A stretch of DNA of 64,000 bases from Salinivirga cyanobacteriivorans (lineage in GTDB: Bacteria > Bacteroidota > Bacteroidia > Bacteroidales > Salinivirgaceae): positions 3,281,501 through 3,345,500 of the forward strand of contig NZ_CP013118.1 in assembly GCF_001443605.1 (NCBI RefSeq). The letters are read 5' to 3'. Of this stretch, positions 1 through 64,000 are shown in pieces (positions within the stretch are counted from its first letter, which is position 1; each line of letters starts with the position of its first letter). Under the pieces are notes generated by a model. The model was not told the DNA's origin. It made no database searches and saw nothing but the letters and a program-made list of their open reading frames with translations. A program made the position numbers and the translations under genes.

Positions 1-200
1 ACGCGGCCAATTACATTGCCTAACCCATCAATTCGTACTTCGTCAAATCCTGCTTCTTCCATTTGGCGTTTAAGCTCCTGTTGTACTTCCTTCTCCTGGA
101 GGCTCAACGATTTTATTTTAACAAGTTTGGATAGGTTTTCCGCAGTATAATCACGGTATTTTTCCGCTAGTTCATTAATTTTTGCATATACTTCGCTCAT
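1..200 (-). CDS. M20-family hydrolase, YgeY-like (N-terminal part only)
   Basis: The reverse complement opens with ATG at 200-198 and stays open to the window edge, giving the first 66 residues of a larger protein. It begins MSEVYAKINELAEKYRDY, followed by a segment (LVKIKSLSLQEKEV) and then GFDEVRIDGLGNVIGR. This is the N-terminal pattern of M20 metallohydrolases of the YgeY type (family knowledge), where a short helix leads to the conserved serine/glutamate strand. The zinc ligands lie outside the window, so activity cannot be judged. YgeY-type hydrolases often sit beside XdhC and purine-degradation genes, and the next two genes fit that. It is transcribed divergently from the XdhC gene across a 146-bp spacer. 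Assignment to YgeY rather than another M20 subgroup is an inference. Confidence 0.7.
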   Translation of the reverse strand, partial: MSEVYAKINELAEKYRDYTAENLSKLVKIKSLSLQEKEVQQELKRQMEEAGFDEVRIDGLGNVIGR

Positions 201-346
201 AATTATGTCTGATTTTTTTTGCATTGAGAAAGGTAAATATACCATTTTTTATGTATTTTTGACTATTTGCAGGACAAAAGAGCAGTGTGAATTTAAAAAA
301 ATAGAATAAACGAATATTTTTTAACCTTTTCGTAAAATATTTTTCC

Positions 347-1327
347 ATGAGTAAGTTTGAGGTGCATCAAGAAACAAATATCTGGAGCTTTTGTCGACAA
401 CAAATATTGGATGATAATGCTACAGCATTACTAATTATTTTAGAGACAAAAGGGAGTAGCCCGGGTAAACCGGGTTTTAAAATGGCTGTGAGCGAAAATG
501 GTGAACTGCAAGGCTCAGTTGGTGGAGGTAGTGCCGAATATGCAGCTGTAGAACGTGCGCGAAGAATATTGAAAAAAAACATTGCAAAGCCACAACTCAT
601 GCGGCAGGTACATAGTGCCGATGCTGAGGAGAGCTCAGGTATGATTTGCGCCGGTGAGCAAACACTGGCGATTGTCCCTTTAACTAAAGAATCAATTGCT
701 GTTATAGAAAAAATTGAACGCGCACAAGATACAATTTCAAATATTGCCTTGCATCTATCACCTGCGGGTATTGATCTGGTTGAAAAGCAAGAGTGCAATA
801 AAATTATTGTCAGCGATTTATCAAGTGAGGGGCAATGGGATTATACAGAACCTCAGGGGCTCACTGAAACAATATATATTTTCGGAGGAGGTCATGTCAG
901 CGTAGAGCTTAGTAAGGTAATGCGTATGTTAGGTTTTTACATCAAAATTTTTGATAACCGTCCGGAGATATCCACATTACACGCCAATGAATCAGCGCAT
1001 GAAAAACATGTAATAGATTTTGCCAATGCGGGATCCTATGTGCACGAGGGAGAAGGTAATTACATTGTAATTATGACTGTTGGGCATATGCATGATTTGG
1101 AGGTGCTTACTCAAATGGTTGGGAAAAAAGTAACATATTTAGGTATGATGGGAAGCAAAAGCAAAGTATCGACTATTCACCAGTTGCTACATGAAAAAGG
1201 GTTTAATGAGCAAGAAATAGGAAGTGTGCATATGCCTATTGGCGAACAGATATACAGTCATACGCCTAAAGAAATTGCAATAAGCATTGCCGCTGAGATT
1301 ATAAAAATCAAGAATCAACCCGTATAG
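347..1327 (+). CDS. XdhC/CoxI-family molybdoenzyme maturation protein
   Basis: A 326-residue protein of the XdhC family, cytosolic chaperones that bind molybdenum cofactor and assist its sulfuration before insertion into xanthine dehydrogenase-type hydroxylases. Visible motifs are the N-terminal GSVGGGSAE (about residues 56-64) and CAGEQ (about 100-104) of the XdhC_CoxI domain, then a Rossmann domain with IFGGGHVS near residue 179, FDNRPE near 201, and a C-terminal LGMMGSKSK ... PIG stretch. Length and domain order are normal. With the M20 hydrolase and guanine deaminase beside it, a role in purine catabolism is likely. The hydroxylase it would serve is not in the window. Guanine deaminase follows 60 bp downstream on the same strand. 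Confidence 0.88.
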   Translation: MSKFEVHQETNIWSFCRQQILDDNATALLIILETKGSSPGKPGFKMAVSENGELQGSVGGGSAEYAAVERARRILKKNIAKPQLMRQVHSADAEESSGMICAGEQTLAIVPLTKESIAVIEKIERAQDTISNIALHLSPAGIDLVEKQECNKIIVSDLSSEGQWDYTEPQGLTETIYIFGGGHVSVELSKVMRMLGFYIKIFDNRPEISTLHANESAHEKHVIDFANAGSYVHEGEGNYIVIMTVGHMHDLEVLTQMVGKKVTYLGMMGSKSKVSTIHQLLHEKGFNEQEIGSVHMPIGEQIYSHTPKEIAISIAAEIIKIKNQPV

Positions 1328-1387
1328 TTTTTAAAATTAGCAAGAATAAATTACATTTAAACAAATCAGATATAGAGAAAAATCACT

Positions 1388-1855
1388 ATGGACAAAAATG
1401 AATTAATGAAGCAAGCCATTAAACGTTCCGTTGAGAGCGTGGCTAAAGGTGGCGGGCCCTTTGGAGCGATTATAGCCAAAGACGGAGAAGTGATTGCAGA
1501 AGCCTCAAACAGTGTTACTTTAACCAATGATCCAACAGCTCACGCAGAGATCAATGCCATACGACAGGCAACCCAAAAGCTGGGTACTTTTGATCTCTCG
1601 GGTTGCGAGATTTATTCTTCATGTGAGCCATGTCCAATGTGCCTTGGTGCCATATATTGGGCGCGTCTTGATAAGCTCTACTTTGCGGGTACAAAAACAG
1701 ATGCCATGGAGGCAGGCTTTGACGACTCTTTTATTTATGATGAACTTAAGCTTGACTATGCAGACCGCAAACTCTATACCCGCCAGATGATGCGTGAAAA
1801 AGCAAAAGAAGCTTTTGATAAATGGCGTAATTTTGAGGAAAAGATTGATTACTAA
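1388..1855 (+). CDS. guaD: Guanine deaminase (CDA-type nucleoside deaminase)
   Basis: A 155-residue zinc deaminase of the cytidine deaminase fold. The catalytic HAE is at 52-54 (PTAHAEINAIR) and the zinc-binding PCPMC at 81-85. The following LGAIYWAR and the EAGFDDSFIYDEL stretch near residues 107-120 closely match Bacillus-type guanine deaminase rather than tRNA adenosine deaminase TadA, which is of similar size. Reaction: guanine + water to xanthine + ammonia, in the cytoplasm. Xanthine would be the substrate of the XdhC-matured hydroxylase, so the neighbours make metabolic sense. The C-terminal WRNF motif typical of GuaD is present. TadA is the main alternative and is less likely. Confidence 0.88.
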   Translation: MDKNELMKQAIKRSVESVAKGGGPFGAIIAKDGEVIAEASNSVTLTNDPTAHAEINAIRQATQKLGTFDLSGCEIYSSCEPCPMCLGAIYWARLDKLYFAGTKTDAMEAGFDDSFIYDELKLDYADRKLYTRQMMREKAKEAFDKWRNFEEKIDY

Positions 1856-1941
1856 CCGGTAAGAAAACAATTAAAAGTTTGGTGGCTTTTCAGATACGAA
1901 GGAATTTTAATGAAAAAGCAACAAATTTTTAGTTTCGGGTG

Positions 1942-1971
1942 TTGTTTTTTTCAATTTTATATATAGTTTTG
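1942..1971 (+). promoter_or_regulatory. Promoter of the trp operon (TTG-N19-TAGTTTTG)
   Basis: TTG at 1942-1944 and TAGTTTTG at 1964-1971 are separated by exactly 19 bp, matching the Bacteroidota consensus TTG-N17-23-TAnnTTTG. Transcription would start about 7 nt downstream of the -7 box, almost on the ATG of leader peptide 1 (1979). The first leader would then be read from a nearly leaderless transcript. The same two boxes with the same spacing precede the aromatic operon. Confidence 0.75.
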
Positions 1972-1978
1972 TAATCAA

Positions 1979-2032
1979 ATGAAGCGAATTTTAAACATAT
2001 GGCATTGGCACAATCTTGACGATCAATCGTGA
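1979..2032 (+). CDS. trp leader peptide 1 (WHWH)
   Basis: A 17-codon ORF encoding MKRILNIWHWHNLDDQS, with Trp codons at 2000-2002 and 2006-2008 alternating with two His codons. It begins 7 nt after the promoter -7 box and is followed 28 nt later by a perfect intrinsic terminator. ATTGGC (2004-2009), overlapping the second Trp codon, can pair with GCCGAT (2037-2042), a 1:2-type hairpin that a ribosome stalled on Trp codons would block. TCGTGAGG at the stop codon (2027-2034) can pair with CCTCACGA (2075-2082) inside the terminator. The codons and hairpins are seen directly. Ribosome-mediated attenuation is the inference, by analogy with enteric trpL. Histidine starvation might also be sensed. 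Confidence 0.72.
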   Translation: MKRILNIWHWHNLDDQS

Positions 2033-2060
2033 GGAAGCCGATCTGTATGTAAAAATATAC

Positions 2061-2093
2061 AAGCCCGTCGTGAACCTCACGACGGGCTTTTTT
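2061..2093 (+). terminator. Attenuator terminator 1 of the trp operon
   Basis: A perfect 13-bp stem (2061-2073 with 2077-2089), loop ACC, followed by a T run at 2089-2093. It lies between leader 1 and leader 2, so it can only act on transcripts meant for trpE. Stem strength and T run are those of a rho-independent terminator. Confidence 0.88.
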
Positions 2094-2116
2094 AGTTTAT
2101 AAAAAAAAATAATGAA

Positions 2117-2179
2117 ATGGAAAAAATACAAAAAAATAAACTTTGGTGGTGGCACATCTGGCAAACGATAATGTCGTGA
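2117..2179 (+). CDS. trp leader peptide 2 (WWWHIW)
   Basis: A 20-codon ORF encoding MEKIQKNKLWWWHIWQTIMS. Four of six consecutive codons are Trp (TGG at 2144, 2147, 2150 and 2159), which cannot be expected by chance in an AT-rich spacer. It lies between terminator 1 and terminator 2. TGGCACA (2150-2156) within the Trp codons can pair with TGTGCTA (2184-2190), 7 bp with one G-U. TCGTGA at the stop (2174-2179) matches the complement of TCACGA (2217-2222) in the loop and 3' arm of terminator 2. Both leaders end in Ser-stop with the same TCGTGA hexamer. An overlapping frame from 2113 has only one Trp and is not favoured. Confidence 0.78.
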   Translation: MEKIQKNKLWWWHIWQTIMS

Positions 2180-2203
2180 AGAGTGTGCTATGCATAAATT
2201 TTA

Positions 2204-2240
2204 AAAGGCTCATCAATCACGATGAGCCTTTATTTTTTTT
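2204..2240 (+). terminator. Attenuator terminator 2 of the trp operon
   Basis: An 11-bp stem (2204-2214 with 2221-2231), 6-nt loop AATCAC, and eight T residues at 2233-2240. It ends 20 nt before the trpE start codon, the normal place for the final attenuator of a biosynthetic operon. Confidence 0.9.
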
Positions 2241-2260
2241 AATACCTAAACGAATCACAA

Positions 2261-3649
2261 ATGAGCAAATTAACTATTCACTCAAAGAAAATCCTGGCCG
2301 ACACCCTTTCTCCGGTTAGCCTTTATCTTAAATTCAGAGATATTTACCCCAATGCAATTTTACTGGAGAGCAATGACTTTAAGGGCGGGGCAGACAACTA
2401 CTCATTCCTGTGCCTCGATCCATTGGCAGCTTTTATCCATGACGATAAGCATACGAAGATGTCTTTTCTGGGTGAAGATATATCTGAACGATTTACTGGT
2501 CATGTAAATGATAAACTCCAACAATTTCTTGATTATTTTAAAATTGATGGAAGTCCCGAAGCGCTTCGACTCAATGGAATGTTTGGTTACACTGCCTACG
2601 ATGCGGTAACCAATTTTGAGAAAGTTGATATCCCCCAACGAGACAACAGAACACGAATTCCTGATATTTTTTATCAGCTATACCGGTTCGTAATAGCCAT
2701 TAATCACCATCAATATTCAGCCACGTTAATGGAGCTCATTCCGGAAGGAGACGCATCACGTTTACAGGAAATTGAAGATCAACTGCTGAACCGCGCTTAT
2801 GCTTCATATCCCTTCAAAGCTTCAGGGCAGGAACAGTCAAATATGACTGATGAAAACTACAAGGAACTTGTCGGAAAGGCTGTTGAGCATTGTCAGCTGG
2901 GCGATACTTTTCAGTTGGTACTTTCACGGAGGTTTAATAAATGTTTCGAAGGTGATGAGTTTAATGTTTATCGTGCATTGCGCTCTATCAATCCATCGCC
3001 CTATCTTTTTTATTTCGATTATGGCAATTTCAGACTATTTGGGTCATCGCCCGAAAGTCAGTTGGTTGTGCGTAATGGCAAGGCCACAATTGTGCCCATT
3101 GCCGGAACAGTTAAGCGATCGGGAAATGATGAAGAAGACCGGCGACTTGCCAGTGATTTATACAACGATCAAAAGGAGAATGCCGAGCATGTGATGCTTG
3201 TTGATTTGGCGCGGAATGATTTGAGTCGGTTTGCAACCGGTATTGCAGTGGATAAATTTAAGGAGATACAATATTTTTCTCATGTACTGCATATGGTCTC
3301 TAATGTAAGTGGTAACATTCAAAATGGTGTTTCGCCGCTCGAAATGTTGGGGAAAAGCTATCCGGCCGGAACCCTTACCGGCGCCCCAAAAGTAAAGGCC
3401 ATGGAGCTGATCAGTCGCTATGAAAATGTAAATCGCAGCTTTTACGGTGGTGCCATTGGACAAATCAGTTTCAATGGAGATGTGAATCATGCCATCATCA
3501 TTCGATCTGTTCTGGCTAAAGATCATCAGTTATATTATCAGGCAGGGGCAGGCATTGTCGTACAGTCGGAACCTCACAAAGAGCTTGAAGAGGTAGATAA
3601 TAAAGTCAGGGCCATTCAGAAAGCTATAGAAATGGCTGAAACAATTTAG
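2261..3649 (+). CDS. trpE: Anthranilate synthase component I
   Basis: A 462-residue chorismate-binding enzyme that, with TrpG, converts chorismate and glutamine-derived ammonia to anthranilate, the first committed step to tryptophan. The N-terminal LLES motif (34-37) is the feedback tryptophan-binding element of TrpE, which separates it from PabB and menaquinone isochorismate synthases. The C-terminal catalytic domain shows PIAGTVKR, LVDLARNDL, PAGTLTGAPK and the terminal GAGIV stretch, all canonical. First gene of an uninterrupted trpEGDCFBA operon. Expression is predicted to be controlled by the two attenuators upstream, and the enzyme by tryptophan through LLES. trpG follows 20 bp later. 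Confidence 0.97.
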   Translation: MSKLTIHSKKILADTLSPVSLYLKFRDIYPNAILLESNDFKGGADNYSFLCLDPLAAFIHDDKHTKMSFLGEDISERFTGHVNDKLQQFLDYFKIDGSPEALRLNGMFGYTAYDAVTNFEKVDIPQRDNRTRIPDIFYQLYRFVIAINHHQYSATLMELIPEGDASRLQEIEDQLLNRAYASYPFKASGQEQSNMTDENYKELVGKAVEHCQLGDTFQLVLSRRFNKCFEGDEFNVYRALRSINPSPYLFYFDYGNFRLFGSSPESQLVVRNGKATIVPIAGTVKRSGNDEEDRRLASDLYNDQKENAEHVMLVDLARNDLSRFATGIAVDKFKEIQYFSHVLHMVSNVSGNIQNGVSPLEMLGKSYPAGTLTGAPKVKAMELISRYENVNRSFYGGAIGQISFNGDVNHAIIIRSVLAKDHQLYYQAGAGIVVQSEPHKELEEVDNKVRAIQKAIEMAETI

Positions 3650-3669
3650 TAATTAATAAAACTACAATT

Positions 3670-4323
3670 ATGCATACTTTAATCATTGACAACTACGACT
3701 CATTTACCTACAATTTGGCTGAATTTATTCGTCAGTGTGGGCTTACAGAATTTGATGTGTTTCGTAACGATGAAATCAGCATTGCCGAATGCGCTAAATA
3801 TGAGCAAATAATCATTTCACCCGGGCCGGGCGTGCCTGAGGATGCCGGAATTATTAATGAACTTTTGAAAGAGTTAGGTCCAAAGAAAAAAATTCTCGGT
3901 ATTTGTCTTGGTATGCAAGCCATGGGAGAGGTTTATCAATGTAAACTCACTAATTTGCCAGAGGTTTTTCATGGCCGGGCTACAACCATTGAACGGCTTG
4001 ATGAAAACGAACGGATTTTTAAGGATTTGCCTCGTAATCTTAAGGTTGGACGCTATCACTCCTGGGGTATTCGCGTGGCTGATATTAGTCAGGAATTTGA
4101 ATTGTTGAGCCAGGATGAAAATGGCATTGCCATGGCCATCCGACATAAAGAATTCGATATGGTTGGATTACAGTTTCATCCTGAATCAGTGCTCACAGAG
4201 CATGGTATTCAGATGATCGCCAATTGGCTGAACGTACCCGAACCACAAATGGAGGTATGCCTGCCGGCAGCTGACAGCGCAGCCTATGATATCAACCGAA
4301 TTGAACGTTCATTATTTCTATAA
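3670..4323 (+). CDS. trpG: Anthranilate synthase component II (glutamine amidotransferase)
   Basis: A class I glutamine amidotransferase, 217 residues, supplying ammonia to TrpE. It shows DNYDSFTYN at the N-terminus, oxyanion motif SPGPGVPEDAG (50-60), nucleophile Cys79 in GICLGMQAM, and the catalytic pair His170/Glu172 in FHPESVLTEHG. A C-terminal tail of about 25 residues beyond the usual end of the domain (after NWLNV) ends in an Asn-Arg-Ile-Glu-Arg stretch. TrpG proteins can double as PabA, and the position right after trpE makes the tryptophan role primary. 11 bp before trpD. Confidence 0.96.
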   Translation: MHTLIIDNYDSFTYNLAEFIRQCGLTEFDVFRNDEISIAECAKYEQIIISPGPGVPEDAGIINELLKELGPKKKILGICLGMQAMGEVYQCKLTNLPEVFHGRATTIERLDENERIFKDLPRNLKVGRYHSWGIRVADISQEFELLSQDENGIAMAIRHKEFDMVGLQFHPESVLTEHGIQMIANWLNVPEPQMEVCLPAADSAAYDINRIERSLFL

Positions 4324-4334
4324 AACCAAATGCA

Positions 4335-5333
4335 ATGAAACAAATTTTAAATCATTTATATCAGCATAAAACACTTACAAGGGCCGAGGCAAATGAGATT
4401 CTCAAACAAATTGCCAGTGCTGCTTTCAATACCAGTCAAATGGCCGCTTTTTTAGGTGTTTATGCTATGCGGCCCGTAACCCTTGAGGAGCTTTCGGGGT
4501 TCAGGGAAGCTATGCTGGAACTGCAAATACCAGTCGATACCAATGGATTTGAAACCATTGATTTGTGTGGAACCGGTGGCGATGGAAAGGATACTTTTAA
4601 TATCTCCACTATCTCATCTTTTGTGGCAGCCGGGGCTGGGCTGAAGGTAACCAAACATGGAAACTACGCCGTGTCATCCTCTGTTGGCTCATCTAACATT
4701 CTGGAGCATTTCGGTTATCGCTTTTCCCAGGACCGCGATAAGTTGCTTCATGAATTAGACAAGGCAGGTATTACATTTTTGCACGCTCCGCTTTTTAATC
4801 CGGCTATGAAAAATATTGCGCCGGTTCGCAAAGCCCTGGGCACAAAGACCTTTTTCAATATCCTGGGACCCATGATCAACCCTGCCAACCCTGACCGGCA
4901 ACTAATTGGCGTTTTTAACACAGAAACCGCACGTTTGTATCACTACATATATCAACAAAGCAAAAAAGACTATACGGTAGTGCATAGCCTCGATGGGTAC
5001 GACGAGGTTTCGCTTACCGGAACTTTCAAAGCTTTTAATCGCGCAGGAGAACGAAATTTTACACCCAGGGATTTGGGCTTGCCGGTTTTACAGGCTGGTG
5101 AAATTGGGAGTGGCGATGGAATTGCCGATTCTGCACAAATATTTTTAAATGTACTCAAAAACGAGGCTACACCAGCTCAAAAGTCGGTTGTAATTGCCAA
5201 TGCAGCTTTGGCTATTCATACGGCAAAGCCCGATAAACCCATTGAAGAAAGTATTGAGAAGGCAAAAGCAAGTATAGAAAAGGGTGAGGCTTTTAAAGTG
5301 TTTGACAAATTAATGGAGATAAACGCATCATGA
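4335..5333 (+). CDS. trpD: Anthranilate phosphoribosyltransferase
   Basis: 332 residues, normal family length. Joins anthranilate and PRPP to give phosphoribosylanthranilate. The PRPP-binding loop is CGTGGDGKDTFNIST (about residues 77-91), followed by KHGNYAVSSSVGSSNILE and the conserved PAMKNIAPVRKALGTKTFFNILGP region, where anthranilate and magnesium ligands lie. Its last 4 bases overlap the trpC start (ATGA), indicating translational coupling. It is a free-standing TrpD, not fused to TrpG as in enterics. Confidence 0.97.
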   Translation: MKQILNHLYQHKTLTRAEANEILKQIASAAFNTSQMAAFLGVYAMRPVTLEELSGFREAMLELQIPVDTNGFETIDLCGTGGDGKDTFNISTISSFVAAGAGLKVTKHGNYAVSSSVGSSNILEHFGYRFSQDRDKLLHELDKAGITFLHAPLFNPAMKNIAPVRKALGTKTFFNILGPMINPANPDRQLIGVFNTETARLYHYIYQQSKKDYTVVHSLDGYDEVSLTGTFKAFNRAGERNFTPRDLGLPVLQAGEIGSGDGIADSAQIFLNVLKNEATPAQKSVVIANAALAIHTAKPDKPIEESIEKAKASIEKGEAFKVFDKLMEINAS

Positions 5334-6130
5334 AGCAGATACTTGATGAAATTGTAGAAAAGAAAAAGTTGGAGATTGCACAGCAGAAGCGTGTTATTCC
5401 GGAAAGATATTTTGAGCAATCACGGTTTTTTCAACGGTTTCCGCTCTCTTTTGCAGATCATATAAAGCATGGTAGTGGAGTAGTGGCTGAGCATAAACGA
5501 AAATCGCCTTCAAAAGGTACCATTCATACGGTAATGTCCCATCAGGAAGTAATCTCAGGCTATCAGCACGCGGGAGCATCAGCTGTTTCGGTGCTTACCG
5601 ATGAGTTGTTTTTCGGAGGAAGTTTATTTCACCTGGAATCGGTTCGTGCGCAAATCAATATTCCAATTTTGAGAAAGGATTTCATCATAGACCCATACCA
5701 AATTGCTCAATCGAAAGCGGCAGGAGCTGATGCTGTTTTGCTTATTGCGCGAATATTATCGCCACAGCAAATTCAGGAGCTGGCAGCATTGGCTCAGGGA
5801 CATGGAATGGAGGTCTTGTTGGAGCTGCACGATGAGTCGGAACTCGAAAAAGTCAATGGCTTGATAGATGTCATTGGTGTCAATAACCGGAATTTACAGA
5901 ATTTTTCTGTCGATTTAGACCAGTCTATTGCACTATGTAAGCAAATTCCTGATTCGTACACCAAAATCGCCGAAAGTGGTATCTCTGCACCTGAAACTGC
6001 TGCGAAACTTAAAACAGCGGGTTTTCATGGTTTTTTAATCGGTGAGTTTTTTATGAGCGAAAAGAATCCGCCGGGCAAGTGCCTTTCTTTTATCAATAAA
6101 TACAATCACCTTAAAAACAGTGAAACATGA
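5330..6130 (+). CDS. trpC: Indole-3-glycerol-phosphate synthase
   Basis: A TIM-barrel enzyme of 266 residues that closes the indole ring of CdRP. Characteristic motifs in order: the catalytic lysine strand in VVAEHKRKSPSKG (about residues 50-62), VLTDELFFGGS, PILRKDFIID (about 114-123), LLELHDESEL, VIGVNNRNL and the phosphate-binding ESGI and FLIGEFFM. It is monofunctional, with trpF as a separate overlapping gene (stop/start overlap at 6127-6130). Coupled at both ends, it sits in the middle of the operon. Confidence 0.97.
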   Translation: MKQILDEIVEKKKLEIAQQKRVIPERYFEQSRFFQRFPLSFADHIKHGSGVVAEHKRKSPSKGTIHTVMSHQEVISGYQHAGASAVSVLTDELFFGGSLFHLESVRAQINIPILRKDFIIDPYQIAQSKAAGADAVLLIARILSPQQIQELAALAQGHGMEVLLELHDESELEKVNGLIDVIGVNNRNLQNFSVDLDQSIALCKQIPDSYTKIAESGISAPETAAKLKTAGFHGFLIGEFFMSEKNPPGKCLSFINKYNHLKNSET

Positions 6131-6750
6131 AAGTTAAAGTTTGTGGGTTGAATAGCCTGGAGAATATAAAAGCGTTACCTCTGGAAGATATTGATTTCCT
6201 GGGTTTTATTTTTTACCCGAAATCGCCGCGCAATGTGACAATTGTTCCCGACAGGTCGTTTATGCAATTAACATCAACACACAGCAGGACAGGAGTATTC
6301 GTTAATGCGCCAGTTTCTTTGATTATACGGAATGTTTTTGCCTATGGTTTGAACACTGTGCAGTTGCATGGTAATGAGTCTCCGGATATATGTAAGGAGC
6401 TTAAAGAACAGAGCCTGGTGGTTATAAAAGCCTTTAGCGTGAGCCACAAATTTGATTTTCAAACAGTGGAACAATACGAGTCAGTTGTCGATTATTTCTT
6501 GTTTGATACACCTACCAAAGCCTATGGAGGTAGTGGCCACCAATTCGATTGGTCGGTGCTCAAAGGTTATAACGGGCATGTTCCATTTTTCCTAAGTGGC
6601 GGCATCGGACCGGATGATGCTGCACAAATTAAGGCTTTTTATCATAAAAAATTTGCTGGAATTGATCTTAACAGTCGTTTTGAGGTTCGACCCGGCGTAA
6701 AAGATAGTTTGCAATTAATGAAGTTTTTAAAAGAGGTAAAATCAAAATAA
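6127..6750 (+). CDS. trpF: Phosphoribosylanthranilate isomerase
   Basis: 207 residues, TIM barrel. It performs the Amadori rearrangement of PRA to CdRP. The N-terminal [12 protein letters not shown] carries the catalytic cysteine (Cys7), then [27 protein letters not shown], a [19 protein letters not shown] stretch with the catalytic aspartate, and the phosphate-gripping [13 protein letters not shown] terminal [15 protein letters not shown] replaces the usual DVSSGVE-type motif: the first part is more divergent (LNSR in place of the common SSG), but EVRPGVKD is intact. Overlaps trpC by 4 bp and ends 1 bp before trpB. Confidence 0.95.
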
Positions 6751-6751
6751 T

Positions 6752-7942
6752 ATGTTACAAATAAAATCAATAGCGGATAAGCGCGGATATTACGGGGAGT
6801 TTGGTGGTGCATGGATCCCTGAGATGTTGCGCCCCAATATAAAAGAGCTGGAGGCTCATTACCTGGGAATTTTAAATGATCCCGATTTTCAAAAAACTTT
6901 CCGGAATCTTTTAACCGAATATACTGGAAGACCGACGCCGCTCTATTTTGCCGAAAGGTTATCAAAACAATATCAAACCAATATTTGGCTTAAGCGCGAA
7001 GACCTCAATCATACCGGAGCCCACAAAATAAACAATACCATTGGGCAGGTTTTGATGGCAGAACATTTGGGCAAGAAGCGTATTATTGCTGAAACCGGGG
7101 CAGGTCAGCATGGGGTGGCCACGGCTACTGTGTGTGCTTTGCGGGGATTAGAGTGTGTGGTGCATATGGGTGCTTTGGATGTGGAGCGGCAGGCACCAAA
7201 CGTAGCACGAATGAAGATGCTGGGAGCCACAGTTGTACCGGCTACAAGTGGCAATAAAACCCTCAAGGATGCAACCAACGAGGCGCTTCGCGATTGGATC
7301 AATAACCCGGCTGATACTTTTTATGTAATTGGCTCTGTTGTAGGGCCGCATCCATATCCGGAGATTGTTACTCAATTACAATCAGTTATCAGCGCAGAAA
7401 TTGCCGAGCAATTCAAAGCTAAAACCGGAAAGAGTGAGCCTGATTATGTAATGGCGTGTGTTGGCGGGGGAAGTAATGCTGCCGGGGCTTTTTATCACTT
7501 TTTAAACACAGGTGTAAAGCTGGTTGGTATTGAAGCCGCAGGTAAGGGTTTGCATACTGAAGAGCATGCAGCTACTATAAATTTTGGACGGACAGGAATT
7601 CTGCATGGTGCTAAAAGTTTGCTTATTCAAACCGACGATGGACAGGTGGTTGAACCATATTCTATCTCTGCCGGCCTCGATTATCCGGGTATTGGACCAT
7701 TGCATGCCTGGTTGCATCAAACAGGTAAAGCTCAGTTTCTTGGTGTGGACGACCAGGAGGCTCTTGATGCAGCTGTTGAATTGACCCGGCTGGAGGGCAT
7801 TATACCTGCCCTTGAATCAGCCCATGCTTTTGCAGCACTCAAAAAATTGGACTTTAAAAAAAACGATAACGTTGTGATCAATCTTTCGGGTCGTGGCGAT
7901 AAAGACATGGCTACCTACCTGAAAGCACTTGATTTGAAATGA
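6752..7942 (+). CDS. trpB: Tryptophan synthase beta chain
   Basis: 396 residues, the usual length of a standard TrpB1. A PLP enzyme joining indole and serine. PLP lysine is Lys92 in [11 protein letters not shown], the phosphate-binding glycine loop is [10 protein letters not shown] (near residue 231), and the opening [15 protein letters not shown] and [13 protein letters not shown] are canonical. It forms the alpha2-beta2 tunnel complex with TrpA, whose gene follows after 27 bp. Nothing unusual seen. Confidence 0.98.
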
Positions 7943-7969
7943 TTCTCTTTCAATGAAAAAATCTCTGAA

Positions 7970-8752
7970 ATGAATAAACTCGATCAACTTTTTAAGCATA
8001 AAAAACAAAATCTGCTTTCTGTATATTTTACTGCCGGATACCCTGAACAAGACGATACAGTAAGGGTGGCAGCCCAGTTAGATAAGGCAGGAGTAGATTT
8101 TATAGAAATAGGGTTCCCATTTTCTGATCCGGTGGCCGATGGTCCGGTGATACAAAAAAGCAGCAAGCAGGCCTTGGATAATGGTATGACCGTGCAAAGA
8201 CTTTTTGAACAGCTTGAAACAATACAGCAATTAAAAATTCCCCGGGTATTGATGGGATACATTAATCCGGTGTTGCAATTTGGGATGGAGCATTTCCTCG
8301 AAAAGTGTGCTGAAACGGGTGTTGATGGTGTGATTTTGCCTGACTTACCCCTTGAGGAATATCAAATGCACTATGAGGGACTATTCAAAAAATATGGCAT
8401 ACACAATATTCTGTTAATCAGTCCGGAAACACCGGATGAAAGGATTCAGGAAATTGCCCGGTTAAGTACATTATTTATTTACCTGGTATCTTCCAACGCC
8501 ATCACAGGTAGTAGGCTTGATACCGGAGCAGTGGTATCTTACTTTGAGCGGGTGAAGTCGCTTGTGGGCGATCAGCCAGTAATGGCCGGCTTTGGTATCC
8601 GCGACCGGGCTACATTCGCTGATGTTTGCCAGTATACCAATGGCGCGATCATTGGTAGTGCTTTTATCAAAGCTCTTGAAGTAAGTTCAACATTTGAAGA
8701 AGCAATTGATGAATTTGTGGAAAGCATTAATAGTTTGGAAATGTATAAATAA
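7970..8752 (+). CDS. trpA: Tryptophan synthase alpha chain
   Basis: 260 residues. Cleaves indole-3-glycerol phosphate to indole and glyceraldehyde-3-phosphate. Catalytic glutamate is in FIEIGFPFSDPVADGPVIQ (Glu near residue 46) and aspartate in GVILPDLPLEE (about residue 121). The phosphate site is at MAGFGIRD and GAIIGSAFIKAL. Last gene of the operon. No strong intrinsic terminator is seen directly behind it, and a new transcription unit (the interrupted type IX cargo gene) begins 188 bp later. Confidence 0.97.
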   Translation: MNKLDQLFKHKKQNLLSVYFTAGYPEQDDTVRVAAQLDKAGVDFIEIGFPFSDPVADGPVIQKSSKQALDNGMTVQRLFEQLETIQQLKIPRVLMGYINPVLQFGMEHFLEKCAETGVDGVILPDLPLEEYQMHYEGLFKKYGIHNILLISPETPDERIQEIARLSTLFIYLVSSNAITGSRLDTGAVVSYFERVKSLVGDQPVMAGFGIRDRATFADVCQYTNGAIIGSAFIKALEVSSTFEEAIDEFVESINSLEMYK

Positions 8753-9091
8753 TAGTAATCTTAATTTCTGGTTATTGGAAGAAATTTTCATGCATATCTT
8801 TCAAAAATAAGGCTACATACGAAAGTCAATATTAAAGATTCATAAATGTTAATTTTTGTTAATATTACGAGTTATCTAGAATTATTATAAACAAATTAAT
8901 TTTCAATTAGTTGCATGCATAGTTAAATACTAAAAAAGTTATGTTTATGTTACTAAGGAAACTTACTTTGCTTATTGCTATACTTGCGATTCAGGTCAGT
9001 CTTGTGTCGCAGGAATGGAATGAAATTAAGAAAATTGAAAACGAGATTATCCAAAATCAGGGTGCTAAGGACAGAATGGTAAATAAAGCTA

Positions 9092-10061
9092 TAGAGGTCA
9101 GTAGATAAATTCATATAATATATTATCTTTGATACCAATAAAATCAATGATTTAATGGAATTATTCAAAGGACAAAACCTCATAGAGTTTGCTACACGCT
9201 TTAATTCGGATGAAAAGTGTATTGAATATTTAGCTCATATTAAATGGCAAGATGGATTTAGATGTGTTAAATGTGGTCATACCGGAAGTCAAGTAAGAAA
9301 GAATCATTCAAGAACGTGTAATAAGTGTAGTCATACTGAATCAGCAACAGCAAATACACTATTCCACAAAGTTAAATTTGGTGTTCAAAAGGCTTTTTTT
9401 ATTTGCTTTGAAATGGCAACTACAACCAAAAGTTTATCTGCAAGTTATGTTGGAGAACGCTTTGGGGTTACTGAGAAAACAGCTCGACTGTTTATGCATA
9501 AAGTACGGGAAGCGATGAAGTCAAGCGGTAATAACCCAATGAGTGGAAATGTACATATTGATGAGTTTGTAATTGGTGGAAAGGAAGAGGGAAAAGTTGG
9601 ACGTAGTTACCATATTAAGAAAAAGAAGGTTATATGTGCTGTAGAGCTTACTGATGATGGTAAGGTTAAACGCATGTACTCGATGAAAATAGACAACTAC
9701 TCATCGAAAGAGCTAGAAAAAATGTTCGATGCGCATATTTCTCAACAGGCAAAGGTAACAACAGATCAATGGAAGGGCTACCGTCCACTCATGTCAAGCT
9801 ATGATATAAGACAAATCGAGAGTGACAGAGGTTCCAACTTCAAGGCTTTGCACACAATGATTCATCAAGTTAAATCTTGGATAAGAACCACTTACTCATG
9901 GGTTAGCACTCACAATATCAACAGGTATCTTGACGAGTTTTGCTACCGACTTAATCGTTCTCAAATGAAAAAGAATATTTTCAATAATTTGGTACGCAGG
10001 ATGGTTATTGCTGATAAAGTAAAGCAAGCAGATTTAATATGCAGTTAAATACTGACCTCTA
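9092..10061 (+). mobile_element. IS1595-family insertion sequence (970 bp)
   Basis: The ends are inverted repeats: 12 bases TAGAGGTCAGTA are identical at left (9092) and right (complement from 10061), and imperfect similarity continues for about 28 bp. The element is bounded by an 8-bp direct repeat TAAAGCTA at 9084-9091 and 10062-10069, the duplication length expected for IS1595-type elements. It contains one transposase gene and nothing else. The perfect duplication and clean gene restoration on excision indicate a recent insertion. Confidence 0.93.
9155..10048 (+). CDS. IS1595-family (ISXO2-like) transposase
   Basis: 297 residues. An N-terminal zinc ribbon (CVKC at 37-40, CNKC at 55-58) leads to a helix-turn-helix region and the ISXO2-like DDE catalytic core. 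Likely catalytic residues are Asp136 in VHIDEFVIGG, Asp204 in TTDQWKGY and Glu261 in RYLDEFCYRLNR; the last motif is the family signature. It fills the element, whose ends lie 63 bp upstream and 13 bp downstream. The gene is intact, so the element may be active. The annotated start follows a TTTA-ATG context with no evident Shine-Dalgarno. Confidence 0.93.
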   Translation: MELFKGQNLIEFATRFNSDEKCIEYLAHIKWQDGFRCVKCGHTGSQVRKNHSRTCNKCSHTESATANTLFHKVKFGVQKAFFICFEMATTTKSLSASYVGERFGVTEKTARLFMHKVREAMKSSGNNPMSGNVHIDEFVIGGKEEGKVGRSYHIKKKKVICAVELTDDGKVKRMYSMKIDNYSSKELEKMFDAHISQQAKVTTDQWKGYRPLMSSYDIRQIESDRGSNFKALHTMIHQVKSWIRTTYSWVSTHNINRYLDEFCYRLNRSQMKKNIFNNLVRRMVIADKVKQADLICS

Positions 10062-11445
10062 TAAAGCTATTTCATCCTCTGGTATGAGACTGGATTCGGT
10101 AATTGAACAATCGTATTATGATGTTACCGGTCAATTTGTGAATGATGAGAAACATGTGTTAAGCTTTGATGATGACAATAAGCTGACCTTGTGGTTGCAA
10201 TATGCTGTAGATGAGGTAACCGGAAATTGGGTTAATGATGCAAAAGAAGAGTTCAATTACGATGAACAGGGGAACGAAATCTTGAACATTGAATATGAAT
10301 GGGATTCTGAAGCTTCTGACTGGATGCCTATAAAAAAGATCGAAAAAGTTTTTAATGTATATGGTAATGCAACACAGTTCGTTCGTTTCAACTGGGATAC
10401 CATAAATAACGCATGGTTACCTGACCTAAAGAGTAATACAACCTATGATTCTGCACAAAATGCAATTGAATATAATTATAAACGCTGGAATGCATCCACA
10501 GACTCATGGGATAATTATTTTATCAGGTATTATGGCTATGATTCAGATAACAATACTACCTTTTCTTATGTGATGTACTGGAGTGATTATTCCAGTACCT
10601 ATAAGAAACAATATAGATATGAACTTAGCTATGATGATAGTCTTGTGTTGCAAAGTATTCGTTATGATGGCGATACCATTAATGATGTATGGATTGAAGA
10701 TTCTAAGACAGAATATTCGTACAATTCTTTTGGCAATCAAACACAGTACATTTATTATCAAATGGAATCATCATGGCAGCCTCAATCTAAAACAGCGTTT
10801 GCTTATGATAATTCACAAAATGAAACATCCGAAACTGTATTTGCCTGGGATGAGAATAATAGCGAATGGTATCCTAATTATCGATATGAACGCGATTTTG
10901 ATGCATCAAATAATATGATAGAAATGATTTATGCCAGGTGGGGCCCAAACACAGATAGTTGGGACAATAGCCAAAAATGGGGGCGTGAATATGATAATAG
11001 CGTGAGCTATAATAACCTAATAATACCATTATCTTTTTATTACTCAGGTATCAATGCTTATAATTCTGTTGAAGAAGTTTTTAAACACCAATTGGTATCC
11101 AGAAGTGAATATGATTGGAACAGTACTAATGATGTATGGGACGAAACTATATTGGAACATTTCTATTATACGGAACAGTCTGTAAATATTGCCAATACTG
11201 CTAATAAAGCGTTCAGCGTTTATCCAAACCCGGTTTCAGGTAACCTTTATATTGAATCTGATACAGATATATCTGAGATTAGAGTTATAGATGCTACCGG
11301 TAGATATGTAAGGTCAGAATCTGCCCCGGGTAAGAAAGAGAGGATAAACCTTAGCGATTTAGAGGAGGGTATGTATTTCGTCAGGTTGCTACTGAGCAAT
11401 GGCGAATATGAAACCAAAAGAATTATAAAAGAATAAAGCAATCAG

Positions 11446-11495
11446 AAGGCTAAGCAGTTGAATTTTACTATCAAAATTCAACTGCTGAGCCTTTT
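11446..11495 (+). terminator. Intrinsic terminator after the split cargo gene
   Basis: A long stem of about 20 bp (11446-11466 with 11473-11495, one A/G mismatch) with a 6-nt loop ACTATC, ending in TTTT. Placed directly behind the stop codon at 11436. Confidence 0.85.
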
Positions 11496-11763
11496 AGTCC
11501 AACTGGTTGTTAGTTTTTCTATTTAGAATGATCTAGCGGACCTTATCGTATTTCATGTATTATCTTGCATTTATATTCAATGCGTTTAATTTAAAACGGG
11601 TACATCGCTTTTTGCATTTATCAAAAGTAAGGCTAATGGGAGTTCTTATGTTATGAATGCACAAATGTTAAACTTCGTTAATATTAAGGTCTATCTAAAA
11701 TTATTATAAACAATTTAATTTCCAATTAGTTACATAGTTAATAACATCAAAAATGATACGATT
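11496..11763 (+). promoter_or_regulatory. Upstream region of the second cargo gene, duplicated with that of the first
   Basis: No gene is seen. The last 75 bp (about 11690-11763) are clearly related to the 75 bp before 8941: both carry the block AATTATTATAAACAA and then CAATTAGTT, followed by an A-rich run into the ATG. The paralogues were therefore duplicated together with their promoter. No TAnnTTTG box with a matching -33 was found with confidence. Confidence 0.55.
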
Positions 11764-13275
11764 ATGTTACTAAAAAAAATTACTTTACTTATTGCTATAG
11801 CTGGAACAGCATTCAACCTGTTATCACAGGAATCAATAACGAATTCCAAATTTGACCAGGAGATTATACAAAGTCAAAATTCTGATGAATTGCCCAAAAT
11901 GAAAGCCAGAGCATCATCTGCTATGAGATTGGACTCTAGTATTGAGCAGTCATATTACGATGTCACTGGACAATTTGTAAATGAAGAAAAGAATGTATTT
12001 GGTTATGATGATGATAACAACTTAACCCTTTGGCTTCATTATACAGTAGATGAAGTAACAGGCGATTGGATCAATGATATGAAATCGGAATACTTCACCG
12101 ATGAACAGGGAAATGAAATAAAGTACATCCGATATGAATGGGATTCTGAAGCTTCTATGTGGGAGCCAAAAAACAAGACCGAATTTGAATATAATGTGTA
12201 TGGGAGTGAAACACAGCGTGTTATGTTTGAGTGGGATACCGCGAATAACTCATGGCTTCCTGAGATGCGAAGAATTACAACTTATGATACCTCGCAAAAT
12301 ATAATTGAAGAGAATCATAATACCTGGAATGCATCCACGGACTCTTGGGACAATGATTTTGTAGAGTTTTATGATTATGACTCAGCTAATAATCGTATAC
12401 TCAAGTATATCCACTGGTGGAGTAGCTACTCTAATGTTTATCAGAAGGGTTACAAATTTGAATCTACATATGATAATGGTCTCGAGACGCAGAGAATTGA
12501 ATATACTGGGGATACGATCAATGATGTGTGGATTGAGGCTGGTAAATTCGAATATTCGTACAATTCATTTGGCAACATTACTCAAAGATTATACTATGAA
12601 ATGATGTCATCATGGGAGCCCTTATCAAAAAAAGAATTTTCTTATGATGATTCACAAAATCTGATTTTTGAAGTTATTTTTTCATGGGACGAAAATCAAA
12701 GTAGTTGGACACCATTTTTGAAAGAGGACTATGGTCTTGATGCATCAAATAATATGGTAGAGAGGATATATTTCTATTGGGATTCAAATGAAGATACCTG
12801 GAAAAAAAATAGTAAAGATGAGCGTGAATATAATAACGCAGTGACTTATAGCGGATTAATTATACCAATGATTGGTATTTATTCATCTAATAACGCTTAC
12901 GATGCTCCTGAAGAAATGTTTAATCATCAGCTTGTTTCGAGAAGTAATTATGGCTGGAACAGTACGGATGATGCATGGGAAGCAACCACCTTAGAACATT
13001 TCTATTATACGGAACAGTCTGTAAATATTGCCAATACTGCCAATAAAGCGTTCAGCGTTTATCCAAACCCGGTTTCAGGTAACCTTTATATTGAATCTGA
13101 TACAGATATATCTGAGATTAGAGTTATAGATGCAACCGGTAGATATGTAAGGTCAGAATCTGCCCCGGGTAATAAAGAGGCATTAAATCTCAGTGGTTTA
13201 AAAGAAGGTGTGTATATTGTCAGGTTACTGCTGAGTAATGGCGAAACTGAGACCAGACGAATTATAAAAGACTAA
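11764..13275 (+). CDS. Type IX-secreted YD-like repeat protein, intact paralogue
   Basis: 503 residues. Signal peptide MLLKKITLLIAIAGTAFNLLSQ, then a body of degenerate repeats rich in Trp, Tyr, Asp and Asn (YDVTGQFVNEEKNVFGYDDD, WDSEASMWEP, YNSFGN, WNASTDSWDN), resembling YD-repeat cell-surface proteins. It ends in a type A sorting domain (FSVYPNPVSGNLYIESDTD, then GVYIVRLLLSNGE, RRIIKD) that directs export through the type IX system. Function and ligand are unknown. It aligns throughout with the IS-split gene upstream, and 179 bp of the C-terminal coding DNA are nearly identical. It probably keeps the ancestral function. A strong terminator follows. Confidence 0.85.
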   Translation: MLLKKITLLIAIAGTAFNLLSQESITNSKFDQEIIQSQNSDELPKMKARASSAMRLDSSIEQSYYDVTGQFVNEEKNVFGYDDDNNLTLWLHYTVDEVTGDWINDMKSEYFTDEQGNEIKYIRYEWDSEASMWEPKNKTEFEYNVYGSETQRVMFEWDTANNSWLPEMRRITTYDTSQNIIEENHNTWNASTDSWDNDFVEFYDYDSANNRILKYIHWWSSYSNVYQKGYKFESTYDNGLETQRIEYTGDTINDVWIEAGKFEYSYNSFGNITQRLYYEMMSSWEPLSKKEFSYDDSQNLIFEVIFSWDENQSSWTPFLKEDYGLDASNNMVERIYFYWDSNEDTWKKNSKDEREYNNAVTYSGLIIPMIGIYSSNNAYDAPEEMFNHQLVSRSNYGWNSTDDAWEATTLEHFYYTEQSVNIANTANKAFSVYPNPVSGNLYIESDTDISEIRVIDATGRYVRSESAPGNKEALNLSGLKEGVYIVRLLLSNGETETRRIIKD

Positions 13276-13290
13276 CATAGACAAGCTGGT

Positions 13291-13333
13291 CATCGGGTGA
13301 ATTGCTTTAAACGATTCACCCGATGGCTTTTTT
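13291..13333 (+). terminator. Intrinsic terminator after the second cargo gene
   Basis: A perfect 12-bp stem (13291-13302 with 13314-13325), 11-nt loop, then GGC and a run of seven T. It serves the plus-strand gene. On the minus strand no T run follows, so it is unlikely to end the convergent aromatic operon. Confidence 0.85.
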
Positions 13334-13407
13334 TATCATTTGCATAAGAGTGATTTTTTTACTGGACAATATGATTACTTTAACACTGAGCCATTCTCTA
13401 TTTTAAC

Positions 13408-14400
13408 TCAGTTAATAACCCTTGGTGCTTTTTGCTCCAGTAGCATCAAATCTGCAAGCACAATAGCCGTGGCTGCTTCGAGTACGGGAGGTACCCGGAG
13501 TGCAATGCAGCGGTCATGCCTGCCCTCAATCTTCAGGGCTTCGACCTCTCCTTTTTGCAGATTCATGGTGTTTTGGGCTGTTGACACACTGCTGGTGGGT
13601 TTTACAGCCACCCGAAACTCCAGTTCATTACCATTGCTTATGCCGCCGTTGATCCCGCCTGCATGGTTGGTTTCTGTTTTACCTTTGGCATCGATGATAT
13701 TATCATTATGCGCTGCACCGGTCATCTGTGCCGCCCGGAAACCAGAGCCAAATTCAATTCCTTTAATGGCCGGTATGGCAAACACAATGTGACTCAACAG
13801 TGATTCAACCGAGTCGAAGAAAGGTTCACCCAGACCTACGGGTAAATTGTTGACTTTGCATTCCACAATGCCACCGATAGACTGGTTTGCTTCAATGGCC
13901 TTGTTGATGGCCGACTCTATATCGCTCTCGCCACCTGCCTTGATGAGCCGGGCTTCAATATTCAGGTTTTCGCATACTTTTTTAGCAACCACACCTGCTG
14001 CAGTCAGGGGCAGGGTGAGGCGGCCTGAGAAATGCCCGCCACCGCGATAGTCAGCATATCCGCCAAATTTATGTTGGGCTACAAAATCAGCATGCCCCGG
14101 GCGGGGAGTTTTTTTTAGGTTGCTGTAATCTTTTGATCGTACGTTTTCATTGCGAAACAAAATAGTCAGGGGAGCTCCGGTTGTTTTGTTTTCAAATATC
14201 CCGGTAAGTAGTTCCGGCTGATCGCTTTCCTTTCGGGGAGTGGTGCCTTTTGCTCCGCTTTTACGGCGCGCCAGGTCGGCTTCAAAATCGGTTTTGCTCA
14301 ATGGTATGCCGGCCGGGCAACCGTCAATGTTAATTCCCACGGCTCCTCCATGCGATTCGCCAAATATATGAATACGAAATAGTCGTCCGAATGTGTTCAT
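13408..14400 (-). CDS. aroC: Chorismate synthase
   Basis: 330 residues, last gene of the minus-strand aromatic operon. It converts EPSP to chorismate with reduced FMN. All three family signatures can be read: GESHGGAVG near residue 14, GRHFSGRLT-type (GGGHFSGRLTLPLTAAGVVAKK near 119), and the C-terminal GRHDRC (near 299) followed by RVPPVLEAATAIVLAD. The protein is somewhat shorter than the common 350-390 residues but has both ends intact. Its product feeds TrpE/TrpG nearby and chorismate mutase in the next gene. A 30-bp gap separates it from the DAHP synthase gene. Confidence 0.95.
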   Translation of the reverse strand: MNTFGRLFRIHIFGESHGGAVGINIDGCPAGIPLSKTDFEADLARRKSGAKGTTPRKESDQPELLTGIFENKTTGAPLTILFRNENVRSKDYSNLKKTPRPGHADFVAQHKFGGYADYRGGGHFSGRLTLPLTAAGVVAKKVCENLNIEARLIKAGGESDIESAINKAIEANQSIGGIVECKVNNLPVGLGEPFFDSVESLLSHIVFAIPAIKGIEFGSGFRAAQMTGAAHNDNIIDAKGKTETNHAGGINGGISNGNELEFRVAVKPTSSVSTAQNTMNLQKGEVEALKIEGRHDRCIALRVPPVLEAATAIVLADLMLLEQKAPRVIN

Positions 14401-14430
14401 GGATTCAGTTTTAAACTTCTAAATTACAAA

Positions 14431-15567
14431 TTATTTTACGGCTTTTATGATCTGCTCATTCTTGTTCTTTGCTAAGGTGTGTTTTTCATTCATTACACGG
14501 GTTTGCTTGTTGATTGACTCCTGGTGGATGGCTTTGAACATTTTCATAATAAAGCCTGAGCTGAGCTCCCTTTTTTCTCCTTTTTTGATGTTGGTGCCCA
14601 AAATGTCTTCCCAACGTGATTGTTGTAAAATAGTCATGTTATTTTGTTTTTTATAATGCCCAATTTCCGTGGCCAGTGTCATTCTTTTCTGAATGATATC
14701 CAATAATTCGTTGTCAAGCTTATCAATCCGGAACCGTAAATCTTCCAGTGTGTTGAGCGAAACTCCTTCAGGATTCATTTTACGAATGATGAGGCTCTCA
14801 AGCATAATGTCGAGACTTTCGGGTGTGATTTGCTGCTTTGCATCGCTCCAGGCATTATCCGGATTGCAGTGCGATTCAATCATGAGGCCGTCAAAGTCCA
14901 GGTCCATGGCTTTTTGGGAGATACTTTGCAACAATTCGCGCCTTCCGGCAATGTGACTGGGGTCACAGAATATTGGTACCTGAGGTAATTGACTTCTCAG
15001 TTCAATGGGGATTTGCCAGTGGGGAACATTGCGATAAATACTGCGATCGTAGCTTGAGAAACCCCGGTGTATGGCCCCGATACGGGTTATACCTGCTTTG
15101 TTGATGCGCTCAATAGCTCCTACCCAAAGGTCAGCATCCGGGTTTACCGGGTTTTTTACCAGCACCGGCACATCGGCGCCATTCAGTGCATCGGCTATTT
15201 CCTGCATGGCAAACGGATTGGCCGATGTGCGAGCTCCTATCCAGAGTATATCAATTCCAGCTTCCAGGGCTTCTTTTACATGCATGGCATTTGCCACCTC
15301 AATTGCGATATGCATTCCGGTCTCTTTTTTAACACGTTTTAACCATGGTAACCCGATACTGCCCACACCCTCAAAAGAACCGGGCCGGGTGCGTGGTTTC
15401 CATATGCCTGCCCTGAAAACTGTTATTCCGTTTTTACTTAACGAACGGGCGGTTGTCATTACCTGTTCTTCTGTTTCGGCACTGCAGGGGCCCGAAATGA
15501 TGATAGGTTTTTTAGTATCTGCCAGGTTCCACTGGTTTATGGGAAGTAAATTAAGTTGCTTTTCCAT
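14431..15567 (-). CDS. Bifunctional DAHP synthase / chorismate mutase
   Basis: 378 residues with two domains. Residues about 20-265 are a KDO8P/DAHP synthase-type TIM barrel (IISGPCSAETEEQV, FRAGIWKPRTRPGSFEGVG, LWIGARTS, PVLVKNPV, HRGFSSYD, PIFCDPSHIAGRR, MIESHCNP). Residues about 275-360 are an AroQ-type chorismate mutase helix bundle (LEDLRFRIDKLDNELLDIIQKRM … EIGHYKKQNN). It opens and branches the aromatic pathway: PEP + E4P to DAHP, and chorismate to prephenate. In such Bacteroidota fusions the mutase domain often also provides feedback control. It starts 2 bp after tyrA ends. Confidence 0.93.
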   Translation of the reverse strand: MEKQLNLLPINQWNLADTKKPIIISGPCSAETEEQVMTTARSLSKNGITVFRAGIWKPRTRPGSFEGVGSIGLPWLKRVKKETGMHIAIEVANAMHVKEALEAGIDILWIGARTSANPFAMQEIADALNGADVPVLVKNPVNPDADLWVGAIERINKAGITRIGAIHRGFSSYDRSIYRNVPHWQIPIELRSQLPQVPIFCDPSHIAGRRELLQSISQKAMDLDFDGLMIESHCNPDNAWSDAKQQITPESLDIMLESLIIRKMNPEGVSLNTLEDLRFRIDKLDNELLDIIQKRMTLATEIGHYKKQNNMTILQQSRWEDILGTNIKKGEKRELSSGFIMKMFKAIHQESINKQTRVMNEKHTLAKNKNEQIIKAVK

Positions 15568-15569
15568 AA

Positions 15570-16412
15570 TTATCTATTTAGTACACGTTTAATTTTATTC
15601 GATTGATTAATTAACTCAGTAATGTTTGTGCTATCCTGATCTGTAATGGCTTTTTTGAATGTCTGCAAGTGTTCAATATAGGTGTCGAGTACAGTTGCTA
15701 CATTTTCTGAATTTTCCATGAAAATGGGAGCCCACATGCTTGCCGGACTTTTGGCCAGACGCACTGTGGAATCAAAGCCACCACTTGCTAAATCGAGAAT
15801 GTTTTTTTCGTTTTTTTCTTTCTCCAGTACAGTAAGTGCCAGGGCCATAGAACTGATGTGAGAGATATGCGATATGTATGCTGCGTGTACGTCATGGTTG
15901 TATGCATTCATATAAATAATGCGCATGTTTAAGCATTCGTACATCGTTTTAATTGTTTGCAAAGCTTTATCGCTGCTGTCTTCTGCATCAGTTATGATGG
16001 TTGCCCTTCCATCAAACAAACCAGAAAATGCGGCACGTGGACCACTGTGCTCAGTGCCTGCCATTGGATGGGTACTCACAAAGTTTTCTCGTTTTTTGTG
16101 ATAGTAAACCCTTTCATTGAGTTTGCCTTTGGTCGAACATACATCAGCTACAATTTGCTCATCTATCTGGTCAAGTACTTTGGGAAGTATTTTTAGTGAA
16201 ACATCAACAGGCGTAGCCAGTAAAATAAGGTCTGCCTGCGCTATCCCTTCCTGCATTTCCATAATTTTATCCACTATTCCCAGTTGCAAGGCGGCTTCGG
16301 CATGTATCGCATTGCTGTCAATACCAATAATAGTCTGTGCAAATCCGCGCGATTTGAGGTCTATAGCCATGGAGCTGCCAATAAGCCCCAGTCCGATAAC
16401 TGTAACTATCAT
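15570..16412 (-). CDS. tyrA: Prephenate dehydrogenase
   Basis: 280 residues. The NAD-binding GLGLIGSSMA sits at residues 7-16, followed by LLATPVDV, DVCSTKG and STHPMAGTEHSGPRAAF, the prephenate dehydrogenase signature with the catalytic His. The C-terminal all-helical dimerisation domain contains ASGGFDSTVRLAKSPASMW. It oxidatively decarboxylates prephenate to 4-hydroxyphenylpyruvate. No ACT domain is seen, so feedback control probably acts elsewhere. Its start overlaps the end of the aminotransferase gene by 4 bp, and the DAHP synthase gene follows after 2 bp. Confidence 0.93.
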   Translation of the reverse strand: MIVTVIGLGLIGSSMAIDLKSRGFAQTIIGIDSNAIHAEAALQLGIVDKIMEMQEGIAQADLILLATPVDVSLKILPKVLDQIDEQIVADVCSTKGKLNERVYYHKKRENFVSTHPMAGTEHSGPRAAFSGLFDGRATIITDAEDSSDKALQTIKTMYECLNMRIIYMNAYNHDVHAAYISHISHISSMALALTVLEKEKNEKNILDLASGGFDSTVRLAKSPASMWAPIFMENSENVATVLDTYIEHLQTFKKAITDQDSTNITELINQSNKIKRVLNR

Positions 16413-17581
16413 ATAGCGATCTTTTGTAGGTTTTTAATTCGATATAGCATGCGCACAAATTCTTCATCAGGAGCAGCAAGCGAGAATCTTACATATTCGT
16501 TTCCATTGGAGCCGAAAATGCCTCCCGGAGCAACGAAAATCCCCAGTTCATAGAGCAAATGATCGACAAATGCATAGCCATCTGGAAAAACATCAGGAGC
16601 TTTAGCCCAAACAAACATGCCGCTTGTATTTTTAGAATAAGTACAGTTTAAGTGGTCAAGTGCTTCGAAAACCAGTTTGCGGCGCTTGCTGTAAACCTCG
16701 TTTGTGTTGTTGTACCAGGTTCCATTCAGTTTAAGCGCTTCATTCGCAGCATCTTGAATTGGTAAGTACATGCCCGAGTCGTAATTACTTTTTACTTTTA
16801 ATAAATGCTTAATCAACTGTGGATGCCCTGCCACCATACCTACCCGGAAACCCTGCATCCGATGTGATTTACTTAATGAGTTGAGTTCAAAACAGAATTC
16901 TTTACTGCCAGGGACAGATAGAATACTTAGCGGGTCATCATTTAATATTAGACTGTAAGGGTTATCATGTGCAATAAGCACTTTGTGCTGTTTCCCAAAT
17001 TTTATAAGTTTTTTGAAGAGTTCATCGCTCGCTTTAGCTCCTGTAGGCATGTGCGGGTAATTTACCCACATTATTTTGGGTTTTTTACGGGCAAGATGCT
17101 CCAATTCAGAAAAGTCCGGGTACCATCCATTGCCGGCTTTCAGGTTGTAGTGTAATACATTTGCTCCGAGTAATTTTGCAACTGCGGTGTAAGCTGGGTA
17201 ACCCGGGTTGGGCACCAATGCGGTATCACCTGCATTTACAAAAGCCAGCATAGAGAGCATGATGCCTTCCTTAGAACCGGCAAGTGGTAGAATTTCATTT
17301 TCTGAATCTAGTTCAATATTGTATATGCGCTGATACCAATCTGAAAATGCATTTCTAAGCATTTCGGTCCCTCTGTATGGTTGGTAATAATGGCTCTGTG
17401 GTTGTTCTGAGCTTTTTCTTAAAGTGTTTAGCACTTGCTCATGCACTGCCATATCGGGGTTCCCAATTCCTAGATTAATGATAGAGTGGCCCGTAGACGT
17501 TAACTGTTTTATCTCTTCCAGTTTCCCTGAGAAATAGTAAGTCTCGACCTTTCTAATTCGTTCTGCCGGTTCAATGTTCAT
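16409..17581 (-). CDS. Class I/II PLP aminotransferase of the aromatic operon
   Basis: 390 residues, fold type I. The PLP lysine is Lys238 in SLSKSHRMQGFRVG, the nearby Arg245 and a HDNPYS stretch (near 205) bind cofactor, and LAGSKEGI is near 100. By operon position it most likely transaminates 4-hydroxyphenylpyruvate and phenylpyruvate to Tyr and Phe. Sequence alone does not exclude LL-diaminopimelate or aspartate activity. First gene of the operon, beginning 22 nt after terminator 2 of the leader region. No prephenate dehydratase (pheA) gene is present in this operon. Confidence 0.85.
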   Translation of the reverse strand: MNIEPAERIRKVETYYFSGKLEEIKQLTSTGHSIINLGIGNPDMAVHEQVLNTLRKSSEQPQSHYYQPYRGTEMLRNAFSDWYQRIYNIELDSENEILPLAGSKEGIMLSMLAFVNAGDTALVPNPGYPAYTAVAKLLGANVLHYNLKAGNGWYPDFSELEHLARKKPKIMWVNYPHMPTGAKASDELFKKLIKFGKQHKVLIAHDNPYSLILNDDPLSILSVPGSKEFCFELNSLSKSHRMQGFRVGMVAGHPQLIKHLLKVKSNYDSGMYLPIQDAANEALKLNGTWYNNTNEVYSKRRKLVFEALDHLNCTYSKNTSGMFVWAKAPDVFPDGYAFVDHLLYELGIFVAPGGIFGSNGNEYVRFSLAAPDEEFVRMLYRIKNLQKIAI

Positions 17582-17602
17582 AATTTTTCGATTTTATTCG
17601 AT

Positions 17603-17635
17603 AAAAAAAAGGCGTCCTCATATTTGGGACGCCTT
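17603..17635 (-). terminator. Attenuator terminator 2 of the aromatic operon
   Basis: On the minus strand a 9-bp stem (AAGGCGTCC, 17635-17627, with GGACGCCTT, 17617-17609), a 9-nt loop, and a T run of eight (A's at 17603-17610). It ends 22 nt before the aminotransferase start. Confidence 0.9.
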
Positions 17636-17670
17636 CTGAATTGTATACAAAATTTTGTACAACCACACAG

Positions 17671-17739
17671 CTATCCCGTTTGGTTACCGTAATAGTACCA
17701 ATAATAATATGCTACATGGTTGTTAATATCTTTGCTCAT
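17671..17739 (-). CDS. Aromatic operon leader peptide 2 (YYYWYYY)
   Basis: A 22-codon minus-strand ORF from ATG at 17739 to TAG at 17671. Residues 11-17 are YYYWYYY: six Tyr and one Trp in seven consecutive codons. It lies between the two terminators, like trp leader 2. GGGAT at its end can pair with GTCCC at the top of the terminator stem (5 bp, one wobble), and AACCA with TGGTT just downstream, so alternative folds exist, though weaker than for leader 1. Predicted role: sensing charged tRNA-Tyr. Confidence 0.78.
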   Translation of the reverse strand: MSKDINNHVAYYYWYYYGNQTG

Positions 17740-17750
17740 CTGCTTAAAAT

Positions 17751-17773
17751 AAAAAACCCCGCTTGTGGCGGGG
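17751..17773 (-). terminator. Attenuator terminator 1 of the aromatic operon
   Basis: On the minus strand CCCCGC (17773-17768), loop CACAA, GCGGGG (17762-17757), then six T. A strong GC stem in an AT-rich spacer. Its 5' arm CCCGCC (17772-17767) is also complementary to GGCGGG (17811-17806) just after the stop codon of leader 1, the classical antiterminator arrangement. Confidence 0.9.
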
Positions 17774-17811
17774 TGATAATTTTATTAAAATTTACACATA
17801 TCGGTCCCGCC

Positions 17812-17865
17812 TTATTTCGTGTTGAAATAATAAAATGACCAATAATATGTGTGTATGCTTTGCAT
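17812..17865 (-). CDS. Aromatic operon leader peptide 1 (YYWSFYYF)
   Basis: A 17-codon minus-strand ORF encoding MQSIHTYYWSFYYFNTK: four Tyr, two Phe and one Trp in eight consecutive codons. It begins 12 nt after the promoter -7 box. ATTGGTC in the Tyr-Trp-Ser codons (17843-17837) pairs with GACCGAT (17806-17800), segment 1:2. The overlapping GGCGGG (17811-17806) pairs with the terminator 5' arm, segment 2:3. The two pairings exclude each other, as in enteric trp and phe attenuators. It would sense Tyr and Phe supply together. Confidence 0.82.
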   Translation of the reverse strand: MQSIHTYYWSFYYFNTK

Positions 17866-17877
17866 AATCTTAAGTTT

Positions 17878-17907
17878 CAAAACTAAATATTTATTTTGAT
17901 AAAACAA
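17878..17907 (-). promoter_or_regulatory. Promoter of the aromatic operon (TTG-N19-TAGTTTTG)
   Basis: On the minus strand TTG (17907-17905) and TAGTTTTG (17885-17878) are exactly 19 bp apart. Box sequence and spacing are the same as at the trp promoter. Transcription would begin a few nucleotides before leader peptide 1. Confidence 0.75.
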
Positions 17908-17980
17908 ATAAAAAATGTCCCTTTAATCTAATTAGGTAATTATCACATCTTTTTACACCTTTGTGTTAAATAATTGTGAT

Positions 17981-18616
17981 ATGGAAATAAATATATTGGA
18001 ATGGATTGGTTATTTGGCGTCGATACTTGTGGCCATATCATTAATGCTTACATCAATTGTAAGGTTAAGGATTGTTAATCTCATAGGTTCAGGGACATTT
18101 GCAGTTTATGGTTTTTTGATTGGCTCATTGCCTGTAGGATTTATGAATCTATTTATTGTTTTTGTCAATATTTATTACCTCTATTTACTGCTTAATAGAA
18201 AAGAGTATTTTGAAACACTTGAGGTTAGCCCTGAAAATAAATACCTGGCAAGATATCTCAAGTTTCACGAAAACGAAATCGAGCGTTATTTTCCGGGATT
18301 TATATTTGATTCACAAAAACATTCTTTTTGCTTCTTTATTTTGCGTGATGCTCAGGTTGCCGGACTTTTCATTGCATATCCCGAAAATGACCATACCCTA
18401 CATGTGGTATTGGACTATGTAGGGCCGCGTTATCGCGACCTGAAAAACGGGTATTACATTTATAATAAATTTGTAAACTTCTTTAAAGAGCAGAATTTTA
18501 ATAATATTATTGCAGAGGCCAGGAGCAAACATCATTATAAATATTTGCAAAGATTAAATTTCAAACCGCTTCCTGATCAGGGAGAACAAGAATTATTGTT
18601 TGAGAAAGGAATATGA
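17981..18616 (+). CDS. Membrane protein, YgjV-like N-terminus with GNAT-like C-terminal part
   Basis: 211 residues from ATG 17981; an upstream GTG at 17963 is possible but less likely. Residues about 5-75 form three hydrophobic segments (WIGYLASILVAISLMLTS, LIGSGTFAVYGFLIGSL, GFMNLFIVFVNIYYLYLLL), as in YgjV-type inner membrane proteins. Residues 85-211 are soluble, with FFILRDAQVAGLFIA, LDYVGPRYRDLKNG and YLQRLNFKPL, resembling an acetyltransferase-like fold. Function unknown. It is divergent from the aromatic operon, sharing the spacer that holds that operon's leader region, and not obviously linked to the arg genes behind it. Confidence 0.7.
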   Translation: MEINILEWIGYLASILVAISLMLTSIVRLRIVNLIGSGTFAVYGFLIGSLPVGFMNLFIVFVNIYYLYLLLNRKEYFETLEVSPENKYLARYLKFHENEIERYFPGFIFDSQKHSFCFFILRDAQVAGLFIAYPENDHTLHVVLDYVGPRYRDLKNGYYIYNKFVNFFKEQNFNNIIAEARSKHHYKYLQRLNFKPLPDQGEQELLFEKGI

Positions 18617-18724
18617 CGGTAGGTGCTTATTATTTAGTGGCTTTTAAGGCAGGGATTTACCGCTAAGGACCGTGAAGCCTGCTTTCAGAAAACTTTTTTT
18701 GAACAATATAATTGAACAAATCGT

Positions 18725-18741
18725 TTTCATACTGTATGAAA
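18725..18741. promoter_or_regulatory. Perfect 17-bp palindrome before the arg operon
   Basis: TTTCATAC-T-GTATGAAA is an exact 8+8 inverted repeat with one central base, 116 bp upstream of argB. Size and symmetry fit a dimeric repressor operator, and an arginine-responsive regulator is the obvious guess from position. It does not match the classical ARG box closely, so the regulator is unassigned. The rest of 18617-18856 shows no gene. Confidence 0.45.
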
Positions 18742-18856
18742 CACATTTCAGAGATCATAACATACGAGTATTGTCCATTATGACAGGCATGTGCTACTAT
18801 CACTTAATCTTGTTTGTCATCATTAAAATGTTATTTATTAACTAAATAATTTACTT

Positions 18857-19696
18857 ATGGAACTCGAAGATCCCGAGTCGAAACCTATACTTTTATTTAA
18901 GTATGGCGGTAACGCCATGAGCGATGACCGCCTGAAAAAAGAAATTTTAAAAAGCATTGGCGCTCTTCATGCACAGGGCTTTAATGTTGTAATTGTGCAT
19001 GGAGGCGGCCCTTTTATTAAAAAAGCACTTAACGAAGCTAAAATTGAATCAGAATTTATCGACGGACAGCGCAAAACCACAGCTGAAGCCTTTGAATACG
19101 TAGAAATGACCCTCAAAGGCAAAGTAAACAGTAATTTAGTCAGTCTGTTGAATGGCCTGGGGCATAAGGCCGTCGGTCTCTCAGGGCAGGATGGCCAAAT
19201 TGTGATTGCATCCAAACGACAACATGAGACCCTAATCGATGGTGAAAGGAAAGCCGTTGATCTTGGTCAGGTTGGAGATGTAGCCAGGGTAAATCCCGGG
19301 TTAATTCATTTACTGCTGGAAAATAATTTTATCCCGGTTATATCCTGCACGGCAGCTGATGAGACAGGAGTAGGTTATAATGTTAACGGAGATATGTTTG
19401 CCGGCCATTTAGCCGGAGCCCTTAAAGCTGATGAGTACGTTGTGCTTACTGATGTAGATGGCCTTATGAAAGATAAAGATGACCCATCTACACTTATTAA
19501 TACTATTCAGCTGAATGATCTCAAAATGCTTGTTGATGATGGTACCATTCAGGGAGGCATGATTCCAAAAATCGAATCGTGTGAAATTGCTTTGAATAAA
19601 GGCACCAAATCAGCGCGCATTATTAATGGCACCAAACCCGGACAATTACAAAAAATTGCCGGAGATTCTACAATTGGTACGAATATTAAAAAATAA
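18857..19696 (+). CDS. argB: Acetylglutamate kinase
   Basis: 279 residues, amino acid kinase fold. Phosphorylates N-acetylglutamate in arginine synthesis. The opening FKYGGNAMSD (near residue 15) carries the catalytic lysine; then VIVHGGGPFIKKAL, AVGLSGQDGQIV, the VGYNVNGDMFAGHLAGALKADEYVVLTDVDGLM region, and IQGGMIPKIESCEIAL near the C-terminus. It lacks the N-terminal helix of arginine-sensitive hexameric kinases, so it is probably not the feedback-controlled step. First gene of argB-D-C-J; argD follows after 8 bp. Confidence 0.95.
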   Translation: MELEDPESKPILLFKYGGNAMSDDRLKKEILKSIGALHAQGFNVVIVHGGGPFIKKALNEAKIESEFIDGQRKTTAEAFEYVEMTLKGKVNSNLVSLLNGLGHKAVGLSGQDGQIVIASKRQHETLIDGERKAVDLGQVGDVARVNPGLIHLLLENNFIPVISCTAADETGVGYNVNGDMFAGHLAGALKADEYVVLTDVDGLMKDKDDPSTLINTIQLNDLKMLVDDGTIQGGMIPKIESCEIALNKGTKSARIINGTKPGQLQKIAGDSTIGTNIKK

Positions 19697-19704
19697 GTTT
19701 AATC

Positions 19705-20898
19705 ATGACAACTAAAACGAATCAATTCTATCACGAACTTGATCAACAACACTATTTACAAACTTTTAAGCGATATCCGGTTACCCTCGAAAGGGGACAG
19801 GGCGCTCGCGTGTGGGATGTGGAAGATAATGAGTATATCGACGCTTTAGGAGGAATTGCAGTAAACAGCCTTGGTCATAACCATCCCGCTCTTGTAAAGG
19901 CAATTCAGGAGCAGGCTTCCAAATTAATTCATATCTCTAATTTTTATTTGAGCGAGCCTCAAGTAAAATTATCTGAGAAACTAACCACACTTTCTGGGCT
20001 CGACCGTGTATTTTTTTCTAACAGCGGGGCGGAGTCAGTTGAAGGTGCCATAAAAATTGCCAGGAAATATGCCCACAGCAAGGGTAAAGGAGGAGAAATT
20101 ATTTCATTTGAAGGCTCTTTTCATGGCCGGACATTGGCTACAATTGCTACAGGAAAGGCACAAATGCAAAAAGGCTTTGAACCTATTCCTGCAGGATTTC
20201 ATCAAATACCTGCTGGAGATATGAAAAAGCTCAGGGAGACTGCTTCAAATCTTACAGCCGCTATAATTATTGAACCTATCCAGGGCGAGGGTGGTATAAA
20301 TGTAGCAGATGTTGATTTTATGCATGACTTGCGGGAGTTTTGCAATGAGCACGATATTGTGCTCATCTTCGATGAAATACAGTGTGGAATTGCCCGAACA
20401 GGTAAAATGTTAGCTTGGGAACACTACGGAGTGAAACCAGACATCATTACCCTGGCAAAAGGCCTTGGAGGGGGCGTTCCTATAGGAGCCATACTATCTA
20501 ACCAAAGAGTCAGCGATGCAATTGATTTTGGCGACCACGGAACAACTTTTGGTGGCAACCCACTCTCAACTGCAGCAGCATTAGCAACGCTTGAAACAAT
20601 TGAACAAGATAATCTGGTTCAGGAAGCACATGAAAAAGGAGCATGGCTGGTAGAACGTATTCAGGCACTGAATGAAATTTCTATTAAAGAGATCAGGGGA
20701 AAAGGCTTAATGATTGGAATTGAGTTCAATTTTGAGACCAAACCGCTGGTAGCCAAAATGCTCGAACACGGTGTTTTAGCTAACGCCACTGCAGGCAACG
20801 TTTTAAGGCTTGTGCCCCCGCTTGTAATTACTTACGACGAGATGAAAAAAGTTGTTGAAGTTATTAAGCAATCATTAAAAGAAATTAACCATGACTAA
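19705..20898 (+). CDS. argD: Acetylornithine aminotransferase
   Basis: 397 residues, class III PLP aminotransferase. Lys252 in TLAKGLGGGVPIGA binds PLP; FFSNSGAESVEGAIKIARKY, GSFHGRT, EPIQGEGGI and LIFDEIQCGIARTG are the family landmarks. Converts N-acetylglutamate semialdehyde to N-acetylornithine. It may also serve lysine synthesis as DapC, as enteric ArgD does. The stop overlaps the argC start by 8 bp, suggesting coupling. The gene order argB-D-C is not the usual C-J-B-D, but all core steps are present. Confidence 0.93.
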   Translation: MTTKTNQFYHELDQQHYLQTFKRYPVTLERGQGARVWDVEDNEYIDALGGIAVNSLGHNHPALVKAIQEQASKLIHISNFYLSEPQVKLSEKLTTLSGLDRVFFSNSGAESVEGAIKIARKYAHSKGKGGEIISFEGSFHGRTLATIATGKAQMQKGFEPIPAGFHQIPAGDMKKLRETASNLTAAIIIEPIQGEGGINVADVDFMHDLREFCNEHDIVLIFDEIQCGIARTGKMLAWEHYGVKPDIITLAKGLGGGVPIGAILSNQRVSDAIDFGDHGTTFGGNPLSTAAALATLETIEQDNLVQEAHEKGAWLVERIQALNEISIKEIRGKGLMIGIEFNFETKPLVAKMLEHGVLANATAGNVLRLVPPLVITYDEMKKVVEVIKQSLKEINHD

Positions 20899-21928
20899 AA
20901 AGAAAGTTGCCATAATTGGCGCTACAGGATATACCGGATCAGAATTGGTAAGAATTCTTGTAAATCATCCGGAAGTAGAAATTACCATGATCACTTCTGA
21001 AACCTATGCCGGTAAAAACATAACCGATGTGCACCCGTTTTTACAGGGTATTGCAGATTTTAAACTTCATTCGGTCGAGGATATTGATGACGCCAATGCC
21101 GATCTTGTATTTCTTGCATTGCCACATGGCGTATCAATGGATTTTGTGAAACGGTTTCAGAATAAACCATTTAAGATTGTTGACCTTTCAGGTGACTTCA
21201 GATTGCAAACACCTGAAGTTTATGAAGAATGGTATCAGAAAGCACACTCGTTTTCACAAGGCTTTTCATTGGCTAAATTTGGATTGCCGGAATTGTTTTC
21301 AGAGGAAATTAAGCAGAGTAATCTGGTAGCCAATCCCGGTTGCTTTCCCACAGGAGCAATTCTTGGAGCTGCACCTTTATTAGTAGGCGACTACATTGAA
21401 GCTTCACCTTTAATAGTCGACTCAAAAACCGGGGTGACCGGGGCCGGAATTAAATCAAAACCTGTGAATTTGTATTCTAATGTGAATGACAATTTTAAAG
21501 CCTATGGATTAAAAAAGCACAGACATACCATTGAAATTCAGGAAGTATTGGGTGCTGCAGCCGGAAATGATATTGCCGTGCAGTTTACACCACACCTTTT
21601 GCCTATAGATCGTGGAATTTTATCCACCATCTATGCAAAACCTAAAAAGTCAATTACAGATAATGATTTGCAGGAGATTTACAGTAAGTTTTATGCTGCC
21701 AAACCTTTCGTTAGATTGCGAAACCAGGTGCCCGCAACAAAAGATGTAAGGGGTAGTAACTTTTGCGATATTTACACAACATATGATGATCGCACCGGAA
21801 TGATTATAGTGATAAGTGCGATCGATAACCTCGTGAAAGGCGCAGCAGGCCAGGCCGTGCACAATATGAACCTTATGTTGGGTCTGGATGAGAGCGCAGG
21901 TCTGAATTTAGTGCCTGTACAACCATAA
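20891..21928 (+). CDS. argC: N-acetyl-gamma-glutamyl-phosphate reductase
   Basis: 345 residues. The N-terminal GATGYTGSELVRIL (residues 10-23) binds NADPH, and the active-site Cys151 is in VANPGCFPTGAILG. HRHTIEIQEVLG and FTPHLLPIDRGILSTIY are conserved substrate-domain segments. It reduces N-acetylglutamyl phosphate to the semialdehyde used by ArgD. Standard length. argJ starts 46 bp downstream. Confidence 0.96.
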   Translation: MTKKKVAIIGATGYTGSELVRILVNHPEVEITMITSETYAGKNITDVHPFLQGIADFKLHSVEDIDDANADLVFLALPHGVSMDFVKRFQNKPFKIVDLSGDFRLQTPEVYEEWYQKAHSFSQGFSLAKFGLPELFSEEIKQSNLVANPGCFPTGAILGAAPLLVGDYIEASPLIVDSKTGVTGAGIKSKPVNLYSNVNDNFKAYGLKKHRHTIEIQEVLGAAAGNDIAVQFTPHLLPIDRGILSTIYAKPKKSITDNDLQEIYSKFYAAKPFVRLRNQVPATKDVRGSNFCDIYTTYDDRTGMIIVISAIDNLVKGAAGQAVHNMNLMLGLDESAGLNLVPVQP

Positions 21929-21974
21929 TTACAATTGAATCAAAATATAAAATTACCAATCAAAAAATTACACC

Positions 21975-23192
21975 ATGGAAATGATTAAGAATTTAACCAA
22001 TGTCAGAGGAATAAAATGCTGGGGTGCGCACACGGGAATTAAATCTTTGCGTCGTGACCTGGCCATGATCTATTCGGATGTACCGGCCAGTGCGGCAGGT
22101 GTATTTACACAAAACAAGGTAACAGCAGCACCTGTAGATCTTACTAAAAAACATATTGCTGACGGCAAAGCGCAGGCTATTGTAATTAATGCCGGTAATG
22201 CCAACGCAGCTACTGGCGAACAAGGTCGGCTGGGCGCTGAAGCTATGGCTGAAGCCATGGCCGAGGAGTTGAAAATTGACAGGGAACTCGTGCTTGTTTC
22301 CTCTACCGGGCTTATTGGCGAACCTTTCCCAACAGAAGATATCGTAAAAGGAATACGTGAGAATGTGAGTAAACTTACCACCAAATCCAATGCCGGATCA
22401 TTTACCGCTAATGCAATTCTCACCACAGACACCTATGCAAAAGAGGGTTTTGTGGAGTTTGGTGTCGATGGTTATGAAGTGAACATGGGCGGAATTGCCA
22501 AGGGATCAGGAATGATTCACCCCAACATGGCTACAATGCTGGCTTTTATCGTAACCGATGTGGCAATAGAACCCAAATTATTGCAAAAAACGGTGGAAGA
22601 AGCAGCTGATAAATCATTTAACATGATTACCGTTGATGGAGATACCTCCACAAACGATATGGTGCTTGTGATGGCCAATGGCAAAGCACATAATGATATG
22701 CTAAAAACCAAAAAAGATCCGGGGTATTCAGATTTTAAAAAGAATTTGGAAGAAATGATGATTCACCTGGCCAAACAAATTGTGTCAGATGGCGAAGGTG
22801 CATCTAAGTTTATTGAGTATGAAGTTGTGAATGCTTCCAAGGTTGATGAAGCCAGAACTTTGATACGCGAAATTTCAGATTCAACACTTGTGAAAGCCGC
22901 CATGTTTGGTCGCGATCCCAATTGGGGCCGAATTATTGGAGCAGCAGGAAATGCAGGGATCCCCTTCGATTACCAAAAAGTAGATTTATACCTCGGTAGC
23001 GACGAGAAAATTGTGAAAGTAATTGAACAGGGCGTACCACAAGAATTTGATCGTAACATGATGAAAAAGTTGCTGCGCGAATCGCATTTACATATTAAGT
23101 TGGACCTGCATCAGGGCAAATCGGCAGCCAAGGGCTGGGGTACCGATCTCACGACCGATTATGTAATGTTTAATTCTGTTTATACGACATAG
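21975..23192 (+). CDS. argJ: Bifunctional ornithine acetyltransferase / N-acetylglutamate synthase
   Basis: 405 residues. ArgJ precursors self-cleave before a threonine, here Thr187 in KGSGMIHPNMATML; the new N-terminal Thr is the acetyl-transfer nucleophile. INAGNANAATG and the C-terminal FGRDPNWGRIIGAAGNAG are canonical. It recycles the acetyl group from N-acetylornithine to glutamate, making the pathway cyclic. Whether it also accepts acetyl-CoA cannot be read from sequence. With argB, argD and argC this gives the route from glutamate to ornithine; argF, argG and argH are not in the window. Confidence 0.95.
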   Translation: MEMIKNLTNVRGIKCWGAHTGIKSLRRDLAMIYSDVPASAAGVFTQNKVTAAPVDLTKKHIADGKAQAIVINAGNANAATGEQGRLGAEAMAEAMAEELKIDRELVLVSSTGLIGEPFPTEDIVKGIRENVSKLTTKSNAGSFTANAILTTDTYAKEGFVEFGVDGYEVNMGGIAKGSGMIHPNMATMLAFIVTDVAIEPKLLQKTVEEAADKSFNMITVDGDTSTNDMVLVMANGKAHNDMLKTKKDPGYSDFKKNLEEMMIHLAKQIVSDGEGASKFIEYEVVNASKVDEARTLIREISDSTLVKAAMFGRDPNWGRIIGAAGNAGIPFDYQKVDLYLGSDEKIVKVIEQGVPQEFDRNMMKKLLRESHLHIKLDLHQGKSAAKGWGTDLTTDYVMFNSVYTT

Positions 23193-23233
23193 AAATTGTT
23201 GTTTATTGATACATTATTTTGAGCAGGTTTGCC

Positions 23234-23241
23234 TACTTTTG
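23234..23241 (+). promoter_or_regulatory. -7 promoter box of the HAD gene
   Basis: TACTTTTG fits TAnnTTTG and lies 42 bp before the ATG at 23283. No TTG at the exact 19-bp spacing was found, so only the -7 element is supported. Confidence 0.4.
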
Positions 23242-23282
23242 CAGCCTGCTCATTTTTTAAGAATTTAACTTTAACTACTAAT

Positions 23283-23864
23283 ATGGATCAGGGAATTTGT
23301 AACGGACCACGCGGATTTATTTTTGATTTAGACGGAACACTGGCCAATAGCATGCCGGTGCATCTTGCCGCATGGCAGGCGGTTGGGGAACAGTATGGCT
23401 TTGAATACACGGAAGAAGATTTAAACCGATATGCCGGAATGTCGGGGGGGGAGATTGTTCGGATTATTAACGAAAAGCAAAACCTTGAATTAGACCCTGA
23501 TGAAATAACCAACCAAAAAGAGGCCCGTTTTCTTGAAAATATTCATAAAGTTGAACCGATTAGGCCAGTAATGCGATTGCTTGCCCGGTATGCTAACCAG
23601 GTACCTGTATCTGTCGGAACAGGAAGTTTTCGCAGGGTAGCCCTGCAGATTTTGGAGGCAATAGGCCTGTCTGACAGTGTTGAGCTGCTAGTAACGGCCG
23701 ATGATGTGGATAAGCATAAACCCGATCCCGATACCTTCCTGAAATGTGCCGAACTTATGAATGTCAGTCCCGAAGAGTGCCTTGTTTTCGAAGATGCTGA
23801 ACTTGGTTTTCAGGCCGCAAAAAATGCTGGCATGCAATATATCGATGTCCGCAAGTTTTATTAA
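23283..23864 (+). CDS. HAD-superfamily phosphatase, YqaB-like
   Basis: 193 residues from ATG 23283, chosen over an in-frame TTG at 23229 that lies on the likely promoter. Motif I FIFDLDGTLANS carries the nucleophile Asp near residue 16, motif II is SVGTGS, and motif III/IV KHKPDPDTFL … VFEDAELGFQAAKNAG. The cap-domain pattern and VFEDA.LG.QAA resemble YqaB fructose-1-phosphatase and beta-phosphoglucomutase. A beta-phosphoglucomutase role would complement the distant GH65 maltose phosphorylase, but nothing in the sequence selects it over YqaB. Probably its own transcription unit. Confidence 0.8.
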   Translation: MDQGICNGPRGFIFDLDGTLANSMPVHLAAWQAVGEQYGFEYTEEDLNRYAGMSGGEIVRIINEKQNLELDPDEITNQKEARFLENIHKVEPIRPVMRLLARYANQVPVSVGTGSFRRVALQILEAIGLSDSVELLVTADDVDKHKPDPDTFLKCAELMNVSPEECLVFEDAELGFQAAKNAGMQYIDVRKFY

Positions 23865-24067
23865 TAACCAGACTCTTTGTTTGCAGGGAGAGCCATTTCG
23901 AATCCCTCAGCTCATCCCACAAGCCACTCAATGGCCATTCGGGAAGTGACAATTATTTACTGTGTATCTTTGAGTATTACCAGAGTTTGTCGAGTTGCAT
24001 TGTGGGTTTGCATATGTGAATCGGAACGAACAAGCAAACATCTTATTTTTAGTCATTTGAGGATATA
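23865..24067. other. Intergenic region without a recognised gene
   Basis: No ORF with family signals, no tRNA-like fold and no clear terminator were seen here. The stretch separates the HAD gene from the tetR regulatory sites. Confidence 0.5.
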
Positions 24068-24159
24068 TTAACCAAATGGTTAAATTTTTTAGTTAAATTA
24101 TTTGGTCGTTTGCGAAACCTTTTATTCATTTGTAACGTTGAATTTAACCAAATAGTTAA
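24068..24159. promoter_or_regulatory. Two operator-like palindromes flanking the tetR promoter
   Basis: TTAACCAAATGGTTAA at 24068-24083 is a 7+7 inverted repeat with a 2-bp centre, and TTAACCAAATAGTTAA at 24144-24159 is the same with one mismatch. A related half-site motif (GTTAAATTATTTGGT, from 24092) lies between. TTG (24102-24104) and TTCATTTG (24125-24132) between the palindromes, 20 bp apart, make a plausible promoter with one mismatch. The arrangement suggests autorepression by the TetR protein encoded next. Confidence 0.65.
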
Positions 24160-24172
24160 ACCAAATAGTAAA

Positions 24173-24769
24173 ATGACAGAGCAGCAAACAGAACAAAAAA
24201 TATTGAATGCAGCACGGAAGCTTTTTATGCAAAAGGGTATGGGAGCCACACGTATGCAGGAAATTGCAGATGAGGCAGGAATTAATAAGGCTTTGCTTCA
24301 TTATTATTTCCGTAGCAAACAAAAATTGTTCGAGCATACTTTTAAAGAAGCTTTCGGACATCTTCAACCAAGGTTGCAGGTACTCACAAATCAGGATCTT
24401 CCGCTCGAAAAACGTATTCGGCTATTCATCAGCGAGTATCTTGATGTAATTGAAAAGAATCGTTTTTTGCCTTTGTTTATCATGCAGGAGATTCAGCGCG
24501 ATCCGGGTAATTTATACGCCATGATGACCTCCTCAGGATTCGATCCCCGGAAGTTGCTCCCAATTTTCGCTCAGGCAATTGGAAAAACCGAGGAGGAGGC
24601 TTTTGAATTAATTTTGAATACTATTTCTCTCGTCGTATTTCCCTATGTAGGTCAGCCTTTGATTACACATGTTTTTTTTCATGGAGACCAAAAGGCATAT
24701 GAAAATTTACTCGAAGGCAGGAAAGAGCGAATAGCCGATCTGATAATCAAGACACTTAAGAACCAGTAA
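24173..24769 (+). CDS. TetR/AcrR-family transcriptional regulator
   Basis: 198 residues from ATG 24173; the in-frame start at 24110 would run through the operator and is rejected. Residues 5-52 form the TetR helix-turn-helix (ILNAARKLFMQKG … RMQEIADEAGINKALLHYYFRSKQKLFEHTF). The ligand-binding half is helical, with ERIADLIIKTLK-type ending. Likely repressor of itself and of the efflux genes that follow 12 bp downstream, released by the exported compound. The ligand is unknown. Similar TetR-TolC-HlyD-ABC sets (YbhFSR-like) occur in Bacteroidota and enterics. Confidence 0.9.
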   Translation: MTEQQTEQKILNAARKLFMQKGMGATRMQEIADEAGINKALLHYYFRSKQKLFEHTFKEAFGHLQPRLQVLTNQDLPLEKRIRLFISEYLDVIEKNRFLPLFIMQEIQRDPGNLYAMMTSSGFDPRKLLPIFAQAIGKTEEEAFELILNTISLVVFPYVGQPLITHVFFHGDQKAYENLLEGRKERIADLIIKTLKNQ

Positions 24770-24781
24770 AATCGCACCGTT

Positions 24782-26032
24782 ATGAATCTCAAAACCATTA
24801 TCCTAATCATGCTTCTTCCAGTAGGTTTGTCAGCACAAAAAACCATTTCACTGGAAGAATGCTGGAGCAATGCACGGAAAAATATGCCTGTGCTGCAAAA
24901 CCTGCAGGCATTGGATCAACTGGATAGTCTGGAACAGTTGATTTTGAAAACCAATTATTTACCCAAACTAAATGCCAATGCCCAGGCCACATGGCAATCG
25001 GATGTAACCAGCGTGGAAATTCCCATACCCGGGTTTGCTATAGATGAACCTTCGAAAGATCAATACAAAGCTACAATTGAAATTAACCAACTCATTTGGG
25101 ATGGCGGTCGCACCAGGGCATTGCGACAAAACCAACAAATAGAGACTGCTCTTACAAAAGCGGAAACAGAAGAGGCTTTTTTTTCTTTAAAGCAACGTGT
25201 AGCCAGTTTGTATTTTGCGCTTATGCTTTCGCAAAAACAATTGGAGCTCACCCAGCAATTAATCAGCACACTGGACAAAAAACTAAAAGAGTTGGATGCA
25301 GCCGTAACGCAGGGTGTGGTGCGTGAAGCAGGGAAATATGTGCTTCAGGCCGAAAAGCTCCAGGCAGAGCAGGATCTTTCAGACCAAAAATTCCAGGCAA
25401 AGGCTGTGGCTGACATGATAAATGTGCTCACAGGTTTGAATATTCAGTATTCCGATTCTCTGGCAACACCCAATGCCCGGGTACCGGAGACTGTAAAGCG
25501 GCATCAGCTAACTATTTATGAGCTGCAGCAAGATGCTGCGGTAAGTATGGCTGAAGTTATACAAAAGAACCGGATGCCGGTATTTAACGCCTTTGCACAG
25601 GCAGGATACGGTAAACCCGGGCTCAATATGCTCAAAAATGAGGCAGATAGCTGGCTCATGGCCGGTGCAAGTGTTTCGTGGAACATATTCGATTGGAAAA
25701 AGACCAACCGGCAAAAGCAGCAACTCAAATTGCAGCGCCAGATGGTGGATCAAAGTCGAGATCAGTTTCTGCAGCAAGTGAATATTGAACAGCAAAAATA
25801 TTTGGCTGAAATGGAGCAGTATCGTGCAGCACTTGCAAAAGACGAAGAGATCATCGAGCTGCGCCAAAAAATCACCAAGGACTTTAGTTCACAGCTTAAA
25901 CAGGGTACAGTTACTTCATCTGCTTATGTCGAAGAGCTTTTCAAGGAACAATCGGCTCGCATAAGTAAAGAAATTCATGCTATAAGGCTGAACCAGGCAC
26001 AGGTATCACTGCAGATTTTACTTGAGGAATAA
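24782..26032 (+). CDS. TolC-family outer membrane efflux protein
   Basis: 416 residues with signal peptide MNLKTIILIMLLPVGLSAQ. Two TolC-type halves: the first ISLEECWSNARKNMPVLQ with long helical regions 90-210, and the second TIYELQQDAAVSMAEVIQKNRMPVFNAFAQAGYG … WNIFDWKKTNRQ, typical of outer membrane factor barrels plus periplasmic helices. It provides the exit duct for the tripartite ABC exporter encoded downstream. Length is normal. The next genuine efflux gene (HlyD) is displaced by a broken four-helix-bundle gene. Confidence 0.92.
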   Translation: MNLKTIILIMLLPVGLSAQKTISLEECWSNARKNMPVLQNLQALDQLDSLEQLILKTNYLPKLNANAQATWQSDVTSVEIPIPGFAIDEPSKDQYKATIEINQLIWDGGRTRALRQNQQIETALTKAETEEAFFSLKQRVASLYFALMLSQKQLELTQQLISTLDKKLKELDAAVTQGVVREAGKYVLQAEKLQAEQDLSDQKFQAKAVADMINVLTGLNIQYSDSLATPNARVPETVKRHQLTIYELQQDAAVSMAEVIQKNRMPVFNAFAQAGYGKPGLNMLKNEADSWLMAGASVSWNIFDWKKTNRQKQQLKLQRQMVDQSRDQFLQQVNIEQQKYLAEMEQYRAALAKDEEIIELRQKITKDFSSQLKQGTVTSSAYVEELFKEQSARISKEIHAIRLNQAQVSLQILLEE

Positions 26033-26082
26033 TAAAAGGATCTGAGATATTGGATATTAGATAATCGATAAACATATAAGGA

Positions 26083-26611
26083 ATGAGTTATAAAAAACTA
26101 GATATCTGGCATTTAGCAAGAGAGAATGTAAATCAAATTCATGAAATGACAATTCAAACCTTACCTAAGTTTGAATTGTATGAAACCAGATCTCAGATCA
26201 GAAGATCATCAAAGTCTGTAAAAGCTATCATTGTAGAACGATATGGAAGGAAAGAGTATAAATTGGAATTTATACCTTTTTTGACGTTTTCTTTAGCTTC
26301 AAATTATGAAACCTCCATGTTTGACCATTAAACACACACGAGCATGATTATTTGGAGTATTACAGTTAAAAAGCTGTAAAACAGGTAGTAGGAGGTTCCA
26401 TCCCGATTGGCATCGGGACAGGTAATGACCACTAAAATCAAAATTATAAACATATGAAACGTTGGATCATTTAGAAACGCTGTTTGAAACCAAATCTCTT
26501 AAAAATGAAGAGCTTTTCAATGAGATCCATACAAGGACTATACATCTAAGTAAGAAACTATACAATTTCATTAACGCAGTATATTCAAAACATAACGATC
26601 AGCGATCGTAG
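26083..26611 (+). pseudogene. Four-helix-bundle (S23/IVP-type) gene broken by a small element
   Basis: Residues 1-77 ([21 protein letters not shown] … LASNYET) match the intact copy at 29338. After the codons NYET the frame enters an inserted sequence and stops at 26331. The missing C-terminal half resumes in frame at 26453 ([16 protein letters not shown] … [13 protein letters not shown]) and ends at 26611. The insert is 148 bp and bounded by the direct repeat TATGAAAC (26305-26312 and 26453-26460). The family resembles proteins encoded in 23S rRNA intervening sequences; the function is not known. Flanking GATC-rich satellite remnants match those around the second copy. Confidence 0.88.
26306..26401. 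repeat. 96-bp element with inverted ends, copy 1
   Basis: It begins ATGAAACCTCC and ends GGAGGTTCCAT, imperfect inverted repeats (10 of 11). Copy 2 at 61464-61559 has the same length and differs at two positions. Internally, ACAGTT/AGCTGT can form a hairpin; in copy 2 the first base is G instead of A, keeping a G-U pair. An AT-rich tail to 26452 contains a CCCGAT/ATCGGG hairpin (26402-26417) and ends AAACAT before the right-hand ATGAAAC, as in copy 2. It carries no transposase. Probably a MITE-like element. Confidence 0.75.
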
Positions 26612-26658
26612 ATCAAATATCTTATATCTAAGATCCAGGATCAATAAACCTAAGAACT

Positions 26659-27549
26659 ATGAAAAACATAAATATTCCAGCCGTCTTAATACTAGCATTT
26701 TCATTATTCGTCGGATGTGAAAATGATAACGCAAAATCTGATGCATTTGGCAACTTTGAAGCCGATGAGATATTGGTAGCTGCCAAAGGGCAGGGAGAAC
26801 TTATAGATTTTAAAGTGAGAGAAGGTCACACTTACACTAAAGGAGCTCATGTGGGGACAATTGATACTACACAATTGCACCTGCAAAAGGCACAGCTTCG
26901 AGCCAGAATGCAATCTATAAAAAGTCAGGCTGCCAATATCGAAGCGCAAAGGGAGGTCGTAAAGAGAGAATTGTCTGTGTATGAGAAAAACCTCAGGCGT
27001 ATAAAAGCCCTGACTGAGCAAAAGGCAGCCACACCCCAACAGCTCGATGAGATTGAAGGAAAAGTCAACGTGGCTACAGCACGTTTGGAGGCTTACAGGG
27101 TACAAAAGCAATCGGTATTACAGGAATTGAATGTGCTGGAAAGTCAATTGGCTTCTCTCGACGCTCAAATCAACGATTATCGCATCATCAATCCAATTAA
27201 TGGAATTGTATTGAACCATTTCAAGAAGCCGGGAGAAACTGTAATGCCCGGAACAGGCCTTTTCAAAATAGCCCCGGCCAGCAGTCTGATCTTGCGTGTG
27301 TATGTGGACGGTGAAATGTTACACAAAGTTCGCAAAGGCGATGAGGTCAAAGTTTATACCGATGTAGAGGGCGACAAATTATACGAAGACAATGGTGTGG
27401 TGACCTGGGTGGCCAACGAAGCAGAGTTTACGCCCAAAGTAATACAAACCCGCAAGGAGCGGACTAAATTGGTCTATGCGGTCAAAATAAAAGTGAAAAA
27501 CAAAGAGGGACGTTACAAAATTGGTATGCCTGCAGAAGTAAAGTTTTAA
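26659..27549 (+). CDS. HlyD-family membrane fusion lipoprotein
   Basis: 296 residues. The lipoprotein signal MKNINIPAVLILAFSLFVGC places Cys20 as the lipidated residue. A biotinyl-lipoyl half near residues 38-72 (ILVAAKGQGELIDFKVREGH) is followed by a coiled-coil hairpin (about 73-170), the second lipoyl half (YRIINPINGIVLNHFKKPGETVMPG) and a beta-barrel domain (LRVYVDGEMLHKVRKGDEVKVY). It links the inner-membrane ABC transporter to TolC (YbhG-like). The coding sequence is intact although the upstream gene in the operon is disrupted. The first ATPase gene begins 22 bp later. Confidence 0.92.
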   Translation: MKNINIPAVLILAFSLFVGCENDNAKSDAFGNFEADEILVAAKGQGELIDFKVREGHTYTKGAHVGTIDTTQLHLQKAQLRARMQSIKSQAANIEAQREVVKRELSVYEKNLRRIKALTEQKAATPQQLDEIEGKVNVATARLEAYRVQKQSVLQELNVLESQLASLDAQINDYRIINPINGIVLNHFKKPGETVMPGTGLFKIAPASSLILRVYVDGEMLHKVRKGDEVKVYTDVEGDKLYEDNGVVTWVANEAEFTPKVIQTRKERTKLVYAVKIKVKNKEGRYKIGMPAEVKF

Positions 27550-27571
27550 ATAGATCTAAGCTCCAATATCT

Positions 27572-28477
27572 ATGATCCAAATAAATAACATATCAAAAAA
27601 CTTCGGAGAAGTTCAGGCCGTTCGGGACATAAATCTTGAAATTAATGACAGTGAACTGTTCGGATTGATTGGTCCCGATGGTGCCGGAAAAAGCACTTTA
27701 ATGCGCTTGATGGTCACACTTTTTATTCCAGAATCGGGATCAATTTCCATGAATGGACGCGACACGATAAAAGAATATAAGGAAATTAGAAAACATGTGG
27801 GCTATATGCCGGGTAGGTTTTCGCTTTATCAGGATTTGAGCGTGGAAGAAAACCTGGCTTTTTATGCCAGCGTGTTTGGTAGCACCATTGAAGAGAACTA
27901 TGATTTGGTGAAAGATGTATACGAACAAATCGCTCCATTCAGGAAGCGTTTGGCTGGAAGGCTATCCGGAGGTATGAAGCAAAAACTGGCGCTTTCTTGT
28001 GCATTAATTCACCGACCCGAAATTTTAGTACTTGATGAACCCACAACAGGTGTTGATGCAGTTTCGAGGAAGGAATTCTGGGAAATGCTTAAAAAAGTGC
28101 AGCAAAATGGAATTACAATAGTGGTTAGTACGCCTTATATGGATGAGGCATCGCTTTGTGATCGTGTAGCACTTATGCAGAAGGGCGAAATTTTGCAAGT
28201 AGATACACCCAGTCAAATCATTGCTTCATTCCCAAAGAAACTATTTGCTGTAAAATCTTCAGGCCACTATCAGCTTCTTAATAATCTAAAGTCGAGCGGC
28301 TCAATTTATTCGGTATTCCCCTTTGGACAATACCTACACGTAACTATGAAGGATGATGATTTTGAATTAAACGATCTGGAGTCGTTGATTCAGAAGCAAG
28401 GACACAAAAATATTGAGGTACATGAAACTAAAGCCGGTATTGAAGATGTTTTCATGTATTTAATGCAATCAAGTTAA
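27572..28477 (+). CDS. ABC transporter ATP-binding protein (first of pair)
   Basis: 301 residues. Walker A GPDGAGKST (34-42), signature LSGGMKQKLAL (near 130), Walker B EILVLDEPTTGVD and a switch region VVSTPYMDEA in place of the usual H-loop histidine: the residue after T is P-Y rather than H-Y. It corresponds to the N-terminal half of YbhF-type double ATPases. A regulatory extension of about 70 residues follows. It works with the next ATPase, the two permeases, HlyD and TolC to export an unknown compound. Spacing to the next gene is 12 bp. Confidence 0.92.
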   Translation: MIQINNISKNFGEVQAVRDINLEINDSELFGLIGPDGAGKSTLMRLMVTLFIPESGSISMNGRDTIKEYKEIRKHVGYMPGRFSLYQDLSVEENLAFYASVFGSTIEENYDLVKDVYEQIAPFRKRLAGRLSGGMKQKLALSCALIHRPEILVLDEPTTGVDAVSRKEFWEMLKKVQQNGITIVVSTPYMDEASLCDRVALMQKGEILQVDTPSQIIASFPKKLFAVKSSGHYQLLNNLKSSGSIYSVFPFGQYLHVTMKDDDFELNDLESLIQKQGHKNIEVHETKAGIEDVFMYLMQSS

Positions 28478-28489
28478 ACCGAAACAGAT

Positions 28490-29221
28490 ATGAATACAAC
28501 AGAGATTGCTATAAAAGCCCGCAACCTGACTAAAAAGTTTGGATCGTTTGCAGCCAACAAAGAGCTTAATTTTGATGTGTATAAAGGCGAAATTTTTGGT
28601 TTTTTGGGTGCCAATGGTGCGGGAAAAACCACGGCAATCAAGATATTGTGTGGGTTGAGTAAGCCTACCTCCGGGGAAATCAATGTAGCCGGTTTTAATG
28701 TCTATAGCCAAACCGGGCAAATCAAAAAGAATATTGGCTATATGAGCCAAAAATTCAGTCTGTACGAAGATTTGACGGTTTGGGAAAACATCCGGTTTTA
28801 TGCCGGAATTTATGGAATGCCCAAAAAAGCCATTCAGGAGGAGGCTGACAAATTAATTCAGAAGCTTGGTTTTGAACATGCACGTGATAAGCTAATCGGA
28901 GCCTTGCCGCTGGGGTGGAAGCAGAAGTTGGCCTTTAGCATTGCGATTATTCACAAACCAGCCATCGTGTTCCTTGATGAACCTACCGGTGGAGTCGATC
29001 CAATTACGCGCCGCCAATTTTGGGAACTCATTTATGAAGCAGCACATGAGGGGATCACTGTTTTTGTTACAACGCACTACATGGACGAAGCTGAGTATTG
29101 CGACCGGCTATCGATCATGGTTGCGGGGGAAATCAAAGCCATAGGTAAACCACTTGATTTGATCAATAAATATGAAGCCAAAGATATGGACGAAGTGTTT
29201 GTGAAGCTGGCGAGAGGGTGA
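28490..29221 (+). CDS. ABC transporter ATP-binding protein (second of pair)
   Basis: 243 residues. Walker A GANGAGKTT, a signature that departs from LSGGQ (LPLGWKQKLAF near 140, as in the C-terminal half of YbhF), Walker B AIVFLDEPTGGVDP and a proper H-loop VTTHYMDEAEYCDR. Together with the preceding ATPase, whose switch histidine is replaced, it makes an asymmetric heterodimer: each subunit lacks a different consensus element. Such degeneracy is known for YbhF-like exporters. After it the operon is interrupted by satellite DNA and the second four-helix-bundle gene. Confidence 0.92.
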   Translation: MNTTEIAIKARNLTKKFGSFAANKELNFDVYKGEIFGFLGANGAGKTTAIKILCGLSKPTSGEINVAGFNVYSQTGQIKKNIGYMSQKFSLYEDLTVWENIRFYAGIYGMPKKAIQEEADKLIQKLGFEHARDKLIGALPLGWKQKLAFSIAIIHKPAIVFLDEPTGGVDPITRRQFWELIYEAAHEGITVFVTTHYMDEAEYCDRLSIMVAGEIKAIGKPLDLINKYEAKDMDEVFVKLARG

Positions 29222-29222
29222 A

Positions 29223-29280
29223 GATCAAAGATCCCAGATCCCAGATCAGAGATCAGAGATCAGAGATCTAAGATCCCAAA
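29223..29280. repeat. Short 7-bp satellite array (AGATCCC-type)
   Basis: About seven tandem units of AGATCCC, AGATCAG and AGATCTA variants directly after the ATPase stop codon. Same unit as the long array at 29724; related fragments occur around 26612-26650 and 27550-27575. Confidence 0.8.
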
Positions 29281-29337
29281 TTTAATATACAAGCAACCGA
29301 AAACTAAAAATATAAAACACTAAAATTGAAACAGATC

Positions 29338-29709
29338 ATGAGTTACAAAAATCTTGACATTTGGCAGCTTGCCCGTGAAAATGTAAATCAGATTCACGAA
29401 ATGACTATTCGTTCTCTTCCAAAATTTGAAATGTATGAAGTAGGAAGTCAGATAAGAAGGTCGTCAAAGTCTGTAAAAGCTAATATTGTTGAAGGATATG
29501 GCAGACGTGAATATAAACAGGATTTTATTCGCTTTTTGACATTTGCGTTAGCATCTAATTATGAAACGCTTGATCATTTAGAGACCTTATTCGAAACGAA
29601 GTCGCTAACTGATGATAAAATTTTCAATCAAGCACATGACCGAATAAATCATTTGAGCCGAAAACTATATAATTTCATCAATGCCGTACATTCACAGCAC
29701 AATAAATAG
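29338..29709 (+). CDS. Four-helix-bundle protein (S23/IVP family), intact copy
   Basis: 123 residues from ATG 29338. Begins [21 protein letters not shown] and contains the family landmarks [27 protein letters not shown] and [13 protein letters not shown]. These are predicted four-helix proteins related to those in 23S rRNA intervening sequences; the diversity-generating-retroelement factor Avd has the same fold. Molecular role here is unknown, and it is not a known exporter part. It sits between the ATPase and permease genes of an otherwise ordinary export operon, bracketed by 7-bp satellites, which suggests it moved in. Confidence 0.85.
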
Positions 29710-29723
29710 TTCGGTGGTTTCCC

Positions 29724-29968
29724 GGATCCAAGATCCAAGATCACAGATCCCAGATCACAGATCCCAGATCCCAGATCCCAGATCCCAGATCACAGATCAC
29801 AGATCCCAGATCCCAGATCACAGATCACAGATCCCAGATCCCAGATCACAGATCCCAGATCACAGATCCCAGATCAAAGATCCAAGATCACAGATCCAAG
29901 ATCATAGATCCCAGATCACAGATCCAAGATCAAAGATCCCAGATCACAGATTCCAGATCCCAGATCTT
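29724..29968. repeat. Long 7-bp satellite array (AGATCCC/AGATCAC)
   Basis: About 35 tandem heptamers, mostly AGATCCC and AGATCAC, with AGATCAA, AGATCCA and AGATCAT variants, fill the gap between the four-helix-bundle gene and the first permease. Period 7 keeps every frame open for long distances; a frame through it reads a repeated SQIPDHR-like heptapeptide, judged not a gene. Each unit contains GATC. It ends about 38 bp before the permease start. Confidence 0.9.
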
Positions 29969-30006
29969 AAAATTAACGAAGCCGAAACACTAAACACCGC
30001 CAAACT

Positions 30007-31113
30007 ATGAAACGTTTTCTCGCATTTGTTAAAAAAGAATTTTTCCACATATTCCGGGATTCCCGTACATTATTGATTCTCTTCGGAATGCCAATAGCCC
30101 AAATACTTCTGTTTGGTTACGTAATTACAACCGATCTGAAAGATGTACAAATTGCCATTTATGACCCAACACCCTCGGAAGTTACACAGGGTTTGGTGCA
30201 TAAGCTTGAGTCTTCGGGGTATTTTATCGTAGATCAGTATCTCTCTTCACCCGACGAGGCAGAGTCGGCTTTTAAAACCGGCGATATTCGAGAGGTGATA
30301 ATATTTGAGGCCGGTTTGGCTGAAAAACTCAAACGCGATGGTAAAGGAGATATTCAGCTGTTAATTGATGCCAGCGATCCAAATATGGGAAACCTTATTA
30401 ACCAATATACAAGAGGAACCATACTCAAATATCAGCAACAAATAAATGAAGGACCTGCTGTGTCAGGAGGTATTGAAGTGGAAAGCCGAATGATGTTTAA
30501 TGCAGGTTTGGACAGTGTATATATGTTTGTACCCGGAACCATGGCACTTATCCTGATGTTGATTTCTGCAATGATGACCTCTATCAGCATTGCGAGAGAG
30601 AAAGAAATGGGGACAATGGAAGTTTTACTGGTATCTCCATTGCGTCCGCTTCAGATAATTCTTGGAAAAGTAACACCATATGTGGCACTATCTTTTATCA
30701 ATGCCGTAACCATTATTGTTTTAGGAAACACTGTTTTTGGTGTGCCTGTGAAAGGTAGTTTATTGCTATTGATGGCAGAGAGCCTGCTGTTTATTTTGCT
30801 GGCTCTTTCCCTTGGTATTTTAATATCTACAGTGAGTAAAACACAACAAGTGGCTATGTTTATATCCCTTTTTGCCCTAATGCTACCAACAATTTTACTG
30901 AGTGGTTTTATTTTCCCAATCGAGAGTATGCCCGATATCCTGCAAGGGTTAAGCCTACTTATGCCACCCCGGTGGTTTATTACGATCATAAAAAACATCA
31001 TGTTGAAAGGTGCAGGTATGCCATTCGTTTGGAAAGAGACCTTAATTTTGCTGGCTATGATTCTATTTTTCATCATCATGAGTGTGAAGAAATTTAAAAT
31101 CCGTTTAGAATAG
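30007..31113 (+). CDS. ABC-2 type permease (first of pair)
   Basis: 368 residues. ABC2_membrane architecture: TM1 near residues 22-42 (LLILFGMPIAQILLFGYVI), an extracytoplasmic domain about 45-170, then five hydrophobic segments from VYMFVPGTMALILMLISAM onward. The cytoplasmic coupling region EKEMGTMEVLLVSPLRPLQIILGKVTPY is the family hallmark. YbhS/YbhR-like. Together with the next permease it makes the heterodimeric channel driven by the two ATPases upstream. Intact despite the satellite array just before it. Confidence 0.92.
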   Translation: MKRFLAFVKKEFFHIFRDSRTLLILFGMPIAQILLFGYVITTDLKDVQIAIYDPTPSEVTQGLVHKLESSGYFIVDQYLSSPDEAESAFKTGDIREVIIFEAGLAEKLKRDGKGDIQLLIDASDPNMGNLINQYTRGTILKYQQQINEGPAVSGGIEVESRMMFNAGLDSVYMFVPGTMALILMLISAMMTSISIAREKEMGTMEVLLVSPLRPLQIILGKVTPYVALSFINAVTIIVLGNTVFGVPVKGSLLLLMAESLLFILLALSLGILISTVSKTQQVAMFISLFALMLPTILLSGFIFPIESMPDILQGLSLLMPPRWFITIIKNIMLKGAGMPFVWKETLILLAMILFFIIMSVKKFKIRLE

Positions 31114-31159
31114 TTGCGCTATCATAAAGAAATATTTGTTTAGGTTTAAGTTATTGACA

Positions 31160-32275
31160 ATGAGAACAATATTATACATACTCAGAAAGGAATTTACGCA
31201 GATATTCAGGAACAAGACCATGCTGCCAATTATTTTTGTTGTGCCGGTTGTACAGTTAGTGGTATTGGTATTTGCTGCCAATATGGAATTGAAAAATATT
31301 GATATGACTGTGTTAGACCGTGATAAAAGCTCTACTTCACAACGTTTAATTGCTAAATTTAGTGGTTCGCCTTATTACAATGTCACATTTAGCGAAGCAA
31401 GTATCGATAAGTCAGCAGATGACCTGTATGCCGACAAATCGGATATGGTTTTACACATTCCACAACATTTTGAGCGTGATTTACATAACTACAAGCAGGC
31501 CGATTTACAAGTTTTGATTAATGCTATCAACAATACATCGGCCAGCCTGATGAATGGGTACACCCAATCAATAGTGATGGATTACAACAAGGATATCATG
31601 CTGGAAATTAGTCAAAAGCAACCACAAACGACCGATCAGCTTGAAGTGGAATCATCGTTTTGGTTTAATCCTGAACTGAATTACAAAATTTACATGCTTC
31701 CGGGTATTCTGGTGGTTTTAGTTACTGTAATCGGAATGTTTCTAACGGCAATGAATCTTGTCCGTGAGAAAGAAATAGGCACCATTGAACAAATCAACGT
31801 AACGCCTATTCGTAAACACCATTTGCTTATCGGGAAATTGGTGCCATTTTGGGTTATCGCCATGTTTGAGCTGGCCTTTGGATTGAGTATCGGTTATTTC
31901 TTTTTCGATCTGCCCATTGAGGGAAGTTTGGTCAGTCTTTTCGGTTTCGGATCTATTTACCTTCTTGTGGCTTTGGGTATTGGTTTATTCCTTTCCACAA
32001 TAACCGACAACCAACAGCAGGTCATGTTTTTAGCGTATTTTTTCATGCTTACGTTTATCCTGATGAGTGGCATTTTTACTCCGGCCGACAGCATGCCTGA
32101 ATGGGCGCAAACCATCAACTATATCAACCCGTTTTATTATTTTATCAGGGCCATTCGCATGATTTTACTAAAAGGTAGCGCATTTATTCACGTATTGCCC
32201 GAAGCTTTAAGCTTATTAACCTATGCTTTGATTATATTTACTTTAGCACTTTGGCGCTATCGGAAAACGGTCTGA
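31160..32275 (+). CDS. ABC-2 type permease (second of pair)
   Basis: 371 residues from ATG 31160; an in-frame TTG at 31136 is less likely. Same layout as the previous permease: TM1 LPIIFVVPVVQLVVLVFAA, a periplasmic domain to about residue 175, then LPGILVVLVTVIGMFLTAMNLVREKEIGTIEQINVTPIRKHHLLIGKLVPFW and four more hydrophobic segments. Last gene of the efflux operon, 46 bp after its partner. Export substrate not predictable. No strong terminator was found within 32276-32552, which holds no recognised gene. Confidence 0.92.
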   Translation: MRTILYILRKEFTQIFRNKTMLPIIFVVPVVQLVVLVFAANMELKNIDMTVLDRDKSSTSQRLIAKFSGSPYYNVTFSEASIDKSADDLYADKSDMVLHIPQHFERDLHNYKQADLQVLINAINNTSASLMNGYTQSIVMDYNKDIMLEISQKQPQTTDQLEVESSFWFNPELNYKIYMLPGILVVLVTVIGMFLTAMNLVREKEIGTIEQINVTPIRKHHLLIGKLVPFWVIAMFELAFGLSIGYFFFDLPIEGSLVSLFGFGSIYLLVALGIGLFLSTITDNQQQVMFLAYFFMLTFILMSGIFTPADSMPEWAQTINYINPFYYFIRAIRMILLKGSAFIHVLPEALSLLTYALIIFTLALWRYRKTV

Positions 32276-32552
32276 CAATGTTGGCCTATCTCTGTTTTTG
32301 TGCGGTAAAATTATCTGGACTTTTAACCTCATATTTCAATACCGTTGTGTGGTATGTGTTGGTCGTTGAGAAAATAAGCTTTTTTCATTTGTGTTATTGT
32401 TAATAGGTTGAAAATGAGGGCTGAGTTTGTTGTTCGGAGAAATTTTTGATGAATAAACGATGTGGTTTTGTAGTAATCTTGATGTAATGAAAAAATAGCA
32501 TTTTAGACATTGGTGTAATAATTTGCAGCTCAATAATCAAATAATAATTATT

Positions 32553-35291
32553 ATGAGAAAATTAGTCTTTTTATTGAGTTTGCTTATTAGTAGTTTTGCT
32601 TTTGCGCAAACTACAAGTTTACCTATAGATTTTGAAGATGGCATTGGAAGTATCACATTCACTGATTTCGATGGTGGTGTAACTTCCATTATTGAAAACC
32701 CCGATTCTTCGGCAGTAGATACAAGTGATTTTGTGGCGGAGCACATCCGCGATGGTGGCCAGGTATGGGCTGGTACCTACATTACTTTGGATGGAGCTCT
32801 TGATTTTTCTACCAACAATACTTTTAAAATTAAGGTATGGTCACCGGCAGTTGATGTTCCTGTGCTCTTTAAATTGGAAAATGCCGATGCAAGTCAGGCA
32901 ACAGAATTAACAGTAAATACAACTGTTGCCAATGAGTGGGAAGAATTAAGTTTTAATTTTGATGGTGCATCGTCTGGTGTTTTTACGAAAATAATTTTGA
33001 TTTTTAATAATGGTGTACTGGGCGACGGTACTGCCAATTCAACCTATTATTTTGATGATATTCAGTTTGTTGAAGGGCAGGCTGCAAATATTCCAACGGT
33101 TGCCGCTCCAACACCAACACAAGATGAGGCCGATGTAATCTCATTATTTAGCGATGCATATACCGATGAGCCTGTGGATTCGTGGAGGACAGACTGGTCG
33201 GTAGCAACGTTAGAAGATGTTACAATAGAAGGCAATGACGCCAAGAAATACTCAAGTCTTGATTTTGTAGGTATAGAGACTACAACAAATCAATTGGATG
33301 TTTCTGGCATGACTCATCTGCACATTGACCTATGGTCGGCAGATATTACTTCATTTGGAATAAAACTGGTCGATTTTGGTGCCGATGGTGCATATGGTGG
33401 TGGTGATGATACAGAACACCAATTAAATTTTAGTAATCCAGCTCAGCAGGAGTGGATTAGTTACGATATTCCACTGAGCAACTTTACAAATCTCACTTCG
33501 CAGTCTAATATTGCTCAATACATTCTTGTTGGTCAGCCAACCGGCGCTACCACAATTTTTATAGACAACTTTTATTTTTATAACCAAACCAGCACCGAAA
33601 CTTATACGGTTACATTTAACGTAACTGATGGAACGAATGCACTGGAAGGCGTTACCGTTGGCATTAACGGCGAAACGCTTACCACAGGTGCAAATGGTGA
33701 AGCCGTCATTGATTTAGCCAATGGCACCTACCCTTATACCGCAAACTTAGACGGATATGAAGAAGCTACAGGGGATGTAATTGTTGACGGCGCAGCCCAA
33801 ACTGTAAATGTAACATTATCAGAAACGGTAATAAATGTACCAACTGTTGGTGCACCCACCCCTCCAGATAGAAATCCCGGAGATGTAATTTCTATTTTTA
33901 GCGATGCATACACAGATGTGACAGGTACCAATTTTAATCCTGCATGGGGGCAAAGTACAGTCGTTACAACAGAAGAAATTGATGGCAACCCCACATTTAA
34001 ATATGCCAGTTTCAACTACCAGGGAATTCAATTCGGCAGCGCACAAAACGTATCGGAACTCGATACACTGCATCTTGATATGTGGACAGACAATGCCACA
34101 ACTGTTAATATTTATTGCATTAGTTCCGGACCTGTAGAAAAAGCTTATAGTTTACCAATTACCCAAGGGGAATGGGTTAGTTATGATATCCCCTTAACCG
34201 AGTTTTCTGATGTCGTGGATTTAACAGATCTTATTCAGTTTAAATTTGATGGTGGTGATGGTTCACAAACTATTTACCTCGATAATTTATATTTTTACAG
34301 AAGTCCTGGTGTTACAACCTATGCAGTTAACTTTAATGTTACAGACGGAAGCAACCCCATAGAAGGTGCGAATATTGCTGTTAACAGCCAAAATCTGGTA
34401 ACTGACGCTGGTGGTGCAGCAACAGTATATCTTGAAGATGGCGATTATTCTTACACAGTAAGTGCCAGTGGTTACGAAGAGGCTTCGGGTGATATTACCG
34501 TTGCCGGTGCGGATCAAACTGTGGATGTTACGTTGACTGCTAATCCTTCACCAACTGTAGCTGCTCCAACTCCTCCGGCAAGAGAGCCCGAGAATGTGAT
34601 CTCAGTTTTCAGTAATGCTTATACAAATATTCAGGGTATCGATTATAATCCATACTGGGGACAATCGACCAATGTAACCATGGAGGAAATTGAAGGTAAT
34701 CAGACACTTGTGTATAATAATTTCAACTACCAGGGAATAGATCTTGGCGGAAATTATGATATGTCAGAAATGGAGTATGTACATATTGATATGTGGACCT
34801 GGGATGCCACAAATGTTCAGTTTTCTCCTATTAGTGTTGGTGGCGAATATCTCGTTGAATTATCACCAATTACTGCCGGAGCGTGGGAGAGTTATGATAT
34901 TCCGCTTACTACATTCACTGATAATGGCGTGACCTTAAGCGATATTTATCAGCTTAAATTCGATGGGCAGGCTGGCGCAGTGCCTACTGTTATTTACCTC
35001 GACAATATTTATTTTTACAAAGAAGCTACTGGCGTCAATCATATTGCAAATACAACGGTACAGGTGTATCCGAATCCTGTAAAAGATCAGCTTAATATTA
35101 TTACAAAAGAATTTGGTTCAAATGCATTTGTGCGCATAACCGATTTAAGCGGTCGCGTAATTTACAATGCACCTGTAAATTCTAACCAGACAACTGTTAA
35201 TATGACCAGCTATGCCAATGGCACATATATTTTGACAGTAAATAATGAAAATGGAAGTGCAGTAAGTAAGCATTTAATTATTAAGCGATAA
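32553..35291 (+). CDS. Type IX-secreted multi-domain carbohydrate-binding-like protein
   Basis: 912 residues from ATG 32553, with signal peptide MRKLVFLLSLLISSFAFAQ. About four jelly-roll-like modules of roughly 150 residues each (recurring VISIFSDAYTD…W…, LHLDMWTDN, WVSYDIPLTEF, IYLDNLYFY) resemble glucan-binding modules of Bacteroidota glycosidases. Between modules lie two carboxypeptidase-regulatory-type beta-sandwiches (YTVTFNVTDGTNALEGVTV … NGTYPYTANLDGYEEATG). The C-terminus VQVYPNPVKDQLNI … NGTYILTVNNENG is a type A sorting domain. No catalytic domain is seen, so it is probably a cell-surface or secreted polysaccharide-binding protein. Followed by a terminator. Confidence 0.82.
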   Translation: MRKLVFLLSLLISSFAFAQTTSLPIDFEDGIGSITFTDFDGGVTSIIENPDSSAVDTSDFVAEHIRDGGQVWAGTYITLDGALDFSTNNTFKIKVWSPAVDVPVLFKLENADASQATELTVNTTVANEWEELSFNFDGASSGVFTKIILIFNNGVLGDGTANSTYYFDDIQFVEGQAANIPTVAAPTPTQDEADVISLFSDAYTDEPVDSWRTDWSVATLEDVTIEGNDAKKYSSLDFVGIETTTNQLDVSGMTHLHIDLWSADITSFGIKLVDFGADGAYGGGDDTEHQLNFSNPAQQEWISYDIPLSNFTNLTSQSNIAQYILVGQPTGATTIFIDNFYFYNQTSTETYTVTFNVTDGTNALEGVTVGINGETLTTGANGEAVIDLANGTYPYTANLDGYEEATGDVIVDGAAQTVNVTLSETVINVPTVGAPTPPDRNPGDVISIFSDAYTDVTGTNFNPAWGQSTVVTTEEIDGNPTFKYASFNYQGIQFGSAQNVSELDTLHLDMWTDNATTVNIYCISSGPVEKAYSLPITQGEWVSYDIPLTEFSDVVDLTDLIQFKFDGGDGSQTIYLDNLYFYRSPGVTTYAVNFNVTDGSNPIEGANIAVNSQNLVTDAGGAATVYLEDGDYSYTVSASGYEEASGDITVAGADQTVDVTLTANPSPTVAAPTPPAREPENVISVFSNAYTNIQGIDYNPYWGQSTNVTMEEIEGNQTLVYNNFNYQGIDLGGNYDMSEMEYVHIDMWTWDATNVQFSPISVGGEYLVELSPITAGAWESYDIPLTTFTDNGVTLSDIYQLKFDGQAGAVPTVIYLDNIYFYKEATGVNHIANTTVQVYPNPVKDQLNIITKEFGSNAFVRITDLSGRVIYNAPVNSNQTTVNMTSYANGTYILTVNNENGSAVSKHLIIKR

Positions 35292-35313
35292 AATAGTAAT
35301 TTGTTGGTTTTCT

Positions 35314-35348
35314 AAAGGCTGCTGGAAGAGATTTCGGCAGCCTTTTTT
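35314..35348 (+). terminator. Intrinsic terminator after the secreted binding protein
   Basis: AAGGCTGC (from 35315) pairs with GCAGCCTT (from 35337) around a 14-nt loop, followed by TTTTTT, 23 bp after the stop codon. Confidence 0.85.
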
Positions 35349-35427
35349 AATTATCGGCATCTCATCACGCTGGCATTGCTAACTTGATGGGTTTAGTATG
35401 TCCTTGTGGCGGGTCCTCTATTTATTA

Positions 35428-36063
35428 TTATTTAATTAAATAATGGGTATGATTTATTTTTTCTAATCGCCGGAATAATTGTTTGCTGGTGACCAGCATA
35501 AAAGGACTTATATCAAATCCTGATTTTTTTAAGGCCAGTGCTACCCAGGTATTACAGGTTCTGAACATAGAGTATTTTCTTTTAGCCAGGAAAAAACCGC
35601 TGGAGTCGCGAAAAAAAGTACTTGGGATTACATTACCCCTCTTATCTTTTTGAAAGGCATTGGAAAGAAACCTACATAAAGCAAAGTATCTTTTCTCTGT
35701 CATATTAATTTTTATTATGGTTGGCTGTCTGTAATATGTTTTAATTTCGCGTGAATATGGCGACATGCTAACCACAGCCCGGGTAGGCCACAAAATAGTG
35801 CTCATACTTACAAAAACACCGGGTTCGGGTATTTGATAGTATTTTTCTTCACCCCAACTCACATCCAGGTATTTATATTGGGTATAAGGTTGAGCTTCTT
35901 TAAAAATATTAAGCGGTATGTCAACTGTTTGCAATACAATACCGGTGTGCCACCCTGCCTGAACAATGTAAACCGGGTATTTTTGGTTATTAGAAGCAAC
36001 CCCCTGGCATGACAGATAAAGTAAAATTAATGTATATATGAAATAATTTGAGGGCATTTGCAT
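35428..36063 (-). CDS. DUF2459-family protein
   Basis: 211 residues with a hydrophobic N-terminus (YFIYTLILLYLSC) that may be a lipoprotein or signal sequence. The segments VYIVQAGWHTGIVLQ, YLDVSWGEEKYYQIPEPG and CNTWVALALKKSG match DUF2459 (TIGR02117-type), a family resembling small cysteine-containing hydrolases by pattern: an invariant His in GWHTGI and Cys-Asn-Thr-Trp near 165. Biochemical role unknown. It lies at the downstream edge of the starch locus on the same strand, 133 bp after GH31, with a terminator-like hairpin between, so membership in the locus is doubtful. Confidence 0.75.
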   Translation of the reverse strand: MQMPSNYFIYTLILLYLSCQGVASNNQKYPVYIVQAGWHTGIVLQTVDIPLNIFKEAQPYTQYKYLDVSWGEEKYYQIPEPGVFVSMSTILWPTRAVVSMSPYSREIKTYYRQPTIIKINMTEKRYFALCRFLSNAFQKDKRGNVIPSTFFRDSSGFFLAKRKYSMFRTCNTWVALALKKSGFDISPFMLVTSKQLFRRLEKINHTHYLIK

Positions 36064-36120
36064 AAGCTAAGGTTCAATACCCTAACACAAATAGAACAAC
36101 GCTGGTTTTAATTTTATAAC

Positions 36121-36173
36121 TAAAAATAACAGCCAAACCCTTTTATCTTTACTTTTATCAGGGAATGGCTGTT
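36121..36173 (-). terminator. Probable terminator of the GH31 gene
   Basis: On the minus strand AACAGCCA (36173-36166) pairs with TGGCTGTT (36135-36128) around a 30-nt partly self-complementary loop, followed by TATTTTTA. The long loop makes this less certain. Confidence 0.5.
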
Positions 36174-36196
36174 TGATTTGTATTAACCAATAACAT

Positions 36197-39100
36197 CTAT
36201 CGCTTCATTTTCATCAATTTTATGTTTTGGATTTGTTCGCCCCGGCGCACATTGAGGATGTAAACACCCGGTTTTAATCCATTAATTTGTAATGGCAGGC
36301 TGCTAAGCTCAATTTTATTTCGTCCCTGATCAAAGAAGCGGCTGGCCTGGCTAACCATGCGGCCATCAGCATGTAGCAAGATGAGCTGATATTGCCCGGC
36401 TTCCTGCACATTGGCTTCAATAATTGTTTGTGTTGTAACAGGATTGGGGTTGGCAATGAGTTCAATGGTTTGTAGCCACTGACTTTGCGTAATAGCTGAA
36501 GGTTCACGATCCATTTCCAGCAGTGTAGCCGTGTCTTTCCAGTTGAAATGTACAAAAAGGAAGGTGCCATCCCAGTATGCTGCCGGCAAATTGTTCTGGT
36601 AGTCGTTTTCATTTCCATAAAATGGCACGTTGTATCCATTGAGGGTCAACTCGCCGGGGGCATTTTCAAGGCTGTACATCATGAGTTCCATGTGGCGTTC
36701 CGGCGTTGCAATGTTGTTTTCAGTTACTTCCAGGTTCACAGAAGCATAGTTACCGTCTGCCATACTTGTGAGTTGCATCAGGTCATACTGATTTGTGGTG
36801 ATGTTCCCAGCTGTGGCACCATCATCATGAAACCACTGACGTGTAGTTGTTTGTCCATCAGCAGGCAATGCGTGGCGTATACGAATTGAATCGCTGTCGT
36901 AAGCTTTGGAATGCATTAGTTTTTCCTGTGTTTGCACAACAAATCCGCCTTCGCGCAATAAAAGGGGAATTTCATCGAGTGGGGCATCTATTGTAATGGT
37001 CGTGTTGGCACTGTACTTTTCACCGGTACTATAATCGAACCAGTCATCTTCCGGTAGTGTGACCATTCGTGAGGTTTGTCCCTCCATGAGTACCGGGGCT
37101 ACAAGTAAATCTTTACCCCAAAGGTACTGGTCGCCCAGCTCGCTGATTAAGCCGGTGGATGAGCTGTAGTAGTTTGAGGGCCGGGCTAAAGGTGTGCCCT
37201 GCGTACTGTATTCCCATGCCAGGGTGTAGTTGTAAGGTAAAAATTCGTAGCGCATTTCAATGGCTTTGCGCACGCGGTTTTGTGTTTGAGCGTCGTAAAA
37301 TATGGGTTCTGTGGGGACACCAGTTCCGTGTGCGCGCATTACTGGTGAGAATGTGCCAAGTTGCAACCAGCGTGTATATAATTCACCATTTTGTCCGCCG
37401 CCTGTAAAACCACCCAGGTCTGAGTGCATGTAACCAATGCCGCTCATGCTCATGTGTAGCATAATGGGTATTTGGGATTGTAGTCCCTGGAAGCTTCTTT
37501 GTATATCGCCCGACCATGGGTAGGTGCTAAAGCGCTGCATGCCGGTATAACCTGAACGGGTGAGGTTAAATAGTCTTTTTTCAGGATAATTTTCAGCAGT
37601 TTTATCGTGGAGCAATTTTGCCCACAGGTTATTAAAAATGTTGTGGACGTCATTGGCCATGCCCATTTCGTGAATCATTTCGGCAGGATGGGTTTCCGGT
37701 TCGCCAAGATCGGTCCAAAGTCCGGATGTACCCATTTCAAAGAGGTTTTGATAATGGGGCCAAAGCCAGTTTCGGGCTGTATCGGAACTCATGTCGAATA
37801 ATGCTGCATCTCCGGCCCAGAATCCGTAAAGTACAAATGGGTCGCCGCTGTCATTTTTGGCAAAATGTTCTGCTGCGGCCGCACCATCATAAAGGTCGCT
37901 CGTGAGGGTGAAATAGGGCTCTGTAATGAGAATGGTTTCAATGCCCTGATTTTGAAAGTCTGACATCATACCTTCAGGGTCGGGGAAGTTTGTCATATCC
38001 CAATTGAAGTCACCCATATGCGATGTGCCGCCAAACCAATAAAGGTCGAGTACAAGGGCATCCATTGGGAAGTTCCCGGCCTGCATGTCAGCCACAATTT
38101 GTTCAGCTTCGGTCTGGCTTTGATAACCATAGCGCGACTGAATATAACCCAATCCCCAAAGGGGCGGCATGGGTGCATGCCCGGTAAGATCGGCCAGGTT
38201 ATGTGAAATATCTTCCAAACTTTCACTGTCAGTGATTAAAAATCGTAATGTGCCTCCTGCAGTCTGATATCCCATGTCGCCCGGAGTATTGGCCCCGATA
38301 TCGATCTGTCCGGGATGGTGATTGTCAAATATCCAGGCAAATTGATCAGTAGAAGTTAAAATAGGTATGGAGGTGTTCAGGTTTGGTGCGTTGTTGGAAT
38401 ATCCATAATGTGCCTGATTGTATAGATCAATGGTGTAGCCATTCAGATTAAAAGGTAATGCTCGTGAGCCTCCACCATATATCCTGGAATCTTCATTGAA
38501 TGCCAGGGTCATGAGTCCGCCATGGTCATCAGCACTTGGGAAAAAGCTTTTGAGGGCTGTAATCGTATCTCCTTTGATGTAGAAAACCTTGAGCGGATCT
38601 TTTTCAATCAATATTTCCCATTCATTCCAGCTAGCTGTAATGGTTTCTGCTGTGGTGTCGGTGCTGAAAGATGCGTTGACAGGTGATGCTGTCAGGGCAA
38701 AGCTTTCTGATGGAGATTGCCCCGAAGGTAGAATAGATGTTTCAAGTCCACTGTCATAAGCTGTCAATACAATTTTACCTTTTGCTGTATTGATTTCCAT
38801 ACCATTGGCTGTGGTGTTGAAAGACTGGTAACTCCAATCATTTGCTACTTGCAGCGGAATAAATATGTCTGATCCGTCGGAGCTGCGACCTGTAACAGAA
38901 CCATCGGAATTGCGAAATACAAAAGCCAGGCTCAGAACAGTTTCAGTTGAATCGATACCATAAAAATTCCTAATATTAAAGGATATGGCGTACAGGTTTT
39001 CATCTATGCTATCCATCAAAACGGTATCATTTGGTATTCCCCAATCTGATACCACGTGTTTCCAATCGCTGGGGTTGGTACTTTCAAGGGTTATTACGCC

Positions 39101-39280
39101 GGTATGGGCATATACATTTCCTTCGTAGTCCATTAAACCCTGATCGCCTTGTGTGGCATCAAAATATATTGTTACGGTCGAATCTACTGTAGCATCGGTC
39201 GGTTCCATCCAGGCAACCTGAGTGTTCCCCAATGCTGGAATCAATAGCATAACAGATAATGTGTATAGTAGTTTTTTCAT
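36197..39280 (-). CDS. Type IX-secreted GH31 alpha-glucosidase
   Basis: 1027 residues. Signal peptide to about residue 20; an N-terminal beta-domain (25-145) shared with the GH13 enzyme at 40629; a GH31 N-terminal sandwich (about 150-360); and the catalytic barrel from MPPLWGLGYIQSRYGYQS. Nucleophile Asp524 in LWTDLGEPE and acid/base Asp592 in WSGDIQRSF. Then HSDLGGFTGG and a proximal beta domain. The C-terminus LIANPNPVTTQTII … GLKPGVYILNVRRG is a sorting domain. It removes glucose from non-reducing ends of alpha-glucans outside the cell; linkage preference is unknown. Downstream end of the starch locus. Confidence 0.92.
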   Translation of the reverse strand: MKKLLYTLSVMLLIPALGNTQVAWMEPTDATVDSTVTIYFDATQGDQGLMDYEGNVYAHTGVITLESTNPSDWKHVVSDWGIPNDTVLMDSIDENLYAISFNIRNFYGIDSTETVLSLAFVFRNSDGSVTGRSSDGSDIFIPLQVANDWSYQSFNTTANGMEINTAKGKIVLTAYDSGLETSILPSGQSPSESFALTASPVNASFSTDTTAETITASWNEWEILIEKDPLKVFYIKGDTITALKSFFPSADDHGGLMTLAFNEDSRIYGGGSRALPFNLNGYTIDLYNQAHYGYSNNAPNLNTSIPILTSTDQFAWIFDNHHPGQIDIGANTPGDMGYQTAGGTLRFLITDSESLEDISHNLADLTGHAPMPPLWGLGYIQSRYGYQSQTEAEQIVADMQAGNFPMDALVLDLYWFGGTSHMGDFNWDMTNFPDPEGMMSDFQNQGIETILITEPYFTLTSDLYDGAAAAEHFAKNDSGDPFVLYGFWAGDAALFDMSSDTARNWLWPHYQNLFEMGTSGLWTDLGEPETHPAEMIHEMGMANDVHNIFNNLWAKLLHDKTAENYPEKRLFNLTRSGYTGMQRFSTYPWSGDIQRSFQGLQSQIPIMLHMSMSGIGYMHSDLGGFTGGGQNGELYTRWLQLGTFSPVMRAHGTGVPTEPIFYDAQTQNRVRKAIEMRYEFLPYNYTLAWEYSTQGTPLARPSNYYSSSTGLISELGDQYLWGKDLLVAPVLMEGQTSRMVTLPEDDWFDYSTGEKYSANTTITIDAPLDEIPLLLREGGFVVQTQEKLMHSKAYDSDSIRIRHALPADGQTTTRQWFHDDGATAGNITTNQYDLMQLTSMADGNYASVNLEVTENNIATPERHMELMMYSLENAPGELTLNGYNVPFYGNENDYQNNLPAAYWDGTFLFVHFNWKDTATLLEMDREPSAITQSQWLQTIELIANPNPVTTQTIIEANVQEAGQYQLILLHADGRMVSQASRFFDQGRNKIELSSLPLQINGLKPGVYILNVRRGEQIQNIKLMKMKR

Positions 39281-39431
39281 GTTTTAAAAATAACCAATTT
39301 GGAGCCAAAAGACAATATATTGCTCGCAGGATGCAGGATTTTTTAACGCAAACCTTTGCGGAAGATGCCATTTTAGATGAGGAACTTTGGGTACGCTGAA
39401 TTTTTGGAACTTACAAAGCGAATCAAAAACA

Positions 39432-39460
39432 TGAGGGCCTCACTCAAAGTAAGGCCCTCA
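39432..39460 (-). terminator. Terminator after the DUF4476 gene
   Basis: TGAGGGCCT (39460-39452 on the minus strand) pairs perfectly with AGGCCCTCA (39440-39432) around an 11-nt loop, followed by a T-rich stretch (GTTTTTG). It lies about 20 bp behind the DUF4476 stop codon. Confidence 0.8.
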
Positions 39461-39480
39461 CACAATTCTATTTTATTTTT

Positions 39481-40497
39481 TTACTGTGCGTCGATAAATT
39501 CATTCAGCTCATCAATGGAGCTTTCGTATTCAAAGGCGTCATTTACAATATAGTATTCGTTTTTATTCTGGCATTTGGGGTATGCAAACTGAGCATATTC
39601 AACACGCGTACTTTCATACTCCAACAATTCCATAACCTCTTTGATTTGAGTTGCTGTTAAGCAGTGACTCTTGGTTATTTGTTTGGCCATTGTCATTTTT
39701 GAATCTTCGAAGGTTTTTCCGGCAATAGATTTTTTGGCTTTTTCAAATGCAGTAGCAGACATCATGCAACCACGTGTTGCTTCTCTTTTTTGCGTGGGTT
39801 GTTCGGTATAGCTTGTTGATGAACTGCTTGAAGAACTTGTGGTTGTAGTTGTTGTAGTGCTTGAAAAAGTCATTTGAGCATTGTTTGATTTTTTTTGTGG
39901 ATTCCCTTCGGTGGTTGTGGTAACTTTTACTGTTCCTGATTCAGTTGTTTCACCACCAGAAACATTCACTGTAGCACCCTGCTCATTCATCTGCGTATTA
40001 ATTGAGATGTTCACATTTTCGTTTGTTTTTTCAGGTGATGTTGTTGTAGTTGTTTGAACCGTATGGGTTTCGGTTGTACGGTTTTTCTGCGGTGCTGCAG
40101 TTGAAGTGCTCACAGTTGTTTTCTGTGGTTTGGTCTCTTTTTTAGCTGCAGATCTTTCGAACTCCATTTCTGAAAAAAATCTGAGTTTGTAAGCACCTTT
40201 GCGGTTTTTCTTGATTGTATAGGTTACCTTTTTACCAGGTTTGGTCATCAGGTTTTTTTCAATTTCGGGAATACCTTTTTTCTGAAATACAATTTTTCCT
40301 TTGTACCACTCACTTTTTAAATCGTAAAGTGTTACACGTGTTTGGGCTTCTTTGTTCTGCTTTTCTCCATTAAGATAAATGAAGAAAGCGTCGCCATCGT
40401 TATTGAAAACTTCAATTGCACGTTGCGCAGATACATTAAAAGCAAAGCTAACAAACAGTATAGCTGAAATTAGGGTTAAAAGTCTCATAGTAGTCAT
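39481..40497 (-). CDS. DUF4476-domain exported protein
   Basis: 338 residues; ATG at 40488 (MRLLTLISAILFVSFAFNVSAQ) is an equally good start giving a clean signal peptide. An N-terminal beta-domain (about 25-115, FNNDGDAFFIYLNGEKQN) is followed by a Thr/Ser-rich low-complexity linker (about 120-240) and a C-terminal DUF4476 domain (CMMSATAFEKAKKSIAGKTFEDSKM … YDLLEYES-like). The family is common in Bacteroidota and uncharacterised; it has a calcium-binding-like helical pattern only by impression. Between two starch enzymes but with its own terminator; a link to starch use is unproven. Confidence 0.82.
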   Translation of the reverse strand: MTTMRLLTLISAILFVSFAFNVSAQRAIEVFNNDGDAFFIYLNGEKQNKEAQTRVTLYDLKSEWYKGKIVFQKKGIPEIEKNLMTKPGKKVTYTIKKNRKGAYKLRFFSEMEFERSAAKKETKPQKTTVSTSTAAPQKNRTTETHTVQTTTTTSPEKTNENVNISINTQMNEQGATVNVSGGETTESGTVKVTTTTEGNPQKKSNNAQMTFSSTTTTTTTSSSSSSSTSYTEQPTQKREATRGCMMSATAFEKAKKSIAGKTFEDSKMTMAKQITKSHCLTATQIKEVMELLEYESTRVEYAQFAYPKCQNKNEYYIVNDAFEYESSIDELNEFIDAQ

Positions 40498-40570
40498 TTT
40501 TTGATTATTAGTGGGAGGATTTTTTTTTGTAAGTGTTTCAAAAATAGTAGATATAAATTAATTATACAAC

Positions 40571-40604
40571 AAAAAAAAGCACCTCCTGGCAATGAAGGCG
40601 CTTT
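40571..40604 (-). terminator. Terminator after the secreted GH13 gene
   Basis: On the minus strand AAAGCGCCT (40604-40596) pairs with AGGTGCTTT (40584-40576, one G-U), 11-nt loop, then a run of T. 25 bp behind the stop codon. Confidence 0.8.
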
Positions 40605-40628
40605 AACATTGATTAATGTATAAATAAA

Positions 40629-43600
40629 CTATGGTGTTTTAACTATTTTTTCCACAACGGTATGCTCGGTTCCCTGCAATTTTATGAAGTAGAAACCTTG
40701 CTGATATTGTGTAAAATCTATATTTATCGATTTTTGTCCTTCAATTTTGAAGCTATTCAAAATTTGTCCGGCCCCATTTACTATTTGAATGTTTTGATAT
40801 TGTTCAACGTTCTTGATTGATAGTAACTGGTCGCCTGAAACCGGGTTTGGATAAATTATGGGTAAACTTTTTTCATTTTCCTGAACCGATAGACTGGTGT
40901 TTACGGGTCCAAACATACCAGATTCAGCGGGTAGGCCAGTTTGATATTCTGTGCCCTGGGCAACGGGTTTAACCACTACAGACAGGTATTTGTCGCCGGC
41001 ACTTCTGGTTAATACCAAATCTTGCTCTGTAGCACCTGAAATAGGTCTTTTGCCACTTCCTGAAGCATCATCGCTCACGTACCACTGAAATTCTGTGGAT
41101 CCTTCTGCATCTCCATTCAGGTCAAAATAGTCATAGTTAGCAGTTAAGGTACTTCCCTGTTCTGTATCGCCAGTGATGTACACATTTCGTGCTTCAGGGA
41201 AATTTGGCCATTCGGGTGTTGTGGTCATGTTTGTGGTCAAAAGCCTGTACTGACCCGGTTCGAGTGTAAAAGTTGTGTCTCCGCTAATTTCAGTTCCTCC
41301 TTCAAAGAAGCTGTACCAGTTGGCAAATCCACTGAGGTTGGGTGTGTAGGTTTGTGTTTCCACATCGAAATTACCGAAAATGATTGTCTTTTCACCATTA
41401 TGCTCAAGGGTAATTATTTTTACATCGCCACCTACATCCATGTTAAAGTTTGTGGTCTGGTAAAGGTCAGATGAGTTGCGCAATTCAATAACCTGGCTGT
41501 AGAAGTTATAAAGGTGCCTGCGGCCATCTTCTTCCAGATAATCCCATCGAATGGGTTTTTCGCAAACGCGGCAATCGTAATCTATGCTGTAATCGTAACC
41601 CATTTCACCAAATTGCCAGATCATTTTAGGACCTGGTACAGTGAGGAAAAACAGGGTTGAAAGTTCTGCACGGCGCAATGCTATCTCTTCTTGAGTGATG
41701 TCGTAAACGGCGGTATTATTACCATAAGTTATATTTTTAAACATCATTCGCTCTTCGTCGTGGCTTTCCATGTAACCTACCAAATGAGGTGCGTTCCATG
41801 AACGGTTTTTGTACGAGATACCTGAAAAATCGGAGTTGGTTATGTATCCCATTGATGCCTCCAGGTACGAATAGTTCATGTTGCCCCAAAGCAGCATTCC
41901 GTATTCAGCAAGTATTTTTTCTTCAGAGTTTTCTGTGAGGTGTTCGAGTATTACATAAGCTCCAGGAGCTGCATTCCAGATGGTATCGGCTATGTCTTTT
42001 AAAATGTCAATTCTGCTCTGATCATAGCTCCAGCCTTCACCCGGAGTGTTCGTAAATCCTTTTGTAAAATCGAATCTAAAACCATCGAACTTGTATTCGT
42101 CAAGCCAATAGGTGGTTACTCTGTTTACAAATTCTTTTGTTTCAGGGCTCTCATGATCAAAATCGAATCCCCAATAGTAAGTTGGGTTGGGCGATGTTTC
42201 ATTGTACCATGGGTTTTCCGGCGTAGGTTGGCCGTAGTCGCCTGCTGATGGATCGAAATAAAGCTGTACCAAAGGTGATTGTCCGTAGGAGTGGTTGAGC
42301 ACCATGTCTAAAATAACAGCTATGCCGTTTTGGTGACAGACATCGATAAACTCTTTCAGGTCGTCTTTGGTACCATAATATTTGTCGGGTGCAAAATAAA
42401 ACGATGGATTGTAGCCCCAGCTGCTGTTACCTTCAAATTCGCTAACCGGCATCAGCTCTATGGCATTTACTCCAAGGTTTTTAAGGTAATTGATCGTATC
42501 TATTAAAGTTTGATAGTCGTGTGCAGCTACAAAATCGCGTACCAATAATTCATAAATAACCAAATCCTCATTGGCCGGACGTGTAAAATTCTCAACCTGC
42601 CAGTTGTAGGGAGTTTGTGCTGTTTGAAATGTCGATACAATGCCTTCTGCATCTCCGGTTGGGTAGGGCATAAGGTTCGGGTAGGTCGATTCTGTGATGT
42701 ATGAATCGTTCCATGGATCAAGAATTTTGTCGGTATAAGGATCGGCAATTGTAATTTCACCATCAACGATATACTGAAATGCATACTCTTCGCCTGCTGT
42801 CAGGTTATCAAGCGTAATCCAGTAACGGTTTTCATCGGGTGTTCTGTACATTTGATTTTCCGGAAGCAGCTGCCAATCGGAAAAAGAACCATTAACAAAA
42901 ACAAAATCTTTGAAAGGTGCATATAGTACAAGGGTTACCGTATTGTCGTCGATGTAGTTGATGCCATCTTTAAGATTTGCAGATGGTAATGCTGCAGTTG
43001 TAGTGCTTTCGCGCACTACTATTTCAAGCGTGTCGGCATACGTTGAATCTGGGGCAGTTACATTTAGAACAAGTTCATTTATTCCCGAAAGCGTAGCTTC
43101 AAAAGAATAAGTAAGGTTGGTACTGTTTGCTGTTTCAACTACAGCACCATTTACTGATAATTCCATTGATTCAGCTGCCAGGGAGACAGCATCCACATCG
43201 ATAATATCACCAGGTGAATAAATTTGAGATGTACTGGGCGCATTCCATGTTATTTCATAAGGGTTGCTGTACACATTGGCATAAATATCTCCTCCATCTG
43301 CTGCACGTCCAACGATCGAACCGTCTTCGTTCCTGAATACGAATGCCAGTTGAAGAATTGTCTCATCCTGTGGAACTCCGTAGTAATCAACAATTGATGG
43401 GCTAATGGTTAGTTCCCATTCGTCGCCTGAAATGTTGGAAAGTTGCGTTCCCGGTGTGTTTTCGCCCCATTCTGTAACCACATACTTCCAATCTGAGGCA
43501 GAAGTACTCTCTGAGGTAATTACACCGGTGTGGGCATAAATATCTCCGCTGTACCCTGCCAGAGCTGCATTACCCTGGTCGGCATTAAATGTAATTGTTA

Positions 43601-43715
43601 CTGATTGATCGGGTGTTGGGTATGCAGGTGATGTAACTATAACCTGTGCATTGGAATATAGCAGGGTCGTTATGAAGAGGGTTAAAAATGATATTTTTCT
43701 AATAATTTGTTGCAT
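40629..43715 (-). CDS. Type IX-secreted GH13 alpha-amylase-like enzyme
   Basis: 1028 residues. Signal peptide to residue 23, then the N-terminal module (25-150) shared with GH31, a beta-sandwich (about 155-235), a CBM48-like domain (about 250-345, FVNGSFSDWQLLPE) and the catalytic barrel 385-800. Catalytic residues are Asp549 (FDGFRFDF), Glu591 (VILEH) and Asp653 (MESHDEERM). A second beta-module (VYITGDTEQGSTLTANYDY) precedes the sorting domain (IYPNPVSGDQLLSI … QQGFYFIKLQG). It probably cleaves starch or glycogen at the surface; a branching-enzyme-like CBM48 suggests branched substrates are accepted. Followed by a terminator. Confidence 0.92.
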   Translation of the reverse strand: MQQIIRKISFLTLFITTLLYSNAQVIVTSPAYPTPDQSVTITFNADQGNAALAGYSGDIYAHTGVITSESTSASDWKYVVTEWGENTPGTQLSNISGDEWELTISPSIVDYYGVPQDETILQLAFVFRNEDGSIVGRAADGGDIYANVYSNPYEITWNAPSTSQIYSPGDIIDVDAVSLAAESMELSVNGAVVETANSTNLTYSFEATLSGINELVLNVTAPDSTYADTLEIVVRESTTTAALPSANLKDGINYIDDNTVTLVLYAPFKDFVFVNGSFSDWQLLPENQMYRTPDENRYWITLDNLTAGEEYAFQYIVDGEITIADPYTDKILDPWNDSYITESTYPNLMPYPTGDAEGIVSTFQTAQTPYNWQVENFTRPANEDLVIYELLVRDFVAAHDYQTLIDTINYLKNLGVNAIELMPVSEFEGNSSWGYNPSFYFAPDKYYGTKDDLKEFIDVCHQNGIAVILDMVLNHSYGQSPLVQLYFDPSAGDYGQPTPENPWYNETSPNPTYYWGFDFDHESPETKEFVNRVTTYWLDEYKFDGFRFDFTKGFTNTPGEGWSYDQSRIDILKDIADTIWNAAPGAYVILEHLTENSEEKILAEYGMLLWGNMNYSYLEASMGYITNSDFSGISYKNRSWNAPHLVGYMESHDEERMMFKNITYGNNTAVYDITQEEIALRRAELSTLFFLTVPGPKMIWQFGEMGYDYSIDYDCRVCEKPIRWDYLEEDGRRHLYNFYSQVIELRNSSDLYQTTNFNMDVGGDVKIITLEHNGEKTIIFGNFDVETQTYTPNLSGFANWYSFFEGGTEISGDTTFTLEPGQYRLLTTNMTTTPEWPNFPEARNVYITGDTEQGSTLTANYDYFDLNGDAEGSTEFQWYVSDDASGSGKRPISGATEQDLVLTRSAGDKYLSVVVKPVAQGTEYQTGLPAESGMFGPVNTSLSVQENEKSLPIIYPNPVSGDQLLSIKNVEQYQNIQIVNGAGQILNSFKIEGQKSINIDFTQYQQGFYFIKLQGTEHTVVEKIVKTP

Positions 43716-43766
43716 TGTAATTAATCTTTAATTGAAATTTTTTCAGCTCTTTTGAAAATATGCAAC

Positions 43767-43786
43767 CCGATAGCGTTAACTATCGG
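43767..43786. repeat. Intergenic hairpin between two GH13 genes
   Basis: CCGATAG and CTATCGG enclose CGTTAA. CCCGAT here and ATCGGG about 25 bp further allow an alternative pairing. No T run follows on the minus strand, so it is more likely an RNA-stabilising or repetitive palindrome than a terminator. Confidence 0.5.
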
Positions 43787-43839
43787 ACTGCATAGGATCG
43801 GGCTACTTAAATGTTATGAAAAAATCAAGCTATGGTTGA

Positions 43840-45678
43840 TTATTTTTTGAATTCGATAATTTTGACACTCTTTGCTTTTAATGTAAACGTAGATTTGTCT
43901 GAAACCGTTTCACCTGTCATTACATTTTTACCATTACCATAACGATCCAGCACTTCTTTAAAGCGCGCTCCATCTATTGTACGGCTTTCTTCGGGGTGGT
44001 TGTTCAGAATTACCATTACAGCTTCGTTGTCTGTGTGGCGAAAATAAACATAGGTGTTATTTTCAGGAACAAAATGCGTTAATTCACCTTCGGCAACTGC
44101 GTTTGATTGCATACGCCATTTGGCGAGTTTGCGAACGAAATTAAAACCTTCGTTTTCTTTATCTGTGCGTCCCTGTTCAGTGAATGCATTGCGTTTATCT
44201 GAATCCCAACCACCCGGGAAGTCTTTTCGTATGTTTCCGTGTCCGGTATGTTCCAGGCCGGTCATCAGTATTTCGTCTCCGTAATACATCATGGGAATAC
44301 CACGCATCGTGAGCAAAATTCCAATGCCCATTTTGAACTTATTGATGTCTTCGCCTACAGATGAATAAAACCTGTCCAGGTCGTGATTGTCCAGGAAGAT
44401 TACATTTTTATGGGCATCGTTGTAAAGGAAATCGCGGGCCAATACGTAATAAATTTGTGCAAGACCTGTGGTCCAGCCATCTTCCTGGTTCAGCCCTGTT
44501 TTAATGGCATAGTACAACGGGAAATCTGTATTGGTTGGAATATGCGAATTGTAGTCTTTTGCTACCGGGCTGTTTTGTTGGAAAAAGGCGGTTAGAGCGA
44601 CTTTTTGCAGCCAGGTTTCGCCTAAAATAGTAAAATCCGGATATTCTTCTGTTATTCGCTTTGCAAGTCTTGTTACAAAATCTATTTCTGCATAAGGCTG
44701 GGTATCCATTCGCATACCATCAATGCCTGAGAACTCAATCCACCAAAGCATATTTTGAATGAGGTAATTGGCTAAAAATGGATTGTTTTGGTTGAGATCG
44801 GGCATGGTTTCTACGAACCATCCTGTGCTGAAACGGTTACGGTCGTATTTTGATGCATGCGGATCAGCGATGACTGAACCACGGTAGTTTGTCTGGAATT
44901 TTTTGTGGTTATTAATCCAGTCGTCTGTGGGCAGATCTTTCATCCACCAGTGGTTAATGCCGCAGTGATTCACCACCACATCCATCACGACCTTCATATT
45001 TTTTTCATGACTGGTTTCAACCAAATTTTTATATAGCTCATTGGAACCTAATCTTGGGTCGGTTTTGTAAAAATCGGTGATGGCATATCCATGGTATGAG
45101 TAATCTTTCATATTGTTTTCAAAGAATGGGTTGACCCAAATTGCAGTCATTCCCAAATCCTTAATGTAATCCAGATTGTTCATAATTCCCTGTAAATCGC
45201 CACCATGGCGGCCATTGGGGTTACTCCTGTCTGCTTTTTCGAGCATAGCATCCACATCGTCGTTGCCAGGGTTGCCATTTGCAAACCGATCAGGCATAAC
45301 GAGGTAAATCAAATCTGCTGCACTGAAACCCCGGTTTTGTGTTGTTTTTTCGCGGAGTTCATATTCATATTTGGCAACAGTTTTCCCATTTTCATTGAAT
45401 TTAATTGAAAATTCCCCTGCCTTTGCCGATTTACTAATATTTAAATCAATAAACAGGTAATTAGAATTCTCTACCTTGTGCACTGCTTCTATGCTTACCT
45501 CTTCCGCCTCAATTTCAGGATTGGTTTTACCAATATCTGCGCCATAAACCAACAATTGTAGTTGGTTGTTTTCCATCCCAACCCACCAGTTTGGCGGTTC
45601 TACGCGGCTAGGCCTATTGTCTTGTGCATTTATGCTCATCATTAGCATTATCGTTACTATAGTTAACAAATACTTCAT
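43840..45678 (-). CDS. GH13 neopullulanase/cyclomaltodextrinase-like enzyme (SusA-like), copy 1
   Basis: 612 residues with signal peptide MKYLLTIVTIMLMMSINAQ. Residues about 25-110 are the N-terminal beta-domain of cyclomaltodextrinases (PPNWWVGMENNQLQLLVYG). The barrel has DLIYLVMPDRFANGNP, GGDLQGI, VVNHCG, then catalytic Asp325 (GMRMDTQPY), Glu354 (ILGETW) and Asp433 (LDNHDLDRF). No sorting domain and no lipobox, so a periplasmic enzyme hydrolysing imported malto-oligosaccharides or pullulan fragments, as SusA does. It is a clear paralogue of the gene at 51906. Confidence 0.92.
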   Translation of the reverse strand: MKYLLTIVTIMLMMSINAQDNRPSRVEPPNWWVGMENNQLQLLVYGADIGKTNPEIEAEEVSIEAVHKVENSNYLFIDLNISKSAKAGEFSIKFNENGKTVAKYEYELREKTTQNRGFSAADLIYLVMPDRFANGNPGNDDVDAMLEKADRSNPNGRHGGDLQGIMNNLDYIKDLGMTAIWVNPFFENNMKDYSYHGYAITDFYKTDPRLGSNELYKNLVETSHEKNMKVVMDVVVNHCGINHWWMKDLPTDDWINNHKKFQTNYRGSVIADPHASKYDRNRFSTGWFVETMPDLNQNNPFLANYLIQNMLWWIEFSGIDGMRMDTQPYAEIDFVTRLAKRITEEYPDFTILGETWLQKVALTAFFQQNSPVAKDYNSHIPTNTDFPLYYAIKTGLNQEDGWTTGLAQIYYVLARDFLYNDAHKNVIFLDNHDLDRFYSSVGEDINKFKMGIGILLTMRGIPMMYYGDEILMTGLEHTGHGNIRKDFPGGWDSDKRNAFTEQGRTDKENEGFNFVRKLAKWRMQSNAVAEGELTHFVPENNTYVYFRHTDNEAVMVILNNHPEESRTIDGARFKEVLDRYGNGKNVMTGETVSDKSTFTLKAKSVKIIEFKK

Positions 45679-45699
45679 TGGTTTGGTGTGTTTGTTTGG

Positions 45700-45734
45700 T
45701 CAACGCAGCGGTGTTAGTTACACTGCTACGTTGA
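45700..45734. repeat. Long intergenic hairpin between GH13 genes
   Basis: A 15-bp inverted repeat with 5-nt loop; in minus-strand RNA 14 of 15 positions pair (including one G-U) and one is mismatched. No T run follows. It could stabilise or help process the polycistronic transcript. Confidence 0.55.
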
Positions 45735-45775
45735 TTGTGTTTACAAAAGTTTTCACCCTCCGTTTAAGGTACGTA

Positions 45776-47134
45776 TTATTTTAAACCGATAAAATAATCC
45801 CAGGGTTCAAGTTTAATGGATGTTTTTCCATCGAATTCTTTCCCTGTGAAGGCATCTTTAAAGCTCTGCGCTGGTTTAAAATTTTTGAATTTTACCTCTG
45901 CGGCAGTGTCTGATAAATTAAATATTGCCAGTACTTTATTGTCTTCTTTTTCACGTGTGAAAGCAAAAATTTGTTTGCTGTGATTTGTTTTCAGGACATT
46001 GATTTTGCCACCATAGCGTCCATTCCACAAGGCCGGGTTATCTTCTTTAAGCGTGTTGAGTTTTTTGTAAAGTGCTCCCATTTCGTGTTCTTTCCATTCT
46101 ATGGTATCTTTTTTAAAGAAAGCGAGCCGCTTGTTTAGGCCTGCTTCCTGACCACTGTATATGAGCGGGAAGGTGGGGGCAGCATAAGTGAAAACAGCAA
46201 AAGTTTTATAACTGTTAGGCATGCGTTCAAATACAGTTCCGTTCCATGAGTTTTCATCATGATTTGTGGTAAATGCCATGCGGTAAACACTATCAGCAAA
46301 ACGGGTTGGTTCTTTTTTGAAGTATTTGCGTAAGTGCGATGCATTTTGTTTGCCTTTGGCAATTTCATTCATAATGTGATGCAGTTCCCAGGCATAGTTT
46401 GCATCGAATGCCATTTTGTGCAGTTCTGGTTTTTCTGCTTCTGCAAGCATAAAAACCGGCTTAACCTTTTCCATTTCTGTTCTGGCACTTTCCCAAAAAT
46501 CGTTTGGAACCATGCTGGCCACATCGCAACGGTACCCGTCTACATTGAATTCTTTTACCCAATATACGAGCGCATCGGTCATGGCCTGGCGCATTTCCTG
46601 GTTTTCGTAGTTCAGGTCTGCCACATCGGTCCAGTCCTCAACGGGAGCAACAACATCGCCAGTCGAATCTTTTGTATACCATTCCGGGTGCTTTTTTATC
46701 CAGGGGTGATCCCAGGCTGTATGGTTGGCAACCCAGTCCAGGATAATCATCATGTCGTTGTCGTGCACTGTTTTAACGAGTTTTTTAAAATCGTCTTTTG
46801 TGCCAAATTCCGGATTTACATCTTTATAATCTTTTACTGCGTAGTAGCTACCTAAAGGGCCTTTTTTGTTTTTCTCACCTATGGGGTATATGGGCATAAT
46901 CCATAAAATATCTACGCCAAGTTCTTTAAGACGTGGAATGTGCTGCATAAAGGCCTCGATTGTACCTTCGGGGGTGTATTGTCTGATATTAACTTCATAA
47001 ATGGTGGAAGCCTTGCTGGCTTCTACAGGATCGGCTTTTGCTGCCTGTTCTGCAACCTGATTTTTTTTAGCCTGGTTGCATCCTCCAAAAAGGAACGATA
47101 ATGTAATGATCGACATAATGAATATTGACTTCAT
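45776..47134 (-). CDS. GH13 alpha-amylase-type lipoprotein
   Basis: 452 residues. Lipobox FLFGGC, with Cys19 as the lipidated residue. A compact GH13 barrel without extra domains: LWIMPIYPIGEKNKKG, ILDWVANHT, catalytic Asp204 (DGYRCDVAS), probable Glu232 (FMLAEAEKP) and Asp293 (TTNHDENSW). A short beta domain closes the protein. By analogy with SusG it could sit on the outer membrane surface and cut long chains into importable pieces, but orientation cannot be told from the sequence. Between the neopullulanase-like gene and the next GH13 lipoprotein, 17 bp from the latter. Confidence 0.9.
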   Translation of the reverse strand: MKSIFIMSIITLSFLFGGCNQAKKNQVAEQAAKADPVEASKASTIYEVNIRQYTPEGTIEAFMQHIPRLKELGVDILWIMPIYPIGEKNKKGPLGSYYAVKDYKDVNPEFGTKDDFKKLVKTVHDNDMMIILDWVANHTAWDHPWIKKHPEWYTKDSTGDVVAPVEDWTDVADLNYENQEMRQAMTDALVYWVKEFNVDGYRCDVASMVPNDFWESARTEMEKVKPVFMLAEAEKPELHKMAFDANYAWELHHIMNEIAKGKQNASHLRKYFKKEPTRFADSVYRMAFTTNHDENSWNGTVFERMPNSYKTFAVFTYAAPTFPLIYSGQEAGLNKRLAFFKKDTIEWKEHEMGALYKKLNTLKEDNPALWNGRYGGKINVLKTNHSKQIFAFTREKEDNKVLAIFNLSDTAAEVKFKNFKPAQSFKDAFTGKEFDGKTSIKLEPWDYFIGLK

Positions 47135-47151
47135 ATTTGAAAAATTTATAT

Positions 47152-49542
47152 TTATTGTTTTACATTGGTAATTACTTCGTAACTGTAAGGTGATAGTTTT
47201 ATATGTATTTCACCTTTTTCCTTTTTAAACGCTGTCTTTCTGAGTGTATAGTAATCTGTTTGTATTTTTGATAAAGGATCATCAAAGTTAATGCTGACCT
47301 CCTCTTTACTGTCATTCAGGGCCACAATAACTACTTCATCGAAGTATCTGCGTTGATAAACCAACTGGTTATTTTCGAGGTGTAAAACTTTAAAATCGCC
47401 GAAAATAAGTGGCAGTGCTTTTTGTCTGAAATTGAGTAGTTTGGCTGTTGCTTTTTTGACTTCCTGCTCTTTTTTCTTAAGGTTGTTGAATCGCATCATA
47501 CGCCTGTTGTCAGGGTCGTTACCGCCTACCATACCAATTTCATCGCCATAGTAGATAACGGGCAGCCCCGGTATTGTAGCAACAATGCTGTTGAGCATTT
47601 CAAGTTTTTCGTATCCAACAGGGTTTTCAACTTTTATTTCACGTGTCCAGCCTGCCTTTTTTGCATCTTCATCAAAGCTAAGTGCATCTGAGGCGTAGGA
47701 AATGAAACGGGCACGGTCCTGGTTACCTGTAATATTACCCATTATGTGTTGAGCTCCATAATATTTCAGGCTTTTTTGAATTTCATTTACCAATGCTTCA
47801 AAACCTTTATCGCTTGCCAGTGTGGCAACCAATGCATCGTATACATTAAAGTCGAACTGCGCATTAAGTTGACCTGAATTTACATAGCCGCCAATAAGTT
47901 CCGGCGAACCGTAGGTTTCTCCAATTTGATAAAGTCTGCGGTTTTCAGGTATCACAACCTCTTTTCTTAATTTCTGTGTAAGTGTGCGCCAAAAAATTTC
48001 AGGAACATGTTTGGTGGCATCGTGTCTGAAACCATCCAGGTTATATTCCTTAATCCAGTACACAGCTGAATCGGTAAGCATATTGGTGACTTCAGGTTTG
48101 GTAAGATCCAATGTGGGCATAAAAGTATCGAACCAGGTCGTTAACCGATGCGAGTCCCAGTTTTCAGTATTAAGCGATCCGTCGGGAAGGTAAAGGTTTG
48201 TTTTCCAATCGGGATTTGCCTTAATAACCGGATGATCTTCGTGTACATGATTGGCCACAAAATCGAGTAAAACATTCATGTTGTTGGCATGGGCTGTTTC
48301 TACGAGGCGTTTCAGATCTTCTTCTGTGCCAAAATGTGGATTGAGTTGGGTAAATGAAACCGGCCAGTAACCGTGGTACCCGGAGAAGCGTGTTTTGGGA
48401 TTAGGATACATCCCATAAGCTTCTTCGGGATTTTTCACCAGTGGTGAAACCCACAGTGTATTGATGCCCAGGTTGCTGAAATAGCCATCGTTTATTTTTT
48501 CGATGATTCCTTCAATGTCGCCGCCAAAATAGTTGGCTTTTGGGTGAATAGATTCATCGTCAATTTTCCATGTATTGTCCGGGTTGCCATCATTAAACCG
48601 GTCTGTAAATACATTGTATATTGTGGCCGCTTCAAAATCCGTTCTTGTAAGTTTGTCAGCATCAAGCATTATCCTGCCCTTGTCTAAAGGAATACGTACA
48701 CTATTGGAAATGCCATCATCATTTGATGCAAATACCCTGATATAGGTTCTTTTTTTATGCTTTAGTGCTTCAGGAACAGTAATGTTTAACTCGTTATTGT
48801 TGAGCTCCACAAGCGAATTTGGGAGTATTTTGTTTTGTCCCAGTACAAAGTAGTTTGTGATATCGTTTTCATAACCAATGCTGACGTGGCCATTGTTCGT
48901 GCTTTTGGCATACAAATGCGGCTTTTGAAGGTTTTTATATTTACCAACCTCTAAAAGTGAGTTGTAGCCTCCAATGTTATTGCTGACACTGTCTTCCTTA
49001 TTCGGATCGAGCATTTCTTTACCATCTGCTACAATGAGGTACTGGTATTCTCCCGGTGCGAGCGTCAATGTGGTTTCCCATTGGTCTCCATTTTTTTGCA
49101 AACTGGTTGCATTGGGGTTCCAGCCATTAAATTCTCCTTTAAGTTGCACCTTTTGATAGTTTTTATTACTCTGAAAGGAGAAGGGTACCTTCATTTTGCC
49201 CGACGATTTGAGGATGATGTCGTACCTTGTGCTGTCAGTAAAAACTTCCAAATTACCCAGTTTTGGTATTTTGTTGGACTTTGCAATGATGGTAATTGTT
49301 TCTGAACCTTGCTGCACTTTAAATGCTTCCGGCGCTTTTACAGAATCAATCTGGGGATGCGTCGGAAAATAGTCAGTGATGTATACCACTGTCGTATCAG
49401 GATTTACAGTTACAGGTGATGCAAGACCAACCACCAGGCTTTGTTCTGGCAGGGTAAATGTATCAGCTTGTTTGCTGCAGCCGGCAAGTATCAGGCCCGT
49501 TGCAAGCACAAAGATCAGTGCAATAGATTTTATTTTAAGCAT
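47152..49542 (-). CDS. GH13 lipoprotein with N-terminal starch-binding-like domains
   Basis: 796 residues. Lipobox LATGLILAGC (Cys22). Residues about 30-115 form an E-set-like domain, 118-185 a CBM48/CBM20-like domain (VQLKGEFNGWNPNATSLQ … GEYQYLIVADGKEMLDPN), and another beta-domain reaches about 290. The GH13 barrel starts at ATIYNVFTDRFNDGNP. Catalytic residues are Asp508 (DGFRHDATK), Glu542 (IGETYG) and Asp609 in GNQDRARF. The last motif has Gln608 where almost all GH13 enzymes carry the transition-state-stabilising His of NHD. Possibly altered activity. 8 bp from the GH65 gene, so certainly co-transcribed. Confidence 0.9.
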   Translation of the reverse strand: MLKIKSIALIFVLATGLILAGCSKQADTFTLPEQSLVVGLASPVTVNPDTTVVYITDYFPTHPQIDSVKAPEAFKVQQGSETITIIAKSNKIPKLGNLEVFTDSTRYDIILKSSGKMKVPFSFQSNKNYQKVQLKGEFNGWNPNATSLQKNGDQWETTLTLAPGEYQYLIVADGKEMLDPNKEDSVSNNIGGYNSLLEVGKYKNLQKPHLYAKSTNNGHVSIGYENDITNYFVLGQNKILPNSLVELNNNELNITVPEALKHKKRTYIRVFASNDDGISNSVRIPLDKGRIMLDADKLTRTDFEAATIYNVFTDRFNDGNPDNTWKIDDESIHPKANYFGGDIEGIIEKINDGYFSNLGINTLWVSPLVKNPEEAYGMYPNPKTRFSGYHGYWPVSFTQLNPHFGTEEDLKRLVETAHANNMNVLLDFVANHVHEDHPVIKANPDWKTNLYLPDGSLNTENWDSHRLTTWFDTFMPTLDLTKPEVTNMLTDSAVYWIKEYNLDGFRHDATKHVPEIFWRTLTQKLRKEVVIPENRRLYQIGETYGSPELIGGYVNSGQLNAQFDFNVYDALVATLASDKGFEALVNEIQKSLKYYGAQHIMGNITGNQDRARFISYASDALSFDEDAKKAGWTREIKVENPVGYEKLEMLNSIVATIPGLPVIYYGDEIGMVGGNDPDNRRMMRFNNLKKKEQEVKKATAKLLNFRQKALPLIFGDFKVLHLENNQLVYQRRYFDEVVIVALNDSKEEVSINFDDPLSKIQTDYYTLRKTAFKKEKGEIHIKLSPYSYEVITNVKQ

Positions 49543-49550
49543 GATGTGAT

Positions 49551-51878
49551 TTATTTATTCTGACAATTCATATCAACGGTAATTTTATCGTTGGCCTCAA
49601 TTGTTTGTGTTTTATCAAAAAGTAAAACTTTGAGCGGCTCATCGGCATCGTTATGAATATTGACATTGTCTTTGTCAATTACAATATTCAGCAAGTGGCC
49701 ACGGAAGTTAATTTTAAATGAAAATGATTTCCATTTTTCGGGCATGAATGGGTTGAACGATAGCATGTTGTTTTTGATACGCATACCGCCAAATCCCTGG
49801 ACAATAGACATCCATGTACCGCCCATGCTTGTTACGTGTAATCCCTCGTCAGAATCGCTGTTGTAATCATCTAAATCGAGGCGTGACGCAGACAGGTAAA
49901 ATTCATATGAACGTTTTTCATCGCCAAGTTTAGCAGCCATTATGGAGTGAATACAAGCAGAAAGTGATGATTCATGAACGGTCATGGGTTCATAAAAGTC
50001 GTAGTTCCTCTTGATGGTCTCTTTTTCATACTGATCTTCGAAAAAGTAGAGTCCTTGTAATACATCTGCCTGTTTGATGTAACAGGAACGTAGTATTCTG
50101 TCCCACGACCAGTGTTTGTTTATTGGTGTCTCTTCAGCTGGTATGTTGCTAACTGGTTTAAGCTCTTTGTCGAGGAAACCATCTTGTTGTAAAAACACTT
50201 CACGTTTTTGGTCGTATGGGAAATACAGGTTTTCGCAAATTCGTTTCCAATTGGATATTTCGTCAGATTCTACGAAGTTTGATTTTGTAACAATCCGCTG
50301 CCACTCTTCCGGTATGGTTTGTTTCACATAATTGATGGCTTCCATGGTGTATTGCATGGTCCATTGCGCCATTTTAAGAGTATACCAGTTATTGTTTACA
50401 TTATTTTCATATTCGTTTGGACCTGTTACCCCGAGCATCACATATTTTTGTTTGTCTTCTGAATAATTGACGCGTTGGGCCCAAAACCTTGAAATGCCAA
50501 TCAATACTTCCAGTCCGTAATCGGCAAGGTAGCGTTTGTCTCCGGTATAGCGGATGTAACTAAATATTGCATATGCAATTGCGCCGTTCCGGTGGATTTC
50601 CTCAAAAGTAATTTCCCACTCATTGTGGCACTCTTCACCGTTCATGGTAACCATGGGGTAAAGTGCTGCTCCATTGGTAAAGCCAAGCTTTTCTGCATTT
50701 TCGATGGCTTTTTGTAAGTGTTTAAAGCGATATATGAGCAGGTTGCGTGCTACATCCGGTTCAGAGGTACTGAGGTAAAACGGCAGGAGGTAGGCTTCTG
50801 TATCCCAATATGTGCTTCCGCCATATTTTTCGCCTGTAAAGCCTTTGGGGCCAATGTTCAAACGTTCATCCTGCCCGGTGTAAGTTTGGTTTAACTGGAA
50901 AATATTGTAGCGTATGCCCTGCTGTGCTGCGGTATCGCCCTCTATAGCAATGTCTCCGTGGTTCCATTTTTCTTTCCATGCAGCTTTTTGCTCATCGAGA
51001 ATGGTGCAGAAACCTTTGCTTTTGGCATAAGCCAGCACTTCGGAGGCTACAGTTTTCAGATCGCTGTTTTTATGATCTCTTGAGGTAACGACAGCAGCAT
51101 ACTTGTATATGGTTGTTGTCTTTTTCTCGTCCAGTTTAACATTTAACCTATGCGCAATATATTTCGTTTCCTCTATGGAATCGAACTGTGTTAACGATTG
51201 TGGTGTGCCGTCAACCTCGAGGCTGTAGTGCATGGCATAACAAGCCCTGAAGTGAGTTTTGCGTGTTTCGGTAATGAGATATGGTGCTCTTGCTGAAGCC
51301 GATTTTTCTATTTCATCCCAAAAATGCTCGTCATAGTTGGCATCTTCATTTTTAATATCGCCATTAATGGGCAGGAGTATTTCTGTTGGGGCAGAAAAGT
51401 TGAGTGGTGTAATGCTGTATTTAATGGCGCCCAGCTCATCGTTTACAATACTGAGCATGCGGGTTGAGTGGATTTTAATTTGCTTGCCATCAGGAAATTC
51501 AGCTTTGTAAATTTTGCTGAAATGGCCGTTTTGCATATCGAGTTCGCGCCTGAAATCGATTAATTTTAGTTTATGCGGATCCAGCTCCTGTCCATCTATT
51601 TTAATGCGAATACCTGTCCAGTCGGGTGCATTAAGCACTTTTGCGAAGTATTCGGGATATCCGTTTTTCCACCAGCCTACGCGGGTTTTATCCGGATAAT
51701 ACACGCCGCCCAGGTAATTGCCCTGCAGGCTGTCACCTGAGAAATATTCTTCAAAATTTCCTCGTTGTCCGAATTTACCATTCCCTAAACTGAAAATACT
51801 TTCAGATATGCGGTTGTACTCTGGCCTGTAGCCCTCTTCTATAATTTTCCACGGATGATGTGTGATGTAGTTCTTCAC
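49551..51878 (-). CDS. GH65 maltose phosphorylase-like enzyme
   Basis: 775 residues, normal for GH65. N-terminal beta-sandwich (SIFSLGNGKFGQRGNFEE, QGNYLGGVY), linker helices, (alpha/alpha)6 barrel with YGGSTYWDTEAYLLPFY (substrate-binding, W358-D359), general acid Glu489 in VTGPNEYENNVNNNWY, and LHVTSMGGTWMSIVQGFGGMR, the phosphate-site region near 690. No signal peptide, so cytoplasmic. It phosphorolyses maltose to glucose and beta-glucose-1-phosphate; trehalose and kojibiose phosphorylases share the fold and cannot be excluded. Its location in an alpha-glucan locus favours maltose. Beta-phosphoglucomutase, usually adjacent, is absent here. Confidence 0.92.
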   Translation of the reverse strand: MKNYITHHPWKIIEEGYRPEYNRISESIFSLGNGKFGQRGNFEEYFSGDSLQGNYLGGVYYPDKTRVGWWKNGYPEYFAKVLNAPDWTGIRIKIDGQELDPHKLKLIDFRRELDMQNGHFSKIYKAEFPDGKQIKIHSTRMLSIVNDELGAIKYSITPLNFSAPTEILLPINGDIKNEDANYDEHFWDEIEKSASARAPYLITETRKTHFRACYAMHYSLEVDGTPQSLTQFDSIEETKYIAHRLNVKLDEKKTTTIYKYAAVVTSRDHKNSDLKTVASEVLAYAKSKGFCTILDEQKAAWKEKWNHGDIAIEGDTAAQQGIRYNIFQLNQTYTGQDERLNIGPKGFTGEKYGGSTYWDTEAYLLPFYLSTSEPDVARNLLIYRFKHLQKAIENAEKLGFTNGAALYPMVTMNGEECHNEWEITFEEIHRNGAIAYAIFSYIRYTGDKRYLADYGLEVLIGISRFWAQRVNYSEDKQKYVMLGVTGPNEYENNVNNNWYTLKMAQWTMQYTMEAINYVKQTIPEEWQRIVTKSNFVESDEISNWKRICENLYFPYDQKREVFLQQDGFLDKELKPVSNIPAEETPINKHWSWDRILRSCYIKQADVLQGLYFFEDQYEKETIKRNYDFYEPMTVHESSLSACIHSIMAAKLGDEKRSYEFYLSASRLDLDDYNSDSDEGLHVTSMGGTWMSIVQGFGGMRIKNNMLSFNPFMPEKWKSFSFKINFRGHLLNIVIDKDNVNIHNDADEPLKVLLFDKTQTIEANDKITVDMNCQNK

Positions 51879-51905
51879 GGTGCTAAAGTATTTTTGTTTT
51901 TTAAT

Positions 51906-53765
51906 TTATTTCAATTCCAGTATTAATACGCTTCTTGCTGGCGCATTAAGGTTTTCTATTTTGTACTCTTTTCCGGTAATTATATCTCTGCCGCTTGTAA
52001 AACCTTTCGTACGCTCATAAAAATGGCTGGTATTTATTTTAGCGGCTTCTTTGTTTTTGTTGAAAACAACCATTATGGTATGGTCACTATCGTAACGAAA
52101 ATAGACATAAGTGCCATCGTGGGTTGGCGCATACTGCATCAATTTGCCATGATGGATGGTTGAATTATTTTTTCTCCAGTTTAAAAGTGTTTTAATGAAA
52201 TGCTGAGCTTCGGTTTTGGGCTCAGCCAGGTTTTTACCTGTAAAAGCATTGGTTTTGTCATCCGCCCAACCTCCGGGGAAATCTTCGCGAATTTGTCCGT
52301 GATCATGAGGTTTTGTATTACTCATAAGCACTTCTGTGCCATATTGGATTTGAGGTATGCCTCTCATGGTCAGCATGTAAGCAATACCCATTTTGAAAAG
52401 ATCAAGGTCTTCATTTACTTGCCGGTAAAAGCGGTCCATGTCATGATTGTCCGGAAAAATGACCAGGTTCATGGGGTCGGGGTAAAGGTAATCGCTGGCA
52501 AGTTTTTCATATACTTTAATAAAACCGGTATTCCAACCCTCTTTTTCAGTGAGTGCTTCTACTAGAGAAACCTGTATGGGGAAATCCATCAAACTGGGTA
52601 AGCATGATGAAAAATCTACCGGCAGGTTGCTTCCCCTTTGCCATTTTGCTAATACAATGGGGCTAAGGCTCCATTCTTCTCCCACGATATTAAAATTCGG
52701 ATATTCTTCCATAATATGACATGTCCACCGGTTAAGGAATTCTGCATCTGAATATGGATGGGTATCATGGCGTATTCCGCCCAGGTTAGCCTGTTCGATC
52801 CACCAAACGGAGTTATAAATTAAATAATCTGCCAGCAATTTGTTATCCTGGTTCATGTCAGGCATGGCATTGACAAACCAACCTTGTTCAAACACATCTT
52901 TATCAGCCTCCGATGCATAAGGATCATGCAGCGTTACCCTTCGGTGATTGGTATTGGTTTTTTGTTCAGGGTAATGCACCCAGTCAGAAGATGGAGGATC
53001 CTGCATCCACCAGTGGTTGGCTCCGCAGTGGTTCATGATCATATCCTGAATGAGTTTAATGCCTCTTTTGTCGGCTTCCTCACTCAGTTTTACATACAAT
53101 TCATTATTTCCAAGCCTTGGGTCGACCCTGTAAAAGTCCGTTATGGCGTATCCATGATATGAGGCTCTTGGCATAGCACTTTCCATCACCGGATTGAGCC
53201 AAAGGGCTGTAAACCCCATTTCTTCAATATAGTCGAGGTGGTCGATAATGCCTTGCAAATCTCCTCCATGGCGACCATAGTCGTCGGCACGGTTTAGCTT
53301 GTCTTCATAACCTCTGATATTATCGTTTGCTTCATTTCCATTAGCAAAGCGATCAGGGTAAAGTAAATAAATTACATCTGAGCTGTTGAATCCGGCCCTG
53401 GATGCTGATTGAGGTTTTCTTGCTTTTAGTTGATATTTGATTTTCTGAATATTTTTGTCATCCTTTTGAAGGGTAATATTTACCATTCCGGGTTTAGCTG
53501 ATCTGGAAATATCAAGGTAAATGAAAAGGTAGTTTTTGTTGGCTGTAGCCAAAGCTTTTGTAAGAGTTACGCCGGGATAATTTATTTCGGGTTTGAGTTC
53601 GCCGATTTCATTTCCGTAAAGCATAACCTGTACCTCAGTATGTTCCATTCCTGTCCACCAGAATGCAGGCTCTATGCGTTTAATCTCGTACTGTCCGAAG
53701 CTTAAAAAGCTGAATGCGAAAATATTCAGCAAGAGCAAGATGATACTTTTTTTTATAGTACTCAT
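51906..53765 (-). CDS. GH13 neopullulanase/cyclomaltodextrinase-like enzyme (SusA-like), copy 2
   Basis: 619 residues from ATG 53765; a longer reading to 53825 runs across the upstream terminator and is rejected. Signal peptide MSTIKKSIILLLLNIFAFSFLS, cyclomaltodextrinase N-domain (PAFWWTGMEHTEVQVMLYG), then barrel motifs YLLYPDRFANGNE, GGDLQGI, MNHCG and catalytic Asp334 (GIRHDTHPY), Glu363 (IVGEEW) and Asp442 (FPDNHDMDRF). Periplasmic by signal peptide without sorting domain. It keeps the active site but differs from copy 1 around it (RHDTHPY against RMDTQPY), which may mean a different chain-length or linkage preference. Separated from susE by a terminator. Confidence 0.92.
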   Translation of the reverse strand: MSTIKKSIILLLLNIFAFSFLSFGQYEIKRIEPAFWWTGMEHTEVQVMLYGNEIGELKPEINYPGVTLTKALATANKNYLFIYLDISRSAKPGMVNITLQKDDKNIQKIKYQLKARKPQSASRAGFNSSDVIYLLYPDRFANGNEANDNIRGYEDKLNRADDYGRHGGDLQGIIDHLDYIEEMGFTALWLNPVMESAMPRASYHGYAITDFYRVDPRLGNNELYVKLSEEADKRGIKLIQDMIMNHCGANHWWMQDPPSSDWVHYPEQKTNTNHRRVTLHDPYASEADKDVFEQGWFVNAMPDMNQDNKLLADYLIYNSVWWIEQANLGGIRHDTHPYSDAEFLNRWTCHIMEEYPNFNIVGEEWSLSPIVLAKWQRGSNLPVDFSSCLPSLMDFPIQVSLVEALTEKEGWNTGFIKVYEKLASDYLYPDPMNLVIFPDNHDMDRFYRQVNEDLDLFKMGIAYMLTMRGIPQIQYGTEVLMSNTKPHDHGQIREDFPGGWADDKTNAFTGKNLAEPKTEAQHFIKTLLNWRKNNSTIHHGKLMQYAPTHDGTYVYFRYDSDHTIMVVFNKNKEAAKINTSHFYERTKGFTSGRDIITGKEYKIENLNAPARSVLILELK

Positions 53766-53817
53766 GCGTGGTATTTTATCAAGAAAGTTTGAACTGGTAA
53801 TCCGAATGTTAAAAAGA

Positions 53818-53848
53818 CCACCCATCTGTGATGATGGGTGGGCTTTTT
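53818..53848 (-). terminator. Intrinsic terminator inside the starch locus, after susE
   Basis: CCACCCATC and GATGGGTGG (53818-53826, 53833-53841) form a 9-bp stem with a 6-nt loop. On the minus strand the stem is followed by TCTTTTTAA, and A-rich sequence precedes it. It lies between susE and the GH13 gene, so only part of the transcripts may extend into the enzyme genes. Confidence 0.8.
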
Positions 53849-53865
53849 TATTTGTTGTATTAAGC

Positions 53866-54921
53866 TTATTTAGCTTCTTCTACCGTGTAGGAGTATGGGT
53901 ATTCACTAAGATCTAAAGTGATTGTCCATGTGCCTGCACTGATGGCAATATTGGCACCGTACTCCTCGGGTACTCCATCAGCACCATCATCTCCATAGTT
54001 CAATGGATCCCAAAGGTCGTTTGGACGGAACTTAAATTCACCGTCAGCGGTTTCCTGAGTGATGGTCCAAACATTATCTTCAGGTACGTAGGTCATGTCA
54101 ATATCGCTGTCCCAACCATCGGGCATGGCTGAACCGATTACACCCCAATGGGTTTCATACATATCGAAGTTATAATCATAAGTATTAACAGTAACCTGAT
54201 AATAACCTGAGTCAACTGCTATATATCCCTGGTCTTCGAAAAGGTCATCATTCAGATCCACATCATCATCAGGTCCCGCAGCTCCATCATTTCCAAGAAT
54301 GGTTTCACGTGCTTCATCGCCGAACTGGATTTCATTGGCCGCCTCAACATACACATAACCTTCATAAGTTCCCTGCTCGTCAACCGGCATTAAATATCCA
54401 ATTTCTGTATCATCACTACCATAAACAATGAGTTTTTCTGGCTCAAATGGAGGATCATAGGATGTAACGTTCATTGAAATCGCATTCGTGTATGCCTTAT
54501 GCGGGTTTGTTTCTCCAGCGATTGAGGCTACACGAACTTCTACATCAGCACTCAAATAGGGTTCAAACCCTAATTTTCCGGTGAGTGCCAGATTAAAATT
54601 AAATACAGAAACAGATGCTTCATTGGTATCAGTTACTGTTGTCACTACTACTGCATTTTCAAAGTTATTACCAGCGGTATCTACCTCAATGGTATATTCA
54701 TTAACAGTAGGGACATTATATTCAACGGGAGTCCATACAAATGTAGCAAACGTATCTTCTGCAATATCATCACTTAATACAGGTTCAAAATCTCCTGCAT
54801 TGAGTTCATTTAGGGTGAATTCACCTACTTGTTGCAGCACCGGATCATCAAAGTCTTCTTCGCATGCGATCAGCAGTCCGATGCCCAAAATTGCTAATAT
54901 GATGTATTTTAAATGTTTCAT
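53866..54921 (-). CDS. susE: SusE-like outer membrane starch-binding lipoprotein
   Basis: 351 residues from ATG 54921 (the frame upstream to 54930 would use TTG). Lipobox LLIACEEDFDD, with Cys20. N-terminal SusE-type fibronectin-like domain (about 30-150, FTLNELNAGDFEPVLSDD … TFVWTPVEYN). Two C-terminal SusE/F starch-binding-like domains follow (about 160-255 and 260-350, GSAMPDGWDSDIDMTY, GEFKFRPNDLWDPLNYGDDG). It helps SusC/D hold alpha-glucan at the cell surface. Position right after susD is typical. It has two such C-terminal domains, as in SusE rather than the three of SusF. Confidence 0.9.
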   Translation of the reverse strand: MKHLKYIILAILGIGLLIACEEDFDDPVLQQVGEFTLNELNAGDFEPVLSDDIAEDTFATFVWTPVEYNVPTVNEYTIEVDTAGNNFENAVVVTTVTDTNEASVSVFNFNLALTGKLGFEPYLSADVEVRVASIAGETNPHKAYTNAISMNVTSYDPPFEPEKLIVYGSDDTEIGYLMPVDEQGTYEGYVYVEAANEIQFGDEARETILGNDGAAGPDDDVDLNDDLFEDQGYIAVDSGYYQVTVNTYDYNFDMYETHWGVIGSAMPDGWDSDIDMTYVPEDNVWTITQETADGEFKFRPNDLWDPLNYGDDGADGVPEEYGANIAISAGTWTITLDLSEYPYSYTVEEAK

Positions 54922-54940
54922 TTCAAACAAATTTTAAAAA

Positions 54941-56530
54941 TTAATAATTTGGATTTTGCTCCAAATTGGTATTGGCATTCACATCTGCCGCTGGCAGAGG
55001 GAAAAGATTGTATTTGGAATCTGTGGCTGTACCCTCTTTTATATCACCTTTCCAGGGCCATACATAGTCACCACCAGTTAAGCGATCATAGCGAATTAGG
55101 TCGGTGCGGCGATGGCATTCCCAATATAGTTCTCTTGCTCTCTCATCAAGGATGAAATCCAATGTCAGGTCTCCGGAGTTGATGTCGCCGGAAGCATCTC
55201 CATAGGCACGCTGACGTAGTTGGTTAATATATGTAACAGCCTGGCCAACTGTACCGCCATTACCACCTCTAAGTACGGCCTCGGCATACATTAAGTATAC
55301 GTCTGCCAAACGGAACATGGGGAAGTCGGTATCCGGATAAGTAACGTCTGAACCTGGTGCTCCTGTGCTGGTTACATTTTTAAATTTACCAACAGCATAT
55401 CCTTGCTGGTAATCTGATTCGTCATTAATTTCTAAAGATTGTCCGTATGATTCATCATAAAATAATGCACGTCCGTCATTTGCATCGAATTTATTAACAA
55501 GTGCCTTTGTGGTACGAGTACCAGCCCAGCCACCGCCTAAACCGAATTCTTCAGGTGGTATATCACCACCCAGGGCAGCACTGATGATAAAAGTAGTACC
55601 TCCGTAAGTTCTGGTTTCAATACCATCAAAATTAATTGAGAAAATAACTTCCTGTAAGTGATCATTATCTGCAAGGAATAGGTGCTCATAGTTGTCTTCT
55701 AATGTATATGGCCCTTCATCAATTACTTTTTTGGCGTAAGTAACACATTCTGTGTATTTGCCCTGGTTGATGTAAACTTCGGCGTTCAAATACAATTTTG
55801 CTAAAAGGGTCCATACCGCACCCTGATCTGCACGACCATACTCATTAGTGCCAACTGCTGTAATGTCGTCTTCGATTGCAAGTAATTCTGATTCAATAAA
55901 TTCAAAAAGGTTTTGCTTATTAATTGGGGAAGGCATAAATGAACCAATTGGGTCATCTTCTGTTACAAAAGGAACTCCTCCTCCAAATAGGTCAAGTGCA
56001 TGCCAGTAACTTAAAGCACGTAGAAATCGAGCTTCATTGCGATACTGAGCTACTTCAGCTTTGGTTTGATCAGATTCTCCACGTTCATTTAATTTGTCTT
56101 CAGTTGTAGAACGCAAGAATTCATTGGCCAGTGAAATCTGATAATATATGCGGTAATACATGGCGGCAATAAAGTTGTCGCTACTACCCCATTCTTGTCT
56201 GTGGAAATCTTTAATGGTCTGATCGTCCCAGCCAATTATAGCTTCTTCTGTTGTTAGTACCTGGTGTTCCCAGTAAGCGCGCAGATATTGGCTAAAACCT
56301 TCGTCAATACCACTGATATCTGGCATACCTGCAGGTCCTTGCTGGCCTGATACGGCAAGTCCGGCATACATTTTTGCCAGAAATGCTTTATAAGCACCCG
56401 GATCATCAAAAACAGCACTTGCTGTAGTTTCATCCGGGTCTATTGGTTCTGTATCGAGGTCATCTATACAGGATGTATAGATGAATACAAACCCCAATAA
56501 AATAGCTGTAAGTTTAATTAAATATTTCAT
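54941..56530 (-). CDS. susD: SusD/RagB-family outer membrane glycan-binding lipoprotein
   Basis: 529 residues. Lipobox FVFIYTSC with Cys21, then DDLDTEPIDPDE, the acidic lipoprotein export signal common in surface lipoproteins of this phylum. The helical TPR-like framework includes YRNEARFLRALSYWHALDLFGGGVPFVTEDD (RagB/SusD hallmark) and a C-terminal LDFILDERARELYWECHRRTDLIRY, the most conserved SusD stretch. It forms the hinged lid over SusC that captures oligosaccharides. 19 bp spacing to both neighbours. Confidence 0.96.
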   Translation of the reverse strand: MKYLIKLTAILLGFVFIYTSCIDDLDTEPIDPDETTASAVFDDPGAYKAFLAKMYAGLAVSGQQGPAGMPDISGIDEGFSQYLRAYWEHQVLTTEEAIIGWDDQTIKDFHRQEWGSSDNFIAAMYYRIYYQISLANEFLRSTTEDKLNERGESDQTKAEVAQYRNEARFLRALSYWHALDLFGGGVPFVTEDDPIGSFMPSPINKQNLFEFIESELLAIEDDITAVGTNEYGRADQGAVWTLLAKLYLNAEVYINQGKYTECVTYAKKVIDEGPYTLEDNYEHLFLADNDHLQEVIFSINFDGIETRTYGGTTFIISAALGGDIPPEEFGLGGGWAGTRTTKALVNKFDANDGRALFYDESYGQSLEINDESDYQQGYAVGKFKNVTSTGAPGSDVTYPDTDFPMFRLADVYLMYAEAVLRGGNGGTVGQAVTYINQLRQRAYGDASGDINSGDLTLDFILDERARELYWECHRRTDLIRYDRLTGGDYVWPWKGDIKEGTATDSKYNLFPLPAADVNANTNLEQNPNY

Positions 56531-56549
56531 TTTACTGATATTTTTTGGA

Positions 56550-59543
56550 TTAAAAGTTCACGTTTACACCCAATACATAGGCAGTTGGACGTGGGTAAAA
56601 GTTATTGTCAATACCACCTGATATTTCAGGATCAATACCATCGTATTTTGTGATTACAAAGGCATTGTTTACTGTACCTGTGACAGTGAGGTTTATACCT
56701 TGATTTGCAATGTTGTTGAATTTATAGCTTAAAGAAATGTTGTCCATTCTGAAAAACGAAGCATTTCTCAGGTAGTAATCTGACATATAATAGGCATTCT
56801 CAAATTCAGAATCGTAAACGCCAGTTGTAACGTTGCTCAGGTATGGTCCTTCCGGACGATATAACCTTTGGTAAGTTCCATTTACAGATTCAGCATTGTA
56901 ATAAACATAGTTTCCAAAGTTGGCTCTTCCAGAGAAAGAGAAGTACCAGTTTTTGTAGCTAAATCCAGAATTAATACCAAACGATACATCCGGAGCAGGA
57001 TTTTCTTTATGTACTTTGTCACTTTCTGTGATTTGTCCGTCGCCATTCTGATCTACAAAAGCACCAGGTATTGGGTCGCCATTGTCATCATAAATTTGTT
57101 CGTAAACGAAGAATGAACTAAAGGGCTGTCCCACACTATGAATCTGGATATTACTACCCACACCACCGGAGATGCCTCCTGTTGGAACACCAAGGTAATC
57201 CGGATCATCAGACAGGGTTAGTTTAGTGATTTTGTTTTCGTTATAGGTCACGTTTAAACCAACATCCCAAACCATATCCGGTGTCGAAATTGGTTTGGCA
57301 TTGATAGAGAACTCAACACCTTTATTTTCCAAATCACCAACATTTGTATTGATATAATTCGTTAGATTGCTACCTGCTGGCACTGGAATATAGTTTAACA
57401 AATCTTTTGTTTTACGTAAATATACATCCACTGAACCAGTAATTCTGTCATTGAGGAAACCATAATCAATGGCGGCATTATAGGTTGTAGTCTCTTCCCA
57501 TTTAATGTTTTCATCATAACCTGAAGGACGAATGGTTTGATAATAACTATTACCAAATAAGTATGAAGCACCAGGTAGGCTATATGTATACCTTGGCATG
57601 TAAACGTACCAATCTGGACCAATATCCTGCTGGCCTGTTACACCCCATCCCAGACGTAGTTTCAACTGAGATAATGCATCGACATTACTTAGGAAAGATT
57701 CTTCGTGTATTTTCCATCCCAATGCTATAGATGGGAACATTCCGGAACGTGTGTCTGGCGAAAATCTTGATGTTTGGTCGTTACGAAGTGTAAAGGTTAA
57801 CAGATATTTGTTAGCCAGTGTGTAATTTAATCTTCCGTAAAAAGAGAGAAGAACGAGCTCTTTGGGGTTATCAGGATATGTTGTTTCCGCTGAGTCATTA
57901 GCAACATTTGAGTTAACTCCGTAAGAGTCGTCCAGGAAGTATTGGTATGAATAACCAGCCATGGCATCAATTTTACTGTCTATGGCTGATATCTCTTTTA
58001 CGTAATTAAGATAAAAATCTAAAAGTTCATTTTTCTTAATTTGTGTATAGGTATTGTCTGTACCTCCACCATGGCCTGCATTGTAAGCAAAAGCCGCATT
58101 TTGCGGTACATACACATCACCTTCACCTTTTGAGTAATCATAACCCAGGTTCAGGTTGGCTCTTAATTCCGGAAGAAAATGGAATTTATAGTCAATTTTA
58201 GCATTACCAATAAAATTATTTACCGTTGATTTATCATCTCTTTGCTCGAGCAAAGCAACAGGGTTTGCTGTGGCAAGTTGCACTGGTTGACCATTGCTTT
58301 GCAGCCTTGCATAATAACCGCCCCAGTCTGTTTCGCCCAGTATGGGTATACCGGTGAATGTAGTATCCCAGTTTACGGGCTGAGTTGGGTCATGTTGGAT
58401 AGCTGCTCCAATGGCGCCGCGGTCTGCAAATGTGTTATTTGTAACACTGGCTTTTGCATTAATGTTAATTTTTAAGTGGTCATCCAAAAATGATGGATTC
58501 AGGTTAAGTGAACCCGAGAAACGTTCATTATTGTCCGTTTTAAGAATACCATCGTTATTGGAGTAACCTACAGAAGCGCGGAATGGAAGCATTTTATAAG
58601 CTCCGGCAATTGAAACGTTGTGCTCTGTACCCATCGCATTTTGGTAAATCTCATCCTGCCAGTCTGTGCTGGCGTTTCCAAGCATATCAACATGTGTAGG
58701 ATGTCTCTCTTCAATGAGCGATCTGAATTCATCTGCACCTAATACATCTACACGTTTATTTGAGGAGAAGACATTCAGCTTACCATTATAGTTAACCTTT
58801 AATTCTGAACCTACTTCAGATTTTTTAGTAGTGATAAGAATTACACCATTGGATGCCCTTGAACCATAAATAGCAGTAGCCGATGCATCTTTTAAAATGG
58901 TGAAAGTTTCAATGTCGTTGGGGTTTATGGCGTTCAATGGGTTACGGGAACCTGAGATTCCGCCACCGGCCAATGGCACACCGTCTACAACAATAAGTGG
59001 ATCATTCGATGCCGAAAGTGAAGACCCACCACGAATGCGGATGGTAGAACCTTCACCTGGAGCACCACTGTTACTTGTAATTTGAACTCCGGCTACTTTA
59101 CCGGTTAGTAGGTCCTGCGGTGCTGTGATGGCTCCCACGTTAAAATCTCTTGAGTCAATGGCCTGAACAGAACCTGTAGCATCTTCTTTTTTGGTTACAC
59201 CATAACCAATTACCACAATTTCACTCAGTGACTCGATGTCGGGAAAGAGTGCCACATCAATTTTAGTGCGGTCTCCTACCGGGATTTCTTCTTTCATATA
59301 GCCCACAAAAGAAAAAACCAACACAGCGTCGTTTCCCGGAACTTGAATACTGTATTGGCCTTTTGAATCTGTAATTGTACCCTCGGTCGTGCCTTTAATA
59401 GTCACATTTACCCCGGGTAAGGTGCCGCCCTCTTCGTCCTGTACTTCACCTGATACCATTTTTTGAGCAAAAATACCAGATGTTACAGTCAAGAGCCCCA
59501 CCATTAGCAAAAATCTAAGTGTGTTAGTCTTTAAAATTTCCAT
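56550..59543 (-). CDS. susC: SusC/RagA-family TonB-dependent outer membrane transporter
   Basis: 997 residues with signal peptide ending at IFAQ (residue 27). A carboxypeptidase-regulatory-like domain (about 30-105, VSGEVQDEEGGTLPGVNVTIKGTTEGTITD) precedes the SusC-specific plug, with VVIGYGVTKKEDATGSV, GKVAGVQITSNSGAPGEGSTIRIRGGSSLSASNDPLIVVDG and FTILKDASATAIYGSRASNGVILITTK. A 22-stranded beta-barrel ends at YVLGVNVNF. It imports malto-oligosaccharides with TonB energy. First gene of the starch operon, 5' UTR about 115 nt. Confidence 0.96.
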   Translation of the reverse strand: MEILKTNTLRFLLMVGLLTVTSGIFAQKMVSGEVQDEEGGTLPGVNVTIKGTTEGTITDSKGQYSIQVPGNDAVLVFSFVGYMKEEIPVGDRTKIDVALFPDIESLSEIVVIGYGVTKKEDATGSVQAIDSRDFNVGAITAPQDLLTGKVAGVQITSNSGAPGEGSTIRIRGGSSLSASNDPLIVVDGVPLAGGGISGSRNPLNAINPNDIETFTILKDASATAIYGSRASNGVILITTKKSEVGSELKVNYNGKLNVFSSNKRVDVLGADEFRSLIEERHPTHVDMLGNASTDWQDEIYQNAMGTEHNVSIAGAYKMLPFRASVGYSNNDGILKTDNNERFSGSLNLNPSFLDDHLKININAKASVTNNTFADRGAIGAAIQHDPTQPVNWDTTFTGIPILGETDWGGYYARLQSNGQPVQLATANPVALLEQRDDKSTVNNFIGNAKIDYKFHFLPELRANLNLGYDYSKGEGDVYVPQNAAFAYNAGHGGGTDNTYTQIKKNELLDFYLNYVKEISAIDSKIDAMAGYSYQYFLDDSYGVNSNVANDSAETTYPDNPKELVLLSFYGRLNYTLANKYLLTFTLRNDQTSRFSPDTRSGMFPSIALGWKIHEESFLSNVDALSQLKLRLGWGVTGQQDIGPDWYVYMPRYTYSLPGASYLFGNSYYQTIRPSGYDENIKWEETTTYNAAIDYGFLNDRITGSVDVYLRKTKDLLNYIPVPAGSNLTNYINTNVGDLENKGVEFSINAKPISTPDMVWDVGLNVTYNENKITKLTLSDDPDYLGVPTGGISGGVGSNIQIHSVGQPFSSFFVYEQIYDDNGDPIPGAFVDQNGDGQITESDKVHKENPAPDVSFGINSGFSYKNWYFSFSGRANFGNYVYYNAESVNGTYQRLYRPEGPYLSNVTTGVYDSEFENAYYMSDYYLRNASFFRMDNISLSYKFNNIANQGINLTVTGTVNNAFVITKYDGIDPEISGGIDNNFYPRPTAYVLGVNVNF

Positions 59544-59598
59544 TGCATATAGTTTTAATCTTGATAGGGATTATTGATTAATAATTTAATTACGCTAT

Positions 59599-59616
59599 CT
59601 GCATATTGAAATGCAG
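59599..59616. repeat. Hairpin in the susC 5' untranslated region
   Basis: CTGCAT and ATGCAG enclose ATTGAA, about 55 nt upstream of the susC start on the minus-strand transcript. Could affect mRNA stability; not strong. Confidence 0.35.
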
Positions 59617-59666
59617 AACTTTTTAACTTAAAAATAATTTAATGATTTTTTAACATTTCTCCTACA

Positions 59667-59696
59667 CAAAAATATTCTTTATGGCATAAAAATCAA
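59667..59696 (-). promoter_or_regulatory. susC promoter (TTG-N19-TATTTTTG)
   Basis: On the minus strand TTG (59696-59694) and TATTTTTG (59674-59667) are exactly 19 bp apart, a full Bacteroidota consensus promoter. Predicted start site near 59660. Confidence 0.75.
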
Positions 59697-59718
59697 GAAT
59701 TTAGAGTTATTTTTTTAC

Positions 59719-59742
59719 GCAAACGAGACCGCAAACGATTGC
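59719..59742. promoter_or_regulatory. LacI-type operator upstream of susC
   Basis: GCAAACGATTGC at 59731-59742 is an almost symmetrical 12-mer with the central CG typical of LacI-family operators (5 of 6 positions match between halves). A second GCAAACG half lies at 59719-59725. The sites are centred about 70 bp upstream of the predicted susC start site, outside the RNA polymerase core region, and about 175 bp before the lacI promoter box. Confidence 0.6.
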
Positions 59743-59904
59743 ATCTAGATTTTATTAAATTCTAAAAAATATGTATCTTTCAAAATGGTTAACAAACAAT
59801 GGTATTACAGTGTTTAGGTATGTAATACAGCAATTTACGTATAATTTGTATTAATGTCAAAAGAATATTGGCGTATTTATTAAGATATTAATATTTTAAC
59901 CGAA

Positions 59905-59912
59905 TATTTTTG
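59905..59912 (+). promoter_or_regulatory. -7 box of the lacI-type gene
   Basis: TATTTTTG, 31 bp before the ATG at 59944. A -33 TTG at the usual spacing is missing, so it may be a weak or activator-dependent promoter. Confidence 0.5.
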
Positions 59913-59943
59913 TAAAAACTGAATGAGTTAAAAGCACCCGGAA

Positions 59944-60954
59944 ATGAAGAGGACATTTATTACAATAAAAGATATAGCCAGGGAGTTAAGTATCTCGGCA
60001 TCAACTGTTTCAAGAGCACTTAAAGATCATCCTGATATAAGCCAGGAGACAAAAGACCGGGTTGTAGCGTATGCTCGTGAAATGGGCTACCAGCCAAATT
60101 CTATTGCGCTGAGCCTTAAAAGCAGGCAAAGTCATGTGATTGGATTAATTGTGCCTGAAATTGTACACCATTTCTTTTCATCAGTAATTAGCGGTATTGA
60201 TGAGGTGGCCAGTAAAGCCGGTTATAATGTAATTATCAGTCAATCGAATGAATCTTTTGAACGCGAAATACATAATACACGAACCTTGCTTGGAAGCCGG
60301 GTTGATGGCATGCTTATTTCGCGTACTAAAGAAACCGTTGATTATGATCATTTCCGGCACATTGATGCTGCAGGCGTGCCAATGGTTTTCTTTGACCGGA
60401 CTTGCGAGGGGGTAAATGCCGATAATGTTATTATTGACGACAAAAAAGCTGCATTCGATGCAACAGAATACCTTATTAATACAGGGTGTAAAAAAATTGT
60501 CCATCTTAAGGGGCCAGAGAATCTGACAATCAGCCACCAACGCCTGACCGGATACCGGCAGGCACTTGAGAAACATGCTATACCATATAAAAGTGCGTAT
60601 GTGATTGAGGCAGATAATTACGAAAAGGGTGTAAATGCGGTTCGGCGCTTGCTGTCTGAGCATAATTTGCCCGACGCTATTTTTACTGTTAATGATTTAA
60701 CAGCCCTGGGGGCCATTTCAGCGCTCAAAGAGGGAGGGATTAAAATTCCGGATCAGGTTTCTGTGGTAGGTTTTACAAACGGTGTCATTTCCCGTCTTTC
60801 CGACCCTCCACTTACCACCATTGAACAAAATGGATTTTTGATGGGTGAGAAAGCGGCAAAATTGTTACTTGAACGCATAAACAATGAAGAGGAGTTGCCA
60901 TCCAGAACCGAAGTTATTCCCACAAAACTTATCGTAAGAAAATCTACTTATTAA
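59944..60954 (+). CDS. LacI-family transcriptional regulator of the starch locus
   Basis: 336 residues. N-terminal helix-turn-helix ITIKDIARELSISASTVSRALKDHPDIS with hinge region YQPNSIALSLKSRQSHVIG, followed by a periplasmic-binding-protein-like sensor domain (LIVPEIVHHFFSSVISGIDEVA … VNDLTALGAISALKEGGIKIPDQVSVVGFTN). The sensor C-terminus has LTTIEQNGFLMGEKAAKLLLERI. Divergent from susC and beside the sugar MFS gene, it most likely senses maltose or an oligosaccharide. This differs from the Bacteroides thetaiotaomicron sus operon, controlled by membrane SusR. Activation is suggested by operator placement. Confidence 0.93.
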   Translation: MKRTFITIKDIARELSISASTVSRALKDHPDISQETKDRVVAYAREMGYQPNSIALSLKSRQSHVIGLIVPEIVHHFFSSVISGIDEVASKAGYNVIISQSNESFEREIHNTRTLLGSRVDGMLISRTKETVDYDHFRHIDAAGVPMVFFDRTCEGVNADNVIIDDKKAAFDATEYLINTGCKKIVHLKGPENLTISHQRLTGYRQALEKHAIPYKSAYVIEADNYEKGVNAVRRLLSEHNLPDAIFTVNDLTALGAISALKEGGIKIPDQVSVVGFTNGVISRLSDPPLTTIEQNGFLMGEKAAKLLLERINNEEELPSRTEVIPTKLIVRKSTY

Positions 60955-61463
60955 AAATTTAACCTATAGTAAGAGCGTGTTTTAAGGTTTTTTGAGTACT
61001 ACCAGGGCCGGCCCTGCTTTCTGTATTTGAGGGTAGAAGTATCAATCGTCAATCCTGAATGCTCAGTATGGTATTTTAAATTTTTTTTTCTATTTTAGTG
61101 CCAACTTAAAAATGATTTTGTTTTTTACTTTCTCCTATACGCCCTTTTCAGGGCTATTCTATAGGTTTATATAACCTATTTTGTGTTGAATATATTTTCA
61201 TAGAATAAAAATATTTATTTATGGTATAGTTAAATTTGTTTTTACTATATGCAGAAATTAAATATGTTGACATTGGATTATAAATGGCTTTGTTTGGTAA
61301 AAATGTCAACAAGTATTTATGGAGTGAATTAATAATCTCACGAATGTGATTGTAATGGATTAGCTTAAGAAATGCACATGAATATAGTATTCCAAAAATC
61401 ATCTGATAATTATGATGATATCATGCGCCTTCTGTCTGACCATTAAAAATTAAAATCAAAAGG
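60955..61463. other. Gene-free AT-rich region with several hairpins
   Basis: No credible gene. Seen: the palindrome AGGGCCGGCCCT near 61010; GCCC-TTTTCA-GGGC at 61141-61154; ATAGGTT/AACCTAT at 61161-61179 followed by TTTTG, a possible terminator of the lacI-type gene; and a 9-bp inverted repeat GTTGACATT/AATGTCAAC at 61266-61310 with a 27-nt spacer. A minus-strand frame here has no family features. Confidence 0.5.
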
Positions 61464-61559
61464 ATGAAACCTCCATGTTTGACCATTAAACACACACGAG
61501 CATGATTATTTGGAGTATTGCAGTTAAAAAGCTGTAAAACAGGTAATAGGAGGTTCCAT
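61464..61559. repeat. 96-bp element with inverted ends, copy 2
   Basis: Same ends (ATGAAACCTCC, GGAGGTTCCAT), length and orientation as copy 1 at 26306, two substitutions in 96 bp. An AT-rich tail follows to the MFS start codon; the right-hand ATGAAAC is the first 7 bases of that gene. Related motifs (TGACCATTAAAA … ATGAAAC) stand on both sides. It could supply or separate expression signals for the MFS gene. Confidence 0.75.
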
Positions 61560-61587
61560 ATGACCATTGAGAATTAAAAATAAACAT

Positions 61588-63501
61588 ATGAAACAAAAAC
61601 CTAAATTAAGTTTTTGGCAGATTTGGAATATGAGTTTCGGTTTTCTTGGGATTCAATTCGGATTTGCCTTACAGAATGCCAATGTTAGTCGTATTTTTGA
61701 AACATTGGGCGCAAACATCGATAATATTCCAATACTTTGGATTGCTGCACCCGTAACAGGTTTAATTGTGCAGCCAATTATCGGACATTGGAGCGATAAA
61801 ACATGGTGTCGTTTAGGCCGCCGAAGGCCTTTCTTTTTAATAGGCGCAATACTAGCCTCACTGGCATTGCTTGTAATGCCAAATTCACCTGTTTTGTGGG
61901 TTGCCGCAGGTATGCTTTGGATCATGGATGCATCTATCAATATTTCCATGGAACCATTCAGAGCTTTTGTGGGTGATAATTTACCATCATCGCAGCGCAC
62001 TACAGGTTTCGCTATGCAGAGTTTTTTCATCGGTACCGGAGCAGTAATTGCTTCGCTACTTCCTTATATGATGACCAACTGGTTTGGCTTTTCAAATACT
62101 GCACCTGAAGGGGTAATTCCCGATTCAGTGAAGTTTTCTTTTTATGTTGGTGGTGCCGTGTTTTTCCTTGCCGTGCTATGGACCGTGATACGCTCCAAAG
62201 AATATTCGCCGGAAGAACTTAAGGAATTTGAAGATCATAGCGAGGATGTGTGCGAGGATGATCATGCAGAAGCAGGCCCTGCAATTAAAGTTTCATTAAG
62301 AACAGGAATTATTTCCTTCCTTTTCGGGGGCTTATTAAGTTTGCTGTTTGTTTATGTGCATGTCGAAAAAGAGGTATTTATCCTCTCTTTTGGTTTAATG
62401 GCTTTTGGCTTGCTCGAAGCTTTGTCGGCGCTATTACAACATCGGAAAGTTAGAAATGGCTACACTTCTATTTTTAACGACCTGAATAATATGCCACTTA
62501 CAATGAAGCAACTCGCAGTTGTTCAGTTTTTCTCCTGGTTTGCATTATTTGCCATGTGGATTTATACCACCAATGGCGTTACGGCCGATAAGTACGATAT
62601 GGAAGTAGACCAGAATATGGTTAAATTTTTAAGTACACAATTGGACGAACTTGAAAACAAGGATAAAATAAATTCTGGCAGGGCCACAGAAATCAGAGAA
62701 GAGCTGAAAAAATATCGGGCACACCTGAATAATGATGAAAAAGCTTCAGCAAAAGTCAACCTGGTTAAATTTTATCTTAGCGATCATATTTTAAAGGAAA
62801 AAGAAGTAGTTGAAACACTGCAAAATCAGTTTGAAAGTGCCAGGAATAAATCAGGTGACGAGCGCATTGCAAGTGTATTGAAAGAACTTGAGCGGCAAGA
62901 AAAAAGTAAGACACCTGATATACCCTACGAAGCACTTAAACAGGTAAATCAACTGGCTGGTGAAGGGCTTGTAACATTGCCCCAAAATATGGATGGTAAG
63001 TTCACATTTTTTACCCGGTTAAAAGAAATACGAAAAAATTATAATGATGGAGCTGATTGGGTTGGAGTAGGTTTTGGCGTTTATAATGGATTTGCAGCCG
63101 TGTTTGCATTTTTCTTAATGTTTTTGTCGCGCATCACCACACGTAAGATAACCCACATGATATCCTTACTTGTCGGCGGACTCAGCTATTTGGCTGTTTT
63201 CTGGATTCAGGATACATCATGGTTATTGCTGCTTCCTTTTGTTGGTATAGGTTTAGCGTGGGCAAGTATTTTGGCTATCCCTTATGCCATTTTAACCGGA
63301 TCACTTCCCCAGAATAAAATGGGTGTGTATATGGGAATTTTTAATTTTTTCCTGGTAATACCACAAATTTTGGCAGCAAGTCTTCTTGGTTTTATGGTTA
63401 AATTCTGGTTCGATGAAAAAGCAATTTATGCATTGGTACTGGGAGGTATAGCTCTGTTACTTGCAGCTGTATCTGTACTTTTTGTAAAAGATGAGGACTA
63501 G
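61588..63501 (+). CDS. MFS sugar (probably maltose) transporter with large loop insertion
   Basis: 637 residues from ATG 61588. About 12 membrane segments with SLC45/GPH-like features: [53 protein letters not shown] (cytoplasmic loop 2-3), [16 protein letters not shown] and a closing [31 protein letters not shown]. After TM7 ([15 protein letters not shown]) residues about 335-490 form a charged helical region before the usual [16 protein letters not shown]; relatives are around 450-500 residues, so about 130 residues are extra. By location it carries maltose across the inner membrane to GH65. No GNAT or enzyme domain is recognised in the insert. Confidence 0.9.
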
Positions 63502-63542
63502 TTTGTTTTAAATCAGAAAGCTGAATAAGCAAAATATAGAGA

Positions 63543-63581
63543 AGATCCCGGTAGCAGGAAGGTTGCTACCGGGATCTTTTT
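63543..63581. terminator. Strong terminator between the MFS and TonB receptor genes
   Basis: A 14-bp stem (63543-63556 with 63564-63577) with a 7-nt loop, followed by TTTTT on the plus strand. The minus-strand gene ends right beside it at 63580, so it may serve both genes, with the T run better for the plus strand. Confidence 0.85.
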
Positions 63582-64000
63582 ATTTGTAATTTATCCTAAA
63601 ATTTGCACCTATTATCAACCAGCGGCCGGGTTGTGGTATATTGGCAATATCATAATAGCTTTTATCCAAAAGGTTTGAAATACTACTGTAAAACTCCCAT
63701 TTATTGTATTTGTACGATATTTTCAGGTTTACAAGCCAGAAAGGTTTAAAAGGCACATCTGTGTTGTAATTACCGTTTTCGTATGCGTTGTAGGAGCCAT
63801 TTCTGTCCTGGTACCTAATTCCCCAGCTTGCCCTGAAGTTTTTGTATAGCTTATGTTTAAGCCTGATTGTGAATTTATGCTTTAGGTTGTCTGCTACATA
63901 TTTAGTTTCTACATTTTCACCCGAAGCATTAATATCAGTATAGGCATAGTTTAAATTGATTAATGATACAGGGCTTGCTTCCCAAAATTCGTTTAAATGC
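63580..64000 (-). CDS. TonB-dependent receptor, C-terminal part
   Basis: The minus-strand frame ending at TAA (63582-63580) is open to the window edge for 140 codons. It reads alternating beta-strand sequence typical of an outer membrane barrel: SLINLNYAYTDINASG, HKFTIRLKHKLYK, FRASWGIRYQDRNGSY, WLVNLKISYKYNKWEFYSS, ISNLLDKSYYDIANIPQPGRW, and the final LIIGANFRINYK. The NLLDKSYYD and QPGR.W…G segments are typical of TonB-dependent receptor C-termini (cobalamin or siderophore type) and differ from SusC ends. Substrate unknown; most of the gene is outside. Confidence 0.85.
   Translation of the reverse strand, partial: HLNEFWEASPVSLINLNYAYTDINASGENVETKYVADNLKHKFTIRLKHKLYKNFRASWGIRYQDRNGSYNAYENGNYNTDVPFKPFWLVNLKISYKYNKWEFYSSISNLLDKSYYDIANIPQPGRWLIIGANFRINYK

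Follow-up and report, generated by a model that had tools for sequence, protein, structure and literature searches.

Genes for nutrient biosynthesis are normally controlled by a single attenuator, as stated in the available sections of Lee and Groisman (2012; PMC3641672). The same sections describe two leaders with more than one element. The Salmonella mgtCBR leader contains two short ORFs, which act independently and read different signals, ATP and proline. Unlike mgtCBR, metE of B. clausii has two intrinsic-terminator sites, and these belong to tandem riboswitches. For Bacteroidota, the accessible part of Weinberg et al. (2010; PMC2864571) describes the Bacteroid-trp motif (RF01692), an aromatic-codon leader which is a trp leader by its name and its Rfam description. 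Leader attenuation in this phylum also appears in the available portions of two further papers, as a general statement only for Flavobacterium psychrophilum (PMC9723704) and as a hint in general terms for B. thetaiotaomicron (PMC7366714). A 2010 paper (PMC2965389) presented its Firmicutes case as the first leader-peptide system known to it beyond Proteobacteria and Actinobacteria.

The locus described here is part of the window, i.e., the whole stretch of 64,000 nucleotides of Salinivirga cyanobacteriivorans DNA that was analysed. We propose that its tyrosine-branch operon is preceded by two complete ribosome-mediated attenuators in series, whose control codons would be tuned to the product of the operon, and we put the probability of this reading at about 0.86. 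It builds on the anatomy of the region, its conservation, mutually exclusive pairings, the modularity of the units, the lack of a recognisable internal promoter, and a correlation between codons and gene content, all of which were computed from the sequence.

The operon and its leaders are encoded on the minus strand. The first structural gene encodes an aminotransferase class I/II (16409-17581, ATG at 17581; PF00155). It is followed by tyrA for prephenate dehydrogenase (15570-16412; PF02153, PF20463), a gene for DAHP synthase with a chorismate mutase domain (14431-15567; PF00793, PF01817), and aroC for chorismate synthase (13408-14400; PF01264). The original prediction had named DAHP synthase, tyrA, and aroC correctly and had omitted the aminotransferase as first gene. 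On the other side, the leader region has a divergent neighbour gene (17963-18616). Direct reading of the region confirms the proposed order of promoter-like site, leader 1, terminator, leader 2, terminator, and gene. The promoter-like site TTTG-N19-TAGTTTTG (17878-17908) has its TTTG at 17908-17905 and TAGTTTTG at 17885-17878, and transcription would presumably start from here. It was called from the sequence and by a pattern scan with TTTG-N-TAnnTTTG, which we take to be the Bacteroidota promoter consensus. A scan for sigma-70-type promoters gave 25 sites against 24.8 in shuffles and was set aside in favour of this pattern.

Leader peptide 1 (MQSIHTYYWSFYYFNTK, 17812-17865) has its ATG at 17865 and a stop codon that ends at 17812; its codons include two for Phe and four for Tyr. 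Segment 1 of the first attenuator (17837-17853) overlaps the control codons. In helix 1:2, ATTGGTC (17843-17837) pairs with GACCGAT (17806-17800), and the helix is extended by ACACATAT/ATATGTGT. It is longer than had first been stated, running over CACACATAT...GGTC with GACC..ATATGTGT, and the duplex amounts to -16.6 kcal/mol. Segment 2 is the antiterminator strand GGCGGGACCGATATGTGT (17794-17811), which forms a duplex with the terminator arm. In this helix 2:3, GGCGGG (17811-17806) pairs with CCCGCC (17772-17767), and none of 30 shuffles gave an equally good pairing. Segments 3:4 form terminator 1, ACCCCGCCACAAGCGGGGT-TTTTT (17756-17774). All three helices had been named in the original prediction and are present. 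Trp sensing through the single TGG per leader was considered but not adopted, as over 215 units Trp accounts for 1.4% of the residues in the leaders, and the TGG of leader 1 is placed inside the 1:2 stem (GGTC/GACC).

Leader peptide 2 (MSKDINNHVAYYYWYYYGNQTG, 17671-17739; ATG at 17739, stop codon ending at 17671) contains six Tyr codons and no Phe codon. Segment 2 of the second attenuator, CGGGATAGCTG (17668-17678), is a weaker antiterminator strand with -10.9 kcal/mol, as its 2:3 pairing with AGAAGGCGTCCC was matched by 3 of 30 shuffles. Terminator 2 (AGAAGGCGTCCCAAATATGAGGACGCCTTTT, 17607-17637) is followed by a T-tract.

The predicted mechanism is as follows. A ribosome would translate leader 1 on the nascent transcript. 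At low levels of charged tRNA-Tyr (or tRNA-Phe), it would stall in the aromatic codons and cover segment 1, which would leave segment 2 free to pair with segment 3 and keep terminator 1 from forming. With enough amino acids, the ribosome would reach the stop codon and cover segment 2, and terminator 1 would form. A polymerase that gets past terminator 1 would meet leader 2 and terminator 2, where the same rule would apply, almost purely for Tyr. As both gates would have to be passed, leakage in the fed state would be the product of the two leakages, from which we infer a tighter off state and a steeper response. Such multiplicative gating would be the simplest role of the second gate. The codons would cover both Phe and Tyr where pheA sits in the operon; here, pheA would have been lost, and leader 2 is Tyr-only.

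Conservation was surveyed at loci of aminotransferase relatives, which at E 1e-90 occur in 130 of the 393 genomes of the order; the other 263 genomes lay outside the leader survey. The sample comprised 210 loci, namely 129 of these 130 genomes (G302, at a contig edge, was left out), a congener, and 80 named phylum loci, which are the best 80 of 585. After removal of 18 loci (5 duplicates, 2 at contig edges, L225 and L238, and 11 with less than 250 bases upstream), 192 remained. Where pheA was directly upstream, it was counted as the first gene of the operon. To count as a unit, an ORF had to be 9-48 codons long, include five or more Phe, Tyr, or Trp in nine residues, and be followed by a hairpin resembling an intrinsic terminator.

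Such a unit of aromatic leader and terminator was present in 175 of the 192 loci, and two units were present in 40; 17 loci had no unit by these fixed criteria. Within the order, the numbers were 118 of 124 loci with a unit and 27 with two, and a tandem locus was found in 17 of 47 families. Among the 68 named loci kept from the best 80 of 585, a unit was found in 57 and two units in 13. Examples of tandem loci are records of Chitinophaga, Hymenobacter, Ancylomarina, and Lewinella. Short ORFs might lie next to ordinary terminators by chance in AT-rich DNA, where runs rich in TTT and TAT easily yield aromatic codons. In dinucleotide shuffles of the upstream regions, however, one unit arose in 3 of 960 cases and two units in none. 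Because of these counts and the fixed spacing of the antiterminator given below, we regard a chance origin as already refuted.

Pairing was analysed in 214 units, as one of the 215 was dropped for its short spacer. For each unit, the stretch from the last control codon to the terminator was paired with the 5' arm of the terminator and compared with 30 shuffles. The antiterminator duplex was unmatched by any shuffle in 152 of the 214 units. The antiterminator strand starts at a median of 11 nt past the last control codon (IQR 9-13 nt), and the position of the stop codon varies from 7 to 36 nt past this codon (10th-90th percentile). At this distance, the strand would just be left free by a ribosome that has stalled in the aromatic run. 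A median of 8 terminator-arm bases are paired in both structures, and there are 165 distinct segment-3 cores in the 214 units, counts which are only descriptive because the pairings were picked as best duplexes. In this descriptive sense, the pairing is kept across relatives while the sequence changes. Helix 1:2 is less general, as only 36% of the 214 units have one better than each of 20 shuffles; in the window, leader 1 shows it clearly.

The strikingly aromatic peptides and the fixed distance between the run and the switch are features that an arrest peptide would also have. In this case, the nascent peptide would halt the ribosome in the manner of TnaC, and slow decoding of hungry codons would play no part. 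However, apart from being aromatic, the peptides vary in sequence, and Phe and Tyr replace each other as the gene content of the operon changes. tRNA charge therefore fits better than a specific arrest peptide, which we consider very improbable.

The units also appear to be modular. Compared with 60 arms from other loci, a unit's own terminator arm is better by a mean of -5.2 kcal/mol, and it ranks in the best 5% for 101 and in the best 10% for 150 of the 214 units. Of the 39 tandem loci compared, 35 have a segment 2 in unit 1 that favours terminator 1, and in 4 it favours terminator 2. Segment 2 of unit 2 prefers terminator 2 in 36 cases and terminator 1 in 2, with one tie. Owing to this preference for their own terminators, the two units are taken as independent modules. 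Between terminator 1 and leader 2, the presumed Bacteroidota pattern detected no promoter-like site in any of the 40 tandem loci, which is weak evidence because the same pattern found a site ahead of leader 1 in only 24 of the 40 and thus misses some.

What would be the role of the second gate? The original prediction described leader 1 as reading Tyr and Phe, leader 2 as reading almost only Tyr, and the operon as integrating two amino acids through serial gates. A dedicated two-input gate of this kind would sense Phe and Tyr in leader 1 and Tyr in leader 2 and respond to both shortages, and the codons of the window, with Phe confined to leader 1, agree with it. Over the 40 tandem loci, however, there is no such split, as the mean Phe share is equal in leader 1 (0.534) and leader 2 (0.523). 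Hence, leaders 1 and 2 are not generally sensors of different amino acids. In addition, neither the operon nor the genome contains PF00800, so the operon could not relieve a Phe shortage by that route. We therefore consider a two-input gate improbable. The codon content holds for the window and fails as a conserved design, and of the integrating gates, the serial attenuators are retained at the level of sequence and the division between Phe and Tyr is not.

Alternatively, one unit only might be active, with the other reduced to a decaying copy or serving as a plain terminator. The weak 2:3 pairing of leader 2 in the window could be read in this way, and so could the changes between single and tandem loci, of which a quickly built FastTree tree of 137 aminotransferases requires at least 16. 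Moreover, three loci (L067, L095, L107) have a single unit, placed where a former unit 1 would have been. However, in the congener both units form pairings that were matched by 0 of 30 shuffles; its leader 2 (locus L002) has the antiterminator CCCGGGATAACTTTG after its run, with -17.5 kcal/mol. Each leader of the window has kept seven aromatic codons, both units have kept their own pairing across the 39 tandem loci, and the trp and his operons of the same genome are likewise tandem. A single active unit is thus unlikely in our view, and we keep to the proposed two attenuators in series.

The codons of leader 2 point to the history of pheA. No PF00800 gene (prephenate dehydratase) was found in the genome of the window, which is one contig and 99.98% complete, and the same search was positive in 14 of 14 control genomes. 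Consequently, the operon would be unable to make Phe by the usual route. The genome has no PF00920 (ilvD/edd) match either, and trp, hisG, and tyrA are present; an auxotrophy for Phe and the branched-chain amino acids is possible. In the congener (G004, a kinship label given by the tool), the aminotransferase is 57% identical to that of the window, pheA is the first gene of the operon, and two leaders lie upstream. Its counterpart of leader 1 is MYTYYWSFFTFCIE, and its leader 2 is Phe-rich, given as KYFFFFFFWYFYY, KYFFFFFFWYFYYGSTRDN, and MTNTVKYFFFFFFWYFYYGSTRDNFVFN. Because the congener with pheA downstream has KYFFFFFFWYFYY, the Tyr-only leader 2 of the window is better explained by the loss of pheA. 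With the loss of pheA, a run rich in Phe in leader 2 likely turned into YYYWYYY, where we infer the direction of the change. In G005 and G001-G003, four more members of this family, neither PF00800 nor tyrA was detected.

Across all loci with a unit, the mean Phe/(Phe+Tyr) was 0.582 for those whose operon includes pheA (n = 150), 0.338 for those that have it elsewhere in the genome (n = 13), and 0.289 for those where none was found (n = 12). The latter two classes were assigned by hand, and draft genomes can miss a gene; the family codes used below were copied by hand. Family means of the Phe share were 0.574 for 37 families with pheA in the operon and 0.311 for 14 families without (p 2e-6). 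A Phe share of 0.25 or less was found in eleven loci, ten of them without pheA in the operon; the exception is L246 (pheA, 0.25). The ten include the all-Tyr runs SYYYYY in a Siphonobacter (L166) and NYYYYYG in another Cytophagales record (L190). Five families contain both states: f1 and f100 behave as expected, f109 and f119 overlap, and f81 is equal. With independent pairs on the tree (9 pairs, 200 random pairings), on average 6.7 pairs went the expected way, 0.0 against, and 2.3 were ties. The sign test on pairs varies with the cut. It gave a median p of 0.016 (range 0.016-0.22) at a cut of 0.45, which was chosen after seeing the data; for cuts from 0.30 to 0.55, the median p was 0.25, 0.125, 0.063, 0.016, 0.031, and 0.125, and at cuts other than 0.45, at most 1.0 pair on average went against.

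Counterexamples are L252, L052, L053, and L066, which have no pheA in the operon and yet a Phe share of at least 0.5. Leader codons seem to be tuned to the operon product in that loci without operon pheA tend to a Tyr bias, with exceptions. In L052 (the same record as L203), where the leader is still Phe-rich, positions 1305-1488 between the terminator and the aminotransferase may hold a remnant of pheA. The C-terminal portion of pheA can be aligned to this gap (E 2e-4), whereas a match of 15 N-terminal residues is only suggestive (E 0.08). The putative remnant reads as a recent loss.

Relocated pheA genes were inspected in 17 cases. Three have nearly Phe-only leaders with terminators (L274 with FRFFFFFAFFF, L279 with the same run, and L266 with MYFDFVFGFLFCF). 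In four others (L265, L267, L269, L270), the leaders mix Phe and Tyr and are followed by terminators; these four are from Saprospiraceae and Sphingobacterium, and their aminotransferase loci showed no unit. L268 has a Phe-rich ORF for which a terminator was not found, and 9 of the 17 had no acceptable leader; these include three from the same genus as L274 and L279. As a relative of the aminotransferase was absent from all 11 relocated-pheA stretches tested, the four mixed leaders speak against a strict rule.

The trp operon of the window, on the plus strand, shows the same tandem design, and the earlier statement that the aro operon repeats the trp layout is thus correct. It has leader 1 (MKRILNIWHWHNLDDQS, 1979-2032), terminator 1 (2061-2089), leader 2 (MEKIQKNKLWWWHIWQTIMS, 2117-2179), which overlaps a sub-threshold Bacteroid-trp match, and terminator 2 (2204-2231). 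Among 30 trp loci that were read, out of 74 genomes with a match, 3 are tandem, 22 are single, and 5 have no unit by the criteria. In the same genome, hisG is preceded by the two leaders MKRMSVHTAHHHHHIIV and MKNIQHHIHHHHGCNTHTAGCVWSE, with a terminator after each. The his leader region (L282:892-1321) has the His-rich runs HHHHH and HHIHHHH, and AAGCGCATTGGAAGCTTTAGTCGAAAAAA occurs twice between the two leaders (near 1037 and 1155 of L282). Hence, leaders were seen in three amino-acid operons of this genome, aro, trp, and his, and all are serial. In 240 bases upstream of argB, no leader was seen by eye, and the terminator scan lists no terminator there. The homoserine dehydrogenase gene (Thr) is situated behind another gene. 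Elsewhere in the window, there is a pair of related proteins with a C-terminal sorting domain (10039-11436, PF18962, and 11764-13275), and an IS1595-type transposase (9155-10048; PF12762, PF12760) directly precedes one of them.

Taken further, these results would suggest a Bacteroidota-wide family of Phe/Tyr attenuators, often with two multiplying serial switches, whose codons are rewritten by selection when pheA is lost or moved, with the serial layout shared by aro, trp, and his in this genome; we hold this wider view with somewhat better than even confidence. In the parts of the literature available to us, Phe/Tyr or serial leaders in Bacteroidota were not found described, and Lopatovskaya et al. 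2010 may cover part of this. If the wider view is true, the leader records which product regulates its operon, which suggests that pathway wiring could possibly be inferred from a 20-codon ORF. With serial units in 40 of 192 loci and in 17 of 47 families of the order, and with the repeated changes on the tree, the question "why two gates?" becomes comparative and testable. The shift of codons with gene content in several lineages would be natural evidence for what attenuator codons have been selected to sense.

We compared the leaders with known families. At the gathering score, Rfam gave no match in the window and 20 further loci (17 aro, 2 relocated pheA, and 1 trp). With relaxed thresholds, aro leader 1 scored 32.8 bits against Trp_leader RF00513 (E 4.9e-5 for 371 bases), below the cut-off of 41, and the aro leaders scored 23.5 and 19.0 bits against Phe_leader RF01859, also below the cut-off. 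As all these scores were under the cut-off, membership of the aro leaders in Trp_leader or Phe_leader was rejected. Trp leader 2 scored 43 bits against Bacteroid-trp RF01692 (gathering cut-off 49), and the trp leader 1 unit scored 33.8 bits against the trpB motif RF04312 (cut-off 59). An identity with Bacteroid-trp was rejected as well, as its matches do not include the aro leaders and trp leader 2 stays below the cut-off. A Bacteroid-trp search of the whole genome of the window gave no match at E 0.001. A separate search of viral contigs gave no match.

In comparison with the attenuators of E. coli trp and pheA, the aro units are alike in their leader ORF with control codons, segments 1-4, and intrinsic terminator. 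A short leader ORF with codons for the product is present, an intrinsic terminator, predicted from its sequence, lies between leader and gene, and an antiterminator that excludes the terminator lies beyond the stalled ribosome, although it is weaker in leader 2 of the window. The 1:2 pause or protector pairing over the control codons is distinct in the window's leader 1 and stands out from shuffles in 36% of units. Judged by their sequence features overall, the aro units probably work like the E. coli attenuators. They differ from them in that two are in series, the codons are of the Tyr type, the phylum is another, and no Rfam family matches at the gathering score. With Bacteroid-trp, they share the phylum and an aromatic-codon leader; Bacteroid-trp is named and described as a trp leader and did not match them. 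Like mgtCBR, as described in the sections of PMC3641672 at hand, the aro leader region has two short ORFs. Unlike mgtCBR, it has two complete units with intrinsic terminators of their own, both with codons for the operon's own products, and the codon content of the 40 tandem loci indicates no different signals per unit. With the tandem riboswitches of metE, as given in the same sections, the aro operon shares two switches and two terminators in series; the metE switches are ligand-binding RNAs without a leader peptide, unlike the aro leaders, in which the signal would be read by a translating ribosome.
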